From contig NZ_CP066059.1 of assembly GCF_016127915.1 (NCBI RefSeq), forward strand, positions 1,446,001 to 1,510,000: DNA of 64,000 nt, given 5' to 3'. Every line of letters begins with the position of its first letter. Positions within the stretch are counted from its first letter, which is position 1. The position numbers and the translations under genes are program-made. This document shows positions 1 through 64,000 of the stretch, in pieces. The stretch is from Streptococcus oralis (lineage in GTDB: Bacteria; Bacillota; Bacilli; Lactobacillales; Streptococcaceae). The notes below the pieces were generated by a model. That model did not search any database, had not been told where the DNA came from, and worked only from the letters and a program-made list of their open reading frames with translations.

Positions 1-746
1 ACGATGACTCCGAGAAAAGGCAAGGCACCTACAGTAATCATGGTGACACTTGTCGTTAGTGCCACTAGAAAGAGGGCCAGCTTTTCAAGTAGGGAGTAAG
101 AAATCCCCAAACTCTCACTGGTTTCCTTGCCCAGATTCATGATGGTGAAGGTTTGGGATAATTTCCAAACGGCTATCAGGATGATGAGGCCTAAGAAGAG
201 CCACTCATACTGATGGGTCTGAATCATGGAGAAGGAGCCCTGGGTCCAGGCCGTCATACTCTGAACCAGATTGAAACGATAGGCGATAACTTCTGTGACA
301 GAACCGATAATCCCACTATAGATGATCCCGATCAAGGGCAACATCCACCTTTCCTTTACAGAAAAAATAGTCATAAAGGCCAGGAAGAAGAGGGTAAATA
401 AGATGGATGAGCCAAAAGCAAAGAGCATCTTTTGGGTCAGACTTGCAGACGGAAAGACAAAGAGGCTTAACACCATTCCCAGTTTGGCGGCTTCAGTCGT
501 TCCGACTGTACTCGGAGCAGCAAACTGATTTTGGGTAATGGTCTGTATGAGGAGTCCTGCCATGCTCATACTAGAGGCTGCAAGGAGAATACTGATGGTT
601 CTTGGAAGACGCGATTCCTGAAAGAGAAGCCAAGTCTGCTGGTCAAAAGCAAAGAATTTTTCCCAAGAAAAATCACTGGTTCCAATGGTAATGGAGAGAA
701 AGACTAGGAGTAGAAGTAAGCCCGTTAAAATATGAGAGAGTTTCAT
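1..746 (-). CDS. piuB: Iron-compound ABC transporter permease (FecCD family), PiuB/FatD-like, partial
   Basis: Integral membrane permease subunit of a ferric-siderophore or heme ABC importer. The gene runs off the left edge, leaving about 248 N-terminal residues of a family normally near 320. Several long hydrophobic segments are visible, and the FecCD hallmark LPRTISILLAASSMSMAG followed by TQNQFAAPSTVG (a transport-pathway loop) is present. The start at 746 is chosen because AAAGGACGGAG lies just upstream; an in-frame ATG at 761 has no ribosome site. It is the first gene of a minus-strand operon, matching the pneumococcal order piuB(fatD)-C-D-A. A promoter with CodY-like boxes lies upstream. 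The family is sure; the exact paralogue is inferred from sequence recall and from pepA being its neighbour. Confidence 0.82.
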   Translation of the reverse strand, partial: MKLSHILTGLLLLLVFLSITIGTSDFSWEKFFAFDQQTWLLFQESRLPRTISILLAASSMSMAGLLIQTITQNQFAAPSTVGTTEAAKLGMVLSLFVFPSASLTQKMLFAFGSSILFTLFFLAFMTIFSVKERWMLPLIGIIYSGIIGSVTEVIAYRFNLVQSMTAWTQGSFSMIQTHQYEWLFLGLIILIAVWKLSQTFTIMNLGKETSESLGISYSLLEKLALFLVALTTSVTMITVGALPFLGVI

Positions 747-792
747 GCTCCGTCCTTTCATGTAGATTTGGTATAAAAATACCCTTGGAGAT

Positions 793-821
793 AATGTAAC
801 ACGATTTTTTTAATCTGTCAA
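793..821 (-). promoter_or_regulatory. Promoter of the iron-uptake operon
   Basis: On the minus strand, TTGACA (816-821) and TACATT (793-798) are separated by exactly 17 bp, and the start codon of the permease lies about 50 bp downstream. This is a sigma-A type promoter. Confidence 0.7.
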
Positions 822-823
822 TA

Positions 824-838
824 AATTTTCTGACAATT
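824..838. promoter_or_regulatory. CodY box 1
   Basis: AATTTTCTGACAATT matches the CodY consensus AATTTTCWGAAAATT at 14 of 15 positions. It abuts the -35 box of the piuB-type promoter, where a bound repressor would block RNA polymerase. CodY control of this iron operon is known in S. pneumoniae; its use here is inference. Confidence 0.7.
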
Positions 839-856
839 TAATGTAAAAAGAAAGAA

Positions 857-871
857 AAATTTCTGAAATTA
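857..871. promoter_or_regulatory. CodY box 2 (weaker)
   Basis: AAATTTCTGAAATTA matches the CodY consensus at 12 of 15 positions and lies 18 bp beyond box 1, on the pepA side of the divergent intergenic region. Confidence 0.45.
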
Positions 872-979
872 CATCTGCCCCTCTCTTTTATTGGAAAACT
901 GAGTAAAAACCAATCTACCTTCCCACTATCCTTCTCCTATAAAAAGTGGTAAAATGGAGGACAGAAAGAAGGAACTGAT

Positions 980-2044
980 ATGACAACATTATTTTCAAAA
1001 ATCAAAGAAGTAACAGAGCTTGCTGCGATCTCAGGTCATGAAGCGCCTGTACGGACTTATCTTCGTGAAAAGTTGACACCGCATGTGGATGAAGTAGTGA
1101 CAGATGGCTTGGGTGGTATTTTCGGTATCAAGCATTCAGAAGCTACTGATGCACCACGCGTCTTGGTCGCTTCTCACATGGACGAAGTTGGTTTTATGGT
1201 CAGCGAGATTAAGCCAGATGGTACCTTCCGTGTCGTTGAAATCGGTGGCTGGAACCCTATGGTGGTCAGCAGCCAACGCTTTAAACTCTTTACGCGTGAT
1301 GGTCGTGAAATTCCTGTGATCTCAGGTTCTGTTCCTCCACATTTGACTCGTGGAACAGGTGGACCAACCATGCCAGCTATTTCAGATATCATTTTTGATG
1401 GTGGGTTTGCAGACAAGGCTGAGGCAGAAAGTTTTGGCATTCGTCCTGGTGATACCATTGTCCCTGATAGTTCCGCTATCTTGACAGCCAATGAAAAAAA
1501 TATCATCTCAAAAGCTTGGGACAACCGCTACGGTGTTCTCATGGTAAGCGAGCTAGCTGAAGCTTTATCAGGTCAAAAACTCGGAAATGAACTCTACCTT
1601 GGCTCGAACGTCCAAGAAGAAGTTGGTCTTCGTGGCGCTCATACTTCTACAACTAAGTTTGATCCAGAAGTTTTCCTAGCTGTTGACTGTTCACCTGCTG
1701 GTGATGTTTATGGTGGCCAAGGTAAGATTGGGGATGGAACCTTGATTCGCTTCTACGATCCAGGTCACTTGCTTCTCCCAGGTATGAAGGATTTCCTTTT
1801 GACAACGGCTGAAGAAGCGGGTATCAAGTACCAATACTACTGTGGAAAAGGTGGAACGGACGCTGGAGCAGCTCACCTGAAAAATGGTGGTGTCCCATCT
1901 ACAACTATCGGTGTCTGCGCTCGTTATATCCACTCTCACCAAACTCTCTACGCGATGGATGACTTCCTAGAAGCCCAAGCTTTCTTGCAAGCCTTGGTGA
2001 AAAAATTGGACCGCTCAACGGTTGATTTGATTAAAAATTATTAA
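980..2044 (+). CDS. pepA: Glutamyl aminopeptidase PepA (M42 family)
   Basis: Cytoplasmic dinuclear-metal aminopeptidase that removes N-terminal Glu or Asp (and other residues) from peptides. At 354 residues it has the normal M42 length. Visible metal-site motifs are SHMDEVGFMV (first His/Asp), WDNRYG (bridging Asp) and QEEVGLRGA (catalytic Glu pair), then AVDCSPAGD and a C-terminal YIHSHQT. The start follows AAGAAGGAACTGAT. It is transcribed away from the iron operon and is followed 18 bp later by the small immunity-like gene, probably one transcript ending at the hairpin at 2351. Other M42 members are called endoglucanase in databases; PepA is much more likely here. Confidence 0.93.
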   Translation: MTTLFSKIKEVTELAAISGHEAPVRTYLREKLTPHVDEVVTDGLGGIFGIKHSEATDAPRVLVASHMDEVGFMVSEIKPDGTFRVVEIGGWNPMVVSSQRFKLFTRDGREIPVISGSVPPHLTRGTGGPTMPAISDIIFDGGFADKAEAESFGIRPGDTIVPDSSAILTANEKNIISKAWDNRYGVLMVSELAEALSGQKLGNELYLGSNVQEEVGLRGAHTSTTKFDPEVFLAVDCSPAGDVYGGQGKIGDGTLIRFYDPGHLLLPGMKDFLLTTAEEAGIKYQYYCGKGGTDAGAAHLKNGGVPSTTIGVCARYIHSHQTLYAMDDFLEAQAFLQALVKKLDRSTVDLIKNY

Positions 2045-2062
2045 ACATGAGGGAGGTGCCGG

Positions 2063-2359
2063 ATGGCAGAACCAAACCTAGAAAGCCTTATAAAAGATCT
2101 CTATAACCATGCTCGTCAGGGTTTGAGTGAAGATTTAGTTGCTGCTCTCCTAGAGACTGCTAAAAAACTACCTACTACAAATGAGCAATTACTAGCAGTC
2201 CGTCTCTCAGGACTGGTCACCCGTGAATTGCTCATCAATCCCAAACACCCAGCACCTGAGTTGATCAACTTGGCGCGCTTTATCAAAAGAGAAGAAGCCA
2301 AGTATAGAGGCACTGCAGTTTCTGCTATCATGTTTGGAGAACTCTTTAAAATGCTTTGA
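2063..2359 (+). CDS. Small helical protein, enterocin-A-immunity-like
   Basis: A 98-residue, cytoplasmic-looking, all-helical protein with no signal peptide or membrane segment. Size and helix pattern fit the EntA_Immun fold, a four-helix bundle that protects producers from class II bacteriocins, and close homologues are usually annotated bacteriocin immunity protein. It begins after GGGAGGTGCCGG, 18 bp behind pepA, and its stop codon lies inside the terminator stem. No bacteriocin gene is adjacent, so a true immunity role is only inferred. It could instead be an uncharacterised PepA-linked protein. Confidence 0.6.
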   Translation: MAEPNLESLIKDLYNHARQGLSEDLVAALLETAKKLPTTNEQLLAVRLSGLVTRELLINPKHPAPELINLARFIKREEAKYRGTAVSAIMFGELFKML

Positions 2360-2386
2360 TTCCATTGTTAATCAAAGCATTTTTTT
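2351..2386 (+). terminator. Rho-independent terminator of pepA unit
   Basis: A perfect 11-bp stem (ATGCTTTGATT with AATCAAAGCAT), an 8-nt loop and a T run. The upstream gene's TGA sits within the stem. Confidence 0.88.
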
Positions 2387-2419
2387 ATATGTCAGAAAAG
2401 AAATTCTTGATGAGGAGAC

Positions 2420-2453
2420 GAAAAAAGCCATCCCATTCAGGATAGCTTTTTGG
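2420..2453 (-). terminator. Terminator of the Na/Pi cotransporter gene
   Basis: On the minus strand, AAAAGCTATCC pairs with GGATGGCTTTT (one G-U) and is followed by Ts, directly after the cotransporter stop codon. Confidence 0.7.
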
Positions 2454-2456
2454 TTA

Positions 2457-4088
2457 TTAGATTTGTTCAGCGATGACCTTTTCAGCTAGGTTCATAGCAT
2501 GGTCAGACACACGAGTGTAGTGGGAAATGATGTCGATAAAGTTGACTCCAGCTTGTGTAGAACACTCACCCTTGTTAAGGCGTTTGATGTGGGTCTTTCT
2601 GAGAACACGTTCCATATTGTTGATTTCTTTATGGCGTTCAATCAGACTTTGTGCTTTTTCAATATCATTGTTTTCTACACTATCAAGGGCATCTTTGATA
2701 AATGCAGTTGTTGCTTGATAAATCTCAGCTAATTCCTCCAAAGCAGCTTCAGAGAACTGAACATTCTTGCGTTGAAGATAGTCTGTTAGGTTGAGCAAGC
2801 CTTCTGCGTGGTCCCCAATCCGTTCCAAATCACGAGATGAATCAAGGATGTTAGTCAAGACTTCACTTTCCTTTTGACTCAAGGATTCGCTTGAGAGTCT
2901 GATGAGGTAACGAGTGAGTTTTTCATCGATGGTGTTGATGGCTTCCTCTGTCTTGTGCCCTTTTTCAGCTACCTTTTCATCCAAACCGATGATATAGGTA
3001 TAAGAAAGGTCAAAAGCTTTGGATGCATAGTTCCCCAAGTGCAAGAGTTCTTTTTTGGCATTTCCTAGAGCGATAGAAGGAGATTGCTGGATAAGTTGCT
3101 CGTCGAGATAGAGGGGCTCGTACTTGACAACCTCGTCTTCACCAGGGATGAGCTTGGTTACAAAGTAGGCCAAGGCTCCGATGAATGGAAATTGTACAAT
3201 GGTGTTACTTACGTTAAAGGCACCGTGAGAGAAGGCGATGGTCATCTCAGGTGAGAGGTGAAGGAGTGCCTGAAAGTACTCGATCATAGCAGTAAAGGGG
3301 CCTAATAGGATTAAGCAAAGAATAGTTCCTAAAACGTTAAAGGTAACGTGGGTTGCCGCAACGCGCTTTGCAGAGACATTGGCTCCAGCTGCCGCAATGA
3401 TAACTGTTAGGGTTGTCCCGATATTATCTCCGAAAAGAACTGGTAGTGAACCTTTAAGGTCAAGGAACCCACCTGCATAGAGGCCTTGCAAAATCCCGAT
3501 TGTAGCTGAGGAAGCCTGGATGAGGACGGTAATTACTGCACCAGCTACCACTCCTAAAATAGGATTTTGTCCCAAGGTTACCATATATTCCTTGAATTGT
3601 GGTAAATCTTTAAGCGGGCTCATACCGGCACTGATGAGGTTAAGAGCGTAGAAGATCCCCCCTACACCAAACAGGATGCGCCCGATATTGTTTGCTGTTC
3701 TGTTTTTTGTAAAGAAGAGAAACATAGTCCCAAGGAAAATCAAGGGTAAAGCATACTCACCCAGTTTGAAACCGATGATAAAGGAAGTAACGGTGGTTCC
3801 GATGTTGGCTCCCATGATAATTCCGATAGCCTGTCTAAGAGTGAGAAGACTAGCGCTGACCAGTCCGACCGTGATAACTGTAACCCCCGTACTTGACTGA
3901 ATGAGGGCAGTCACGACGATTCCGACTAGAACGCCTAAAAAGGGATTGCTAGTGTACTTGTCAATGTAAAAACGAAGGCGATCTCCAGCAGCTTGTTGCA
4001 AACCGTCTCCCATGGTCTTGATACTGTATAAAAACAGTCCTAGACCTCCTAAAAAGTGAAATAAAATTTCCTGCCAATTAATGGACAT
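2457..4088 (-). CDS. Na+/phosphate cotransporter with PhoU-like tail
   Basis: A 543-residue membrane protein of the NptA/YjbB type, expected to import inorganic phosphate with sodium. Residues 1-310 hold two inverted Na/Pi repeats, each with a signature QSS-type stretch: QSSTGVTVITVGLV near residue 64 and QASSATIGILQGL near 192, plus GANIGTTVT and GDNIGTTLT partner motifs. After about residue 340 the protein turns hydrophilic and helical, as in PhoU-type domains. It corresponds in order to the pneumococcal gene just before endoD. A CCGGAGGAAAAAG ribosome site precedes ATG 4088. It stands alone with its own terminator. Confidence 0.9.
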   Translation of the reverse strand: MSINWQEILFHFLGGLGLFLYSIKTMGDGLQQAAGDRLRFYIDKYTSNPFLGVLVGIVVTALIQSSTGVTVITVGLVSASLLTLRQAIGIIMGANIGTTVTSFIIGFKLGEYALPLIFLGTMFLFFTKNRTANNIGRILFGVGGIFYALNLISAGMSPLKDLPQFKEYMVTLGQNPILGVVAGAVITVLIQASSATIGILQGLYAGGFLDLKGSLPVLFGDNIGTTLTVIIAAAGANVSAKRVAATHVTFNVLGTILCLILLGPFTAMIEYFQALLHLSPEMTIAFSHGAFNVSNTIVQFPFIGALAYFVTKLIPGEDEVVKYEPLYLDEQLIQQSPSIALGNAKKELLHLGNYASKAFDLSYTYIIGLDEKVAEKGHKTEEAINTIDEKLTRYLIRLSSESLSQKESEVLTNILDSSRDLERIGDHAEGLLNLTDYLQRKNVQFSEAALEELAEIYQATTAFIKDALDSVENNDIEKAQSLIERHKEINNMERVLRKTHIKRLNKGECSTQAGVNFIDIISHYTRVSDHAMNLAEKVIAEQI

Positions 4089-4420
4089 TTCTTTTTCCTC
4101 CGGAAAATAATAACGGAATTTCTCCTATTCTATTTTAAAGGATAAAAGTAAATCTCACAAGTGTTTAGCTGAAATTTTCATAAGAAACAAGAACTTTCTT
4201 TTAAAATGAGAGATAGATTCCCTTTAAGATAGATGATTTATAGGATTGTGTCCAAATTTTATTGATTATTATCCTAGTTATAGTTTTTATGTTAAATAGA
4301 TTGACATCGCTTTCATATAGGATAAAATGAAGATGATCCTGTTCTGGTGTCGTACACTGAGAACAGTTACTTTTTATCAAAAAGTAAAGCGCTTACTTTA
4401 TATTTTATTAGGAGGATAAG
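4089..4420. promoter_or_regulatory. Divergent intergenic region with endoD promoter and 5' UTR structures
   Basis: The plus-strand promoter is TTGACA (4301-4306), a 16-bp spacer, then TAAAAT (4323-4328). The leader then holds a hairpin at 4339-4366 (CTGTTCT with AGAACAG, with inner GTGT/ACAC) and a second perfect inverted repeat at 4367-4387 (TTACTTTTT with AAAAAGTAA). It also holds a cre-like sequence GTAAAGCGCTTAC at 4384-4396, close to the CcpA consensus. AGGAGG lies 7 nt before endoD. CcpA control is inferred; the hairpins are seen directly. Confidence 0.6.
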
Positions 4421-7400
4421 ATGAAAAATCTATTTTTTGAAAAACGTTGCCGTTACAGTATTCGTAAGCTGTCAATCGGGGCTTGTTCCTTGATGATTGG
4501 TTCAGCTCTATTCGCAAGTCCAGCTCTTGCCGAACAAGTCGCAGCCCCTGAAACAGCTGCAAATACGAGCGCCCAAGCTACAAGCGCTAGTGAAACAGCT
4601 AATCCAGATACTGCAGCTATCGAAAAACAATTATCGGAAACAGAGAACAAAGTAGCTGAGCAACCAATTTCAGAAAACACTCCAGCAATAGCCGATTTGG
4701 TCAATGAAAAAGAAGAGGCAAAACCCGCTCCGGCAGATAAAGCTGAAAAACCTGCTCAACCAACTGATAAAGAAGAAGTTAAACCAGAGGAAACGCCTCA
4801 AGTGGCTGAGAAGAAAGCCGACAAACCGACTCTAGCAGACGTTCCTAAAAATGAGGAAAAGAGTCTCCGACCAAAAGAAATCAAATTTGATACATGGGAA
4901 GATTTGTTGAAATGGGAACCGGGTGCGCGTGAGGATGATCCTATTAACCGTTCCTCAGTTGAACTCGCCAAGCGCCATAGAGGCCAGTTGGTTAATGAAA
5001 AAGCAAGCAGAAGAGCCAAGGTTCAAGCTCTAGCAAATACCAACTCGAAAGCTAAAGACCACGCTTCTGTCGGTGGTGAGGAATTCAAGGCCTATGCTTT
5101 TGACTACTGGCAATACTTGGATTCAATGGTCTTCTGGGAAGGTCTAGTTCCAACTCCAGATGTCATTGATGCCGGTCACCGCAACGGAGTTCCCGTTTAT
5201 GGAACACTCTTTTTCAACTGGTCAAATAGCATTGCCGACCAAGAGAAATTTGCAGCTGCCTTGAAACAAGACGCAGATGGCACCTTCCCTATCGCACGGA
5301 AACTTGTCGATCTTGCTAAGTACTATGGCTTTGATGGCTATTTCATTAATCAGGAAACAACGGGAGAATTGGTAGCACCTCTTGGTGAAAAAATGCGCCA
5401 ATTCATGCTCTATACAAAAGAATACGCAGCCAAAGTCAACCACCCGATCAAGTATGCTTGGTACGATGCCATGACCTACAAATACGGTCGTTACCACGAA
5501 GATGGTCTAGGTGATTACAACTACCAGTTCATGCAAAAAGAAGGTGACAAAGTCCCTGCAGATCAATTTTTTGCCAATTTCAACTGGAACAAGGAAAAGA
5601 ATGACCACTCCGTAGAGATGGCCAAATGGCTAGAGCGTAGTCAATATGATGTCTTTGCAGGCTTGGAATTGCAACAAGGTGGTTCTTATAAGACCAAAGT
5701 CAAATGGGATGCCCTCTTAGATGAAAAAGGTAAGTTGCGTTTGTCGTTAGGACTTTTTGCACCAGATACGATTACCAGTCTAGGAAAAACAGGCGAAGAC
5801 TACCACAAGAATGAAGACATCTTCTTTACAGGTTACCAAGGAGATCCAACGGCTCAAAAACCAGCAGATAAAGAGTGGTATGGGATTGCCAATTTAGTTG
5901 CTGATCGTACACCGGCAGTAGGCCGAACCTTCACGACCTCCTTTAATACAGGTCATGGTAGAAAATGGTTTGTAGACGGTAAAGTTTCTAAGGATTCTGA
6001 GTGGAACTACCGTTCGGTTTCAGGTGTCTTGCCAACATGGCGCTGGTGGCAGACTTCGACGGGGGAAAAACTTCGTGCAGAATACGACTTTACAGATGCC
6101 TACAATGGTGGGAACTCCCTTAAATTCTCAGGTGATGTAGCTGGTAAGACGGACCAGGATGTGAATTTGTATTCTACCAAACTAGAAGTAACTGAGAAAA
6201 CCAAACTTCGTGTTGCCCACAAGGGAGGAAAAGGCTCTAAAGTTTATATGGCCTTCTCTACAACTCCAGACTACAAATTTGAGGGTGCAGCTGCATGGAA
6301 AGAACTGACTCTCTCTGATGACTGGAAGAATGAAGAATTTGACCTTAGCTCACTAGCTGGAAAAACCATCTATGCAGTCAAACTCTTCTTTGAGCATGAA
6401 GGAGCTGTAAAAGATTATCAGTTTAACCTAGGTCAATTGACAATTTCGGATAATCACCAAGCACCACAGGCACCGACGGGGCTATCTGTAGTGAAACAAT
6501 CTCTCAAGAATGCCCAAGAAGCTGAAGCAGTGGTCCAATTTGCTGGTAACCAAGATGCAGATTTCTATGAAGTCTACGAAAAAGATGGAGATAACTGGCG
6601 TTTGTTGACAGGATCATCTGCTTCAACCATCTACTTGCCAAAAGTTAGCCGTTCTGCTAATGCGACTGGTAGGACTCAGGAACTGAAAGTCGTTGCAGTT
6701 GGTAAAAATGGCCTCCGTTCCGAAGCTGCGACGGCATCCTTTAACTGGGGGATGACAGTTCAGGATACAACTCTCCCAAGACCTTTGGCTGAAAATATTG
6801 TTCCAGGGGCAACGGTTATTGGTAGCACTTTCCCAAATACTGAAGGTGGAGAAGGTATTGAAGGTATGCTGAACGGTACCATTACTAGCTTGTCAGATAA
6901 GTGGTCTTCAGCTCAGTTGAGCGGTAGTGTGGATATTCGTTTGACCCAACCACGTCGTGTTGTCAGATGGGTCATGGATCATGCGGGAGCTGGTGGTGAG
7001 TCTGTCAACGATGGTTTGATGAACACCAAGGACTTTGACCTTTATTACAAGGATACAGATGGTGAGTGGAAACTAGCTAAGGAAGTCCGTGGCAACAAAG
7101 CACACGTGACAGATATCACTCTTGACAAACCAATCACTGCTCAAGACTGGCGTCTAAAAGTTATCACTTCAGATAACGGGACACCTTGGAAGGCCATTCG
7201 TATCTACAACTGGAAGATGTACGAAACCTTGGATACAGAAAGCCAAAATATTCCAATGGCTAAGGTAGCTACCCGTTCACTTGGAAACCATCAAGTTCAA
7301 CTAGGCTTCTCTGATGTTCCAGCGGGTGCAACTATCACCGTTTACGACAAGGCAGATTCACAAACACCAATTGCAACCTTGAAGTCTGAAACTGGAGGCG

Positions 7401-9145
7401 ACTTGGCAACAGCACCATTGGGATTTGACAAGCAACCAACTCTCCTCTACTATCGTACCCAACTACCTGGCAAAGAAATCAGTAACACCTTGGCAGTAGC
7501 GATTCCGCAGGATGAGAGAAAAATTGCTGCAGTTAGCCTTGAAAAAGGACCTAAGAAGATAGTTTACAAAGAGGGAGAAAATCTCGACCTCAGAGGCGGA
7601 ACCCTCCGTGTTCAGTACGAAGGGGGACAAGCTGATGAGCTGATTAACCTTACTCACTCAGGTGTGACAGTATCTGGCTACGACGCTCATCAAAAAGGGG
7701 AACAAAAGCTCACAGTTAGCTATCTTGGACTTCCAGTTACTGGTGACTTAAAGGTACAAGTGACAGGACAAGATGAAGTAAAACCAAAAGAAGTAGCGGG
7801 CTTGTATATTACTAAGAAACCAAAAACAGACTATCTAGTAGGAGATCAACTGGATCTCTCTGAAGGTCGCTTTGGTGTTCTCTATGATGATGAGACGGAA
7901 GAAAGTCATACCTTTACGGACCAAGGTGTTGAAATCACGGGCTATGATGCTCAGAAGACTGGACGACAAACCTTGACCTTGCATTACAAGGGACACACTG
8001 CTGAGTTCGATGTCTTGGTTTCTCCAAAGGCTGCAGTCAATGATGAGTACCTCAAACAAGAAATCACTGCTGCCCAAGGCCGTCAGTCAACCCTTGCCTA
8101 CACCTTCTCAAGCGAGGACAAACAAGCAGCACTAGTAGAAAAACTAAATGCTGCCAAGGCAGTTGCAGAAAACCATGATGCCAGTCAAGAAGAAGTCAAC
8201 AAAGCCTTGAATGAATTGAAACAAGCTGGAGCGGACTTGGATGGAAATCAACGTTATCAAACTGCTAGAGAAGAATTGGAAGGCTTGCTCGAATCCCTTC
8301 GTGAAAAAGATCCTAAAGCCGAGTTGATTGAACAAGCAGAAACTTTGTTGGCTTCAGAGATGCCAACTCCACAAGCTTTTGCGGAAATGAAAGAAAAGTT
8401 GAATAAGAAACTAGCACCTGCAGAAGAAAGCCATCATGTTGGAAGCATGGATCCAAATGAACTGGCTCCAACGGTTGAAGCTCTCCCTGAACTAGTTATT
8501 GAAACTGAAACAACAGCCTTTGAACGTCAGGAGCGACCAAACGCCAAACTTCTCAAAGGACAACGCCAGCTAATTCAAGCAGGAGCGGAAGGCCAAGTTC
8601 GTCGTCTAGTAGAAGTAGATGTCCAAGGCAATCGTACCCTTCGTTCGACAGAAGTTGTCAAGGAAGCTCTTCCAGAAATTGTTGAAGTTGGAACAAAAGT
8701 TCTGTCCAGCAATCAACCAGCTGAGGGAGTAAAAGACCTAGTTTTAGAAATTCCGAAACTAGAAATTGAAGAGGATACAGTGGCCTTCGATCTTCAAGAG
8801 CGACCGAATGCAGCCCTTCTCACAGGACAACGCCGTGTTGTGCAAGCAGGAGTTGAAGGCCAAGTTCGTCGCTTTGTAGAAGTTGATGGTCAGGGCAAAC
8901 GCACCCTTCGTTCAACTGAGGTTCTCAAGGAAGCTCTTCCAGAAATTGTTGAAGTAGGAACGAAAGAGGAGCAAGTCTCACAAACAAGGGATCAAGCGCT
9001 TTCAGCAGCACCAGCGAAAGTTGAAAAAGCAAGTAAAGCACTTCCAAATACGGGAGCGACAAGAGATGCTAGTCTAGTAGCGCTGGGACTCCTCGGACTA
9101 ATGAGTGGCTACGGCTTGCTCTCTAGAAAGGGGAGAGAAGACTAA
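4421..9145 (+). CDS. endoD: Wall-anchored endo-beta-N-acetylglucosaminidase, GH85 (EndoD-like)
   Basis: Secreted surface glycosidase that cuts between the two core GlcNAc residues of N-linked glycans on host glycoproteins. Order of parts in 1574 residues: YSIRK signal peptide (about 1-38), acidic Lys/Glu/Pro-rich linker to 155, and a GH85 barrel (about 180-560) with catalytic N310 and E312 in YFINQETTG. Carbohydrate-binding-like beta domains follow (about 560-960), then Ig-like and FIVAR-like stretches to 1340. Two G5-type repeats each end EIVEVGTK. The sortase signal LPNTG with hydrophobic segment and basic tail is at the C terminus. It is monocistronic. The position next to pgk matches S. 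pneumoniae. The cre-like box suggests sugar-responsive control. Confidence 0.93.
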   Translation: MKNLFFEKRCRYSIRKLSIGACSLMIGSALFASPALAEQVAAPETAANTSAQATSASETANPDTAAIEKQLSETENKVAEQPISENTPAIADLVNEKEEAKPAPADKAEKPAQPTDKEEVKPEETPQVAEKKADKPTLADVPKNEEKSLRPKEIKFDTWEDLLKWEPGAREDDPINRSSVELAKRHRGQLVNEKASRRAKVQALANTNSKAKDHASVGGEEFKAYAFDYWQYLDSMVFWEGLVPTPDVIDAGHRNGVPVYGTLFFNWSNSIADQEKFAAALKQDADGTFPIARKLVDLAKYYGFDGYFINQETTGELVAPLGEKMRQFMLYTKEYAAKVNHPIKYAWYDAMTYKYGRYHEDGLGDYNYQFMQKEGDKVPADQFFANFNWNKEKNDHSVEMAKWLERSQYDVFAGLELQQGGSYKTKVKWDALLDEKGKLRLSLGLFAPDTITSLGKTGEDYHKNEDIFFTGYQGDPTAQKPADKEWYGIANLVADRTPAVGRTFTTSFNTGHGRKWFVDGKVSKDSEWNYRSVSGVLPTWRWWQTSTGEKLRAEYDFTDAYNGGNSLKFSGDVAGKTDQDVNLYSTKLEVTEKTKLRVAHKGGKGSKVYMAFSTTPDYKFEGAAAWKELTLSDDWKNEEFDLSSLAGKTIYAVKLFFEHEGAVKDYQFNLGQLTISDNHQAPQAPTGLSVVKQSLKNAQEAEAVVQFAGNQDADFYEVYEKDGDNWRLLTGSSASTIYLPKVSRSANATGRTQELKVVAVGKNGLRSEAATASFNWGMTVQDTTLPRPLAENIVPGATVIGSTFPNTEGGEGIEGMLNGTITSLSDKWSSAQLSGSVDIRLTQPRRVVRWVMDHAGAGGESVNDGLMNTKDFDLYYKDTDGEWKLAKEVRGNKAHVTDITLDKPITAQDWRLKVITSDNGTPWKAIRIYNWKMYETLDTESQNIPMAKVATRSLGNHQVQLGFSDVPAGATITVYDKADSQTPIATLKSETGGDLATAPLGFDKQPTLLYYRTQLPGKEISNTLAVAIPQDERKIAAVSLEKGPKKIVYKEGENLDLRGGTLRVQYEGGQADELINLTHSGVTVSGYDAHQKGEQKLTVSYLGLPVTGDLKVQVTGQDEVKPKEVAGLYITKKPKTDYLVGDQLDLSEGRFGVLYDDETEESHTFTDQGVEITGYDAQKTGRQTLTLHYKGHTAEFDVLVSPKAAVNDEYLKQEITAAQGRQSTLAYTFSSEDKQAALVEKLNAAKAVAENHDASQEEVNKALNELKQAGADLDGNQRYQTAREELEGLLESLREKDPKAELIEQAETLLASEMPTPQAFAEMKEKLNKKLAPAEESHHVGSMDPNELAPTVEALPELVIETETTAFERQERPNAKLLKGQRQLIQAGAEGQVRRLVEVDVQGNRTLRSTEVVKEALPEIVEVGTKVLSSNQPAEGVKDLVLEIPKLEIEEDTVAFDLQERPNAALLTGQRRVVQAGVEGQVRRFVEVDGQGKRTLRSTEVLKEALPEIVEVGTKEEQVSQTRDQALSAAPAKVEKASKALPNTGATRDASLVALGLLGLMSGYGLLSRKGRED

Positions 9146-9183
9146 CCAGATTTGCGAATCTTGGATTTTCTCATAAAAATTAA

Positions 9184-9223
9184 AAAACAAGGTTTGACTG
9201 TAAATTAGTCAGGCCTTGTTTTT
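9184..9223 (+). terminator. Terminator of endoD
   Basis: AAACAAGG..TTTGACT pairs with AGTCA.GGCCTTGTTT, followed by Ts, 40 bp after the endoD stop. An A-rich 5' flank means it may also serve the opposite strand. Confidence 0.78.
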
Positions 9224-9263
9224 AGTTTTGAAATTGAAGAGTAAATTTGAAGCTAGATTTTTG

Positions 9264-9632
9264 TTATTCAATTCCTTGGATAAATTTTTGGAAACGATAG
9301 GTGTCGAAATAAATATTGGATGCAACTAATTTATCAAACTCATCGAATTTTAGAAATTCTGCGACATCCAGTTCGAGTTCTTTTTCTTGAGGAGAATGTA
9401 GATGGTAGCGATTTAAAGCTGAGACTGCTCGACCATCAACAAGTAATTGCTTCACTTCAAGATGCTGGCTCAAAGCATAGAATTGGCCTGCGCCTTGCAA
9501 ATAAACATCACGTCCTTGTCGAATTTCTATACTATCGCACATGCCATAATCAAAGTTTTCAGCTACGAAATCTTCCCAGCCTCCCTCATTTACTGCCGTA
9601 AAATAGCTTTCTGCAAGTGTTTTTGTATCCAT
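9264..9632 (-). CDS. NTF2/SnoaL-like small protein
   Basis: A soluble 122-residue protein. The N-terminal pattern DTKTLAESYFTAVNEGGWEDF followed by alternating beta segments with RQGRDVYLQGAGQFY and LLVDGRAVSALNRY resembles the cone-shaped NTF2/SnoaL fold used by small polyketide cyclases, isomerases and ligand-binding proteins. No enzyme activity can be assigned. The start is at 9632, not further upstream, because AGGAGGTTCCAA precedes this ATG. It lies 84 bp downstream of, and on the same strand as, a WYL-type regulator, so the two probably form one unit. The pair is not between endoD and pgk in the pneumococcal order I know. Confidence 0.6.
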   Translation of the reverse strand: MDTKTLAESYFTAVNEGGWEDFVAENFDYGMCDSIEIRQGRDVYLQGAGQFYALSQHLEVKQLLVDGRAVSALNRYHLHSPQEKELELDVAEFLKFDEFDKLVASNIYFDTYRFQKFIQGIE

Positions 9633-9716
9633 TTGGAACCTCCTATAAAATAATTGGGCTATGATGAATATCACGAAATATTTTGCCCACTTAAGAGTAT
9701 ACAAAAGGCAATATGA

Positions 9717-10643
9717 CTACAGGTTGTCATATTGCTGAAGATTTTTTTTGAGAGTACTGACCAGTAGATTTTGTAAGTGACTTGGAGATACGACCTTTAC
9801 TTGATAACCAAAGCTTAAGAGTAAATCAAAAAATGCAGGAGTTAAAGCTCTGAATGCCTGAACTTTTATTATTTCGTCCTCGACTCTGATTTCTTCTTCT
9901 GTAAAGTAATCGTAGATTTTTGGAAGTGCAAATCTTGTAAAAACTAGTTCGATTTCTTCTCTTTGCCCCTCCACTTTATGTTTTGGGGGATTTAAAAAAA
10001 GGTCTAACTTTTCTTGAGATAAACGTGGATAATCGAATGGTTTATCTTTTATCTCGACTAGTTCTAGTTCACGAATTCGAGTTAATTTAAAAATACGAAA
10101 ATCTAATTTTTCTAAGCAGTAACCGATAACATACCAAGCATTCAGTTTATAGATCAATCTGTATGGGATAACTGTTCGCTGACTTTTCTCTTGTTTTTTC
10201 GAATGGTAAGAAAAAGAAATCATCTGTTCAGTTTGTATCGCTTCCTCAATTTCTAGTAAAAAATTTGTATTAAGAGTCCAGGAACTGAGATCAAAGTAAA
10301 AAGGACTGTTTGCTCTTGCAATTTCTTGAGAAGACAGCTTGTGTTCGATACTGTCAAGACTTGAATGACCAACGATTTTACTAACATTTTGGCTCATATT
10401 AATGATAAACTGTCTCTCTTCCTCAGTGAAAAAGTTTCTGTCTATCTTATAGTCGCTTGGTATATAGAAACCTCCCTTATCTCCACGTTCCGAATAGATT
10501 GGAATCCCCGCTAAACTGAGCGTATCCATGTCTCTATATACTGTTCGAGTAGATATTTCAAACCTATCTGCAATCTCTTTAGCTGTTATTCTCTTCTTAT
10601 TTAAAAGAGAAAGTAAAATATAGATTAGTCTTTCTAATTTCAT
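9717..10643 (-). CDS. HTH and WYL-domain transcriptional regulator
   Basis: A 308-residue DeoR/YafY-type regulator. Residues 1-55 form a winged helix-turn-helix (ITAKEIADRFEISTRTVYRDMDTLSLAGIPI). Residues about 130-215 form the ligand-sensing WYL domain (IPYRLIYKLNAWYVIGYCLEKLDFRIFKLTRI), and the remainder matches the WCX C-terminal extension. Such proteins sense small molecules or nucleic acid; the effector is unknown. It is upstream of the NTF2-like gene and the likeliest target is that gene or its own promoter. Confidence 0.82.
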   Translation of the reverse strand: MKLERLIYILLSLLNKKRITAKEIADRFEISTRTVYRDMDTLSLAGIPIYSERGDKGGFYIPSDYKIDRNFFTEEERQFIINMSQNVSKIVGHSSLDSIEHKLSSQEIARANSPFYFDLSSWTLNTNFLLEIEEAIQTEQMISFSYHSKKQEKSQRTVIPYRLIYKLNAWYVIGYCLEKLDFRIFKLTRIRELELVEIKDKPFDYPRLSQEKLDLFLNPPKHKVEGQREEIELVFTRFALPKIYDYFTEEEIRVEDEIIKVQAFRALTPAFFDLLLSFGYQVKVVSPSHLQNLLVSTLKKNLQQYDNL

Positions 10644-10996
10644 TGTAGTAAATCCTCTTTTTTAATTTCAAATAGCACAAACTAAAAGAAACTATTTTAG
10701 TTATATTGTATAATAAGAAACCTAGCAATTCAAAAAGAAGGACTGTATAGTTTAGAATATTAAGGATTAAAATATTAGAAAAAGAATGGTATAGAAGTAA
10801 TTAGGCAGATCAATCAAGAAATTTGCCTAAATTATTCCAACCAAATTATGTAAAGATTGCTCTTTTCCGGACTGCAATCCTAGGTTTTTAGGTTAATAGA
10901 TAGAAGAAAGAACAAGAAAAGTTTAGGGTTTTTCTATCTCTTTTACTGATTTTGTGATATAATTAACACGTATAAAAAAAGAAGGAGTCATATCTA
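10644..10996. promoter_or_regulatory. Intergenic region with pgk promoter
   Basis: AT-rich DNA between the divergent WYL gene and pgk. Near its right end an extended -10 (TGATATAAT, TATAAT at 10958-10963) and the ribosome site AAGGAG before ATG 10997 mark the pgk promoter. No small gene or further structured element was recognised in the remaining roughly 300 bp. Confidence 0.6.
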
Positions 10997-12196
10997 ATGG
11001 CAAAATTGACTGTTAAAGACGTTGACTTGAAAGGGAAAAAAGTTCTCGTTCGTGTTGACTTCAACGTACCTGTTAAAGATGGCGTGATTACCAATGACAA
11101 CCGTATCACTGCAGCTCTTCCAACTATCAAGTACATTCTTGAACAAGGTGGACGTGCAATCCTCTTCTCTCACCTTGGACGTGTAAAAGAAGAAGCAGAC
11201 AAAGAAGGTAAATCACTTGCTCCTGTAGCTGCTGACTTGGCTGCTAAATTGGGACAAGAAGTTAAATTTATCCCAGGTGTTACACGTGGTGCTGAATTGG
11301 AAGCCGCTGTTAACGCTCTTGAAGATGGACAAGTTCTCTTGGTTGAAAACACTCGTTTCGAAGATGTTGACGGTAAGAAAGAATCTAAAAATGATCCTGA
11401 ACTTGGTAAATACTGGGCATCTCTTGGAGATGGTATCTTCGTAAACGATGCATTCGGTACAGCTCACCGTGCACACGCATCTAACGTTGGTATCTCAGCA
11501 AACGTTGAAAAAGCAGTTGCTGGATTCCTACTTGAAAACGAGATTGCCTACATCCAAGAAGCAGTTGAAGCTCCAGAACGTCCATTTGTGGCTATCCTTG
11601 GTGGTTCAAAAGTTTCAGACAAGATCGGTGTTATCGAAAACTTGCTTGAAAAAGCTGATAAAGTTCTTATCGGTGGTGGGATGACTTACACATTCTACAA
11701 AGCACAAGGTATCGAAATTGGTAACTCACTTGTAGAAGAAGACAAATTGGATGTTGCGAAAGCTCTTCTTGAAAAAGCAAACGGCAAATTGATCTTGCCA
11801 GTTGACTCAAAAGAAGCAAACGCATTTGCTGACTATACTGAAGTGAAAGACACTGAAGGTGAAGCAGTTGATCCAGGCTTCCTTGGTTTGGATATTGGTC
11901 CAAAATCAATTGCTAAGTTTGATGAAGCTTTGACTGGTGCCAAAACAGTTGTATGGAACGGACCTATGGGTGTCTTTGAAAACCCTGACTTCCAAGCTGG
12001 TACAATCGGTGTCATGGATGCTATCGTGAAACAACCAGGCGTGAAATCAATCATCGGTGGTGGTGATTCAGCTGCTGCAGCCATCAACCTTGGACGTGCA
12101 GATAAGTTCTCATGGATTTCTACTGGTGGTGGAGCTTCAATGGAACTCCTTGAAGGTAAAGTATTGCCAGGTTTGGCAGCTTTGACTGAAAAATAA
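10997..12196 (+). CDS. pgk: Phosphoglycerate kinase
   Basis: Glycolytic enzyme transferring phosphate from 1,3-bisphosphoglycerate to ADP in the cytoplasm. At 399 residues it has the usual length. Diagnostic motifs: [12 protein letters not shown] near residue 19, the substrate-binding [18 protein letters not shown], the [13 protein letters not shown] region, and the nucleotide-binding GGGDSAAA near the C terminus. Codon use is strongly biased to highly expressed forms. It is monocistronic with its own promoter and terminator. Confidence 0.98.
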
Positions 12197-12207
12197 ATAG
12201 TTTAACT

Positions 12208-12238
12208 AAAAGAAGATGGTGTGACCATCTTCTTTTTA
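12208..12238 (+). terminator. Terminator of pgk
   Basis: A perfect stem AAAAGAAGATGGT with ACCATCTTCTTTT, three-base loop GTG, and T run. Confidence 0.9.
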
Positions 12239-12291
12239 ATTTATAAATATGTAGAATTTCTCTATAAATAAAAATAAAAAAGAGTAAATAT

Positions 12292-12320
12292 TTGCATCCT
12301 GCCTTGTAAAGTGATAGTAT
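12292..12320 (+). promoter_or_regulatory. Promoter of antigen I/II gene
   Basis: TTGCAT (12292-12297), exact 17-bp spacer, TAGTAT (12315-12320), about 40 bp upstream of the start codon at 12361. Confidence 0.6.
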
Positions 12321-12360
12321 AAGAATTAACGACTAAATTTAGATAATGAAAGGGATTATA

Positions 12361-15300
12361 ATGAAAAATAAAAAAGAAGTCTATGGATTTCGTAAAAGCA
12401 AAGTTGCGAAAACTTTGTGTGGTGCTGTTTTAGGAACTGCTTTGATTGCTTTTGCAGACAAAGCAGTATTTGCTGATGAAGTTACAGAGACAACTAGTAC
12501 AAGTACAGTTGAGGTAGCTACTACAGGAAACCCAGCTACAAATCTACCTGAAGCTCAGGGTGAAATGAGCCAAGTTGCAAAAGAAAGCCAAGCCAAGGCT
12601 GGTTCTAAAGACTCAGCTTTGCCAGTAGAAGTATCATCAGCTGATTTGGATAAAGCAGTTGCCGATGCAAAATCTGCAGGAGTTAAGGTAGTTCAAGATG
12701 AAACAAAAGACAAAGGAACCGCCACAACTGCTACAGAGAATGCTCAAAAACAAGATGAGATTAAAAGTGACTATGCTAAACAGGCTGAAGAAGTAAAGAC
12801 AACGACTGAAGCATATAAAAAAGAAGTTGCAGCTCATCAAGCTGAAACAGATAAAATCAATGCTGAAAACAAAGCAGCGGATGACAAGTATCAAAAAGAT
12901 CTAAAAAGTCATCAAGAAGAAGTTGAAAAAATCAACACTGCCAATGCAACAGCTAAAGCAGAATATGAGGCTAAGCTAGCACAATATCAAAAAGATTTAG
13001 CAACTGTCAAAAAAGCAAACGAAGATAGTCAACAGGATTATCAAAATAAACTTTCAGCTTACCAGACAGAATTAGCTCGAGTACAAAAAGCAAATGCTGA
13101 AGATAAAGAGGCTTATGATAAAGCAGTAAAAGAAAACACTGCAAAGAATGCAGCGCTTCAAGCTGAAAATGAAGCGATTAAACAACGTAATGCCACTGCA
13201 AAAGCAACTTATGAAGCGGCGATGAAGCAGTATGAAGCAGACCTTGCAGCTATTAAGAAAGCTAAAGAGGATAATGATGCTGATTATCAAGCTAAATTAG
13301 CAACTTATCAAACAGAGTTAGCTCGAGTACAAAGGGCTAATGCTGAAGCTAAAGAAGCTTATGATAAAGCAGTGAAAGAAAATACAGCTAAAAACACAGC
13401 AATTCAAGCTGAAAATGAAGCGATTAAGCAACGTAACGTCACTGCAAAATCGACTTATGACGCAGCGGTGAAGAAATACGAAGCAGATTTGGCGGCAGTT
13501 AAGCAAGCAAATGCTACCAATGAAGCAGACTACCAAGCTAAGCTAGCGGCTTATCAGACAGAATTAGCTCGCGTTCAAAAAGCAAATGCCGATGCAAAAG
13601 CAACTTACGAGAAGGCAGTTGAAGACAACAAGGCAAAAAATGCAGCGCTCCAAGCTGAAAATGAAGAAATCAAGCAACGCAATGCTACGGCTAAGACTGA
13701 TTATGAAGCTAAAGTTGCGAAATATGAAGCAGATCTTGCCAAATATAAAAAAGAGTTGGCTGAGTATCCGGCTAAGTTGCAGGCTTATAAAGATGAGCAG
13801 GCCAAAATTAAGGCTGCATTGGTTGAACTTGAAAAAAACAAGGACCAAGACGGTTACTTGTCTAAGCCATCTGCTCAGAGCTTGGTTTACGATTTAGAAC
13901 CGAATGCTCAACTTGATCTTAAAACGGAAGGAAAACTTCTCACAGCAGCAGCAGTTGATGAAGCCTTTAAGAAAGACACAGTCCAATATGGCAAGAAAAA
14001 TCTTCAGTTAGACAATCTCAATGTCAAGAACTTGGAAAACGGTGCTACCGCTTCTTCGGTGGAATTGTATGGTAATATTGGAGACAAATCTGACTGGACC
14101 ACCAATGTGGGGAATAAAACTGAAGTTAAATGGGGCTCTGTTCTTCTAGAACGTGGGCAAAGCGTAACTGCAACTTATACCAACCTTCAAAATTCCTACT
14201 ACAATGGTAAAAAGATTTCCAAGATTGTTTACAAATATACTGTAGATACTGCTTCACAATTTAAAAATCCTAGTGGAAAAGTTTGGTTGGGAATCTTTAG
14301 TGACCCAACTTTGGGTGTCTTTGCTTCTGCTTACACTGGTGATGTTGAAAAAGGGACTTCAATTTTCATTAAAAATGAATTTACCTTCTATGATGAAAAT
14401 GACCAACCAATTAATTTTGACAATGCCCTTCTTTCAGTTGCATCTCTAAATAGAGAAAATAATTCTATTGAGATGGCCAAGGATTACACTGGTAACTTTA
14501 TTAAAATTTCCGGTTCATCTGTTGGAGAAAAAGACGGAAAGATTTATGCCACAGAAACCTTGAACTTTAAAAAAGACCAAGGTGGATCTCGTTGGACTAT
14601 GTATCCAAATGGTCAACCTGGTTCAGGTTGGGATTCATCAGATGCACCAAACTCTTGGTACGGTGCGGGAGCTATTAGTATGTCTGGCCCTACGAATCAT
14701 GTTACTGTTGGTGCTATTTCTGCTACCCTAGTAGTTCCTTCTGATCCAGTTATGGCGGTTGATACAGGTAAAAGACCAAACATCTGGTACTCACTCAATG
14801 GTAAAATTCGTGCGGTCAACGTTCCGAAAATTACAAAAGAAAAACCAACTCCGCCAGTAGAACCGACTGCTCCACAAGCACCTACTTATGAGACAGAGAA
14901 ACCATTGGAACCAGCTCCAGTAGCACCAAGCTATGAAAACGAGCCAACACCACCGGTAAAAACTCCAGATCAACCAGAGCCATCAAAACCAGAAGAGCCA
15001 ACATATGAGACAGAGAAACCATTGGAACCAGCTCCAGTAGCACCAAACTACGAAAATGAGCCAACTCCACCGGTAAAAACTCCGGATCAACCAGAGCCAT
15101 CAAAACCAGAAGAGCCAACATATGAGACAGAGAAACCATTGGAACCAGCTCCAGTAGCACCAAGCTATGAAAATGAGCCAACTCCACCGGTAAAAACTCC
15201 AGATCAACCAGAGCCATCAAAACCAGAAGAGCCAAATTATGATCCATTGCCAACTCCGCCTGTAGCACCAACTCCTAAGCAGTTGCCAACACCACCAGCG

Positions 15301-16998
15301 GTGCCAACAGTTCACTATCATTACAATCGTCTATTTGCACAACCTCAGATTAATAAAGAAATTAAAAACGAGGATGGAGTAGATATCGATCGTACTCTAG
15401 TTGCTAAGCAGTCTGTAGTGAAGTTTGAGTTGAAAACAGAAGCTTTAACTGCAGGGCGTCCAAAAACAACTTCGTTTGTATTGGTAGATCCACTTCCAAC
15501 TGGCTATCAGTTTGATTTGGAAGCAACCAAGGCTGCAAGCAAAGGTTTTGAAACAAGCTATGACAAAGCTAGTCACACTGTAACCTTTAAGGCTACTGAG
15601 GAGACCTTGGCTGCTTTCAATGCAGATTTGACAAAATCCTTTGAGACTCTATATCCAACTGTTGTTGGTCGTGTCTTGAATGATGGGGCGACTTATACAA
15701 ATAACTTTACATTGACAGTCAACGATGCCTACGGTGTCAAGTCAAACATTGTTCGTGTAACGACTCCAGGTAAACCAAATGATCCTGACAATCCAAATAA
15801 CAACTACATCAAGCCTTTGAAAGTTAACAAGAACAAGCAAGGTGTGAATATTGATGGCAAAGAAGTTCTAGCTGGTTCAACGAACTACTATGAACTCACA
15901 TGGGATTTGGACCAATACAAGGGAGATAAATCTTCTAAAGAAGCAATTCAAAATGGTTTCTACTATGTGGATGATTATCCAGAAGAAGCCTTGACCCTTC
16001 AACCAGAATTGGTTAAGATCCGTGATCTAGAGGGCAACCTTGTATCAGGTATCAGTGTTCAACAATATGATAGTTTAGAAGCTGCTCCTAAGAAGGTTCA
16101 AGAGCTGTTGAAGAAAGCAAACATCACTGTTAAAGGTGCTTTCCAACTCTTCTCAGCTGATAATCCAGCCGAATTCTACAAGAACTATGTAGCAGCAGGA
16201 AAATCATTGTTAATCACAGATCCGATGACAGTTAAACCTGAATTTGGTCAAACGGGTGGTAAGTATGAAAATAAAGCCTACCAAATTGATTTTGGAAATG
16301 GCTATGCTACAGAAGTAGTTGTCAACAACGTACCGAAAATCACACCGAAAAAAGATGTGACAATCAGTATGGATCCAAGTAGTGACAATATCGATGGCCA
16401 AACAATTCCGTTGAACCAGTACTTCAATTATCGTTTGATTGGTGGTTTGATCCCACAAAATCATTCTGAGGACTTGAATGACTATAGTTTTGTAGATGAT
16501 TATGACCAAAAAGGTGATCAATACACTGGAAACTATAAAGTTCTTGCCAAGGTTGATATCCGATTGAAAGACGGTCGTGTTATCAAGGCAGGAACAGACT
16601 TAACAGCTGAAACACAGGTTGAACATGATCAAGATAAGGGGATGATTACCATTCGCTTCAAGGAAGAATTCCTTCAAGAGATTCAGTTGGATTCTCCATT
16701 CCAGGCTGAAACTTATATTCAAATGAAACGAATTGCTGTCGGAACCTTTGAAAATACCTATGTAAATACTGTGAATAAAGTTGCTTACGCCTCAAACACA
16801 GTTCGTACGACAACGCCAGAACCTAAGAAACCAGAGGAGCCAACAACTCCTAATCCTAATCCAAATCCAAAAGGTAACCCTACTCTACCTCAAACAGGTA
16901 CAAATGATTCAAGCTACATGCCGTATCTTGGTCTTGCAGCTTTAGTAGGAGTTTTAGGACTTGGTCAGTTGAAGCGTAAAGAAGACGAAAGCAAGTAA
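12361..16998 (+). CDS. Antigen I/II family cell-wall adhesin
   Basis: Large fibrillar adhesin of the SspA/SspB/SpaP/Pas family, which binds salivary gp340, other microbes and matrix proteins. In 1545 residues: signal peptide with a [20 protein letters not shown] core; alanine-rich A region (about 150-490) with coiled-coil repeats of 82 residues; globular V region (about 500-830); proline-rich P region with three 39-residue repeats (about 841-957). These are followed by C-terminal beta domains with repeated RTTTPE/RVTTPG-type ends (about 990-1480) and the sortase signal LPQTG near residue 1509. The start at 12361 follows GAAAGGG; the ATG at 12346 has no ribosome site. This gene is absent between pgk and glnR in the pneumococcal map I know, which suggests acquisition or loss. 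Confidence 0.92.
13060..13750 (+). repeat. Tandem 246-bp repeats, antigen I/II A region
   Basis: In-frame 82-codon units start at 13060, 13306 and 13552 (each at YQTELARVQ). They encode the alanine-rich helical stalk. Confidence 0.9.
14881..15231 (+). repeat. Three 117-bp proline-rich repeats, antigen I/II P region
   Basis: Units at 14881, 14998 and 15115 are nearly identical in DNA and encode 39 residues beginning [16 protein letters not shown]. They form the polyproline-II strand of the stalk and are open to copy-number change. Confidence 0.92.
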
Positions 16999-17018
16999 GC
17001 TCTGACAGTTAAATAGAA

Positions 17019-17045
17019 AAGAGGGACTCTGTTTCCTCTTTTTTA
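17019..17045 (+). terminator. Terminator of antigen I/II gene
   Basis: AAAAGAGG pairs with CCTCTTTT, with a 10-nt loop and T run, 20 bp after the stop codon. Confidence 0.8.
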
Positions 17046-17131
17046 TAGCCTTAAATTAAAAACGTTTCCTATTGATTTTCACTCATAAAATCAACTAATT
17101 TATGTTAAAATGGTAGTAGAAAGTTGAGATT

Positions 17132-17659
17132 ATGAGTTATTTTAAAAAATATAAATTTGATAAGTCACAGTTCAAGCTTGGTATGCGAACCTTCAAAACA
17201 GGGATTGCCGTATTTATAGTTCTCTTGATTTTTGGTTTTTTTGGCTGGAAGGGCCTTCAAATTGGAGCATTGACAGCGGTCTTCAGTCTACGAGAGAGCT
17301 TTGATAAGAGTGTCCATTTTGGAACTTCGCGTATCTTAGGAAATAGCATTGGCGGTTTTTACGCCCTTGTCTTTTTCCTCTTAAACACTTTATTTCATGG
17401 AGCCTTTTGGGTAACCCTACTAGTTGTTCCGATTTGCACCATGTTAACCATTATGACAAATGTTGCCATGAACAACAAGGCAGGAGTTATCGGTGGTGTA
17501 GCGGCTATGTTAATCATTACCCTATCAATACCAAGTGGAGAAACATTTTTGTACGTGTTTGCGCGCGTATTTGAAACATTTATGGGAGTTTTTGTCGCAA
17601 TCCTTGTGAATTATGATATTGAGCAACTGAAACTCTTTTGGGAGAAAAAAAGAAAATAA
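17132..17659 (+). CDS. Aromatic acid exporter (ArAE/FUSC-like) family membrane protein
   Basis: 175 residues with about four or five hydrophobic segments after a basic N terminus. The pattern FKTGIAVFIVLLIFGFFGWKGLQIGALTAVFSLRESFDKS resembles the ArAE_1 family, thought to export aromatic acids; the substrate is unknown. It is shorter than two-domain exporters and lacks the C-terminal soluble part, as is normal for streptococcal members. It lies just upstream of the glnRA promoter, as in S. pneumoniae, but is probably a separate transcript. Confidence 0.72.
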   Translation: MSYFKKYKFDKSQFKLGMRTFKTGIAVFIVLLIFGFFGWKGLQIGALTAVFSLRESFDKSVHFGTSRILGNSIGGFYALVFFLLNTLFHGAFWVTLLVVPICTMLTIMTNVAMNNKAGVIGGVAAMLIITLSIPSGETFLYVFARVFETFMGVFVAILVNYDIEQLKLFWEKKRK

Positions 17660-17712
17660 TGTTACATTTTATGACATTATTCGTTGACGTATGTCTTTTT
17701 TTAGACTATAAT
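17659..17712 (+). promoter_or_regulatory. glnRA promoter with GlnR box
   Basis: TGTTACATTTTATGACAT at 17660-17677 fits the GlnR/TnrA consensus TGTNA-N7-TNACA. It is followed by TTGACG (17684-17689), a 17-bp spacer and TATAAT (17707-17712). This layout is typical of GlnR autorepression when nitrogen is plentiful. Confidence 0.85.
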
Positions 17713-17735
17713 AGACAGGAAGAAGGAAATTGTAA

Positions 17736-18092
17736 ATGAAGGAAAGAGAATTTCGCCGAAATATGGCTGTTTTTCCTATCGGCAGTGTTATGAAATTGAC
17801 CGATCTCTCGGCGCGTCAGATTCGTTATTATGAAGATCAAGAGTTGATCAAACCTGATCGAAACGAAGGGAACCGTCGCATGTATTCTTTGAATGACATG
17901 GATCGATTGCTTGAGATCAAAGATTATATCTCTGAAGGTTTCAATATCGCTGCCATTAAGAAAAAATATGCTGAACGCGAGGCGAAGTCCAAGAAAGCCG
18001 TGAGTCAGACGGAAGTGCGTCGTGCACTTCACAATGAACTCCTCCAGCAGGGGCGCTTTGCTTCAGTACGGTCACCCTTTGGTCGCGGTTAG
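17736..18092 (+). CDS. glnR: Nitrogen-status repressor GlnR (MerR family)
   Basis: A 118-residue regulator with an N-terminal MerR-type winged helix (FPIGSVMKLTDLSARQIRYYEDQELIKPDRNEGNRRMYSL). The short C-terminal tail lets feedback-inhibited glutamine synthetase control DNA binding in Firmicutes. Its target box lies just upstream and glnA follows 36 bp after, forming the classic glnRA operon. The length is usual for the family. Confidence 0.95.
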   Translation: MKEREFRRNMAVFPIGSVMKLTDLSARQIRYYEDQELIKPDRNEGNRRMYSLNDMDRLLEIKDYISEGFNIAAIKKKYAEREAKSKKAVSQTEVRRALHNELLQQGRFASVRSPFGRG

Positions 18093-18128
18093 GCAATCGC
18101 AAGTAGTCATATATTAAGGAGAAAACCC

Positions 18129-19475
18129 ATGCCAATCACAGCTGCAGATATTCGTCGTGAAGTCAAGGAAAAAAATGTTACCTTTATCCGTCTCATGTTT
18201 TCAGATATTCTGGGAACCATGAAAAACGTCGAAATTCCTGCTACAGATGAACAGTTAGATAAGGTCTTGTCAAACAAAGCCATGTTTGATGGCTCTTCTA
18301 TTGAAGGTTTTGTACGTATCAATGAGTCAGATATGTACTTGTATCCAGACTTGGACACATGGACAGTCTTCCCTTGGGGAGATGAAAATGGAAGTGTTGC
18401 AGGTCTGATCTGTGATGTCTATACAACAGAAGGCGAACCTTTTGCAGGTGATCCACGTGGCAACCTCAAGCGTGCACTTCGTCATATGGAAGAAGTAGGA
18501 TTCAAATCCTTCAACCTTGGGCCAGAACCAGAATTCTTCCTCTTTAAGCTGGATGAAAATGGCGATCCAACTCTTGAGGTAAATGACAAGGGTGGCTACT
18601 TCGACTTGGCGCCTACAGACCTTGCGGACAATACACGTCGTGAAATCGTGAATGTCTTGACCAAAATGGGATTTGAAGTAGAAGCGAGTCACCACGAGGT
18701 TGCGGTTGGACAACATGAAATTGACTTCAAGTATGATGAAGTCCTCCGTGCCTGTGATAAGATTCAAATCTTTAAACTCGTAGTAAAAACCATTGCTCGC
18801 AAACACGGTCTTTACGCAACCTTTATGGCGAAACCAAAATTTGGTATCGCTGGATCAGGTATGCACTGTAATATGTCCTTGTTTGATGCAGAAGGAAATA
18901 ATGCCTTCTTTGATCCAAATGATCCAAAAGGAATGCAGTTGTCTGAAACGGCCTACCATTTCCTTGGTGGTTTGATTAAGCATGCCTATAACTATACTGC
19001 TATCATGAACCCAACAGTTAACTCATACAAACGTTTGGTTCCTGGTTATGAAGCGCCTGTTTACATTGCTTGGGCTGGTCGTAATCGTTCGCCACTTGTG
19101 CGCGTGCCTGCTTCACGTGGTATGGGAACTCGTCTTGAGTTGCGTTCAGTGGACCCAATGGCAAACCCATACATCGCTATGGCGGTTCTTTTGGAAGTTG
19201 GTTTGCATGGTATTGAAAACAAAATCGAAGCACCAGCTCCTATTGAAGAAAATATCTACATCATGACAGCAGAAGAGCGTAAGGAAGCTGGGATTACCGA
19301 TCTTCCATCAACTCTTCATAACGCCTTGAAAGCTTTGACAGAAGATGAAGTGGTTAAGGCAGCCCTAGGTGAACACATCTACACTAGCTTCCTTGAAGCT
19401 AAACGTATCGAGTGGGCTAGCTATGCAACCTTTGTGTCACAATGGGAAGTTGATAATTACCTTGATCTTTACTAA
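18129..19475 (+). CDS. glnA: Glutamine synthetase type I
   Basis: ATP-dependent formation of glutamine from glutamate and ammonium; cytoplasmic dodecamer. 448 residues, the usual GSI-alpha length. Visible motifs: [10 protein letters not shown] (latch), GPEPEFFLF and [13 protein letters not shown] (metal-binding Glu/His), [14 protein letters not shown] (ATP site), [17 protein letters not shown] (glutamate-binding) and NRSPLVRVP. No adenylylation-type insertion was noted. It is the second gene of the glnRA operon, with a strong terminator following. Confidence 0.98.
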
Positions 19476-19488
19476 TACTAATATAGAA

Positions 19489-19517
19489 GAAAGATTGCCC
19501 GGTGGGCAATCTTTTTT
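19489..19517 (+). terminator. Terminator of glnRA
   Basis: AAAGATTGCCC pairs with GGGCAATCTTT, three-base loop, T6. Confidence 0.92.
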
Positions 19518-19629
19518 GTTTTTGTGTTGTTATAAATGTATTTTGATACAGGTTTTAGTATAGGGGATATAGGTAATTTAAATTTTTTAGCTTACTTACA
19601 ATTATGCATAGTAAATGGGAATATTCTGA

Positions 19630-19893
19630 TACACAGACGGAGTTGAGACAGGTCGTGTTGAGAAATTCAACATAATCACTACTCCAGCAGTAGATGAGAT
19701 TGTTGAAGTAGGAACTAAGAAAGTAGCATCTACAACAACAGGAAATCAAGCTGAAAACAACAAGAAAGAAGAAACTGCAAGTCAAGATAAGAAAGCTCTA
19801 CCAAACACAGGTTCAGCAGTATCTAGCCTTCTTTCAATCATCGGTCTTGCCTTTGCAAGCCCAGCAGCTTTTGTCCTTCGTAAGAAAGACTAA
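19630..19893 (+). pseudogene. C-terminal stump of an LPXTG surface protein
   Basis: An 87-codon open stretch without a start codon or ribosome site, closed upstream by TGA at 19627. It encodes a G5-like end (DEIVEVGTK), a Lys/Glu linker, then LPNTG, a hydrophobic segment and RKKD. The last 95 bp match the end of the SHIRT adhesin gene at 24091 with about six differences. It is the tail of a deleted or replaced surface protein gene and cannot be secreted on its own. Confidence 0.85.
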
Positions 19894-20342
19894 GTCATCT
19901 TAATGTTCAAAAGTTTTTTGTGAGACATATATCAAAAAGAACTCGAGATTGATTCTCGGGTTCTTTTTATAAAATATAAAATAAACTGAGACCTTTTAAA
20001 TCAAAAGAGAGAAACTCTTATTCTATTTTCGAAACTATAAATAAAAATTAATTTATTTGTATGGTTTATAGAGGTCTTTCTAGTATAAATACTACATAAT
20101 GAAGATAGATTCAATAACTCGAAATAGAATTTACCTCCTGTAAAGTTTGTGAAAAGAACACATTTTTTAATATATAGATAGATGTTTAAAGTATAAATGG
20201 ACAGAATGAATGACAATTTGGAAATACAAAATAGTAAATAATTTTTTATATCTGCTTTTAATTGACTTCTTTTTGTGTTAAAATGAGATGAATATTTCTT
20301 TTGAAATGATCAAATAATCATTTTTAGTTTTGGAGGTACATT
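19894..20342. promoter_or_regulatory. Intergenic region: terminator and adhesin promoter
   Basis: A hairpin at 19935-19969 (AAAGAACTCGAGA with TCTCGGGTTCTTT, then Ts) ends the stump. An extended -10 (TGTTAAAAT, near 20276-20284) and GGAGG just before 20343 mark the next gene's promoter and ribosome site. The AT-rich middle shows no convincing gene. Confidence 0.6.
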
Positions 20343-23300
20343 ATGAAATGGAAATATTGCATGAGAATGCCTTTTTCTACTATTTTCAGTAGAAAAAAAC
20401 AGGCTTTTCTCGGACTAGTCGTTTTACTTTTTTCTATTCTTCTTCTTCCGCTTCAATCTTATGCGGCTTTAGAAGAAATAAAAAATGGAACGGATATCTC
20501 AACCTTGGATATTCGTAAGTTTAATTTGAACATCAACAATTTTAGTGTTTTATCTAAATCACAGGCTGTTGATCAGTTTCATTTATCGAATCCCCACTAT
20601 GAATATCTCTGGGGTGGTGCCTATCCAGGCGAGATGGAGAACTTTACTCTTAAAGTAGATAAAAGTAAAAAGCAGGATCAAGTTTTTGAAAATCCTCTTT
20701 CTCTAAAATTCACAAATATTGGGACAGTTAATGGTAAGCAAGTAGATGCTTACTTAAAATTCAATAAGGTAACTCTTCACTATCTAAACACTGCTCAAGC
20801 AGAGTCTGAAATGAATAGTACTCAAAAATCTACTGTTGAATTTTTCTCAATTTCTGAATTATGGGAAAGTAGTGCTTTTGAAATTGGTAATGTTCCTTAC
20901 GTAGATGCGAACCATGATTACATCATGAATAAAGCATTTTGGATTGATGCTGATGTAACAGCCGAGTTGAGTTATGCAGATGGTTCAGAGACAGATTTGA
21001 AGTTGGTCATGAAACCAACGGATATCGATGCAATGGATGCAAACAACTTGAAGGAAACCTTCTATATTAAAGATTATCAAAATGATGTTAATCTTCGTCT
21101 GATGAACAATGCCAATGTTTTGAAACAGGAAGACCAAGGAGAACGAACTGCTTGGATTGCGACTCAGATTACAAGTGGTAGCTATTCTGAGAACAATATC
21201 TCTGGTTTTGCCCTTCGATCAAATAGTAATAGGATGAATTTTGCTTATTCATCAACAGAGGTTGCTTCGGCCGTCTTTGGTCTCTATATTGAAAAAATTG
21301 ATCCGAGCCCTGTTCTAGAAGTAGATCCTACAGAGATTCCAGCTAAAGAGGGGCAGGATGTAACTTATAAGGCTACCTTTAAAATTCCGGTTCCAGGTAA
21401 AGATCTTTTAGCAGCTCCATCATCTATTGAGATGGTTCAAAATTTTGATGATCGCTTGGACTATAAAGAACTTAAAGTTGAATCAGGTGGAGTGACTCTG
21501 CAAGAAGGACGTGACTATACGATCGAGAAATCAGGTCAAACAGTTACTGTTAAAATGACACCTGAATACATAAAATCAAATTCTGCCGCTGAGATTATTA
21601 TCACTTATAAAACAGCTACAAACAAAAAGGTAGAAGAAAAAGGTCCTGAAAAAATTAACAACACTGTAACCTTGCATGTTGATAACTTATCAGCTCCTTC
21701 TAATCAGGTGAGCACTGCTCTTCTTTACGAAAAACACCATGAATTTGTCAGTGGAACTCCAGGTAAAGAGTTGCCACAAGAAGTGAAAGACTTGCTTCCA
21801 GCAACAGAAAAGAATTTACCTAATGGCAGTCAAGTAACGCCAACGCAACCAAGTCAAACAGAAGTGAAGACAGCAGAAGGTACTTGGAGCTTCAAGTCCT
21901 ATGACAAGTCATCAGAAACCATCAATGGAGCGGATGCCCACTTTATCGGTACTTGGGAATTCACCCCAGCTCCAACTTACAAGGCAACACATGAATTTGT
22001 CAGCGGAACTCCAGGTAAAGAACTTCCACAAGAAGTGAAATCCTTGCTTCCAGAAGACCAAACAGACTTGAAAGACGGTAGTCAAGCGACTCCGACACAA
22101 CCAAGTCAAACAGAAGTGAAGACAGCGGAAGGCACATGGAGCTTCAAGTCCTATGACAAGTCATCAGAAACCATCAATGGAGCGGATGCCCACTTCATTG
22201 GTACTTGGGAATTTACCCCAGCGCCAACCTACAAAGCGACACATGAATTTGTCAGCGGAACTCCAGGTAAAGAACTTCCACAAGAAGTGAAAGCCCTACT
22301 TCCAGCAGACCAAACAGACTTGAAAGACGGTAGCCAAGCAACGCCAACGCAACCAAGTCAAACAGAAGTGAAGACAGCGGAAGGCACATGGAGCTTTAAG
22401 TCCTATGACAAGGCATCAGAAACCATCAATGGAGCAGACGCCCACTTCATCGGTACTTGGGAATTCACCCCAGCGCCAACCTACAAAGCGACACATGAAT
22501 TTGTCAGCGGAACGCCAGGCAAAGAACTTCCACAAGAAGTGAAAGCCCTACTTCCAGCAGACCAAACAGACTTGAAAGATGGTAGCCAAGCAACACCAAC
22601 GCAACCAAGTCAAACAGAAGTGAAGACAGCGGAAGGCACATGGAGCTTTAAGTCCTACGACAAGACATCTGAAACCATCAATGGAGCAGACGCCCACTTC
22701 GTAGGAACTTGGGTATTTACCCCAGCACCAACAGTGACTCATAAAGCAGTTCATGAGTTTGTCAGCGGAACTCCAGGCAAAGAACTTCCGCAAGAAGTGA
22801 AATCCTTGCTTCCAGCAGACCAAACAGACTTGAAAGATGGCAGCCAAGCGACTCCAACGCAACCAAGTAAAAAGGAAGTTAAGACAACAGAAGGTACTTG
22901 GAGTTTCAAATCATACGATAAGACATCAGAAACCATCAATGGAGCGGATGCCCACTTTATCGGTACTTGGGAATTCACCCCAGCACCAACAGTGACTCAT
23001 AAAGCAGTTCACGAGTTTGTCAGCGGAACTCCAGGCAAAGAACTTCCACAAGAAGTGAAATCCTTGCTTCCAGCAGACCAAACAGACTTGAAGGACGGCA
23101 GCCAAGTAACGCCAACGCAACCAAGTCAAACGGAAGTGAAGACAGCAGAAGGCACATGGAGCTTCAAATCCTACGACAAGACATCGGAAACAATTAATGG
23201 AGCAGATGTTAAGTTTGTAGGTACATGGGAATTTACAGCAAGCCCGGTTCCAACAGTGACTCATAAAGCAGTTCACGAGTTTGTCAGCGGAACTCCAGGC

Positions 23301-24182
23301 AAAGAACTTCCACAAGAAGTGAAATCCTTGCTTCCATCAGACCAAACAGACTTGAAGGACGGCAGCCAAGTAACGCCAACGCAACCAAGTCAAACGGAAG
23401 TGAAGACAGCAGAAGGCACATGGAGCTTCAAGTCCTACGACAAGACATCGGAAACAATTAATGGAGCAGATGTTAAGTTTGTAGGCACATGGGAATTCAC
23501 CCCAGCGCCAACTTACAAGGCAACACATGAATTTGTCAGCGGAACTCCAGGCAAAGAACTTCCACAAGAAGTGAAATCCTTGCTTCCGGCAGACCAAACA
23601 AACTTGAAAGATGGCAGTCAAGCAACGCCAATGCAACCAAGTCAAACAGAGGTTAAGACAGCAGAAGGCACATGGAGCTTCAAGTCTTATGACAAGACAT
23701 CGGAAACAATTAATGGATCAGATGTTAAGTTTGTAGGTACATGGGAATTTACAGCAACTCCAGTTCCAACAGTGACTCATAAGGCAGTTCACGAGTTTTT
23801 CAGCGGAACGCCAGGCAAAGAACTTCCACAAGAAGTGAAAGCCTTGCTTCCAGCAGACCAAACAAACTTGAAAGATGGTAGTCAAGCAACGCCAACACAA
23901 CCAAGTCAAACAGAAGTGAAGACGGCAGAAGGCACATGGAGCTTCAAGTCCTACGACAAGGCATCAGAAACCATCAATGGAGCGGATGCCCACTTCATCG
24001 GTACTTGGGAATTCACCCCGGCACCAAATAAAGATTCTGGAAATAATAGCCAACCAGAAGAAGGAAGTAGTCAAACTAAGGCCTTGTTACCAAACACAGG
24101 TTCAGCGGTATCTGGTCTTCTTTCAATCATCGGTCTTGCCTTTGCAAGCCTAGCAGCTTTTGTCCTTCGCAAGAAAGATTAA
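20343..24182 (+). CDS. LPXTG adhesin with nine SHIRT repeats
   Basis: 1279 residues. A long signal peptide (basic, then FLGLVVLLFSILLLPLQSYA, cut near residue 41) precedes a unique N-terminal ligand-binding region (about 42-320). A beta domain resembling isopeptide-forming adhesin folds follows (about 320-460). Then come nine repeats of 84-88 residues (about 466-1229), each starting HEFVSGTPGKELPQEVK and ending GTWEFTP; these match SHIRT domains known from Sgo0707-type proteins, which form a rigid stalk. The sortase signal LPNTG is near residue 1249. Repeat DNA is almost identical, so length should vary between strains. The first repeat is the most divergent; the ninth has FFSG in place of FVSG. 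Confidence 0.9.
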   Translation: MKWKYCMRMPFSTIFSRKKQAFLGLVVLLFSILLLPLQSYAALEEIKNGTDISTLDIRKFNLNINNFSVLSKSQAVDQFHLSNPHYEYLWGGAYPGEMENFTLKVDKSKKQDQVFENPLSLKFTNIGTVNGKQVDAYLKFNKVTLHYLNTAQAESEMNSTQKSTVEFFSISELWESSAFEIGNVPYVDANHDYIMNKAFWIDADVTAELSYADGSETDLKLVMKPTDIDAMDANNLKETFYIKDYQNDVNLRLMNNANVLKQEDQGERTAWIATQITSGSYSENNISGFALRSNSNRMNFAYSSTEVASAVFGLYIEKIDPSPVLEVDPTEIPAKEGQDVTYKATFKIPVPGKDLLAAPSSIEMVQNFDDRLDYKELKVESGGVTLQEGRDYTIEKSGQTVTVKMTPEYIKSNSAAEIIITYKTATNKKVEEKGPEKINNTVTLHVDNLSAPSNQVSTALLYEKHHEFVSGTPGKELPQEVKDLLPATEKNLPNGSQVTPTQPSQTEVKTAEGTWSFKSYDKSSETINGADAHFIGTWEFTPAPTYKATHEFVSGTPGKELPQEVKSLLPEDQTDLKDGSQATPTQPSQTEVKTAEGTWSFKSYDKSSETINGADAHFIGTWEFTPAPTYKATHEFVSGTPGKELPQEVKALLPADQTDLKDGSQATPTQPSQTEVKTAEGTWSFKSYDKASETINGADAHFIGTWEFTPAPTYKATHEFVSGTPGKELPQEVKALLPADQTDLKDGSQATPTQPSQTEVKTAEGTWSFKSYDKTSETINGADAHFVGTWVFTPAPTVTHKAVHEFVSGTPGKELPQEVKSLLPADQTDLKDGSQATPTQPSKKEVKTTEGTWSFKSYDKTSETINGADAHFIGTWEFTPAPTVTHKAVHEFVSGTPGKELPQEVKSLLPADQTDLKDGSQVTPTQPSQTEVKTAEGTWSFKSYDKTSETINGADVKFVGTWEFTASPVPTVTHKAVHEFVSGTPGKELPQEVKSLLPSDQTDLKDGSQVTPTQPSQTEVKTAEGTWSFKSYDKTSETINGADVKFVGTWEFTPAPTYKATHEFVSGTPGKELPQEVKSLLPADQTNLKDGSQATPMQPSQTEVKTAEGTWSFKSYDKTSETINGSDVKFVGTWEFTATPVPTVTHKAVHEFFSGTPGKELPQEVKALLPADQTNLKDGSQATPTQPSQTEVKTAEGTWSFKSYDKASETINGADAHFIGTWEFTPAPNKDSGNNSQPEEGSSQTKALLPNTGSAVSGLLSIIGLAFASLAAFVLRKKD
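21738..24030 (+). repeat. Nine tandem SHIRT-coding repeats
   Basis: Units start at 21738, 21990, 22242, 22494, 22752, 23010, 23274, 23526 and 23790, giving in-frame lengths of 252, 258 or 264 bp. The size differences come from alternative linkers (short TYKAT, longer TVTHKAV, or longer still). Confidence 0.95.
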
Positions 24183-24230
24183 GTCATTCTTAGTAAATAA
24201 GAAACTGAATTCTTAATTCCTGAGTCTAAG

Positions 24231-24262
24231 AAGAGAGAACGAGAAATCGTTCTCTCTTTTTC
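24231..24262 (+). terminator. Terminator of SHIRT adhesin gene
   Basis: GAGAGAACGA pairs perfectly with TCGTTCTCTC around a GAAA tetraloop, followed by Ts. Confidence 0.9.
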
Positions 24263-24316
24263 TTGCATTTTATATCGAGCTGTGATATATTTTATATAAC
24301 GAAGTGCGATATATCG
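24263..24316 (+). promoter_or_regulatory. Promoter and likely PadR operator
   Basis: TTGCAT (24263-24268), 17-bp spacer, TATATT (24286-24291) with an extended TG. The -10 lies inside an inverted repeat TATATC-N7-GATATA (24271-24289), and a second palindrome CGATATATCG lies at 24307-24316. The symmetry suggests autoregulation by the PadR protein encoded next. Confidence 0.6.
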
Positions 24317-24339
24317 AATTAAATAGGAAGTGTGGTTAA

Positions 24340-24660
24340 ATGGAATTAACAGATAAGATCAGGCGTGTTTACCTTCCCATGACTGAAACAGGATTTTATA
24401 TCTTGTTCTGTCTACAAAAGGAACGTCATGGTTATAGTATTACACAAAAGGTCAAGGAGATGACAGATTCACAAGTTTTGATTAGTCCTGGAACTATGTA
24501 TGGAACCTTGTCAAAAATGGAAAAGGATGGCTTGATCTCCTTTGTCCGAGAGGAGGAAAAACGGAAAATCTATCAGATAACAGATTTGGGACGAAAGGTT
24601 TTGGAGATTGAATTGAAACGTATTGAACGGCTCTATAGAAACAGTCGGGAGGAAGTATGA
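24340..24660 (+). CDS. PadR family transcriptional regulator
   Basis: A 106-residue winged-helix repressor. The core GFYILFCLQKERHGYSITQKVKEMT..ISPGTMYGTLSKMEKDGLISFVREEEKRKIYQITDLGRKVLE is a standard PadR domain with the G-x-Y-G turn before the wing; no second domain is present. It overlaps the next gene by 4 bp (ATGA), showing translational coupling. PadR proteins paired with DUF2812 genes usually repress their own operon, and the palindromes over the promoter fit that. Confidence 0.9.
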   Translation: MELTDKIRRVYLPMTETGFYILFCLQKERHGYSITQKVKEMTDSQVLISPGTMYGTLSKMEKDGLISFVREEEKRKIYQITDLGRKVLEIELKRIERLYRNSREEV

Positions 24661-25235
24661 TGGAAAAGAAGGTTGTATATCGGATATCTACAATTGCAGA
24701 TTATGATAGAGAGGCCTTATACCTTGGGGAAATGCATGCTAAGGGTTGGAAACTTAGGAAAGTAAGCTATTCTAACTTAGTAGTTGCGGTTAAGTATACT
24801 TTTGAAAAGTGCCAACCGGAGCAGGTGTCTTATCAGTTGGACTTTTATCCCATGAAAAAATCAGAGAGAGCCTCATACTTACAACTATTTAAAGACTGTG
24901 GCTGGGAGCATATTACAGACTTTAATAGTTTTTCCTACTTTAGAAAAGTACATTTTGAAATTGAATCGGATGCCGAGTTTGAAATTTATAATGACGCGGC
25001 CGGGAAGTTAGCTGTGGTCAAACGGATTTTAATAATGCGTATGCTTCCTATTTTGCTTCTGTTTTTAGCTCTACTACCGGTTTTCTCAAAGTTTGTCAGT
25101 GGAGCTAGTTCTTTCAGTTGGGAAGTATTTTTGATTTTCATAATAGATTGTGTTTTATTGATTATTTTTGCGATTCAGATTTCTTATATTTTTTGGAGAT
25201 TGTTTCAAAAGTGGAAAGAATTATCTGATAAATGA
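24657..25235 (+). CDS. DUF2812 domain membrane protein
   Basis: 192 residues. The N-terminal soluble part carries the DUF2812 pattern DYDREALYLGEMHAKGWKLRKV..YTFEKCQPEQVSYQLDFYP, then DCGWEHI. The C-terminal third has two membrane segments (about 125-145 and 155-180) and a charged tail. Function is unknown; DUF2812 proteins sit almost always next to PadR regulators and are thought to act in membrane stress or compound sensing. It is the second gene of the padR operon. Confidence 0.82.
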   Translation: MMEKKVVYRISTIADYDREALYLGEMHAKGWKLRKVSYSNLVVAVKYTFEKCQPEQVSYQLDFYPMKKSERASYLQLFKDCGWEHITDFNSFSYFRKVHFEIESDAEFEIYNDAAGKLAVVKRILIMRMLPILLLFLALLPVFSKFVSGASSFSWEVFLIFIIDCVLLIIFAIQISYIFWRLFQKWKELSDK

Positions 25236-25269
25236 AACAATGCCTGTTTTCTAATTTGGAGGTAAGACA

Positions 25270-25782
25270 ATGAATAGTGAAGTACAATTTCGGATTTTTA
25301 CAATAGTTGATTTGGACAAGGAAGAAGAATATTTACATGAGATGCACTTAAAAGGTTGGAGATATAGAACTAATCGTTTTGGTTTTTTCTATTTTGAACA
25401 ATGCCAACCAGATGATGTCATCTATCATATCTATGATTCTAGATTTCTTAAAAAGTATAAGCATGAACCACAAGATTTTAGAAATAGCGGTTGGGAATTG
25501 ATAGAAACAGGTTTTTGTTCAATTCTTCGTAAACCAGCTTCTGATATACTTTCAGAGGAGAAAGTTTATATGAGTAAGGGTCTTAGATGGGAAGTTATGC
25601 GGTCTAGACTTCGTTCCTGTACAGCCGCATTCTTAGGTGGTTTTGTTGTTTGTATGAGTTTGTATCGAGAAAACTTGTCTCAGTCTTTCTTTATTATTTT
25701 CTTGTTATACGCTTGCTTAATCTCTTATCTAATCTATGGTTTTTTCAGACTTAAAAGGAAATACCAAGTAGATGAAAAGTAA
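25270..25782 (+). CDS. Second DUF2812 domain membrane protein
   Basis: 170 residues with the same plan as its neighbour: DLDKEEEYLHEMHLKGWRYR, FEQCQPDDVIYHIYD, NSGWELI, then two hydrophobic segments (about 113-130 and 136-157). It is a diverged tandem paralogue lying 34 bp downstream, with its own GGAGG ribosome site. No catalytic motif is visible. Confidence 0.82.
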   Translation: MNSEVQFRIFTIVDLDKEEEYLHEMHLKGWRYRTNRFGFFYFEQCQPDDVIYHIYDSRFLKKYKHEPQDFRNSGWELIETGFCSILRKPASDILSEEKVYMSKGLRWEVMRSRLRSCTAAFLGGFVVCMSLYRENLSQSFFIIFLLYACLISYLIYGFFRLKRKYQVDEK

Positions 25783-25806
25783 GATTCTAGGTCTTCAGAC
25801 TGATTT

Positions 25807-25833
25807 TTAGCACTCTTGGTAAAAGAGTGCTAA
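25807..25833. promoter_or_regulatory. CIRCE element 1 (HrcA operator)
   Basis: TTAGCACTC-N9-GAGTGCTAA is an exact CIRCE inverted repeat, about 18 bp upstream of the -35 box. Confidence 0.97.
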
Positions 25834-25850
25834 TTTTTTGAGTTTTTGTC

Positions 25851-25878
25851 TTGACATTCTCTTCTAAGGGTGTATAAT
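25851..25878 (+). promoter_or_regulatory. Heat-shock operon promoter
   Basis: TTGACA (25851-25856), 16-bp spacer, TATAAT (25873-25878), flanked by the two CIRCE elements. Confidence 0.92.
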
Positions 25879-25889
25879 AGAATCATGAG

Positions 25890-25916
25890 TTAGCACTTGG
25901 ATGTGTCGAGTGCTAA
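25890..25916. promoter_or_regulatory. CIRCE element 2 (HrcA operator)
   Basis: TTAGCACTT-N9-GAGTGCTAA, one mismatch from consensus, placed over the expected transcription start and 5' leader, where HrcA blocks the promoter. Confidence 0.95.
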
Positions 25917-25942
25917 TCGATTGGACAGAGAGGAGTGATGAG

Positions 25943-26977
25943 ATGGTTACAGAGCGTCAGCAGGATATTTTAAATCTTATTATTGACATCTTTACCAAAA
26001 CGCACGAACCTGTCGGATCCAAGGCGCTACAAGAATCTATTAATTCTAGTAGTGCTACCATTCGTAATGACATGGCGGCTCTAGAGAAGCAGGGTTTGCT
26101 TGAGAAGGCTCATACCTCAAGCGGTCGGATGCCAAGTGTTGCTGGTTTTCAGTACTATGTGAAACACTCGCTGGCTTTTGACAGACTGGCTGAAAATGAG
26201 GTATACGAGATTGTCAAAGCCTTTGATCAGGAGTTCTTCAAATTGGAGGATATTCTGCAAGAAGCTGCTAATCTACTGACAGACCTGAGTGACTGCACGG
26301 TAGTAGCACTGGATGTTGAACCGAGCAAGCAACGGTTGACAGCCTTTGATATCGTTGTTTTGGGGCAACATACAGCTTTGGCAGTATTTACCCTAGACGA
26401 GTCCCGAACGGTTACCAGTCAGTTTCTGATTCCAAGGAACTTCTTGCAGGAAGATTTGCTGAAACTGAAGAGCATTATTCAGGAACGTTTCCTCGGTCAC
26501 ACCGTTCTAGATATTCACTACAAGATTCGGACAGAGATTCCGCAGATTATCCAGCGTTACTTTACAACAACGGACAATGTCATGGATCTCTTTGAACATA
26601 TTTTTAAAGAAATGTTCAACGAAAACATTGTAGTATCTGGCAAGGTTAATCTCTTGAATTTTGCCAATCTAGCGGCCTATCAGTTCTTTGACCAACCGCA
26701 AAAGGTGGCTCTGGAGATTCGTGAGGGTCTGCATGAAGATCAGATGCAAAATGTCCGTGTTGCGGACAGTCAAGAGTCTTGTCTAGCAGACCTAGCGGTG
26801 ATTAGCAGTAAATTCCTCATTCCTTATCGGGGTTTTGGAATTCTAGCGATTATCGGTCCGGTTAATCTGGACTACCAGCAATTGGTCAATCAAGTCAATG
26901 TTGTCAATCGTGTTTTGACCATGAAGTTGACAGATTTTTACCGCTATCTCAGCAGTAATCATTACGAAGTAAATTAA
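25943..26977 (+). CDS. hrcA: Heat-inducible transcription repressor HrcA
   Basis: A 344-residue CIRCE-binding repressor whose folding depends on chaperonin. It has an N-terminal winged helix ([60 protein letters not shown]), a GAF-like middle, and a C-terminal [14 protein letters not shown]. The start at 25943 follows GAGGAGTGATGAG; upstream in-frame codons lie in CIRCE 2. It is the first gene of hrcA-grpE-dnaK(-dnaJ). Confidence 0.96.
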
Positions 26978-27003
26978 GATTGAAATCATTAAAGGAGGCG
27001 AAA

Positions 27004-27519
27004 ATGGCCCAAGATAAAAAAAACGAAGAAATGAAAGAAGAGGAAGTTGTAGAAACAACTGAAGAAACAACTCCTGAGAAGTCTGAGTTGGACTTGGCAA
27101 ATGAACGCGCGGATGAGTTCGAAAACAAATACCTTCGTGCTCATGCAGAAATGCAAAATATTCAACGCCGTGCCAATGAAGAACGTCAAAACTTGCAACG
27201 CTATCGTAGCCAAGATCTGGCAAAAGCAATCTTACCATCGCTCGACAACTTAGAACGTGCTCTTGCTGTTGAAGGTTTGACAGACGATGTCAAAAAAGGA
27301 TTGGAGATGGTGCAAGAGAGCTTGATTCACGCTTTGAAAGAAGAAGGAATCGAAGAAATTGTAGCTGACGGTGAATTTGACCATAACTATCATATGGCCA
27401 TCCAAACTCTCCCAGCAGACGATGAACACCCAGCAGACACCATCGCTCAAGTCTTCCAGAAAGGCTACAAACTCCATGACCGCATCCTACGCCCAGCCAT
27501 GGTAGTAGTATATAACTAG
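27004..27519 (+). CDS. grpE: Nucleotide exchange factor GrpE
   Basis: 171 residues. Acidic N terminus, then a long coiled coil ([27 protein letters not shown]), then the C-terminal beta wing with the family signature [20 protein letters not shown]. It releases ADP from DnaK. The start follows AAAGGAGGCGAAA, 26 bp after hrcA. A long structured spacer separates it from dnaK. Confidence 0.97.
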
Positions 27520-27598
27520 GCTAGAGAACTTAAAAACTTGTCCGAAACGACAATAAACTATGAAAAAAGATAAAAAACAAGCCGGAGGCTTGCAAGGA

Positions 27599-27710
27599 AG
27601 ATATTGTCCGCCGTGGTGAAACAGGGGATTTTTGAGACAATAGGCTCAAAAATAAGTGATGAAATCCCGTAGGGAGTTGCTCACGTCCCCACCACTTAAG
27701 GGGAATATCA
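27599..27710. other. Structured intergenic element A (grpE-dnaK spacer)
   Basis: Nested pairings in plus orientation: GATATT/AATATC (27600-27605 with 27704-27709), GTGGTG/CACCAC (27613-27618 with 27690-27695), GGGATTT/AAATCCC (27625-27631 with 27662-27668) and TTTTTGAG/CTCAAAAA (27629-27636 with 27645-27652). It resembles elements near 31.4 kb and 55.9 kb. It could be a folded RNA in the dnaK leader or a small mobile repeat; its role is unknown. Confidence 0.65.
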
Positions 27711-27738
27711 AAAAATCAAAATTCGAATTAAAATTTAA

Positions 27739-29574
<1,836 letters not shown>

Positions 29575-30043
29575 GCGGTAAGACAGAACTAAAAATTGAA
29601 AGTTTTTAGTTCGTAGTCGAACCCCCGCGAGGATGATTAGGGTTTTTGGGAGTCTGAAAGACGAACCTAAAATCCAATCAGCTACCGCGTCAAAAGTTGT
29701 TTTGAAAATTAGATGAGGCGGATAGGTCTTTGTTTTAGCCTCGGTCTGATGTTATAAGTATAGGAAGAAATCCAGAGGTTGCAACCCAGCCTCTGTTTTT
29801 CGGTAAAAAGGGGCTAAACCCAATTTATTTGAGTTTTTATTATCAATATGAAAGAAAGGAATTGAACCCGACCTAGATTGAGGTTTTGTTCCGCAATATT
29901 AACAGAAAGGAATAAGGGTGTTCGAGTAACTGAACACGGGCTACGGACTATGCCAAAAAGATAGTTTTTTCTAGGACGTAAGCGTCCGTCGTCAAAACTT
30001 CTATTTTGGCTGTGTCCGTTTGACGCCCTTTGTATCTTGAATT
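29575..30043. other. dnaK-dnaJ spacer rich in hairpins
   Basis: A 469-bp non-coding stretch. Seen directly: a perfect 10-bp hairpin GAACTAAAAA/TTTTTAGTTC (29586-29612), and CAGAGG/CCTCTG with T5 (about 29773-29800), terminator-like. A larger closed structure at 29914-30030 has AAGGG/CCCTT, GTGTTC/GAACAC, CGGAC/GTCCG, GCCAAAA/TTTTGGC and a GGACG-TAAG-CGTCC hairpin. No protein gene was recognised. It probably attenuates or processes the dnaK-dnaJ transcript. Confidence 0.55.
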
Positions 30044-31180
30044 ATGAACAATACTGAATTTTATGATCGTCTGGGGGTGTCAAAAAACGCTTCGGCAGAC
30101 GAGATCAAAAAAGCTTATCGTAAGCTTTCGAAAAAATATCACCCAGATATCAACAAGGAGCCTGGTGCTGAGGAAAAGTACAAGGAAGTTCAAGAAGCCT
30201 ATGAGACTTTGAGTGACGACCAAAAACGGGCTGCCTATGACCAATATGGTGCGGCTGGAGCCAATGGTGGCTTTGGTGGTGCTGGTGGCTTTGGCGGATT
30301 TGACGGAGCAGGTGGCTTCGGTGGTTTTGAAGATATCTTCTCAAGTTTTTTCGGAGGAGGCGGAGCTTCGCGCAACCCAAACGCTCCTCGTCAAGGGGAT
30401 GACCTCCAGTATCGTGTGAATTTGACCTTTGAAGAAGCTATTTTTGGAACAGAAAAGGAAGTTAAATACAATCGTGAAGCCAGCTGTCGTACATGTAACG
30501 GATCTGGTGCTAAGCCAGGGACAAGTCCAGTCACTTGTGGACGCTGTCATGGCGCTGGTGTTATTAACGTCGACACGCAGACTCCTCTTGGTATGATGCG
30601 CCGCCAAGTAACCTGTGATGTCTGTCATGGTCGTGGAAAAGAAATCAAAGATCCATGTACAACTTGTCATGGAACAGGTCATGAAAAACAAGCTCATAGC
30701 GTACATGTGAAAATTCCTGCTGGTGTGGAAACTGGTCAACAAATTCGTCTAGCTGGTCAAGGTGAAGCAGGCTTTAACGGTGGGCCTTATGGTGACTTGT
30801 ATGTAGTAGTTTCTGTGGAAGCTAGCGACAAGTTTGAACGTGAAGGAACCACTATTTTCTACAAGTTAAATCTTAATATCGTCCAAGCTACTCTTGGAGA
30901 TACTGTTGAAATTCCAACCGTGCATGGAGATGTTGAATTGGTTATCCCAGAAGGAACACAGACTGGCAAGAAATTCCGTCTACGTGGCAAGGGAGCACCG
31001 AGCCTTCGTGGCGGTGCCGTTGGTGACCAATACGTTACTGTTAATGTCGTGACTCCGACAGGTTTGAACGACCGCCAAAAAGCAGCGCTTAAAGAATTCG
31101 CAGCTGCTGGCGACTTGAAAGTCAATCCAAAGAAAAAAGGATTCTTTGACCATATAAAAGATGCCTTTGAAGGAGAATAA
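30044..31180 (+). CDS. dnaJ: Co-chaperone DnaJ (Hsp40, type I)
   Basis: 378 residues. J domain (1-70) with HPD in [12 protein letters not shown], a Gly/Phe-rich linker (about 75-115), a zinc domain with four repeats ([32 protein letters not shown]), then two C-terminal substrate domains. Stimulates DnaK ATP hydrolysis and delivers clients. Unlike its neighbours, the start ATG has no recognisable Shine-Dalgarno sequence and follows a strongly structured spacer. Confidence 0.98.
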
Positions 31181-31183
31181 AGT

Positions 31184-31208
31184 AAAAAGAGCCGAGTGGC
31201 TCTTTTTA
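31184..31208 (+). terminator. Terminator of dnaJ
   Basis: A perfect 10-bp stem AAAAAGAGCC/GGCTCTTTTT around GAGT. Confidence 0.92.
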
Positions 31209-31279
31209 AAGCGTAAACCAGCTATATCCCATCAACTATACACCACAATTGAGACAACTCATTCACCGTTTCATAACTA

Positions 31280-31382
31280 ATACTCTTCGAAAATCTCTTC
31301 AAACCGCGTCAACGTCGCCTTGCCGTACTCCAGTATAGTCTGCGGCTAGTTTCCTAGTTTGCTCTTTGATTTTCATTGAGTA
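31280..31382 (+). repeat. BOX element (boxA-boxC)
   Basis: Starts ATACTCTTCGAAAATCTC and ends TTGATTTTCATTGAGTA, with the GTCGCCTTGCCGTA core typical of boxA. No boxB copy. BOX repeats are characteristic of S. pneumoniae and close relatives. Confidence 0.9.
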
Positions 31383-31392
31383 CAAATCAAAT

Positions 31393-31531
31393 ACTTTCCA
31401 GAGTTTTCGCTGTAATGAAAACACCTGAAACCGGTTGATTTCAGGTGTTCGGAAACTTTGAGACTAGGTTCAAAGTTTAGGTATGGAACTTCGAAGAAGG
31501 TCGCTACCGTCCGTCATTACTTAAGGAAAGT
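31393..31531. other. Structured intergenic element C
   Basis: Same plan as element A: outer ACTTTCC/GGAAAGT (31393-31399 with 31525-31531), GTAATGA/TCATTAC (31412-31418 with 31514-31520), a side hairpin ACACCTGAAA/TTTCAGGTGT (31421-31448), and AACTTTGA/TCAAAGTT (31454-31461 with 31470-31477). It also shares the loop text GAGACTAGG and the 3' text CGTCCGTCATTACTTAAGG. Stem sequences differ from A but pairing is kept. Confidence 0.62.
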
Positions 31532-31546
31532 CTTAAAAAATCTATA

Positions 31547-31578
31547 AATTAAAAAGAGCCGTCGGGCTCTTTTTAATT
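31547..31578. terminator. Bidirectional terminator
   Basis: AATTAAAAAGAGCC pairs perfectly with GGCTCTTTTTAATT. It overlaps the stop codon region of the minus-strand gene ending at 31573. Confidence 0.85.
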
Positions 31579-31860
31579 ATCCTCAAGCTCCTGTGTTTCT
31601 TTTATTACAGCTAGTCTGGTTTGGAAATCTTTTTCTAAGACTTTGAACTTGTAGGTCAAGTCTTTTTGGTATTCCTTGATAAGGGCTTTTTGTTGGTCGA
31701 TGATTTGCAGGCTGTTTTGGATGATATCCAAATCAGCCTTGATAGCTTCGACGCGGTCAGTTGTATCTAGAACTTCATCCTGAATGGCTTGGCGATTTTT
31801 CACGACAAAATAACTTCCAGCTGCAGCTCCTGCAAATAGCAATAGATTGGATAGTTTCAT
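31573..31860 (-). CDS. Conserved small membrane-anchored coiled-coil protein
   Basis: 95 residues. One N-terminal hydrophobic segment (LSNLLLFAGAAAGSYFVV) followed by a helical, charged coiled coil (about 30-90), resembling YtxH-type or general streptococcal hypotheticals. It lies 9 bp downstream of the HIT gene on the same strand with a GGAGATGCC ribosome site, so the two are co-transcribed. Function unknown. Confidence 0.72.
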   Translation of the reverse strand: MKLSNLLLFAGAAAGSYFVVKNRQAIQDEVLDTTDRVEAIKADLDIIQNSLQIIDQQKALIKEYQKDLTYKFKVLEKDFQTRLAVIKETQELEDN

Positions 31861-31869
31861 GGCATCTCC

Positions 31870-32280
31870 TTAAGCGTTTTTAATGGTTTCGGCGACTTGG
31901 GCAAGTTTGTCAAAGTCGGGTTCGTGGGCGATAAAGTCAATCTTGAGGTCATCTTCTGCACCGTAGCGAGGTACGAGATGCACGTGAGTATGAAAGACTG
32001 TTTGACCAGCAACTTCTTCACAGTTAGCAATGATATTCATGCCAGCAGCCTTGGTAGCCTTCATGACTTTTTGAGCCACTGTTGGCACCTGGGCAAAGAG
32101 TTGACTGGCGCTGGCAGCATCCATTTCTAAAAGATTGCGATAGTGCTCTTTTGGTACAATGAGGGTGTGTCCAGGCGTTACTTGAGAGATATCAAGAAAG
32201 GCAAGAACCTGCTCATCTTCGTATACTTTTGAAGCAGGAATCTCTCCTGCGATAATCTTACAAAAAATGCAATCTGACAT
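31870..32280 (-). CDS. HIT family nucleotide hydrolase
   Basis: 136 residues of the histidine-triad superfamily, likely hydrolysing phosphoramidates such as AMP-lysine or dinucleoside polyphosphates. Motifs: CIFCKIIAGEIPASKVYED at the N terminus (Zn-binding pair), LAFLDISQVTPGHTLIVPK, and the triad HTHVHLVPR. The start at 32280 is chosen because AGAGGTGGA lies just upstream; the GTG nine bases earlier overlaps that site. Divergent from ecsA, with which it is linked in many Firmicutes. Confidence 0.93.
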   Translation of the reverse strand: MSDCIFCKIIAGEIPASKVYEDEQVLAFLDISQVTPGHTLIVPKEHYRNLLEMDAASASQLFAQVPTVAQKVMKATKAAGMNIIANCEEVAGQTVFHTHVHLVPRYGAEDDLKIDFIAHEPDFDKLAQVAETIKNA

Positions 32281-32347
32281 AAAATCCACCTCTACTGTAT
32301 TGAATTTTGATATAATATAGCTACATTATACCAGATTCGGAGAAAAT

Positions 32348-33079
32348 ATGTTAGAAATTAAAAACCTGACAGGTGGCTATGTTCACGTCCCTGTCTTGAA
32401 AGATGTGTCCTTTACAGTTGAAGGTGGGCAGTTGGTCGGTTTGATTGGTCTCAATGGTGCTGGGAAATCAACGACAATCAATGAGATTATTGGACTGTTG
32501 ACACCTTACAGTGGGGAAATTAAGATTAACGGTCTCACCCTGCGAGAAGATGCGACCAGCTATCGCAAGCAGATTGGGTATATCCCAGAAACGCCTAGCT
32601 TGTATGAGGAATTGACCCTCAGGGAGCATATTGAGACGGTTGCCATGGCCTATGGTATTGAGCAAAAAGTGGCTTTTGATCGTGTGGAACCTTTGTTAAA
32701 AATGTTTCGTTTGGATCAAAAATTAGACTGGTTTCCAGTGCATTTCTCAAAAGGGATGAAGCAGAAGGTCATGATTACCTGTGCTTTTGTCGTAGATCCG
32801 AGTCTTTTCATCGTTGATGAGCCTTTTCTTGGCCTCGATCCGCTGGCCATTTCTGACTTGATTCAGCTTCTAGAAGTGGAAAAGCAAAAAGGCAAGTCCA
32901 TTCTCATGAGTACCCACGTGCTAGACTCAGCAGAAAAGATGTGTGATGCCTTTGTCATTCTCCACAAGGGAGAGGTTCGGGCTCAGGGGAACCTCCAGCA
33001 ACTGCGGGGTGCTTTTGCCATGCCTGATGCTAGTTTGAATGATATTTACTTGGCTCTAACCAAAGAGGAGGACCTATGA
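32348..33079 (+). CDS. ecsA: ABC transporter ATP-binding protein EcsA
   Basis: 243 residues with Walker A GLNGAGKST, Q loop GYIPETPSLYEELTLREHI, signature FSKGMKQKV, Walker B LFIVDEPFLGLDP and the switch His in STHV. Pairs with EcsB; in Bacillus the Ecs system affects peptide processing by intramembrane protease RasP, secretion and competence. The substrate is unknown. The stop overlaps the ecsB start (ATGA). Confidence 0.92.
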   Translation: MLEIKNLTGGYVHVPVLKDVSFTVEGGQLVGLIGLNGAGKSTTINEIIGLLTPYSGEIKINGLTLREDATSYRKQIGYIPETPSLYEELTLREHIETVAMAYGIEQKVAFDRVEPLLKMFRLDQKLDWFPVHFSKGMKQKVMITCAFVVDPSLFIVDEPFLGLDPLAISDLIQLLEVEKQKGKSILMSTHVLDSAEKMCDAFVILHKGEVRAQGNLQQLRGAFAMPDASLNDIYLALTKEEDL

Positions 33080-34125
33080 AAGACTTGTTTTTAAGGAGAA
33101 AGCAGGCTTTTCGTAAGGAGTGTGTTGGTTATCTGCGTTATGTTCTCAATGATCACTTTGTCTTGTTCCTGCTAGTTCTCATTGGTTTTCTAGCTTACCA
33201 GTACAGTCAACTCTTGCAACATTTTCCTGAAAATCATTGGCCTATCCTCTTGTTTTTGGGGATTGTATCTGCCTTGCTTTTGGCTTGGGGAGGAATCGCG
33301 ACCTATATGGAAGGACCTGACAAGCTCTTTCTCTTAGTCAGTGAAGAGGAGGTTAAGTCCCACCTCAAAGGACAGACAGTGCGCTCGCTAGTCTTTTGGC
33401 TCTTTGTCCAAACCCTTTTCTTGCTTTTATTTGCGCCCTTGTTTTTAGCCATGGGCTATGGTTTTCCAGTCTTTCTCATCTATGTTGTTTTATTGGGAGC
33501 TGGAAAATATCTCCTCTTTCGCCAAAAAGCCAGTAAATTTTATACTGAGACTGGTCTCAACTGGGACTATGTGATTGCCCAAGAAAGCAAACGCAAGCAA
33601 GTTTTGCTTCGTTTCTTTGCTCTCTTTACTCAGGTCAAGGGCGTTTCAAATAGTGTCAAACGTCGCGCTTATCTAGATTTCATCCTTAAAGTAGTTCAGA
33701 AAGTGCCTGGGAAGATCTGGCAAAATCTCTATCTTCGTTCTTATCTGCGAAATGGAGACCTCTTTGCCCTCAGTCTCCGTCTCTTGCTCCTATCCTTGTT
33801 AGCTTTGATCTTTATCGAGCAGTCTTGGATTGCGACGGCAGTGGTTGTCCTGTTTAATTACCTTATGCTCTTCCAGTTGTTGGCTCTCTATCGTGCTTTT
33901 GACTACCAGTATTTGACCCAGCTCTTTCCACTAGAAAAAGGGGAGAAAGAGAAGGGACTACAGGAAGTTATCCGAGGATTGACAGGTTTTGTTTTATTGG
34001 TTCAGCTGATAGTTGGTTTGATTACCCTCCAAGAAAAACTAGCTCTTCTAGCCCTGCTTGGAGCTGGACTGGTCCTGCAAATCTTGTATCTCCCTTATCA
34101 GGTGAAACGTCAGATGCAGGACTAA
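33076..34125 (+). CDS. ecsB: ABC transporter membrane protein EcsB
   Basis: 349 residues with several pairs of hydrophobic segments separated by basic loops (for example FVLFLLVLIGFLAYQYSQLL, ILLFLGIVSALLLAWGGIATYMEG, LRLLLLSLLALIFIEQSWI). The length and segment layout fit EcsB. Coupled to ecsA by a 4-bp overlap. A BOX element begins in the stop codon, so no independent 3' flank remains. Confidence 0.88.
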   Translation: MKDLFLRRKQAFRKECVGYLRYVLNDHFVLFLLVLIGFLAYQYSQLLQHFPENHWPILLFLGIVSALLLAWGGIATYMEGPDKLFLLVSEEEVKSHLKGQTVRSLVFWLFVQTLFLLLFAPLFLAMGYGFPVFLIYVVLLGAGKYLLFRQKASKFYTETGLNWDYVIAQESKRKQVLLRFFALFTQVKGVSNSVKRRAYLDFILKVVQKVPGKIWQNLYLRSYLRNGDLFALSLRLLLLSLLALIFIEQSWIATAVVVLFNYLMLFQLLALYRAFDYQYLTQLFPLEKGEKEKGLQEVIRGLTGFVLLVQLIVGLITLQEKLALLALLGAGLVLQILYLPYQVKRQMQD

Positions 34126-34214
34126 TACTCTTCGAAAATCTCTTCAAACTACGTCAGCTTTATCTGCAACTTGCGGCTAGCTTCCTAGTTTGCTCTTTGA
34201 TTTTCATTGAGTAT
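34125..34214 (+). repeat. BOX element (boxA-boxC)
   Basis: A shortened copy starting in the ecsB stop codon (TAATACTCTTCG) and ending TTTCATTGAGTAT. No boxB. Confidence 0.88.
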
Positions 34215-34236
34215 AACATTGCTTATATGATACTAA

Positions 34237-34268
34237 AAAAGAAGTTGAGTTCTGTCTCAGCTTCTTTT
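34237..34268. terminator. Bidirectional terminator between ecsB and blpT
   Basis: AAAAGAAGTTGAG with CTCAGCTTCTTTT (one G-U), six-base loop; serves convergent transcripts. Confidence 0.85.
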
Positions 34269-34273
34269 ATTTT

Positions 34274-34603
34274 CTACAAGATAATGGTTGGTCCGTAGAG
34301 ACTCAACTTAGTCTTGACTTGGTCAAAGTGGAAACGGTCATAGGCCCGCCAAGCGGCGCGAGTAGGAGCATCTGGATTGAGAGCACTGAGGCCCATGAGG
34401 AGACTGGAAGTTTGGTAAAATTTTTCCAGCTCAATCAAGAATCGATTATCCATTGTCTCAGCTTTAGAGAGAAAGCGGAGGATATTGTTCAGTTGCTCCT
34501 GAAAGCGAACGTCATCAGCTGTTGCCTGTTTGCATGCTTGATAGGCTTTGTTTAACTCAGTAATCAAAATCTGAGCTCTTTTGATAGGTTCTGTATCTGT
34601 CAT
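34274..34603 (-). CDS. blpT: BlpT, bacteriocin-locus immunity-like protein
   Basis: 109 residues, soluble and helical with no signal peptide; the pattern KRAQILITELNKAYQACKQATADD suggests a small helical bundle as in bacteriocin immunity proteins. It lies at the same position as pneumococcal blpT, upstream of and divergent from blpS. Its promoter carries a BlpR site with the standard geometry, so it is induced with the bacteriocins. The exact role is not established. Confidence 0.8.
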   Translation of the reverse strand: MTDTEPIKRAQILITELNKAYQACKQATADDVRFQEQLNNILRFLSKAETMDNRFLIELEKFYQTSSLLMGLSALNPDAPTRAAWRAYDRFHFDQVKTKLSLYGPTIIL

Positions 34604-34659
34604 GAGAATTCCTCCTTTAATCTGGGTGCTAGTCTTGTTTCTAGCAACTGTTTTTTTGA

Positions 34660-34730
34660 TACTGCCAGTCTATCACTTTTATCTCCTTTTTCAGCTTTAA
34701 ATCTTTAATTGTCATTGAAATTTCCTGAAT
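34660..34730 (-). promoter_or_regulatory. BlpR-dependent promoter of blpT
   Basis: Read on the minus strand: ATTCAGGA and ATTAAAGA half-sites are 21 bp apart, with the -10 box TAGACT 37 bp after the second half-site. This is the same spacing as the other blp promoters. Confidence 0.75.
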
Positions 34731-34798
34731 GGTAATAGCGGGATTTTATGATAAAATAGTTGTAAGGTTATTATAGTTATTTTGTAAAACCTTCGACA

Positions 34799-34863
34799 CT
34801 TTAGGAATTTTTAAGAACCGTTTAGGATTTGGTGAAAAATAGTTTCTAGACTTATGGTATCCT
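34799..34863 (+). promoter_or_regulatory. Degenerate BlpR site upstream of blpSRH
   Basis: TTTAGGA at 34800 and 34821 (21 bp apart) followed by TTTGGTGAAAAA, which aligns with the TTTGGATGAAAAA behind the bacteriocin sites. TATCCT lies at the expected -10 position. Suggests weak autoregulation of blpSRH. Confidence 0.5.
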
Positions 34864-34883
34864 CTCTTCAGGAGGTTTTATCC

Positions 34884-35222
34884 ATGAACTATATCATCAT
34901 CCAAAAAGAGAAAGAAATTTTCAAATTAAACATAAAGGATATCTACTATATCCAAACGCATCCAAGTAAAGCCCATACCGTGCAGATTGTTACAGAAAAC
35001 GCTAGCTTTGATCTGTTTCAAAATTTAAGCAATCTTGAGAAACAATATGGGGAAACCTTGACGAGATGTCATCGAAATTGTCTGGTCAACCTTGAACGAC
35101 TAAAATCCATGGATATCCAAAGAAAGACTCTTTTTCTTGGAGAAGAAGGTCGATATGCTGTTCAGTATGCCAGACGTCGCTATAGAGACATTCGCCAAAA
35201 ATGGTTGAAACAAGGAGAGTAA
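34884..35222 (+). CDS. blpS: BlpS, LytTR DNA-binding protein
   Basis: 112 residues, essentially a lone LytTR domain without a receiver (ILIKDIYYIQTHPSKAHTVQIVTENASFDLFQNLSNLEKQYGE-like text, then RCHRNCLVNLERL and a basic tail). It probably modulates BlpR promoters. The start at 34884 follows AGGAGG; the upstream ATG at 34854 lacks a ribosome site. First of blpS-R-H, 4 bp from blpR. Confidence 0.9.
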   Translation: MNYIIIQKEKEIFKLNIKDIYYIQTHPSKAHTVQIVTENASFDLFQNLSNLEKQYGETLTRCHRNCLVNLERLKSMDIQRKTLFLGEEGRYAVQYARRRYRDIRQKWLKQGE

Positions 35223-35226
35223 GAAG

Positions 35227-35964
35227 ATGAGAATATTTGTTTTAGAAGATGACTTTTCCCAACAAGTTAGAATTGAAACGACGATTGAAAAACTTTTGAA
35301 AAAACAGAGTATCATTCCTAGTTCTTTTGAAGTCTTTGGGAAACCAGACCAACTGCTGGCAGAGGTGGATGAGAAGGGGGTGCATCAGCTTTTCTTTTTG
35401 GATATTGAGATTCGAAACGAAGAGATGAAGGGGCTAGAAGTGGCTAGAAAGATTCGGGATCGGGATCCTTATGCTCTAATCGTCTTTGTGACAACTCACT
35501 CGGAGTTTATGCCCCTGTCCTTTCGCTACCAAGTGTCAGCTTTGGACTACATTGATAAGGCCTTGTCGACAGAGGAGTTTGAATCTCGGATCGAGACAGC
35601 CCTCCTCTATGCCAATAGTCAAGATAGTAAAAGTCTGGCGGAAGATTGCTTTTACTTTAAATCAAAATTTGCTCAATTCCAGTATCCCTTTAAAGAGGTT
35701 TACTATCTCGAAACGTCGCCTAGAGCCCATCGTGTTATTCTCTATACCAAGACGGATAGGTTGGAATTTACAGCGAGTTTAGAGGAGGTTCTCAAGCAGG
35801 AACCCCGTCTCTTGCAGTGCCACCGCTCTTTTCTCATCAATCCTGCCAATGTGGTTCAATTGGATAAGAAAGAAAAACTCCTTTTCTTTCCCAATGGTGG
35901 AAGCTGTCTAATCGCGCGTTATAAGGTCAGGGAAGTGTCTGAGGCTATCAATAACTTACACTGA
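35227..35964 (+). CDS. blpR: BlpR, LytTR response regulator
   Basis: 245 residues of the AlgR/AgrA/LytR type. Receiver domain with acidic pocket (FVLEDD), phospho-acceptor D59 in LFFLDIEI, and the K in YIDKALS. The C-terminal LytTR domain (about 140-245) carries YYLETSPRAHRVILYTK and LLQCHRSFLINPANV. Activated by BlpH upon pheromone binding; binds the paired half-sites seen at the blp promoters. Confidence 0.95.
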   Translation: MRIFVLEDDFSQQVRIETTIEKLLKKQSIIPSSFEVFGKPDQLLAEVDEKGVHQLFFLDIEIRNEEMKGLEVARKIRDRDPYALIVFVTTHSEFMPLSFRYQVSALDYIDKALSTEEFESRIETALLYANSQDSKSLAEDCFYFKSKFAQFQYPFKEVYYLETSPRAHRVILYTKTDRLEFTASLEEVLKQEPRLLQCHRSFLINPANVVQLDKKEKLLFFPNGGSCLIARYKVREVSEAINNLH

Positions 35965-35977
35965 GTGAGGTGATGGA

Positions 35978-37318
35978 ATGGAATTAGTTTGGAAGATAGT
36001 ATATGCGTTTTTGATATCTGGATTGGAATTGTTTATATTTTTTAAGGTGGATGGAATTGTTCTGACTCTGGAGAGAGTTTTTAAGGCCTTTCTTTTTAAG
36101 ATACTTTTGGCAGTTGTTTTTGTAACGATTAGCTATATAGTAGGAAATGCTTACCTATCTTATTTTGTGGAACCCTTGTACGGCATAGGTTTATCTTTCT
36201 TGTTTTTAAGAGGGTTTTCTAAAAAACTCCTTCTATTTTATGGTCTCTTTCCAATGATATTGGTAAATCTCTTTTATAGAGGAATCTCCTATTTTGTGCT
36301 TCCATTTTTGGGGCAAGGGCAAGTGTACGATGACCTCTCTTTTATTTGGTTATTTATAAAAATTTTCATTTGCTTTATTTCTCTAGCCTTTTTGAAATGG
36401 TTAGACTATGATTTTACTAGCTTGAGAAGGGAGATTCTAGACAAAGATTTTCAAAAGTCTCTGACTAAGATTAACTGGATAATGGGAGCCTACTATCTAG
36501 TGATGCAAAGTTTGTCTTATTTAGAATATGTACAAGATATTCAATCAACGACTATTCGCCATCTGATTCTGGTGTTTTACTTGCTCTTTTTTATGGGGAT
36601 TATCAAGAAATTGGATACCTACTTGAAGGAAAAACTTCAGGAGAAACTGAACCAAGAGCAGGTTTTGCGCTATAGAGAAATGGAGCGGTATAGTCGGCAT
36701 ATAGAGGAACTTTACAAGGAAGTACGGAGCTTTCGTCATGATTATGCCAACCTCTTGACTAGCCTACGCCTAGGTATTGAAGAGGAGGATATGGAGCAGA
36801 TAAAAGAGGTCTACAACTCCGTTTTAAAGGACTCCGTCCAGAAATTTCAGGACAATAAATATGACCTTGGACGGTTGGTGAATATTCGTGATCGTGCCCT
36901 CAAAAGTCTCCTTGCAGGAAAATTTATAAAAGCCAGAGAAAAGGATATTGTCTTTAATGTCGAAGTTCCTGAGGAGATTCAAGTTGAGGGGATGAGTCTG
37001 CTTGATTTTTTAACTATCGTATCTATCCTTTGTGACAATGCTATTGAAGCCAGTGCAGAGGCTAGTCAACCTCATGTTTCAATCGCCTTTTTAAAAAATG
37101 GAGAACAGGAGATCTTTATCATTGAAAACTCCATCAAAGAAGAGGGCATAGATGTTTCTGAAATCTTCTCTTTTGGAGTTAGTTCTAAAGGGGAGGAACG
37201 AGGTGTTGGTCTCTATACCGTCAGGAAGATTGTTGAAAGTTATCCCAATGCTAGTCTCAATACAACCTGTCAAAATCAAGTCTTTCGTCAGGTTTTGACA
37301 ATGTTATCAATTGAATGA
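35978..37318 (+). CDS. blpH: BlpH, pheromone-sensing histidine kinase
   Basis: 446 residues, HPK10 subfamily. About six or seven N-terminal membrane segments (1-215) form the peptide sensor. A coiled coil then leads to phospho-acceptor H254 in SFRHDYANLL. The ATPase domain has the N box DNAIEASAEA and a G-box GVSSKGEERGVGLYTVRKI. Receives the BlpC peptide exported by BlpAB; the sensor region should be matched to the unusual BlpC here. Last gene of blpSRH. Confidence 0.95.
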   Translation: MELVWKIVYAFLISGLELFIFFKVDGIVLTLERVFKAFLFKILLAVVFVTISYIVGNAYLSYFVEPLYGIGLSFLFLRGFSKKLLLFYGLFPMILVNLFYRGISYFVLPFLGQGQVYDDLSFIWLFIKIFICFISLAFLKWLDYDFTSLRREILDKDFQKSLTKINWIMGAYYLVMQSLSYLEYVQDIQSTTIRHLILVFYLLFFMGIIKKLDTYLKEKLQEKLNQEQVLRYREMERYSRHIEELYKEVRSFRHDYANLLTSLRLGIEEEDMEQIKEVYNSVLKDSVQKFQDNKYDLGRLVNIRDRALKSLLAGKFIKAREKDIVFNVEVPEEIQVEGMSLLDFLTIVSILCDNAIEASAEASQPHVSIAFLKNGEQEIFIIENSIKEEGIDVSEIFSFGVSSKGEERGVGLYTVRKIVESYPNASLNTTCQNQVFRQVLTMLSIE

Positions 37319-37468
37319 CAGCAAGTAATAGAATGATTAAATAATGGAATAAATATAACAGAATTCTATAATATAAATGTTTTGGAAAGATTAATTATGG
37401 ATTTTTATAATTTTTAAGTTTTTTTACCATTTGTTAAGTCAATAAGGGATTTAAGAAGAAACGAGACT

Positions 37469-37505
37469 AGACAGTAGCTATCCTGAGGTTACTGTCTTAT
37501 TCTTT
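37469..37505 (+). terminator. Putative terminator after blpH
   Basis: AGACAGTA pairs with TACTGTCT, 13-nt loop, followed by TATTCTTTT. The T tract is interrupted, so it may be weak. Confidence 0.55.
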
Positions 37506-37597
37506 TACAACAAAATAGGCTTCATAATATCTATAGGAGATTTACCCACTACAAATATTATAAAGCCAAGCTTTTTATCCAAAAGCACTTTGTATGA

Positions 37598-37756
37598 TTA
37601 CATTTGTTGATAATTTCTAGACCTATTGGCTTGGTTTGATGAGTTAGATGTTAATATGCTTAATATTGAATCTAACCACCATCCTCCACCTGTAATTTGA
37701 TTGAGTTCAGTAGTTGTTAATTCTTGAAATGAAGTTAGGTTTTGTTTCTTATCCAT
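37598..37756 (-). CDS. blpC: BlpC pheromone precursor
   Basis: A 52-codon gene with ribosome site AGGAG. The 24-residue leader starts MDKKQNLTSFQELTTTEL and ends ITGG, identical in style to pneumococcal BlpC. The predicted mature peptide has 28 residues, begins GWWLDSILSILTS and ends NYQQM. Cleavage after GG by BlpA would release the inducer of BlpH. The mature part lacks the PIQL end seen in the pneumococcal types I recall, pointing to a different pherotype. Last gene of blpABC. Confidence 0.9.
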   Translation of the reverse strand: MDKKQNLTSFQELTTTELNQITGGGWWLDSILSILTSNSSNQANRSRNYQQM

Positions 37757-37812
37757 GTTATGATTCTCCTGTTTTATAAGATAATAAATAGTTATAGAGT
37801 GTTATCTGAAAA

Positions 37813-39174
37813 TTAATTAGAATGTGTTAAAATTTTATCTTTGAAATAATCAAAATATGTTTTCTTTGCAGTTACACTAGTGACGCGACCTTGTAGACCA
37901 TATTGGATGAGTTTACTGTCCTCACCAGATAGTTTTGCAAGAGCGGTTAATTTAAAGAGATTTCCTTGCTCTGTTCTGGTGGGAGTTTGATCAATGCTCT
38001 GAAGTTGGCCGATGATGGTAATACCGTGATTTCCAATCTTCTCAAGTTTTAATCTTACAGTTTGTCCTTTATCTAGTAAGGGGAGATAGTCAGATGATAC
38101 GTAGTAAGTGATTAGTACTTCTCTTGTATCTGTTATAATAGGGAATATTTGAGCAATTTCTGTACCAGTTGGAATTCTATTTTTACCTTCAAATTCGCTG
38201 TTCAGATGAACGATACCTTTACTTGGAGCGGTTAAGGTATTGTTTTCCAAGCGCTGTGTCGCTTGATCTAGTTGTACTTTTAATTCTGTTAGTTGATTTT
38301 CCACAGCTAGTTGTTGCTGAGAAGTTGTTTGTAAAAACTGAGTACGAAGTACTTCAATTTTGGTTTCTAAACTATTATCATAAGTTGCTACACTTCCGAT
38401 ACCAGCTTGCTGAATTTTGAGACTTGCGATAGATGATTCAAGGCCTGTAACACTTTGATTGATTTGAGATAAAAATTGCTCTTCTATAGCTCCTTGTGTT
38501 TGTCCTTGTGATGCTACCAGATAACTATTCAAGGTTGACTGGTGTGGATTGCCAGTCGGTAAGCGTGCTCTTTTGTTTATGATAGCATCTCTCAGCTCTT
38601 GATATTCTCCAATTTGTTGTTGAATTTTTGTAATTTCTTGTTCGATAGCTGATGAACTGCTATTAGCAAGATTGGCTTGATTTGAAACTTCAGTGTTAGT
38701 CTTTGAGATACCCAGCTCAATATCATGAGCTTGTTTAGTAAAATTCATAAAGGTATTATAGTAGCCAAACTCATCCTCACCAGAAAAAAGATCGGTATTT
38801 TTTTCTAAGCTTTGTTTCAAAATTCCAAGTCCTTCTTTTTGCTTCTCAAGTCTTTGTAACTGAGTTTCTAAGGCAGTTTTCTGACTTTCTTCCATTGTTT
38901 CAGAGTATTTGATGAGTAAGTCACCTTTTTCAACTACTTGATTTGCCACTAAATGATTAGCTAAGATAGGATTATCACTGGTTGACTGAATGGATGCAAT
39001 GACACTTGTAGGAGTGACTTCTCCTTGCGATGTAACAGTAATCTCTTTTGTAGCAACAAGGGAGAAAATCACGATGAAAGTAAACAGTAATGAAAGTGGT
39101 ATGATCAATACTGTCGCATAATTATGGTAACGTCTCTGATAAAACTCGACGCTTCTAAAAAGATTAGGATTCAT
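37813..39174 (-). CDS. blpB: BlpB, bacteriocin/pheromone export accessory protein
   Basis: 453 residues of the ComB/MesE membrane-fusion family. One N-terminal membrane segment (about 22-44), a long periplasm-facing coiled coil (about 100-310), and a C-terminal HlyD-type beta part (NTLTAPSKGIVHLNSEFEGKNRIPTGTEIAQIFP, GQTVRLKLEKIG). Works with BlpA to move GG-leader peptides out of the cell. It appears intact and lies 10 bp after blpA. Confidence 0.94.
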   Translation of the reverse strand: MNPNLFRSVEFYQRRYHNYATVLIIPLSLLFTFIVIFSLVATKEITVTSQGEVTPTSVIASIQSTSDNPILANHLVANQVVEKGDLLIKYSETMEESQKTALETQLQRLEKQKEGLGILKQSLEKNTDLFSGEDEFGYYNTFMNFTKQAHDIELGISKTNTEVSNQANLANSSSSAIEQEITKIQQQIGEYQELRDAIINKRARLPTGNPHQSTLNSYLVASQGQTQGAIEEQFLSQINQSVTGLESSIASLKIQQAGIGSVATYDNSLETKIEVLRTQFLQTTSQQQLAVENQLTELKVQLDQATQRLENNTLTAPSKGIVHLNSEFEGKNRIPTGTEIAQIFPIITDTREVLITYYVSSDYLPLLDKGQTVRLKLEKIGNHGITIIGQLQSIDQTPTRTEQGNLFKLTALAKLSGEDSKLIQYGLQGRVTSVTAKKTYFDYFKDKILTHSN

Positions 39175-39184
39175 AACATTCTCC

Positions 39185-41338
39185 TTATTTGTTGAATAGA
39201 TGATGGTAGAAGCCTTGCGCCTGTATTAACTCTTGATGACTACCAACTTCAATGATTTTCCCTTGGTCAAGAACAATGACACGGTTAGTCCGTTCGGCTA
39301 TACTTAGACGATGGGCTACAAAGAGAATGGTTTTATCAGTTAGGGACATAAGATTATCTATAACCTTTTTCTCAGTCAAAACATCGAGAGCACTAGTAGC
39401 TTCATCTAGTATTAAAACAGGAGATTTAGTTAAAAGAGCACGAGCGAGGGCGATTCGTTGCTTCTGTCCTCCTGACAGACCTGCTCCATCAGAAAGTTGA
39501 GTTTGATAGCCCATAGGCATTCTTTCAATATCTTGACGGATTTCAGCTAATTCGCAAGCTTTTAGAATATCTTCTTGGCTAATCATACTATTACCGCCCA
39601 AGGTTAAGTTTTCCAAGATAGAGCCATTAAAGATATAGGCTTGTTGGGGCAGGTAATTAATATGACGTCGCAAGATTTTTTTATCAATATTTTTAATATC
39701 CTGATGATTGATGGTAATCTGTCCTTTGTAAGGGTCAAAGAAGTTGACAATCATTTTGGCTAGAGTTGTTTTACCAGAACCACTAACTCCAACTAGGCTA
39801 ACCTTATCACCTTCTTTAATCGTTAGATTGATATCTGTTAAGGTATCTCGCCCAAAACCATACTTATAAGAAAGGTCATCAAATTCAATATCGCCCATCA
39901 AAAAATTTGAATGAACAGGATTTTCTTGAACTTGAAATTCAGATTCGACTAAGTAGACCTCGTTCAAGCGGTTATTAGCAACCTTCGCAGATTGGAGTTT
40001 AGTTTGTAGGTTGATAATATTTTCCATAGGAGTTGTAAAGTAAGAAAGAAGTGTATTAAAGGTAATCAGCTGACCGATAGAAATCTTACTCGACATGACT
40101 AATTGAGCACCAAACCATAGGATAAAGATATTAAGAACTAACTTTGTTCCTTGTTTTAAATTAGTTTGTAAAATAGAATATTTAGTAAGTTTAAAGGATT
40201 TTTCCAAATAATCGACAAATTCACTGTCAATATTTTGGTAGCGATTTTCTTCACTTGTGAGTGACTTGATGGTTTCGATCCCGTTGATATCTTCGATAAT
40301 AGCAGAACTAACCATAGAATTACTTTGCATGACATCATGGTTCATTTTTTCAAAAGGTTTCATAAAAGAAAAGATGATGAATATGTAAATAGGGATAGAA
40401 ATAAGAGAAAGAAGAAAGAGGTTAGGATTTTGTGCCAGTAAGACACTCCCTACAAGGATCAGAATGGAAACATCAAGAAGAAGAGAGAGAATGGTAGAAG
40501 CTAAGGCATCTATAATAGAGTTGGCATCTGTGAATCGTGAAATGATTTCCCCTGTACGACGTGTCGCAAAGAAAGACATAGGAAGTTCAAAGATATGGCG
40601 AATATAGGCCAAAATTACATCAATGCTTAATCTCTGACTCAGAACAGTTAGGAGATAATCTCTGGAGAAGCTCATGGCTTGTTGGAGAATATAGGTGATA
40701 ATTAGACCAATTGAGATGATTCCTAAAGTTGATCTCATCTGATTTGGGATGTACTCATCCAAGATTCCTTGGAGATAATAAGAACCACCGATATTGATAA
40801 TAGTGACCAATAAGCTTGAGAGAACAATGTAAGCAATGAGAGATTTTTGTTTGAAAATCAGAGGGAGGAAGCTCAGTAGACCATTCTTTTTATCTTTATG
40901 GGGTTGATAGCTGGGTTTGGGAGCTAGAAAAATAGCTACTCCAGTCCATTCAGAGAAAAAGCGTTCTTTTGACATTTTGGTGATTTTTACAGAAGGATCA
41001 GGATCACCAATAATCAGATAGTCTTTCTTTGTTTGATAGACAACATAGTAATGTTGGAGTTTCCCTTCTTTGTTAACGTGAACGATAAATGGATAGGGGA
41101 CATCGCTCATATCAAAGAGCGTTTTATCTGCTTGAACAGGCCTTGTTTCAAAGCCCATTTCATCAGCGGCTTTTACAATGCCAAGAGCAGTAGTCCCTTC
41201 TTTATTGGTCTTTGCAAGTTCTCTCAAGTGAGCTAGAGAAAAATCTGAACCATAGAATTTAGCAATCGAGGCTAAGGTAGCGACACCACAGTCTCTAGCA
41301 TCTATTTGAGGAACAAATGTACGTTTATAAGAAGTCAT
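39185..41338 (-). CDS. blpA: BlpA, peptidase-containing ABC exporter
   Basis: 717 residues. N-terminal C39 peptidase with C17 in DARDCGVATLAS and the His in QHYYVVY, then six membrane segments (about 165-440), then the ATPase: Walker A GVSGSGKTT, signature LSGGQKQR, Walker B VLILDEATSALD, H loop FVAHRLS. It cleaves leaders after GG and exports bacteriocins and BlpC. The reading frame is intact, unlike the frameshifted blpA common in pneumococci. The start at 41338 follows GAAGGG; the TTG six bases earlier is less likely. Confidence 0.95.
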   Translation of the reverse strand: MTSYKRTFVPQIDARDCGVATLASIAKFYGSDFSLAHLRELAKTNKEGTTALGIVKAADEMGFETRPVQADKTLFDMSDVPYPFIVHVNKEGKLQHYYVVYQTKKDYLIIGDPDPSVKITKMSKERFFSEWTGVAIFLAPKPSYQPHKDKKNGLLSFLPLIFKQKSLIAYIVLSSLLVTIINIGGSYYLQGILDEYIPNQMRSTLGIISIGLIITYILQQAMSFSRDYLLTVLSQRLSIDVILAYIRHIFELPMSFFATRRTGEIISRFTDANSIIDALASTILSLLLDVSILILVGSVLLAQNPNLFLLSLISIPIYIFIIFSFMKPFEKMNHDVMQSNSMVSSAIIEDINGIETIKSLTSEENRYQNIDSEFVDYLEKSFKLTKYSILQTNLKQGTKLVLNIFILWFGAQLVMSSKISIGQLITFNTLLSYFTTPMENIINLQTKLQSAKVANNRLNEVYLVESEFQVQENPVHSNFLMGDIEFDDLSYKYGFGRDTLTDINLTIKEGDKVSLVGVSGSGKTTLAKMIVNFFDPYKGQITINHQDIKNIDKKILRRHINYLPQQAYIFNGSILENLTLGGNSMISQEDILKACELAEIRQDIERMPMGYQTQLSDGAGLSGGQKQRIALARALLTKSPVLILDEATSALDVLTEKKVIDNLMSLTDKTILFVAHRLSIAERTNRVIVLDQGKIIEVGSHQELIQAQGFYHHLFNK

Positions 41339-41365
41339 TGGCAATTCCCTTCATATAATATGATG

Positions 41366-41440
41366 AGTTTATTATGCCATAATAATAAGTTCATATTTTG
41401 TGAAATCTTGAATTGTCATTGAAACTTCCTGAATGGTAAA
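41366..41440 (-). promoter_or_regulatory. BlpR-dependent promoter of blpABC
   Basis: Minus strand: ATTCAGGA and ATTCAAGA half-sites 21 bp apart, then -10 box CATAAT 37 bp after the second half-site, preceded by TGG. Confidence 0.85.
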
Positions 41441-41498
41441 AAATGATTAGAAATTATCTTTTTTTAAAAAATTTAGCGGTAGTTTCAAATGAAAAGCT

Positions 41499-41563
41499 AA
41501 TTCAAGACGATTCGATGACAATTCAAGATTTGGATGAAAAATTTAAAAAAACAGTGATATACT
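41499..41563 (+). promoter_or_regulatory. BlpR-dependent promoter, bacteriocin 1
   Basis: ATTCAAGA at 41500 and 41521 (21 bp apart), TATACT at 41558-41563 (37 bp after the second half-site). Confidence 0.9.
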
Positions 41564-41618
41564 AAACTTGTCAAGGTTGCAACAGGACAAAAATTAGAAA
41601 TAAAAAGGAGTATTTGTC

Positions 41619-41822
41619 ATGGATACAAAAATGATGTCACAATTTTCTGTTATAGATAATGAAATGCTTGATAGAATAGAGGGAGGAATATTTGGGGTTG
41701 ATGATGCTGTGTTTTGGACGGTAGGCGGCTATGTTGTAGGTAGAATTGTTGATACAGCAATTGGTGATTTTACGAATCAATGCCGGAAAAATCCTCATCA
41801 GTGGTTCTGTGTTCGTGTATAG
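41619..41822 (+). CDS. Double-glycine bacteriocin precursor 1
   Basis: 67 residues. A Blp-type leader (MDTKMMSQFSV..MLDRIEGG, 23 residues) precedes a 44-residue mature peptide starting IFGVDDAVFW, with a GYVVG (GxxxG-like) helix and two cysteines in QCRKNPHQWFC near a basic end. Its own BlpR promoter and AAGGAG ribosome site precede it. It resembles class IIb peptides, but the polar Cys-bridged tail is unusual. I cannot give it a standard blp letter. Confidence 0.85.
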   Translation: MDTKMMSQFSVIDNEMLDRIEGGIFGVDDAVFWTVGGYVVGRIVDTAIGDFTNQCRKNPHQWFCVRV

Positions 41823-42135
41823 ATATAATAGTGTTGTATTGTATAAGAATATATATAACTTAATGACCTATGTACGGATAGAAACTGTTCTTTTGCAAAC
41901 GAGTCGCTTATTCAATTATAAGTTTACGTGCTCCTAGTCACAGTTCTTGTGCTTGATGGAAAGAATGACACCTATAAAAATACGAGGTAGTGGCTGTACC
42001 ACTCATTTATTCACCTATCCGTGATTTGTAGTAGTGATAGGCTTTCTCATTATTATTATAAAACAAAATAAAGAGCACAACACTTTTTCATTCTGTGTTG
42101 TGCCTTAAGTAAAACGAAAGGAATGAATTATAACA
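41823..42135. other. Intergenic region between bacteriocins 1 and 2
   Basis: AT-rich, no gene recognised. It contains GTGG/CCAC and CCTATC/GATAGG small hairpins and a perfect 9-bp stem GCACAACAC/GTGTTGTGC (42075-42103) just before bacteriocin 2. The last has no T run, so it is more likely an RNA stabiliser or attenuator. No BlpR half-sites were found. Confidence 0.5.
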
Positions 42136-42339
42136 ATGAAAAAAATTGATTATATTGCTTTGAATGAAGTAGAATTAGAGACAATTAGTGGTGGAGATGA
42201 CTGTTTTATTGGAGATATCGGATGTATTGGCTGGGGGATTTTGAAGAGTATCGGAGGGATGATAAAACCTGGTCCATATGTTCCTCCAGTATGCATTCCA
42301 AAAAGTTCATGGAATCCTGCACCTCCAGTTCCATGTTAA
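42136..42339 (+). CDS. Double-glycine bacteriocin precursor 2, four cysteines, proline-rich tail
   Basis: 67 residues. The leader (MKKIDYIALNEVELETISGG, 20 residues) differs from the other Blp leaders. The mature 47-residue peptide starts DDCFIGDIGCIGWG and has cysteines at 3, 10, 33 and 47, the last as its C-terminal residue. Its second half is rich in proline (PGPYVPPVCIP, PAPPVPC). Ribosome site GAAAGGAATG. No adjacent BlpR site, so it depends on read-through or another signal. Two disulfides are possible. The family is not one I recognise. Confidence 0.78.
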   Translation: MKKIDYIALNEVELETISGGDDCFIGDIGCIGWGILKSIGGMIKPGPYVPPVCIPKSSWNPAPPVPC

Positions 42340-42845
42340 AAGGTGCTTGTAAACTTCTATAAAAATTGAATAATCGACTTGTTCGGTATTTTGTTGAAAC
42401 TCCGGAACTATAATATACAGGTGCTATTAAGGATTATTTTAGCTGATTTAAATAGGTGAAAACTAAAAACTAATGGCTAGTTGGAACATTAAAAATTAAC
42501 TGCTTAACCAAATCTTGCTTCAAATAATTCTTGAACAAGTCTAATAAATTAAACGAATAAGATAGGTTATTAACACAGTCTTGTTCGTTTTTTCTAATAC
42601 ATTATTTAATTAATACACTTATAAAATTAGAAAGCAGTAGAACTGGGAAATACTACCACAGGTTTATTATTAACTTTGTCAGTATTGTTTGAAATCTCAA
42701 AAAGTATTTTAAACTATATGTGTTTAGTTCTTTAGTTGGATTGTTGTTGAGTATAACTATTTTTGTATAGATGAAAATCTTGTTATTGTTCAAGATGTTT
42801 TGATGATCATTTATGATTTCAGTGATTCAAAATCAAAATGAGTGC
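42340..42845. terminator. Non-coding stretch with terminator after bacteriocin 2
   Basis: At 42552-42594, AACGAATAAGA pairs with TCTTGTTCGTT (one G-U) and is followed by Ts: a likely terminator. The rest of this 500-bp AT-rich stretch shows no gene; it may be the decayed remains of older bacteriocin genes. Confidence 0.55.
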
Positions 42846-42851
42846 TATACT
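42788..42851 (+). promoter_or_regulatory. Degenerate BlpR-dependent promoter
   Basis: GTTCAAGA (42788) and ATTTATGA (42809) are 21 bp apart, and TATACT (42846-42851) lies exactly 37 bp after the second. The half-sites are weak but the spacing is exact. Confidence 0.65.
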
Positions 42852-42908
42852 AGCAGTGTAAAGGTTGTAGCTAAACTAAGATAAAGCATACATTTAGGAG
42901 GAAATCTT

Positions 42909-43070
42909 ATGAAGAAAAAAATATTAATCATTTTAACCTTGTATCTGATCATGTCCATCTTTCTTTATCCGCTTAGGGAGAGTATTTGGTATCATCTATT
43001 TTATACCATAGCCTATCTGATTGCGGTTATGATCTATTTTGTTTTAATTGAAAAGAAAGAAAAGGAATGA
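42909..43070 (+). CDS. Small two-helix membrane protein of the blp locus
   Basis: A 53-residue product: basic start MKKK, hydrophobic ILIILTLYLIMSIFLYPL, short polar turn RESIWYH, second hydrophobic stretch YTIAYLIAVMIYFVLI, then EKKEKE. Strong ribosome site AGGAGG. Its stop overlaps the start of the next gene (ATGA). Size, topology and context suggest an immunity protein or a partner of the following BlpX-like protein; no known domain. Confidence 0.78.
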   Translation: MKKKILIILTLYLIMSIFLYPLRESIWYHLFYTIAYLIAVMIYFVLIEKKEKE

Positions 43071-43471
43071 AAACTTTTCTTGCTAAAAAACGGAATATCT
43101 TCCTTGCGAGATTGTTCCTATGTCAGTTGCTTTTGCTTGTCTCTACTTATCTATTTTTATCTCGTCAGTTTTTACATTTTTCCTTAATTTTTCAATTGCT
43201 TCTAGTTATTATTAACTTAGCTTCTATTTTGGTTACTGTTTATCTCACTAGGGAGATGAGGATAAGAGAGTTTGAAGATGATGATTTGGTTAGTCCTAGA
43301 ATCAATCAACTTATGTTCATCGGCTTGACAGGCTTTATGTGTATTATTTGTTTGTATAGAGGTATCACAGTAACAGAATCCTATCAGCAATTAATTGTCT
43401 ACATTGGCGCTATTCTCTGCTTGATTATCATGTTTCTGCTCATTTGGGGATTGAAGTATTATAAAAAGTAG
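43067..43471 (+). CDS. BlpX-like four-helix membrane immunity protein
   Basis: 134 residues with about four hydrophobic segments (14-33, 39-60, 84-101, 109-130) and a charged central loop REMRIREFEDDDLVSPR. Translationally coupled to the small gene upstream and driven by the degenerate BlpR promoter. The order relative to blpO/blpY in pneumococcus suggests BlpX, a putative immunity protein; I recall this only loosely. Confidence 0.68.
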   Translation: MKTFLAKKRNIFLARLFLCQLLLLVSTYLFLSRQFLHFSLIFQLLLVIINLASILVTVYLTREMRIREFEDDDLVSPRINQLMFIGLTGFMCIICLYRGITVTESYQQLIVYIGAILCLIIMFLLIWGLKYYKK

Positions 43472-43486
43472 AAGCTAATGAAGTAT

Positions 43487-43523
43487 AAAAGGGTAAGTGT
43501 TTTTGAAATACTTACCCTTTTAT
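43487..43523 (+). terminator. Terminator after blpX-like gene
   Basis: AAAAGGGTAAGT pairs perfectly with ACTTACCCTTTT, followed by a short T-rich tract. Confidence 0.8.
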
Positions 43524-43537
43524 AATGAAGATTTTGC

Positions 43538-43602
43538 AATTCAAGATGTTTCGATGACAATTCAAGATTTGGATGAATTTGTAATCTTAAATAAGGTAAG
43601 AT
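43538..43602 (+). promoter_or_regulatory. BlpR-dependent promoter of the thioredoxin-like gene
   Basis: ATTCAAGA half-sites at 43539 and 43560 (21 bp apart), then TAAGAT at 43597-43602, the expected 37-bp position. Confidence 0.82.
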
Positions 43603-43631
43603 AAAGATAACAAATGTAAAGGAGTATTCTT

Positions 43632-44597
43632 ATGAAGAAACAAAAGATAAAATCGCTATTACTTGTACCACTTGTATTTGCATCTATTACTACGGGTGTT
43701 GTATATGCAGAAGAACAGACTACTTCATCTATCCAGGCGAATGATAGTTCTCTTGTGGCACCAGATTTGCCATCGGCTAAGGAAAATGTGGAGCATAAAC
43801 CTTCCGTTGTAACTCCCGAGGAGTATGAGCAGAATGTTGCGGAATTTAAAAAGATAGATATTGAAGCCGTTCGTCAATCTTTTACTGGGGACCAATTGGA
43901 ACATACTATATATTTTGGTAGAAAAACATGCTCTCATTGTCGTCAATTTTCTCCTGAATTGAAAGAATTTAATAACCTGATTGAAAAGAAGTTAGAGTAT
44001 TATGATTTGGATGGTAAAGATTTTGACGGGGAAGCGAGAGAGTTTCTATTTAAAAAAGTCGGTATTCCAGGAACACCAACAATTTTGTATTTAAGAAATG
44101 GACATCCGATATCTGGATGGGTTGGTGGGGGAGCGACTGCACAACAGGTGTATGATTATATGTACTCGAGAAACTCACCTAAGCAAACGGAGACAGTGGC
44201 ATCTTCTGAGGATACAGTAACTGGAAGTGTCCGTGATGATAAAACAGGAGAGGTGAAGAATTCAAAGGAAAATTCGACCAATAACAGTGATAACAGAGAG
44301 CCATTGAAGGATAATATTCCTCCTTCTAACACTATAACTGTTCAGTCTGAAGATTTGGTAATGATAGATAAAAAGAAGCGAGGGGAGTCATCTCAGACGA
44401 TTTCTGAAAATACTGAGAAGTTACAAACTACTTTATCCAAGGTTGAGGGGAATGATTCTCCCTCCAAAACCACTCATTTGAGTAAACAATTACTACCTAA
44501 TACAGGAGTGGAAGAAAGTTACAATCTATTACGTCTAGCGGTTGCACTCTTAATTACTTCAGGTATGATTAAGTGGAGACAAAGAATTCATAAATAA
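43632..44597 (+). CDS. Wall-anchored thioredoxin-fold protein of the blp locus
   Basis: 321 residues. Signal peptide (1-27, ends VVYAEE), spacer, then a thioredoxin domain (about 85-190) with active site C100-S-H-C103 in [11 protein letters not shown] and the cis-proline loop [11 protein letters not shown] low-complexity Ser/Thr/Lys linker (190-285) leads to the sortase signal LPNTG at 288, hydrophobic segment and basic tail. The domain resembles PedC/BrcD-type bacteriocin accessory proteins that form disulfides, but these are not normally sortase-anchored as far as I know. Its own BlpR promoter and the cysteine-paired bacteriocins around it suggest disulfide formation on exported peptides at the cell wall. 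Confidence 0.85.
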
Positions 44598-44720
44598 AAA
44601 TAGATGGTAAACAGGTGCAATGATATTATTTGTTTGTAATAACATATGGCTAGAATTTTCCTATAGACAAGAGTGAAAGGGCAAGTATGTTTTTAATGCT
44701 TGCTTTTTAAATTTTTTAAC

Positions 44721-44785
44721 AATTCAAGACGTTTTGATGACAATTCAAGATTTGGATGAAAAAAATTAATAAACGATGATATACT
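44721..44785 (+). promoter_or_regulatory. BlpR-dependent promoter, bacteriocin 3
   Basis: ATTCAAGA at 44722 and 44743 (21 bp), TATACT at 44780-44785 (37 bp). An A+T-rich leader with AAAGGAG follows, nearly identical to that of bacteriocins 1 and BlpM. Confidence 0.9.
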
Positions 44786-44843
44786 AAACTTGTCAAAGTT
44801 GCAACAGGATAAAAAATTAAAAATAAAAAAAGGAGTATTTGTC

Positions 44844-45077
44844 ATGAATACAAAAATGATGGAACAATTTGAAATTATGGATACTGAAATGCTTGCTTGT
44901 ATAGAGGGTGGGGATGTATCTGGTATTTATAGAGGGTATGCTTATCAGGACAGTCCATTTGGTCCTTACCCTTCTATATTAAAAAATTCAGGTCCTTTCC
45001 CAGTAAGTGGGTACTGCCCGCGTGGTTATCGTGACCTTGGTTATATAGGAGCAGGTTTTCATTTATGTGGAATATAG
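44844..45077 (+). CDS. Double-glycine bacteriocin precursor 3, Tyr/Gly/Pro-rich
   Basis: 77 residues; the start at 44844 follows AAAGGAG (an upstream ATG at 44790 lies in the leader RNA). Leader of 23 residues ends MLACIEGG. The mature 54-residue peptide starts DVSGIYRGYAYQDSPFGPYP and ends HLCGI. It is rich in Tyr, Gly and Pro, has two cysteines (positions 35 and 52), and lacks the long Gly/Ala helix of other Blp peptides. A CPBP protein follows 31 bp later, probably its immunity partner. I do not recognise the mature family. Confidence 0.82.
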   Translation: MNTKMMEQFEIMDTEMLACIEGGDVSGIYRGYAYQDSPFGPYPSILKNSGPFPVSGYCPRGYRDLGYIGAGFHLCGI

Positions 45078-45108
45078 GCTGAAATATAAGAAATGAGGAA
45101 GAATTTCT

Positions 45109-45798
45109 ATGAAAAAGTATCAGCTTCTATTCAAAACAAGTGCAATTTTATCCTACCTATTTTTCGTATTTGGTCTTTCTCAGCTGACGCTTATCGTCCA
45201 AAACTATTGGCAATTTTCTTCTCAGATAGGCAATTTATTCTGGATTCAAAATATCTTGAGTTTACTTTTTATTGGAGTCATGATTGTGGTTCTTGTTAAG
45301 ACAGGCCATGGTTATCTCTTTCGCATTCCAAGAAAAAAATGGCTTTGGTATTCGATTTTGACAGTATTAGTGGTAGTGTTCCAGATCTCTTTTAACGTTC
45401 AGACAGCTAAACATGTTCAGTCAACTGCGGAAGGTTGGGCTGTATTGATTGGTTATAGTGGGACTAACTTTGCAGAGCTAGGTATTTATATAGCCCTGTT
45501 CTTTCTGGTTCCACTGATGGAAGAGTTAATCTATAGAGGATTACTGCAACATGCTTTCTTTAAGCATTCGCGATTTGGTCTTGATTTGCTTCTTCCTTCT
45601 ATTTTATTTGCTCTCCCTCATTTTTCAAGCCTGCCTAGTCTGTTAGATATCTTTGTCTTTGCAACATCTGGAATCATCTTTGCTGGTTTGACCCGCTATA
45701 CCAAGAGCATTTATCCATCCTATGCGGTGCATGTTATCAATAATATCGTAGCGACATTACCATTTTTGCTGACTTTTTTACACAGGATATTTAGCTAA
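45109..45798 (+). CDS. CPBP (Abi) intramembrane protease, BlpY/PncO-like immunity protein
   Basis: 229 residues, about seven membrane segments. CPBP motifs: EELIYRGLLQH (motif 1, Glu-Glu and Arg), FALPHFSS (motif 2) and HVINNIVATLP (motif 3), the catalytic-type residues of intramembrane glutamic proteases. Such proteins give immunity to class II bacteriocins in streptococci and lactobacilli. Its position behind bacteriocin 3 under a BlpR promoter suggests protection from that peptide. BlpY is the likely pneumococcal counterpart. Confidence 0.85.
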   Translation: MKKYQLLFKTSAILSYLFFVFGLSQLTLIVQNYWQFSSQIGNLFWIQNILSLLFIGVMIVVLVKTGHGYLFRIPRKKWLWYSILTVLVVVFQISFNVQTAKHVQSTAEGWAVLIGYSGTNFAELGIYIALFFLVPLMEELIYRGLLQHAFFKHSRFGLDLLLPSILFALPHFSSLPSLLDIFVFATSGIIFAGLTRYTKSIYPSYAVHVINNIVATLPFLLTFLHRIFS

Positions 45799-45827
45799 AA
45801 ATAGTAGATTAAAAATAATTATCGATT

Positions 45828-45869
45828 ATAAGAAGTGAATAATAGAATTTAATATTATTCACTTCTTAT
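45828..45869 (+). terminator. Strong hairpin after CPBP gene
   Basis: A perfect 17-bp inverted repeat (ATAAGAAGTGAATAATA with its complement) around an 8-nt loop. A T-poor tail follows, so it may act partly as RNA stabiliser. Confidence 0.75.
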
Positions 45870-45899
45870 TAGTTGATTGGGAAGATTGTGCTCTTTGAG

Positions 45900-45965
45900 T
45901 AATTCAAGACATTTCGATGACAATTCAAGATTTGGATGAAAAAAATTAATAAACAGTGATATACT
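45900..45965 (+). promoter_or_regulatory. BlpR-dependent promoter of blpMN
   Basis: ATTCAAGA at 45902 and 45923 (21 bp), TATACT at 45960-45965 (37 bp). Confidence 0.9.
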
Positions 45966-46020
45966 AAACTTGTCAAAGTTGCAACAGGAAAAAAATTAAA
46001 AATAAAAAGGAGTATTCATC

Positions 46021-46275
46021 ATGAATACAAAAATGATGTCACAATTTCATGAAATGGATATAACTATGTTATCTAGTATTGAAGGAGGCAAGAATAATTG
46101 GCAAACTAATGTCTTAGAAGGTGGTGGTGCAGCTTTTGGTGGCTGGGGCTTAGGAACAGCCATTTGTGCTGCGAGTGGTGTTGGAGCGCTATTTATGGGA
46201 GAATGTGGATACATAGGAGCTAAATTTGGTGTGGCTCTTTGGGCAGGAGTAACAGGTGCAACGGGTGGATTTTGA
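46021..46275 (+). CDS. blpM: Bacteriocin BlpM precursor
   Basis: 84 residues. Leader of 23 residues (ends MLSSIEGG) then the mature peptide starting KNNWQTNVLEGGGAAFGGWG, with GxxxG helices and two cysteines (AICAAS, GECGY). It closely resembles pneumococcal BlpM, one half of the two-peptide bacteriocin BlpMN. AAGGAG precedes the start; blpN follows 15 bp later. Confidence 0.9.
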   Translation: MNTKMMSQFHEMDITMLSSIEGGKNNWQTNVLEGGGAAFGGWGLGTAICAASGVGALFMGECGYIGAKFGVALWAGVTGATGGF

Positions 46276-46290
46276 TAAAAGGAGATTTGT

Positions 46291-46494
46291 ATGAATACTT
46301 ATTATAATGTAGATGAAACAATGTTAAGTGAGATTTATGGAGGTAATTCCGGAGGAGCGGCTGTAGTTGCTGCTTTAGGTTGTGCAGCGGGTGGAGTGAA
46401 ATATGGGAAGTTTCTAGGACCATGGGGCGCTGCAATAGGAGGAATTGGAGGAGCAGTGATTTGTGGATATTTAGCCTATAGTGCTACATCATAA
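46291..46494 (+). CDS. blpN: Bacteriocin BlpN precursor
   Basis: 67 residues. A short leader (MNTYYNVDETMLSEIYGG, 18 residues) then NSGGAAVVAALGCAAGGVKY and a Gly-rich helix with two cysteines. Partner peptide of BlpM; the pair forms membrane pores only together. Ribosome site AAAGGAG. Immunity proteins usually follow, but here the next gene is another bacteriocin. Confidence 0.9.
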   Translation: MNTYYNVDETMLSEIYGGNSGGAAVVAALGCAAGGVKYGKFLGPWGAAIGGIGGAVICGYLAYSATS

Positions 46495-46741
46495 AAATGG
46501 AAGCTATATTTTATGAAGGCTATATTCTATATTATTCTCTTCGCTTTCCAAACATATCTTATTTATCTATCTATCTATAAGTACCTCTGATAAAAAACAA
46601 AAGACTATTGAATTAACATCATTGAATTGTTTTGTCATATTATTTCTAATCTATGATAAATTATTTTTTCTCTTCATTGCCTATGTTTTTTTGATAATTT
46701 TTATATTAAACTTGTTCCGTAACTGAAAAGTTATATACGAT

Positions 46742-46990
46742 ATGAATACAAAAATGATGGAACAATTTAAGATTATGGATACTGATATGCTGGCTAGCAT
46801 TGAGGGAGGAACTGATTGGGGAACAGTGGGAAAAGGAGCTGTCTATGGAGCAGGTATCGGAGTTGCTATGTGTACGGTAGGAGGACTCCTTACTGGTGGT
46901 TCCGCATGGGCTATGACTGCTGGCTGTGCTTGGGCTGGAGCTAAACTTGGTGGTGCTTTTACTGCAATTGCTGATAATATTTGGCCATAG
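46742..46990 (+). CDS. blpI: Bacteriocin BlpI-like precursor
   Basis: 82 residues. Leader (ends MLASIEGG) then TDWGTVGKGAVYGAGIGVAM, Gly/Ala-rich with two cysteines (AMCTVGG, AGCAWAG), ending ADNIWP. Most like BlpI (name by recall). Unlike its neighbours it has no BlpR site upstream. The TATATTAAACTTGT text matches the usual -10 region, but the rest of the leader, including the AAGGAG site, is missing, so expression may be poor. Confidence 0.75.
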   Translation: MNTKMMEQFKIMDTDMLASIEGGTDWGTVGKGAVYGAGIGVAMCTVGGLLTGGSAWAMTAGCAWAGAKLGGAFTAIADNIWP

Positions 46991-47005
46991 AAGGGAGTAG
47001 AAATT

Positions 47006-47215
47006 ATGTTTGATTACAAAATAGTAGACAATCAAGAATTAAGTAATATTTCTGGAGGTGGATTGGGAGGAGATGTAGTTGTAGGAGCCTTGTCGGGTGC
47101 ATTTCAGGCAGGACAATCTTGTATTGCTGGAGGCCCTCAAGCTTACTTGATTTGCGCAACAGGGGGCGCTATAGTAGGTGGCATTATAGCTTTTGGATTG
47201 AGACCCCCAAAATAG
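47006..47215 (+). CDS. blpJ: Bacteriocin BlpJ-like precursor
   Basis: 69 residues. Leader MFDYKIVDNQELSNISGG (18 residues), mature part GLGGDVVVGALSGAFQAGQ, two cysteines (QSCIAGG, LICATGG), ending FGLRPPK. Ribosome site GAAGGGAG, 15 bp after the BlpI-like gene, so the two form a pair like BlpMN. Naming as BlpJ is by recall. Confidence 0.75.
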   Translation: MFDYKIVDNQELSNISGGGLGGDVVVGALSGAFQAGQSCIAGGPQAYLICATGGAIVGGIIAFGLRPPK

Positions 47216-47239
47216 TTTAAAAAAGGAATGGGTGTTAAT

Positions 47240-47470
47240 ATGTTAAATGGGACTATGATTCAGCTTATACTCATTGCAATTTGTTGTGTGTACATTATTT
47301 TTAACACCAAGGCTGATAAAAACCCAAAGAGAGGATATCGTACAGCTTTGTACCTTTTCGTTATGGCTGGTATTATATCCTATATTATGAATTATCTGAA
47401 TTGGTTAGATTTTTTCTTACTGATAACTCCGATAATGTGTCTATTTAAATTTGAAGATAAATGGAGTTAG
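47240..47470 (+). CDS. Small membrane immunity-type protein (BlpL-like)
   Basis: 76 residues with three hydrophobic segments (IQLILIAICCVYIIF, ALYLFVMAGIISYIM, FFLLITPIMCLF) separated by basic loops. The start at 47240 gives a usable distance from AAGGA; the ATG at 47228 touches it. It lies 24 bp behind the BlpJ-like gene and is probably the immunity protein for the BlpIJ-like pair. Confidence 0.72.
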   Translation: MLNGTMIQLILIAICCVYIIFNTKADKNPKRGYRTALYLFVMAGIISYIMNYLNWLDFFLLITPIMCLFKFEDKWS

Positions 47471-47552
47471 CAACATTTGACACTTCAATAGGTTATTAAC
47501 TATCCTTTGGCTCATTGTCAACTGTAGTGAGTTGAAGAAAAGCTAAGATCGA

Positions 47553-47581
47553 GAAAGGACTAATTTCGTCCTTTCTTTTTT
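47553..47581 (+). terminator. Terminator after bacteriocin cluster
   Basis: Perfect GAAAGGAC/GTCCTTTC stem, 7-nt loop and T6. Confidence 0.9.
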
Positions 47582-47583
47582 GA

Positions 47584-47980
47584 GTACGACGGGCATGACG
47601 TTTATTTGATGTGTAAGTCCTCCGTGTGCACCCGCTACCGGTGAATTCAATAGCGATTCTCAAGCCCGACTATCGTGAGGTAGCGGGGAGAAGAAGGCAT
47701 AGCGAAATCATGGCTTAAAGAACAGTAGTAAGACACGTTTAGAGGATAAAGTGGCTTCACACTCTAAAGCACAAATAGGTATACCTAATCCATATATTTA
47801 AATCACGAGAGTGTACGAGAAAAGATGTACGATTTATCTATTGATGTGAGGTTCTGATGAGAGCTGAAAGCATGGTAACAACGAATCATGAGAAGTTAGT
47901 CAATCTTATAGTAGTCAGGAAAGTTCTATATTGGAAGTGGAGCGAAAGGTGAACAATTGAAAGTAGAATTGTCTGTTTTG
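47584..47980 (+). mobile_element. Group II intron remnant, 5' part only
   Basis: The text GTACGACGGGCATGACG, then TGTAAGTCCTCC and CCCGCTACC..GGTAGCGGG, resembles the 5' end and domain I of bacterial group II introns. It starts right after a terminator, the favoured target of class C introns. No reverse-transcriptase gene or catalytic domain V was recognised, and the 3' boundary is approximate. Likely a truncated dead copy. Confidence 0.55.
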
Positions 47981-48156
47981 ATTATTTGTTTGATAGGATG
48001 GTAGTATGAAAATATAAATGGTGACTATTCAGATCTATTTAATTTGTGCAGCTGGTGGGGGCTTATGGCCACATTAGAGGATTTAATTGGTATATAGAGT
48101 TATTAATCCAGGTATTTCTTTGAGTTTATACTCTCTATGCTGTATAGGAATACATC
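47981..48156. other. Degraded stretch before blpZ
   Basis: Includes a short open fragment encoding GDYSDLFNLCSWWGLMA-like text with stops on both sides and no start. Probably the debris of a blp gene interrupted by the intron event. No functional gene. Confidence 0.4.
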
Positions 48157-48405
48157 ATGTATAAACACTTATTTTTCCTAGATTCAAAAACCTTAGACTG
48201 GTTGACGCCCTATATTCTAGTCTTGGCTTCTGACACCATTGCCTTTAATGTTTTTGTGCTAACCTTTGTATCTGTTGTGATCTTTTATTTCCTAAATCCC
48301 ATGTTAGCTTTAATGGCTATATTCTTAGGGGCTGGTTATGTGGTCGGATTTTGGTTACTCAAATGGTTTGTTTTGGAAAGGCTAGAGCTAAAAGATGACG
48401 TGTAG
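48157..48405 (+). CDS. blpZ: BlpZ, small membrane protein
   Basis: 82 residues with two membrane segments (about 20-48 and 51-72) and an acidic end ELKDDV. Matches my recall of pneumococcal BlpZ, a putative immunity protein at the end of the blp locus. No clear ribosome site or BlpR box nearby, so expression may be low or come from upstream. Confidence 0.8.
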   Translation: MYKHLFFLDSKTLDWLTPYILVLASDTIAFNVFVLTFVSVVIFYFLNPMLALMAIFLGAGYVVGFWLLKWFVLERLELKDDV

Positions 48406-48435
48406 GGAAGTCTGTTTGGTGGGGAGGATAGTTTT

Positions 48436-49047
48436 ATGAGAATTTTTAATAAATGTCATGCCTTATTTTTTGGATTTTTAGTATTTGTAATCGTTGATGC
48501 AGCGGGGTATTCCATCAATCAAGGGAATTATTTTCAACACCAGTACACATTCATTCTTATAAAGAGTCTCTTGCTTTTCCTTAGTTTTGTCTATGCGAGA
48601 TGGTTCGATATGATTTCTTTTAGGATTTTAAGCAAGAAACAACTCTTGCTCTTCATTGGAATCTTTCTTCTTACGGTGCTGGTAAATATAGGCTATCATG
48701 CTTTTTTCTCAGTTGCTTCTGGTGCCTCGGCTCAACACCTTGAGGAAACGAGTAAAGGACTTTCGCTTTCCTTTATTATAAGTGTTACAGTTTTGGGACC
48801 AATCCAGGAGGAACTCATGTTCAGAGGACTTCTTCAGGGGGCTATATTTGAAAATTCTTGGTTAGGGCTTGTACTGACTTCCTCTCTCTTTTCTTTCATG
48901 CATGAACCTTACGATGTGCCTTCGTTTTTCTATTATCTACTTGGGGGCTTGTTGCTGGGCTTTGCTTATAAAAAGAGCCAAAATTTGTGGGTTTCTACTC
49001 TAGTCCACATGTCTTACAACAGTTTGCCACTTTTAACTTATTTCTAA
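48436..49047 (+). CDS. pncP: PncP, CPBP intramembrane protease
   Basis: 203 residues, several membrane segments. CPBP motifs: QEELMFRGLLQG (motif 1), FSFMHEPYD (motif 2) and HMSYNSLPLLTYF (motif 3). A second Abi-type protein in the locus, 30 bp after blpZ and with GGGGAGGA upstream. Likely protects against bacteriocins or processes membrane substrates; matches the terminal gene of the pneumococcal blp island. Confidence 0.85.
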   Translation: MRIFNKCHALFFGFLVFVIVDAAGYSINQGNYFQHQYTFILIKSLLLFLSFVYARWFDMISFRILSKKQLLLFIGIFLLTVLVNIGYHAFFSVASGASAQHLEETSKGLSLSFIISVTVLGPIQEELMFRGLLQGAIFENSWLGLVLTSSLFSFMHEPYDVPSFFYYLLGGLLLGFAYKKSQNLWVSTLVHMSYNSLPLLTYF

Positions 49048-49055
49048 AAATTATG

Positions 49056-49089
49056 AAAAGGTAAGCAGAAGACGGTGCTTGCCTTTTTT
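49056..49089 (+). terminator. Terminator of blpZ-pncP
   Basis: AAAAGGTAAGCA pairs with TGCTTGCCTTTT and is followed by Ts. Confidence 0.88.
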
Positions 49090-49209
49090 AAGCTATAATG
49101 ATAGCCTGAGCCAATTGAGATGCTTTTCTTTGAGAATCAGGTGTGGAGCGGTTGACGAATAGACCAAAAACTAGTAGAATAGTAAGGAAACTTTATACGG
49201 AGGAAAGAA

Positions 49210-50004
49210 ATGGACTTGGGTGATAATGAGCTAACGCTGACCCCTATCCCTGGGAAGAGCGGCAAAGCTTATATGGGAAGCTACCCTGATGGGAAGCGCG
49301 TCTTTGTAAAAATGAACACCTCTCCAATCCTACCTGGCCTAGCCAGAGAACAAATCGCTCCTCAATTACTATGGACTCGTCGTTTGTCAGATGGCCGTGA
49401 TATGTGTGCTCAGGAATGGCTGACGGGCAAAATCTTGACCCCTTACGATATGAATCGCAAGCAGATTATCAATATCTTGAACCGTCTCCACCGCTCGCGT
49501 CCCTTGATGAAGCAGTTGAGTCGTTTGGGATATACCATGGAAAAACCAGTTGATTTGTTGCGTTCTTGGAAACAAGAAGTACCAGAAATCTTGCAACAGA
49601 ATCACTACTTGAATAGTGTGATTGCTGAGCTAGGTAAGACGGTTCCAGGTTTTAGAGAAGACCATGCAACGATTGTGCACGGTGATCTTCGCCATAGTAA
49701 TTGGATTGAGACAGAGAGTGGACTCGTTTATCTAGTGGATTGGGATTCGGTTCGTCTGACGGATCGTATGTTTGATGTGGCGCATTTGCTATGCCACTAC
49801 ATTCCAGATCATCAGTGGCGTCAATGGTTGAGAGACTACGGCTATAAGTACAATCAGACAGTGTTAGATAAATTGTATTGGTATGGTCAGTATTCTTACT
49901 TGAACCAGATTGCCAAATACTGTGAAAATCAAGATTTAGACAATGTAAACCGGGAGATTTACGCCTTGCGCGTCTTCCGTGACAAGTATGGAAAGAAGAG
50001 ATGA
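49210..50004 (+). CDS. ccrZ: Cell-cycle regulator CcrZ
   Basis: 264 residues of the choline/aminoglycoside kinase fold. Brenner-like motifs: HGDLRHSNW (catalytic loop) and [20 protein letters not shown] (Mg-binding). In S. pneumoniae and Bacillus the orthologue (formerly YtmP) ties FtsZ-ring assembly to the timing of DnaA-driven replication; it phosphorylates ribose-type substrates. GGAGG at -11. Overlaps trmB by 4 bp (ATGA). Confidence 0.93.
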
Positions 50005-50636
50005 GAGTTAGAAATCGTAAAGGGGCGACAGAATTACTAGAGGCCAATCCTCAGTATGTGGTCCTCAATCCCTTGGAAGCTAAAGGGAAATGGCGAGACT
50101 TGTTTGGAAATGATCATCCTATTCATGTAGAGGTTGGAAGTGGGAAAGGGGCCTTCGTATCAGGAATGGCCAAGCAAAATCCTGACATCAACTACATCGG
50201 GATTGACATTCAAAAGTCGGTATTGAGTTATGCCTTAGACAAGGTGCTTGAAGTTGGAGTGCCAAATATCAAATTGCTGTGGGTAGATGGTTCAGATCTG
50301 ACTGACTACTTTGAAGACGGTGAGATTGACCGCCTCTATTTGAATTTTTCGGATCCTTGGCCCAAAAAGCGCCATGAAAAACGTCGTTTGACTTACAAGA
50401 GTTTCTTGGATACCTTCAAGCGCATCTTGCCTGAGAATGGGGAAATCCATTTCAAGACAGACAATCGTGGCTTGTTTGAGTACAGTCTAGTGAGCTTTTC
50501 TCAGTATGGGATGAAACTCAATGGTGTTTGGCTGGACTTGCATGCCAGTGATTTTGAAGGCAATGTCATGACAGAGTATGAGCAAAAATTCTCCAGCAAA
50601 GGTCAAGTGATCTACCGAGTTGAAGCAGAATTTTAA
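50001..50636 (+). CDS. trmB: tRNA (guanine-N7)-methyltransferase
   Basis: 211 residues. S-adenosylmethionine fold with [15 protein letters not shown] (motif I), GIDIQKSVL, and the TrmB signature [21 protein letters not shown]; the following [13 protein letters not shown] completes the family. Makes m7G46 in tRNAs. Coupled to ccrZ. Confidence 0.96.
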
Positions 50637-50673
50637 GAAATAGCTTGAAAACCAGCTGTTTGAGTGCTAATGC

Positions 50674-50702
50674 TTTACATAAATTGACAAACGTGCTATA
50701 CT
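50674..50702 (+). promoter_or_regulatory. Promoter of the rimP-nusA-infB operon
   Basis: TTTACA (50674-50679), 17-bp spacer, TATACT (50697-50702) with extended TG at 50694. Transcription should start near 50709. Confidence 0.75.
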
Positions 50703-50762
50703 GATAGTAAGAATATGAGAAAGAGAGGCGGGGAAATATCTTCGCCTCTTGCTTATGAGGAG

Positions 50763-51242
50763 GTGGACACAATCGCAACAATCGTAGAATTAGTCAGAGA
50801 AGTTGTAGAACCTGTCATTCAAGCGCCTTTCGAGCTCGTGGATATCGAGTATGGAAAGATTGGCAGTGACATGATTCTCAGTATTTTTGTAGATAAACCC
50901 GAAGGAATTACCTTGAACGACACGGCAGACCTGACAGAAATCATCAGTCCTGTCCTAGATACCATCAAGCCCGATCCCTTCCCAGAACAATATTTCCTAG
51001 AAATCACCAGTCCAGGCTTGGAACGCCCTTTGAAAACCAAGGATGCTGTCGCTGGAGCGGTTGGGAAATACATCCATGTCGGGCTCTACCAAGCCATCGA
51101 TAAACAAAAAGTCTTTGAAGGTACCTTGGTATCCTTTGAAGAGGATGAGTTGACTATGGAGTATATGGACAAGACACGTAAGAAAACCGTCCAAATTCCA
51201 TACAGTTTAGTATCAAAAGCACGTTTAGCAGTAAAATTATAG
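50763..51242 (+). CDS. rimP: Ribosome maturation factor RimP
   Basis: 159 residues; assists 30S subunit assembly. N-terminal alpha/beta domain ([41 protein letters not shown]), conserved [15 protein letters not shown], and a C-terminal SH3-like domain. The GTG at 50763 gives the length I recall for the family; the reading frame is open back to an ATG at 50715, but that codon would be almost leaderless. The ribosome site GAGGAG touches the GTG, so the exact start is unsettled. First gene of the nusA operon. Confidence 0.88.
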
Positions 51243-51284
51243 AAAAGAAAGGATAGCTTTTGAGGATTCAAAAGTGAAGAAAAC

Positions 51285-52421
51285 ATGAGTAAAGAAATGC
51301 TAGAGGCCTTCCGCATTTTGGAAGAAGACAAGGGAATCAAAAAAGAAGACATCATCGACGCAGTAGTAGAGTCGCTTCGTTCCGCTTATCGTAGACGCTA
51401 TGGTCAGTCAGATAGCGTAGCCATCGACTTTAATGAAAAGACTGGTGACTTTACTGTCTATACTGTTCGTGAAGTTGTAGATGAAGTATTTGATAGCCGT
51501 TTGGAAATCAGCTTGAAAGATGCCCTTGCCATTAATTCAGCCTATGAGCTTGGTGACAAAATCAAGTTTGAAGAAGCACCTGCTGAGTTTGGTCGTGTAG
51601 CAGCCCAATCTGCCAAACAAACCATCATGGAAAAAATGCGCAAGCAAACACGTGCCATCACTTACAATACTTATAAAGAACATGAACAAGAAATCATGTC
51701 TGGTACAGTAGAACGATTTGACAACCGCTTTATTTACGTCAACCTTGGCAGCATCGAAGCCCAATTATCAAAACAAGACCAAATTCCTGGAGAGGTGTTT
51801 GCTTCCCATGACCGTATCGAAGTCTACGTTTACAAGGTTGAAGACAACCCTCGTGGTGTCAATGTCTTTGTTAGCCGTAGCCATCCTGAAATGATCAAAC
51901 GCTTGATGGAGCAAGAAATTCCAGAAGTTTACGATGGAACTGTTGAAATCATGAGCGTAGCCCGCGAAGCTGGTGACCGTACGAAAGTTGCCGTTCGTAG
52001 CCACAATCCAAACGTGGACGCTATTGGGACAATCGTTGGACGTGGTGGTGCCAATATCAAGAAAATCACCAGCAAATTCCACCCAGCTCGTTACGATGCC
52101 AAGAGTGATCGTATGATTCCTGTCGAAGAAAACATTGACGTTATCGAGTGGGTAGCAGATCCAGCTGAGTTTATCTACAATGCCATCGCTCCTGCTGAGG
52201 TTGACCAAGTTATCTTTGATGAAAATGACAGCAAACGTGCCTTAGTCGTTGTGCCTGATAACAAGCTTTCTCTTGCTATCGGTCGTCGTGGACAAAACGT
52301 TCGCTTGGCGGCTCACTTGACGGGTTACCGTATCGATATCAAGTCTGCCAGTGAATTTGAAGCTATGGAAGAAGCAGGCCAAGTGGATTACGCAGCTGCG
52401 GACGAATTGATCGAAGAATAA
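51285..52421 (+). CDS. nusA: Transcription termination/antitermination factor NusA
   Basis: 378 residues. N-terminal RNA-polymerase-binding domain, S1 domain (ETVERFDNRFIYVNLG-like text near 135), then two KH domains with GACVGxRG-type motif TIVGRGGANIKKI and GRRGQNVRLAAHLTGYRIDI. Lacks the C-terminal acidic repeats of E. coli NusA, as is usual in Firmicutes. Modulates pausing and termination. Confidence 0.97.
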   Translation: MSKEMLEAFRILEEDKGIKKEDIIDAVVESLRSAYRRRYGQSDSVAIDFNEKTGDFTVYTVREVVDEVFDSRLEISLKDALAINSAYELGDKIKFEEAPAEFGRVAAQSAKQTIMEKMRKQTRAITYNTYKEHEQEIMSGTVERFDNRFIYVNLGSIEAQLSKQDQIPGEVFASHDRIEVYVYKVEDNPRGVNVFVSRSHPEMIKRLMEQEIPEVYDGTVEIMSVAREAGDRTKVAVRSHNPNVDAIGTIVGRGGANIKKITSKFHPARYDAKSDRMIPVEENIDVIEWVADPAEFIYNAIAPAEVDQVIFDENDSKRALVVVPDNKLSLAIGRRGQNVRLAAHLTGYRIDIKSASEFEAMEEAGQVDYAAADELIEE

Positions 52422-52442
52422 AAGCTGCTAGAGGAGGGAAAG

Positions 52443-52736
52443 ATGAAAACAAGAAAAATCCCTTTGCGCAAGTCTGTTGTATCCAACGAAGTGATTGATA
52501 AGCGTGATTTGCTCCGCATTGTCAAGAACAAAGAAGGGCAAGTCTTTATCGATCCGACAGGCAAGGCCAATGGTCGTGGCGCTTATATCAAGCTAGACAA
52601 CGCAGAAGCCCTAGAGGCCAAAAAGAAGAGAGTCTTTAACCGCAGCTTTAACATGGAAGTGGAAGAAAGCTTTTATGACGAGTTGATCGCCTATGTGGAT
52701 CACAAAGTGAAAAGAAGAGAGTTAGGACTTGAATAA
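52443..52736 (+). CDS. ylxR: YlxR, RNA-binding regulator
   Basis: 97 residues of the DUF448 family with KRDLLRIVKNKEG, DPTGKANGRGAYIKL (the GRGAY motif) and a basic end. The family binds RNase P RNA or acts in gene regulation in other Firmicutes. Ribosome site GAGGGAAAG. Overlaps ylxQ by 8 bp. Confidence 0.92.
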   Translation: MKTRKIPLRKSVVSNEVIDKRDLLRIVKNKEGQVFIDPTGKANGRGAYIKLDNAEALEAKKKRVFNRSFNMEVEESFYDELIAYVDHKVKRRELGLE

Positions 52737-53028
52737 GCAAAAGATAAGTAATCTCTTGGGACTTGCTCAACGAGCAGGCCGGATCATATCGGGTGAGGAA
52801 TTGGTGGTTAAAGCCATCCAAGACCAGAAAGCCAAGCTAGTCTTTCTAGCCCATGATGCTGGTCCTAATCTGACCAAGAAGATTCAAGATAAAAGTGACT
52901 ATTATCAAGTAGAAGTTATAACCGTGTTTTCAACACTGGAATTAAGCATAGCAGTCGGGAAACCGAGAAAGGTTTTGGCTGTGACAGATGCTGGATTTAC
53001 AAAGAAAATGAGGTCTCTTATGGAATAG
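52729..53028 (+). CDS. ylxQ: YlxQ, L7Ae-type ribosomal protein
   Basis: 99 residues of the L7Ae/L30e fold, a kink-turn RNA-binding protein: [60 protein letters not shown]. Starts with TTG at 52729, inside the end of ylxR, with AGAAGAGAG upstream. Co-translated in the nusA operon. Confidence 0.92.
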
Positions 53029-53044
53029 AAGAGGAGGACATGAT

Positions 53045-55831
53045 TTGTCTAAGAAAAGATTGTACGAAATCGCAAAAGAGCTTGGAAAAGAAAGTAAAGA
53101 AGTTGTAGCGCGTGCAAAAGAGTTGGGCTTGGATGTGAAAAGCCACTCATCGAGCGTGGAAGCTGCTGCTGCTGAACAAATCGCAGCTAGCTTTAAACCT
53201 GCACCTGCTCCTAAAGCAGAAGCAAAACCTGTAGCACCAAAAGCAAGTGTAGAAAAGAAAGCAGAAAAGCCTGTATCAGCTAAACCAGCTGCCGCTAAGG
53301 AAGAAAGCAAATCAGCTACACCTGCAGCTCCTAAGGAAGAAAAAGTAGTGGCCGCAAGACCACAGAGTCGAAACTTCAAGGCGGAGCGTGAGGCGCGTGC
53401 CAAAGAGCAGGCAGAGCGACGCAAACAAAACAAGGGCAACAACCGTGACCAACAACAAAACGGCAACCGTCAGAAAAACGATGGTCGTAATGGTGGCAAA
53501 CCTGGTCAAGGAAACCGCGACAATCGCCGATTTAACGACCAAGGGAAAAAACCACAAGGTCAAGGGAATCGTGGCAATGATCGCCGTCAGCAACAAGACT
53601 TCCAGCCAAAACAAGCTGGCCCACGTGTTGACTTTAAAGCCCGTGCAGCAGCCCTAAAAGCAGAGCAAAATGCAGAGTACGCACGCTCAAGCGAGGAGCG
53701 CTTCAAACAATCGCAAGCAGCCAAAGAAGCCTTGGCTCAAGCTAACAAACGCAAGGAGCCAGAGGAAATCTTTGAAGAAGCTGCTAAGCTAGCTGAACAA
53801 ACGCAGCCAGCTATAACAGTAGCTCCTGTAGCGAAAGAAGCGCCAGTGGATACACGTCGTAAAAAACAAGCTCGACCAGACAAAGAACGTGACGATTATG
53901 ATCACGAAGAAGATGGTCCTAGAAAACAACAAAAGAATCGAAGTAGTCAGAATCAAGTGAGAAATCAAAGAAATAGTAACTGGAATAACAACAAGAAAAA
54001 TAAAAAAGGGAACAAGCAAAACAACCGTAACCAGACTCCAAAACCTGTTACAGAGCGTAAGTTCCACGAATTGCCAACAGAATTTGAGTATACAGATGGT
54101 ATGACTGTTGCGGAAATCGCAAAACGTATTAAACGTGAACCAGCTGAAATCGTTAAGAAACTCTTTATGATGGGTGTGATGGCCACACAAAACCAATCCT
54201 TAGATGGAGAAACCATCGAACTCCTCATGGTGGATTACGGTATCGAAGCCAAACAAAAGGTTGAAGTGGATAATGCCGACATCGAACGTTTCTTTGTCGA
54301 AGATGGCTATCTTAATGAAGATGAATTGGTTGAGCGTCCACCAGTTGTAACCATCATGGGACACGTTGACCATGGTAAAACAACCCTTCTAGATACCCTT
54401 CGTAACTCTCGTGTTGCGACAGGTGAAGCAGGTGGTATCACTCAGCATATCGGTGCCTACCAAATCGTGGAAAATGGCAAGAAGATTACCTTCCTTGATA
54501 CACCAGGACACGCGGCTTTTACATCGATGCGTGCGCGTGGTGCATCTGTTACCGATATTACCATCTTGGTCGTGGCGGCCGATGACGGGGTTATGCCTCA
54601 GACTATCGAAGCCATCAACCACTCAAAAGCGGCCAACGTTCCAATCATCGTAGCTATCAACAAGATTGATAAACCAGGTGCCAACCCAGAACGCGTTATC
54701 GGTGAATTGGCTGAACACGGTGTTATGTCAACTGCCTGGGGTGGAGATTCTGAGTTTGTCGAAATCTCAGCTAAATTCAACCAAAACATTGATGAATTGT
54801 TGGAAACAGTCCTTCTTGTAGCTGAAATCCAAGAACTCAAGGCAGACCCAACAGTGCGTGCGATCGGTACCGTTATCGAAGCTCGCTTAGATAAAGGAAA
54901 AGGTGCGGTCGCAACCCTTCTTGTGCAACAAGGTACTTTGAATGTCCAAGATCCAATCGTTGTCGGAAATACCTTCGGTCGTGTCCGTGCTATGACCAAT
55001 GACCTTGGTCGTCGTGTTAAGGTTGCTGGACCATCAACACCAGTATCTATCACAGGTTTGAACGAAGCACCAATGGCGGGTGACCACTTTGTCGTTTACG
55101 AAGATGAAAAATCTGCGCGTGCAGCAGGTGAAGAACGTGCGAAACGTGCTCTTATGAAGCAACGTCAAGTAACTCAACGTGTCAGCCTTGAAAACCTCTT
55201 TGATACGCTTAAAGCAGGCGAGCTCAAGTCTGTTAACGTCATCATCAAGGCCGACGTACAAGGTTCAGTTGAAGCCCTTTCTGCCTCGCTTCAAAAGATC
55301 GATGTAGAAGGTGTCAAAGTTACCATCGTTCACTCAGCGGTCGGTGCCATCAACGAATCTGATGTGACTCTTGCAGAAGCTTCAAATGCCTTTATCATCG
55401 GTTTCAACGTGCGCCCTACACCACAAGCTCGTCAACAAGCAGAAGAAGATGATGTAGAAATCCGTCTCCACAGCATTATCTACAAGGTTATCGAAGAGAT
55501 GGAAGAAGCCATGAAAGGGATGCTTGACCCAGAATTTGAAGAAAAAGTTATCGGTGAGGCAGTTATCCGTGAAACCTTCAAGGTATCTAAAGTGGGAACC
55601 ATCGGTGGATTCATGGTTACGAGTGGTAAAGTTACCCGTGACTCTAAAGTCCGTGTTATCCGTGACGGTGTCGTTATCTATGACGGTGAACTTGCAAGCT
55701 TGAAACACTACAAAGACGACGTTAAAGAAGTTACAAACGGTCGTGAGGGTGGTCTCATGATTGAGGGCTACAATGATATCAAGACTGATGATGTGATTGA
55801 AGCTTATGTCATGGAAGAAATCAAACGTTAA
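53045..55831 (+). CDS. infB: Translation initiation factor IF-2
   Basis: 928 residues. Basic, low-complexity N-terminal region (about 55-330: Ala/Lys-rich then Asn/Gln/Arg-rich), then IF2_N, then the GTPase with [12 protein letters not shown] (P loop), DTPGHAAF (G3), NKID (G4), and C-terminal domains that bind fMet-tRNA. Starts with TTG after GAGGAGGACATGA. Guides initiator tRNA to the 30S subunit. The long Asn/Gln-rich segment is typical for streptococci. Confidence 0.98.
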
Positions 55832-55838
55832 GATTTTT

Positions 55839-55972
55839 GCTCCTTTCTTAGGTGGTGAGGGACGCAAGCAAACCGATGGTTTCATTGCTTATTTTTGAAC
55901 CTAGAGTCTCAAAAATCCCCTGTGATGGGACTGATAAATCAGTTTCATCACTTTCACCACGGTGAAAGAAGC
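55839..55972. other. Structured intergenic element B (after infB)
   Basis: Same family as A, on the opposite strand. Outer GCTCCTTTC with GAAAGAAGC (55839-55847 with 55964-55972, one mismatch), GTGGTGA/TCACCAC (55852-55858 with 55954-55960), ATTTTTGA/TCAAAAAT (55891-55898 with 55909-55916), and a side hairpin GTGATG/CATCAC enclosing CTGAT/ATCAG (55922-55951). Minus-strand text CAGGGGATTTTTGAGAC matches element A. Confidence 0.68.
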
Positions 55973-55978
55973 GAACGA

Positions 55979-56008
55979 GTTCAAATTGAACTTCGTTTCA
56001 ATTTGAAC
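55979..56008 (+). terminator. Perfect hairpin between infB and rbfA
   Basis: GTTCAAATTGAA pairs perfectly with TTCAATTTGAAC around CTTCGT. There is no T run, so it may only partly stop transcription or mark an RNA end. Confidence 0.55.
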
Positions 56009-56081
56009 TGAAAATCAATAAGTTTAAAAATAGCTAGGTCTGCTGGCCTAGCTTTTGGTTCAAAGTAGAGAAAGGAATATC

Positions 56082-56432
56082 ATGGTAAATCATTTCCGTA
56101 CGGATCGTGTGGGCATGGAAATCAAGCGTGAAGTCAATGAGATTTTGCAAAAGAAAGTCCGTGATCCGCGTGTCCAAGGTGTGACCATCACAGATGTTCA
56201 GATGCTGGGTGACTTGTCTGTTGCCAAGGTTTACTACACCATTTTGAGTAACCTGGCTTCGGATAACCAAAAAGCTCAAATTGGGCTTGAGAAAGCAACT
56301 GGTACGATCAAACGTGAACTTGGTCGCAATTTGAAATTGTACAAAATCCCAGATTTAACCTTCGTCAAAGACGAGTCCATAGAATATGGAAACAAGATTG
56401 ACGCAATGCTACGCAATCTGGATAAGAACTAA
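56082..56432 (+). CDS. rbfA: Ribosome-binding factor A
   Basis: 116 residues with a KH-like fold: [47 protein letters not shown]. Needed for late 30S assembly. Start 56082 follows AGAAAGGAATATC; the upstream ATG at 56055 lies before that site. The last gene of the infB group, separated from infB by a structured spacer. A BOX element begins in its stop codon. Confidence 0.95.
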
Positions 56433-56536
56433 TACTCTTCGAAAATCAAATTCAAACCATGTCAGCGTCGCCTTGCCGTACTCAAGTACAGCCTGCGGCT
56501 AGCTTCCTAGTTTGCTCTTTGATTTTCATTGAGTAT
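56432..56536 (+). repeat. BOX element (boxA-boxC)
   Basis: Starts in the rbfA stop codon (TAATACTCTTCG), contains GTCAGCGTCGCCTTGCCGTA, ends TTTCATTGAGTAT; no boxB. Confidence 0.92.
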
Positions 56537-56539
56537 AAG

Positions 56540-56563
56540 AAAGAGGGTCACCCCTCTTTTTTG
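56540..56563 (+). terminator. Terminator after rbfA
   Basis: AAAGAGGG/CCCTCTTT stem with T run, just behind the BOX element. Confidence 0.85.
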
Positions 56564-56688
56564 TTTCCAGAGCATGATTATTACTATTTGACGATGTATT
56601 CATCTGCTAAAAATCGGTTTAAAAAATTTGTAAATTTCAAATAGTATGATATGATAAAGTCTGATATGGATGAAAAACGGAGAGACAT

Positions 56689-57468
56689 ATGGCTAAACAA
56701 GATATAGCTATGCAAGTGCTGCAACAAGTAGTAAAATTACCCGTGGTCAAAGTTGATCGGGAGAAATTTTTAGTAGAAAAGTTTTCAAAGGAATTAGATC
56801 GTAAGGATATTCCAACTTTGATTGAACAAGGACCGACTTCTTTGTTGCCTCAAGAAAGCTTGGATCGCGTGGCCAAGGCCTGTATTAAGGACAATGTCCT
56901 GTTAGCCAGTGGAACATCGGTGTTAGCAGGTCTACCTGGAGGTCTTGCTATGGCGATCACTATCCCGACAGACGTAGCCCAGTTTTATGCTTTTTCATTG
57001 AAATTAGCTCAAGAACTAGGGTATATTTACGGATTTGATGATCTTTGGGCATCGCGCAATGAGTTGAGTGAAGATGCTAAAAACACGCTTTTACTGTATC
57101 TCGGTGTGATGCTGGGAGTAAATGGTGCAGGTGCCCTACTTCGATCAGGCGGTGTGACAGTAGCCAAACAAGTCATAAAAGTAGTGAACAAGAAAGCTTT
57201 GACAAAGACGCTCTGGTATCCTATTTTAGAAAAAGTTTTGAAAATTTTTGGTGTTAATCTGACAAAAGGAGGCTTAGTTAAAGGGATGGGGAAAGTGATT
57301 CCTATCTTAGGTGGAGTCATTTCTGGTGGCCTAACCTTTGCGACCATGAAGCCAATGGGAGAAAGATTGCAACAGGAATTGTCCAAGCTAGTCAACTACA
57401 ATGAAGTGCAATATCAAAGAGACGTTGATACTATTCGAAAAGAGGTCGAAATCATCGAAGGAGAGTAA
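56689..57468 (+). CDS. EcsC-like conserved protein of unknown function
   Basis: 259 residues. The middle SVLAGLPGGLAMAITIPTDVAQFYAFSLKLAQELGYIYGF, then NTLLLYLGVMLGVNGAGALL, and a later IPILGGVISGGLTFATM recall EcsC-family proteins, which have Gly-rich amphipathic or membrane-touching helices. N- and C-terminal parts are charged and helical. Role unknown. The next small gene begins 2 bp after the stop, so the two are co-expressed. Confidence 0.72.
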   Translation: MAKQDIAMQVLQQVVKLPVVKVDREKFLVEKFSKELDRKDIPTLIEQGPTSLLPQESLDRVAKACIKDNVLLASGTSVLAGLPGGLAMAITIPTDVAQFYAFSLKLAQELGYIYGFDDLWASRNELSEDAKNTLLLYLGVMLGVNGAGALLRSGGVTVAKQVIKVVNKKALTKTLWYPILEKVLKIFGVNLTKGGLVKGMGKVIPILGGVISGGLTFATMKPMGERLQQELSKLVNYNEVQYQRDVDTIRKEVEIIEGE

Positions 57469-57469
57469 T

Positions 57470-57652
57470 ATGGGATTCATTAAAATTCTAGCCAAGACTT
57501 ACGGGAATTACTTTTTTGTGATGCAAAGCCTCAAAGTCCTGAAGAACATGAAAAAAGATGACAATGCTCTAGTAGGTTTCGGGAAAGTACTGCTTGCTGA
57601 CAAGTTGATGGATGTAGCCCAGTGGCTCGCAAAACCAGACGATAAGGAATAA
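57470..57652 (+). CDS. Small conserved protein linked to EcsC-like gene
   Basis: 60 residues starting MGFIKILAKTYGNYFFVMQS, basic N-terminal half and helical C-terminal half (LADKLMDVAQWLAKPDDKE). The start at 57470 follows AAGGAGAGTAAT at the end of the upstream gene. No membrane segment or known domain. Confidence 0.72.
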   Translation: MGFIKILAKTYGNYFFVMQSLKVLKNMKKDDNALVGFGKVLLADKLMDVAQWLAKPDDKE

Positions 57653-57665
57653 CTTGAAATGAAAG

Positions 57666-57697
57666 AAACTAGCAGGAACTCCGCTGCTAGTTTTTTA
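57666..57697 (+). terminator. Terminator after small EcsC-linked gene
   Basis: AAACTAGCAG/CTGCTAGTTT stem with T6. Confidence 0.9.
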
Positions 57698-57739
57698 ATC
57701 TCTTCCCATATGGTATAATATAAGCAGTAAAATCATTTT

Positions 57740-57891
57740 ATACTCTTCGAAAATCTCTTCAAACCACGTCAGCTTCACCTTGCCGTAGGTATAGATTACT
57801 GACTTCGTCAGTTCTATCCACAACCTCAAAGCAGTGCTTTGAGCAGCCTGCGGCTAGCTTCCTAGTTTGCTCTTTGATTTTCATTGAGTAT
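57740..57891 (+). repeat. BOX element with one boxB (A-B-C)
   Basis: boxA (ATACTCTTCGAAAATCTC..CACCTTGCCGTAG), boxB (about 57791-57846, GACTTCGTCAG..CAGTGCTTTGAGCA) and boxC (TGCGGCTAGCTTCC..ATTGAGTAT). The only complete A-B-C copy in the window. Confidence 0.95.
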
Positions 57892-57913
57892 TAGAACATA
57901 CATGGAGGTCGTC

Positions 57914-58147
57914 ATGGACAATATCATCGATGTGTCAATTCCCGTTGCAGAAGTGGTGGATAAGCATCCAGAAGTCTTGGAAATCCTAGTGGAACTGGGT
58001 TTTAAACCACTTGCTAATCCCTTGATGCGCAACACAGTCGGTCGCAAAGTATCGCTTAAGCAGGGTTCTAAACTTGAAGGAACTCCTATGGACAAGATTG
58101 TCCGCACACTGGAAGCGAATGGCTACGAAGTGATTGGATTAGACTAA
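57914..58147 (+). CDS. DUF1858 domain protein
   Basis: 77 residues matching DUF1858, usually found with DUF438/hemerythrin proteins: DVSIPVAEVVDKHPEVLEILVELGFKPLANPLMRNTVGRKVSL. Probable Fe-S or redox-linked adaptor; the family role is not established. Start 57914 follows GGAGGTCGTC, just behind the BOX element. Its stop overlaps the next start by one base (TAATG). Confidence 0.88.
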   Translation: MDNIIDVSIPVAEVVDKHPEVLEILVELGFKPLANPLMRNTVGRKVSLKQGSKLEGTPMDKIVRTLEANGYEVIGLD

Positions 58148-59481
58148 TGGCAGATGAACGGATTCATATCCTACGGGATATTTTGCTAGAATTGCACAAT
58201 GGCGCCTCTCCCGAGTCAGTTCAGGAGCGTTTTGATGCAACCTTTACAGGTGTCTCAGCTATTGAGATTTCCCTCATGGAGCACGAGCTGATGAACTCAG
58301 ACTCAGGTGTTACCTTTGAAGATGTCATGGAGCTCTGTGATGTCCATGCCAATCTTTTTAAAAATGCTGTTAAGGGCGTTGAAGTGGAGGATACCGAACA
58401 CCCTGGCCACCCAGTTCGCGTCTTCAAGGATGAAAATCTGGCCCTTCGTGCAGCCTTGATTCGCATTCGGAGATTGTTAGATACCTATGAGACTATGGAA
58501 GATGAGGAAATGCTGGCAGAGATGCGCAAGGGTTTGGTCCGTCAAATGGGACTTTTGGGGCAATTTGATATCCACTACCAGCGCAAGGAAGAGCTCTTCT
58601 TTCCCATCATGGAGCGCTATGGTCACGATTCACCTCCAAAAGTGATGTGGGGAGTGGATGATCAGATCAGAGAACTCTTTCAGATAGCTCTAGCGACGGC
58701 TAAGGCACTACCAGAAGTTACAATTAGCACTGTAAAGGAAACTTTCGAAGCTTTTGCGACAGAGTTTGAAAGTATGATTTTCAAGGAAGAGTCCATCCTC
58801 CTCATGATTCTTCTTGAGTCCTTCACCCAGGATGACTGGATTCAGATTGCGGAAGAGAGCGATTCCTATGGCTATGCTATCATCCGTCCGTCTGAGAAAT
58901 GGGTTCCAGAAAGACAGAGCTTTGTTGAAGAAAAGAGTGCAGAGGAGCCAGTACAACTAGACACGGCAGAAGGTCAAGTTCAGCAAGTCATCAATACGCC
59001 TGAAGGCCAGTTTACTATTACCTTTACCCCTAAGGAAAAGGAAGCGGTGCTGGACCGTCATAGTCAACAGGCTTTTGGGAATGGCTATCTCTCCGTCGAG
59101 CAGGCCAACCTCATCCTCAATCACCTCCCTATGGAGATCACTTTTGTTAATAAGGACGATATTTTTCAGTATTACAATGACAATGCGCCAGCTGATGAGA
59201 TGATTTTCAAACGGACGCCGTCCCAAGTCGGGCGCAATGTAGAACTCTGTCATCCGCCCAAGTACTTAGACAAGGTAAAGGCTGTTATGAAAGGTCTTCG
59301 TGAAGGGGTCAAGGACAAGTATGAGATGTGGTTCAAGTCAGAGTCGCGAGGCAAGTTTGTCCACATCACCTATGCTGCGGTACACGATGAAAACGGAGAA
59401 TTCCAAGGAGTGCTGGAGTATGTTCAGGATATCCAGCCCTACCGAGAGATTGATACGGACTACTTCCGTGGATTAGAATAA
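58147..59481 (+). CDS. DUF438 / hemerythrin-type and PAS domain protein
   Basis: 444 residues. N-terminal DUF438 (LRDILLELHNGASPESVQERF), a hemerythrin-like HHE bundle (HPGHPVRVFKDENLALRAAL, FDIHYQRKEELFFPIMERYGH, FKEESILLMILL), then a C-terminal PAS-like domain (MEITFVNKDDIFQYYNDNAPADEMIFKRTPSQVGRNVELCHPPKYL). Such proteins probably sense oxygen, NO or redox state through a di-iron site. Operon with the DUF1858 protein. Confidence 0.88.
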   Translation: MADERIHILRDILLELHNGASPESVQERFDATFTGVSAIEISLMEHELMNSDSGVTFEDVMELCDVHANLFKNAVKGVEVEDTEHPGHPVRVFKDENLALRAALIRIRRLLDTYETMEDEEMLAEMRKGLVRQMGLLGQFDIHYQRKEELFFPIMERYGHDSPPKVMWGVDDQIRELFQIALATAKALPEVTISTVKETFEAFATEFESMIFKEESILLMILLESFTQDDWIQIAEESDSYGYAIIRPSEKWVPERQSFVEEKSAEEPVQLDTAEGQVQQVINTPEGQFTITFTPKEKEAVLDRHSQQAFGNGYLSVEQANLILNHLPMEITFVNKDDIFQYYNDNAPADEMIFKRTPSQVGRNVELCHPPKYLDKVKAVMKGLREGVKDKYEMWFKSESRGKFVHITYAAVHDENGEFQGVLEYVQDIQPYREIDTDYFRGLE

Positions 59482-59490
59482 GGAGAATCA

Positions 59491-59745
59491 ATGAGTTACG
59501 AACAGGAATTTATGAAGGAATTTGAGGCCTGGGTCAATACCCAGATCATGATCAACGACATGGCGCACAAGGAAAGTCAAAAGGTCTACGAAGAAGACCA
59601 AGACGAACGTGCCAAAGATGCCATGATTCGCTACGAAAGTCGCTTGGATGCCTACCAGTTCTTGCTGGGTAAGTTTGAAAACTTCAAGGCAGGCAAGGGA
59701 TTCCATGATTTGCCAGAAGGATTGTTTGGTGAGCGAAACTATTAA
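59491..59745 (+). CDS. DUF1912 family protein
   Basis: 84 residues, acidic and helical, start MSYEQEFMKEFEAWVNTQIM, matching the streptococcal DUF1912 family of unknown function. AAGGAGAATCA precedes the start, 9 bp after the DUF438 gene, so it belongs to the same operon. Confidence 0.85.
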   Translation: MSYEQEFMKEFEAWVNTQIMINDMAHKESQKVYEEDQDERAKDAMIRYESRLDAYQFLLGKFENFKAGKGFHDLPEGLFGERNY

Positions 59746-59798
59746 AATACAGATACTTTCTTGATTTTTTCCCAAAATCTTGATAGAATATCTTTATT

Positions 59799-59827
59799 AA
59801 ATCCTTGTCAGAGCAGGGATTTTTTAT
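59799..59827 (+). terminator. Weak terminator before HhH gene
   Basis: AAATCC..TTG with CAGGGATTT and T6, about 55 bp after the DUF1912 stop. Confidence 0.6.
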
Positions 59828-59842
59828 TGAAAGGATTTTATC

Positions 59843-60238
59843 ATGTCAAAGAAACTCCAACGTAAAAAACAATTGCGAAATAGCCTTCGTCGCTCAGGTG
59901 CCTTTTCAAGTACGGTGACCAAAGTTGTCGAAGAGACCAAAAAAGTCGTGAAACACGCAGAAAAATCTGCCAGCGAAGCAGGAAAAGTTGTCTCTAAAAA
60001 AGTGGAACAAGCAGTAGAAGCGACCAAGGAACAAGCTCAAAAAGTAGCCAATTCAGTAGAAGATTTCGCAGCTACTTTGGGTGGCCTCTCAGTAGATCGT
60101 GCTAAGACTTTCTATGATGAGGGGATCAAGTCGGCTGCTGACTTTAAAAACTGGACTGAAAAAGAACTCCTTGCCTTGAAAGGAATTGGCCCAGCTACCA
60201 TTAAGAAATTAAAAGAGCACGGAATCAGCTTCAAGTAA
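59843..60238 (+). CDS. Helix-hairpin-helix domain protein
   Basis: 131 residues. Basic start KKLQRKKQLRNSLRRSG, a long Lys/Glu/Val helix (40-85), then a C-terminal helix-hairpin-helix (about 90-131, AADFKNWTEKELLALKGIGPATIKKLKEHGI) typical of non-specific DNA-binding. Common in mitis-group streptococci as an uncharacterised gene. AAAGGATTTTATC precedes the start. Confidence 0.82.
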   Translation: MSKKLQRKKQLRNSLRRSGAFSSTVTKVVEETKKVVKHAEKSASEAGKVVSKKVEQAVEATKEQAQKVANSVEDFAATLGGLSVDRAKTFYDEGIKSAADFKNWTEKELLALKGIGPATIKKLKEHGISFK

Positions 60239-60251
60239 TCTTTCTTGCCCC

Positions 60252-60280
60252 TTGCATTTCCGAGAAAAACTTGCTACAAT
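60252..60280 (+). promoter_or_regulatory. Promoter of the valS operon
   Basis: TTGCAT (60252-60257), 17-bp spacer, TACAAT (60275-60280) with extended TGC, just ahead of the T-box leader. Confidence 0.75.
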
Positions 60281-60286
60281 AGAGCC

Positions 60287-60500
60287 ATTAGAGGTGTTTT
60301 GGATCCCACATTTTACAGAAAGTGGCGGTGCTGAGAAGTCCACAAATGTGTCAAAACTGGTTGCTGATGGATGAAAATGAAATAAAAGTGTCTTTGTATA
60401 TCCTTCAAAGACAAGAGTTGCGGGCCTTGCCCGAAATTGGGTGGTACCGCGGATAAACACATTCGTCCCTGTCATGTAGATGGCAGGGGCGATTTTTTGT
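60287..60500 (+). promoter_or_regulatory. T-box riboswitch (valine type by context)
   Basis: The T-box sequence TGGGTGGTACCGCGG (60438-60452) is followed by terminator stem CGTCCCTGTC/GGCAGGGGCG with T6 (60465-60497). A long stem I lies upstream (pairs GTTTTG/CAAAAC, CACATTT/AAATGTG, and GTGG/CCAC). Binding of uncharged tRNA-Val should favour the antiterminator. A GUC specifier at 60350-60352 is a tentative reading. Confidence 0.92.
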
Positions 60501-60518
60501 AGAAAGCGAGGTAGAAGG

Positions 60519-61079
60519 ATGACAAGAGCAGAGTTACCAGAACGAATAGAGACCGAGCGTCTGGTCTTGCGAGTCCGTACCGTGGCTGATGTTGTGGATA
60601 TCTTTGACTATGCCAGTAGGCCAGAAGTTTCCTATCCAGCAGGCTTTCACCCCGTCAAGAGCTTGGAAGATGAGATTTATTATCTGGAGCATATTCTGCC
60701 CGAGCGTAATGAAAAGAACAATCTCCCAGCGGGCTATGGAATTGTCGCTAAAGGAACCGATAAGGTCATCGGCTCTGTTGATTTCCCTCGTCGTCACGAG
60801 GATGATGTCTTGGAGATTGGCTATATCTTACATCCAGACCATTGGGGTCTAGGTTATGTTCCAGAAGCAGCGCGTGCCTTGATTGACCTAGCTTTTAAAA
60901 AATTGAATCTGCATAAGATTGAACTGACTTGTTTTGGCAACAATATCAAAAGTCAACGAGTCGCAGAGAAACTTGGCTTCACCCTCGAAGCTCGCATAAG
61001 AGACCGCAAAGATGCCCAAGGCAACCGCTGTGACAGTCTGATATATGGCTTGCTAAGGAGTGAGTGGGAGGTGATTTGA
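60519..61079 (+). CDS. GNAT family acetyltransferase (RimJ/RimL-like)
   Basis: 186 residues. IETERLVLRVRTVADV start typical of the Acetyltransf_3 group, acetyl-CoA loop HWGLGYVPEAARALIDLAF (Q/RxxGxG/A type), then IELTCFGNNIKSQRVAEKLGFTLEARIRD. Substrate unknown; could modify a ribosomal protein N terminus or a small amine. Located between the T-box and valS, so co-induced on valine starvation. Overlaps the next gene by one base. Confidence 0.88.
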   Translation: MTRAELPERIETERLVLRVRTVADVVDIFDYASRPEVSYPAGFHPVKSLEDEIYYLEHILPERNEKNNLPAGYGIVAKGTDKVIGSVDFPRRHEDDVLEIGYILHPDHWGLGYVPEAARALIDLAFKKLNLHKIELTCFGNNIKSQRVAEKLGFTLEARIRDRKDAQGNRCDSLIYGLLRSEWEVI

Positions 61080-61657
61080 TGCATCTTTTCATCATTGGGG
61101 CTCCAGCTTCTGGGAAAATGACGATTGGGCAAGAACTATCTCGAAAGACAAATGCTACCCTCTTTTATAACCATCAAGCCATCGATTTTGCACTAGAAAT
61201 CTATCAGGACTATACAGAGGAAATGTGGGAATTTGTTCGTGGAATTACCTTTTCTTTTCTTGGAGCAAGTGCTAGGAATCAGCGATCTGTGATTTTAACA
61301 GACGTAATTGATTTTTCAAATCAGTACCAGCTGCTGTATTTGAAGCAAATTCAGGATTTGTTGGATGATTATCATCAAGAGATTCTGTTTGTTGAGTTGG
61401 AAACGACACTTGAAGAGCGCTTATGTCGAAATCGAACGGAGAATCGATTAAAGCATAAACCCTTAAAACGACATATTGAGGTATCTGAAAGAGAAATTTT
61501 GGAGACTGCTGAAACACTTCAATTAAATTCTCAACATCAACCGAATGAGTTGCACCACTACTTTAAAATAAATAATACGAATCTGTCTGCAGAAGAAGTT
61601 GCCAAGCAGATTCAAAATAAAATGAATACAATAGAGAAAGGACAAACACATGTCTAA
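61079..61657 (+). CDS. P-loop nucleotide/small-molecule kinase-like protein
   Basis: 192 residues. P loop [20 protein letters not shown] at the N terminus, [17 protein letters not shown] and a helical tail; resembles shikimate- or AAA-type small kinases. The start at 61079 follows GGGAGGTGATTTG. Ends 8 bp inside valS. Function is open. Confidence 0.8.
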
Positions 61658-64000
61658 ACAACTTTCACCTAAATACAATCCAGCCGAGGTTGAGGCTGGT
61701 CGTTACCAAAAATGGCTTGATGCGGATGTTTTCAAGCCTTCAGGCGATCAAAAGGCTAAGCCTTATTCAATCGTGATTCCACCACCAAACGTAACTGGGA
61801 AACTCCACCTTGGTCACGCTTGGGATACAACTTTGCAGGATATCATCATTCGTCAAAAACGGATGCAAGGCTTTGACACGCTTTGGCTACCAGGAATGGA
61901 CCACGCGGGTATCGCAACTCAAGCTAAGGTTGAGGAGCGCTTGCGTGGAGAGGGCATTAGCCGTTATGACCTCGGTCGTGAGTCTTTCTTGACGAAAGTC
62001 TGGGAATGGAAAGACGAATATGCCACTACTATCAAGGAACAATGGGGCAAGATGGGACTCTCTGTAGACTACTCTCGCGAACGGTTCACTCTTGACGAAG
62101 GCTTGTCAAAAGCCGTCCGCAAGGTTTTTGTCGAACTTTACAAGAAAGGCTGGATCTACCGTGGTGAGTTTATCATCAACTGGGACCCAGCAGCTCGCAC
62201 AGCCCTTTCTGATATCGAGGTGATCCACAAGGATGTCGAAGGTGCCTTCTACCACATGAACTACATGCTGGAAGATGGTTCACGCGCCCTTGAAGTTGCG
62301 ACAACTCGTCCTGAGACTATGTTTGGGGACGTTGCTGTTGCGGTCAATCCAGAAGACCCACGCTACAAGGACTTGATCGGTAAAAATGTCATCCTTCCAA
62401 TCGCTAATAAATTGATTCCAATCGTTGGAGACGAACATGCCGATCCCGAGTTTGGAACTGGTGTCGTGAAAATCACGCCTGCCCACGATCCAAACGACTT
62501 CTTGGTTGGACAACGCCACAACTTGCCGCAAGTCAACGTCATGAACGATGACGGAACCATGAACGAGCTTGCCTTCGAGTTTGCAGGCATGGACCGTTTT
62601 GAAGCTCGTAAGGCAGTCGTTGCTAAGCTAGAAGAAATCGGTGCCCTTGTTAAAATCGAAAAACGTGTCCACAGCGTTGGTCACTCAGAACGTACTGGTG
62701 TAGTGGTTGAACCACGCTTGTCTACTCAGTGGTTCGTCAAGATGGACCAATTGGCGAAAAATGCTATTGCCAACCAAGACACAGAGGACAAGGTTGAATT
62801 CTACCCACCTCGTTTCAACGATACTTTCCTCCAATGGATGGAAAATGTACACGACTGGGTGATCTCTCGTCAGCTTTGGTGGGGTCACCAAATCCCAGCT
62901 TGGTACAATGCTGAGGGTGAAATCTATGTGGGCGAAGAAGCACCGGAAGGTGACGGATGGACTCAAGACGATGATGTACTTGATACGTGGTTCAGTTCTG
63001 CCCTTTGGCCATTCTCAACCATGGGTTGGCCGGATATAGACTCAGCAGACTTCAAGCGTTATTATCCAACATCAACCTTGGTGACTGGTTATGATATTAT
63101 CCCATTCTGGGTATCTCGGATGATTTTCCAAGGTTTGGAATTTACTGGCAAGTCGCCATTCAAAAATGCCTTGATTCACGGTCTCATTCGTGACGAGCAA
63201 GGCCGCAAGATGTCCAAGTCTCTTGGTAACGGGATTGATCCAATGGATGTTATTGATAAATACGGAACAGATAGCCTGCGTTGGTTCCTTTCAAACGGTT
63301 CTGCCCCAGGGCAAGATGTCCGCTTCTCTTACGAAAAAATGGATGCTTCTTGGAACTTCATTAACAAGATCTGGAACATTTCTCGCTACATCCTCATGAA
63401 CAATGAAGGCTTGACCCTTGAGCAAGCAACGGCCAATGTGGAAAAAGTTGTTAACAAGGAAGCTGGTAACGTCACTGACCGCTGGATTCTCCACAACCTC
63501 AATGAAACCATCGGAAAAGTCACTGAAAACTTTGACAAGTTTGAATTTGGTGTCGCTGGACACATCCTCTACAACTTCATCTGGGATGAGTTTGCGGACT
63601 GGTACGTTGAGTTGACCAAGGAAGTCCTTTATAGTGATAACGAAGAAGAGAAAGTTATTACACGTTCTGTTCTCCTTTACACTTTGGACAAGATCCTTCG
63701 TCTCCTTCACCCAATCATGCCATTCGTGACAGAGGAAATCTTTGGACAAATTTCAGAAGGCTCTATCGTTACAGCAGAATACCCAACTGTTAATCCAGCC
63801 TTTGAAGACCTTGCGGCTCACACTGGTGTGGAAAGCCTCAAAGACTTGATCCGCGCCGTTCGTAATGCGCGTGCGGAAGTGAACGTAGCACCAAGCAAGC
63901 CAATCACAATCCTTGTTAAGACAAGCGATAGCGACTTGGAAGCCTTCTTTAACAGTAATGTCAACTACATCAAACGCTTCACAAATCCAGAACACTTGGA
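61650..64000 (+). CDS. valS: Valyl-tRNA synthetase, partial
   Basis: About 783 residues of roughly 880 are present; the C terminus lies beyond the window. Class Ia signature [16 protein letters not shown] (HIGH), editing domain with [15 protein letters not shown], and KMSKSLGNG (KMSKS) near 520. Charges tRNA-Val and edits threonine. Start 61650 lies after GAAAGGACAAACAC and overlaps the end of the kinase gene. Expected to be induced through the T-box. Confidence 0.98.

Follow-up and report, generated by a model that had tools for sequence, protein, structure and literature searches.

Does a Blp bacteriocin island whose peptides carry paired cysteines also encode a catalyst that pairs them at the cell surface? 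The question is raised by a locus of Streptococcus oralis, analyzed within a stretch of 64,000 nucleotides (hereafter the window), in which the gene of a secreted thioredoxin-like protein lies among those of seven double-glycine peptides.

Bacteriocin peptides and their exporter

All seven peptide genes are on the + strand. Double-glycine bacteriocin precursors with two cysteines in the mature part are encoded at 41619..41822 (PF10439, 28.2 bits for a cut-off of 27.1), 44844..45077, with one extra cysteine in the leader, 46021..46275, 46291..46494, which begins 15 bases past the stop of the 46021 gene, and 46742..46990. The double-glycine peptide at 47006..47215 also has two mature cysteines and scores 23.0 bits with PF10439, below the cut-off, while that at 42136..42339 is of another kind, with four mature cysteines and a score of 14.1 bits, likewise below it. 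The even cysteine count claimed in the earlier note for all seven mature peptides is therefore correct. A double-glycine leader with two mature cysteines, typical of class IIb peptides of the gallocin A kind, is found in six of the seven, the 42136 peptide with its four being the seventh. The 46742 gene was skipped by our peptide scan because the scan demands a ribosome-site match and none is recognisable upstream of this gene; about 50 kb of the rest of the window gave no scan hits.

The genes for export and signaling are on the − strand. They encode a C39 peptidase/ABC exporter (39185..41344; TIGR01193, 1113.3 bits; PF03412), which we take to be BlpA, an accessory protein with an HlyD_3 domain (37813..39174), presumably BlpB, and the precursor of the BlpC pheromone (37598..37756; NF033215, NCBIfam BlpC, 93.8 bits, cut-off 70), whose mature part has no cysteine, as the earlier note had stated. 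We considered and rejected the idea that the island came from a mobile element or a phage: a megablast comparison of positions 41400–47500 with the phage collection, which detects near-identical DNA, returned no match, and the plasmid protein matches (30 records: 23 from Ligilactobacillus, 5 from Streptococcus, 1 from Limosilactobacillus, and 1 from Weissella) are all below 60% identity.

A secreted thioredoxin protein with the promoter repeat of the peptide operons

Profiles, motifs, and a structural model assign the product of 43632..44597 (+) to the TdpA/BlpT type, with a signal peptide, judged by eye, a thioredoxin domain (residues ~58–180), a variable linker, an LPNTG motif, and a hydrophobic tail. 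In the translated frame, CSHC occupies residues 100–103 (C100/C103), GTPT begins at residue 147 with the Thr-Pro of the loop at 148–149, and LPNTG begins at residue 288, in agreement with the secreted CSHC thioredoxin with a loop proline and an LPXTG-type end described in the earlier note. The domain matches PF00085 (28.2, cut-off 23.5), and the AlphaFold model of the protein (pLDDT 91.5) has as its top PDB match 1zma, a pneumococcal bacteriocin transport accessory protein. TIGR01295, the model of the PedC/BrcD disulfide isomerase, aligns with residues 40–173 at 67.9 bits; the protein may work like PedC/BrcD and, the score being below the cut-off of 120, is not filed as a TIGR01295 member. At the C terminus, the LPXTG_anchor model is barely passed (16 for 15.9 bits) and the Pfam Gram_pos_anchor score of 16.9 is below its cut-off of 20. 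The LPNTG motif is followed by a hydrophobic tail with the basic end KWRQRIHK, as in sortase substrates, and the protein is predicted to be anchored to the wall. The signal peptide, CxxC with the loop proline, C-terminal anchor, blp neighbours, and promoter repeat are, by sequence, those of a TdpA/BlpT gene.

This repeat is a 37-base direct-repeat pattern, derived from the window, which occurs there in four + strand copies with no mismatch (0.00 expected, 100 shuffles). They are located ahead of 41619 (41500..41536), of the thioredoxin gene (43539..43575), of 44844 (44722..44758), and of the genes at 46021–46494 (45902..45938). These sites are of the BlpR type and would be bound by BlpR. The thioredoxin gene shares the repeat with the peptide operons and has, as claimed before, a promoter of its own. 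The further claim that bacteriocins and thioredoxin are under one regulator is supported in part: a repeat precedes 43632, 41619, 44844, and 46021, with 46291 directly after it, and 46742 and 47006 have none within 700 bases. The sole site of 42136 is that at 41500, beyond the 41619 gene, and this peptide would be reached by read-through only. The arrangement recurs in other genomes: the site was found to begin 81 bases before the open frame, with 0–4 mismatches over 33 fixed positions, in all 19 intact CSHC-type loci, window included, in a search restricted to copies of at least 240 bits (the split copy L107 being dropped), allowing up to 7 mismatches and run without shuffle control.

The thioredoxin family in streptococci

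Matches at 1e-8 were obtained in 80 of 284 genomes of the genus. Thirteen with weak matches only (~27–32% identity, mostly short frames) were excluded, and 66 of the 67 that match strongly (E ~1e-20 or better) were sampled, G106 with its 3.4 kb contig being excluded; this gave 68 family loci, which leave out second places in G167 and G266. The domain profile at 1e-12 matched 7 of 59 Streptococcaceae genomes and, outside Streptococcus, 1 of 45, a short frame. Three copies of the survey, L107, L109, and L110, look broken; these and duplicates were excluded from an alignment of 58 distinct, whole-domain members.

Double-glycine peptides with a mature part of at least 32 residues were found in 61 of the 68 family loci, within 3 kb in 57 of the 68, and 204 of these 208 peptides are encoded on the same strand as the thioredoxin gene. 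All 58 aligned members have the active-site cysteine pair and the loop proline, and all match TIGR01295 (E up to 0.001); in 56 of them the loop proline is preceded by threonine. Such a threonine is a trait of DsbC-type isomerases, and the PedC/BrcD model matched carries the name of disulfide isomerase, which would fit a protein that isomerises or proofreads mispaired cysteines and serves, above all, peptides with several cysteines like that at 42136. We find this role unlikely, as most neighbouring peptides have two cysteines (178 of the 208, with 5 having four) and cannot be mispaired within a single chain; the 43632 product would rather act as an oxidase.

The LPxTG (sortase) end is present in just 40 of the 68 family loci; wall anchoring is therefore not essential to the family. 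The types of surface retention comprise a sortase signal, an LPxLG-like tail with a hydrophobic stretch, a hydrophobic or amphipathic C-terminal end, and none. Since surface retention may have changed repeatedly within this bacteriocin-locus family, keeping the catalyst close to where peptides leave the exporter could be a selected property, deciding which co-secreted peptides oxidise before diffusing away, an idea that we put forward tentatively and with more doubt than conviction.

Even cysteine counts in double-glycine peptides

The family loci were compared with 53 loci of ~4–19 kb each, a non-random set hand-picked among the PF10439 matches listed. From a total of 441 peptides, 102 with a mature part below 32 residues were dropped as pheromone-sized (91 with no cysteine, 5 with one, 4 with two, and 2 with three). 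Cysteine counts are even in 98 of the 101 cysteine-bearing double-glycine peptide families of the survey. This points to disulfide pairing as the rule among streptococcal double-glycine bacteriocins, whether or not a dedicated enzyme is encoded locally. Parity is thus real, and it is a property of the peptide class, not of the window locus alone.

Even, non-zero counts were found in 183 of 208 peptides from family loci versus 88 of 131 from loci without the protein, a peptide-level difference (p 7e-6, even versus zero) between peptides that are not independent. By locus, at least one peptide with at least two cysteines is present in 60 of 61 family versus 42 of 50 comparison loci (p 0.010), and every peptide has at least two in 46 of 61 versus 26 of 50 (p 0.016). 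By peptide family, even counts are found in 51 of 65 families with the protein versus 20 of 33 without it (p 0.09, odd and shared families omitted; p 0.015 with shared families assigned to the plus side). Even counts make up 49 of 83 where the genome lacks a strong match and 39 of 48 where it has one at another locus, a difference that favours a link. The family-level link between the thioredoxin protein and even-cysteine peptides is weak. Even parity was mostly rejected as evidence for this particular enzyme: it is shared by loci that lack the protein and therefore says little about this enzyme in particular.

A likely accessory role in pairing peptide cysteines

We think it likely that the 43632 gene encodes the TdpA/BlpT protein of the Blp cluster, held at the surface and helping to pair the cysteines of the peptides. 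The peptides would exit through BlpAB, their leader being cut at the double glycine, and the secreted CSHC domain, held at the surface by the LPNTG tail, would help to form intramolecular disulfides in them, a role suggested before for BlpT with gallocin A. The seven peptides of the window are its presumed substrates. The protein probably assists without being a strict requirement: paired-cysteine peptides are also encoded in streptococci that lack it, and a pneumococcal tdpA insertion was silent, with inhibition and immunity both reported as unaltered by insertion in a tdpA-like gene (PMC6422914). The disulfide state was seemingly not measured in that test, the main text of the report using "disulfide" once, for the hypothesis, and "cysteine" never.

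The silent insertion also speaks for peptide disulfides arising without the 43632 product, spontaneously or through other extracellular oxidoreductases, the protein being dispensable or of importance for some peptides or without oxygen. So do the tdpA copies reported as split into two frames in some pneumococci (PMC4517551), along with the broken-looking copies of our survey, and the presence of at least one double-glycine peptide with at least two cysteines in 20 of the 28 examined genomes without a strong family match. Two more Redoxin-family proteins of the genome analyzed here, by eye secreted lipoproteins adjoining CcdA-like genes, point the same way. Dispensability is nevertheless the less probable, if serious, possibility. 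The active site is invariant across the 58 whole-domain members, and the deletion of BlpT in S. gallolyticus is reported to impair killing by a gallocin A producer, with an effect comparable in coculture to loss of the blp locus (PMC10100652). In S. thermophilus LMD-9, thermophilin 9 is reported to need the thiol-disulfide oxidase BlpG(St) for its activity (Fontaine and Hols 2008, via citing passages).

The surface disulfide catalyst envisaged in the earlier note thus fits the sequence and the work on BlpT, but the unchanged activity upon pneumococcal tdpA disruption comes near to the outcome, unchanged activity and disulfide state in a mutant, that the note had named as refuting it. The remaining contradiction between a BlpT needed in one species and a TdpA not needed in another can be tested. 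These experiments also bear on an immunity role, in which the 43632 product would protect the producer by reducing the bacteriocin at its own wall. The predicted surface placement and common promoter repeat would permit it, and gallocin A, whose peptides have oxidised cysteines, is reported to lose its activity with reducing agents (PMC10100652); with immunity unchanged in the disrupted pneumococcus and killing reduced by BlpT deletion, we regard it as very improbable. The role that we retain is assistance in disulfide formation.

Comparison with known systems

Protein, anchor, and disulfide hypothesis have all been published before, and the earlier note's view that a sortase-anchored, BlpR-controlled version was undescribed fails. 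TdpA was named in 2015 as a thioredoxin and Gram-positive-anchor protein of pneumococcal blp cassettes, with orthologues noted in S. mitis and S. pseudopneumoniae (PMC4517551), and tdpA appeared in 2019 with an LPXTG motif and the same hypothesis (PMC6422914). As described in these reports, TdpA resembles the 43632 product by its thioredoxin domain, its Gram-positive/LPXTG anchor, and its location in the blp bacteriocin/immunity region. Judged by 69% identity over 345 columns, the 43632 product is orthologous to the S. pneumoniae 19F copy (L035). It differs by its anchor, LPNTG instead of the LPKTG of TdpA, and its linker and tail past residue ~207 form a divergent allele, with 35–41% identity to the mitis-group copies listed.

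BlpT, as reported, likewise has a thioredoxin domain, is located at the surface, and is co-regulated with the two-cysteine class IIb peptides beside which it is encoded, and the same disulfide idea has been applied to it; it is termed potentially wall-anchored, the word LPXTG being absent from the main text (PMC10100652). In our survey, the L092 locus encodes two two-cysteine peptides whose leaders have 23 residues each and whose mature parts have 42 and 60, the lengths reported for gallocin A (PMC10100652), and would be gallocin-like by peptide lengths and cysteine counts only. The thioredoxin domains of its copy and of the 43632 product are 55% identical over 119 residues, the L092 copy having CYYC and an LPKLG tail in place of CSHC and LPNTG.

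BlpG(St) is, like the 43632 product, an oxidoreductase of a Blp cluster, a likeness by published description only. In favour of the role proposed here, BlpC is reported to induce blpG in S. thermophilus ST106 to a degree similar to that of blpA, blpD, and blpK; against it, a blpG homologue is reported absent from S. thermophilus B59671, where Blp bacteriocin activity is present. The pneumococcal gene also named blpG is described as encoding a CAAX protease (PMC4517551). SdbA was set aside as support for a general need for oxidation because the sdbA mutant of S. gordonii is reported to lose bacteriocin production through a CiaRH stress response (PMC5112981). PedC/BrcD share with the 43632 product a thioredoxin fold encoded in a bacteriocin locus; the window protein, with its TIGR01295 score below the cut-off, has a long linker and a sortase end in addition.

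The blp cluster and its promoter repeat

The window belongs to a single-contig Streptococcus genome of 1.9 Mb. Its blp cluster starts with a GHKL-type histidine kinase gene at 35978, continues with the minus-strand genes for BlpC, BlpB, and BlpA, and leads into the bacteriocin region on the plus strand. The latter carries seven double-glycine (GG) bacteriocin precursors, starting at 41619, 42136, 44844, 46021, 46291, 46742, and 47006, and the thioredoxin gene (43632–44597). Domain, profile, and sequence checks of these genes agree with their description in an earlier note, as do the positions of C100/C103 and of the LPNTG anchor. The leader of 44844–45077 contains one Cys (MLACVEGG type), a feature of 52 of 339 peptides overall, unlike the even counts of the mature parts. 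Two CAAX-type proteases (PF02517, 45109–45798 and 48436–49047) are candidate immunity proteins of the cluster. Immediately past the bacteriocin region, positions 47669–47833 match RF02001, a group II intron model, at 44.7 bits.

A 37-base direct repeat, which we take to be the BlpR site, occurs in the window in four copies with no mismatches, and in none of 100 shuffles. One copy sits immediately upstream of the thioredoxin gene. All 19 intact loci with a CSHC-type thioredoxin, including the window, have a copy at a constant distance upstream with 0 to 4 mismatches (33 fixed positions); there are three or four mismatches in the 18 others. The earlier note had placed the thioredoxin and all seven peptides under the same regulator. 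Judging from the repeat positions relative to the genes, the promoter repeat is common to the thioredoxin and four peptides (41619, 44844, 46021, and 46291); the remaining three may or may not share it, as the only site available to 42136 stands beyond another gene and none lies within 700 bases of 46742 or 47006. The gene at 46742–46990 has a leader of the usual type yet also lacks a ribosome-site match at its start, so this cassette may be silent or may be expressed only through read-through.

Fold, active site, and C-terminal end of the thioredoxin

The domain is predicted to adopt a thioredoxin fold (pLDDT 91.5), and its best solved structural relative is the S. pneumoniae bacteriocin transport accessory protein (PDB 1zma; TM 0.77 by query, 18% identity). 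The PedC/BrcD model gives 67.9 bits, below its 120-bit cut-off, and the protein is therefore not filed in PedC/BrcD. C100, C103, and the loop proline are kept in all 58 aligned relatives with a whole domain, 56 of which have Thr before this proline, while the residues between the cysteines vary (CYYC in 30, CSHC in 12, others in 16). The closest named relatives are from Streptococcus sp. oral taxon 431 and S. infantis DD18 (90–91%). Residues 1 to about 207 are 89–94% identical to many mitis-group copies (L007–L021), but the later linker and anchor only 35–41%, as if two allelic tails had been swapped by recombination on one domain.

Across 68 copies (loci L053–L112, L166–L172, and the window), the protein ends in LPxTG in 40 and in a variant such as LPKLG with a hydrophobic stretch in 10; 11 have other ends (10 hydrophobic or amphipathic by eye, one lysine-rich), and seven are short frames, some broken or cut. 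In the domain tree the tail variants do not group together, although this placement must be read cautiously given the long branches. A relative on a Ligilactobacillus salivarius plasmid (L183, 3806–4780) has LPQLG and a membrane-type tail and adjoins two two-Cys Blp-type peptides.

Cysteine pairing with and without the protein

Relatives at 1e-8 were found in 80 of 284 Streptococcus species genomes, and 68 loci around strong matches, window included, were examined. Of these loci, 61 contain GG peptides whose mature part has at least 32 residues (within 3 kb in 57), and 204 of the 208 peptides share the strand of the thioredoxin gene. Their Cys count is even and non-zero in 183, zero in 21, and odd in 4; the corresponding numbers are 88, 38, and 5 for 131 peptides from 53 comparison loci lacking the protein, 50 of which have such peptides. 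The share of paired-Cys peptides is somewhat higher where the protein is present, by an amount that is uncertain because the comparison loci were hand-picked, but 20 of the 28 genomes that gave no strong match still encode such peptides. Cys pairing is a property of the peptide class, since parity holds across its families: among 130 clusters at 60% identity, 98 of the 101 with any Cys have an even count, and three are odd versus about 62 of 130 expected under independent Cys placement.

Working model and comparison with known systems

Most likely, the peptides would leave via BlpAB, shed their leader, and become oxidised with help from the surface thioredoxin. Redundancy with other oxidoreductases is plausible because the same genome encodes two Redoxin-family proteins, along with a short protein that has CPYC and is related to the accessory protein. 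The former, by eye lipoproteins adjoining CcdA-like genes, are presumably of the Etrx type and would then be reductive.

Published accounts report a large effect of the thioredoxin in one species, BlpT of S. gallolyticus being needed for killing by the gallocin A producer (PMC10100652, 2023), and no detectable effect in another, where gene disruption left inhibition and immunity unchanged (PMC6422914, 2019). The anchored, Blp-controlled thioredoxin had seemed undescribed in the earlier note; the protein itself, with orthologues in S. pseudopneumoniae and S. mitis, had already been published (PMC4517551, 2015), and its LPXTG motif and a proposed role in disulfide formation in bacteriocins followed (PMC6422914). 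The S. thermophilus BlpG oxidase is older still (2008). Given these accounts, a protein of this kind is already known, under the names TdpA and BlpT.
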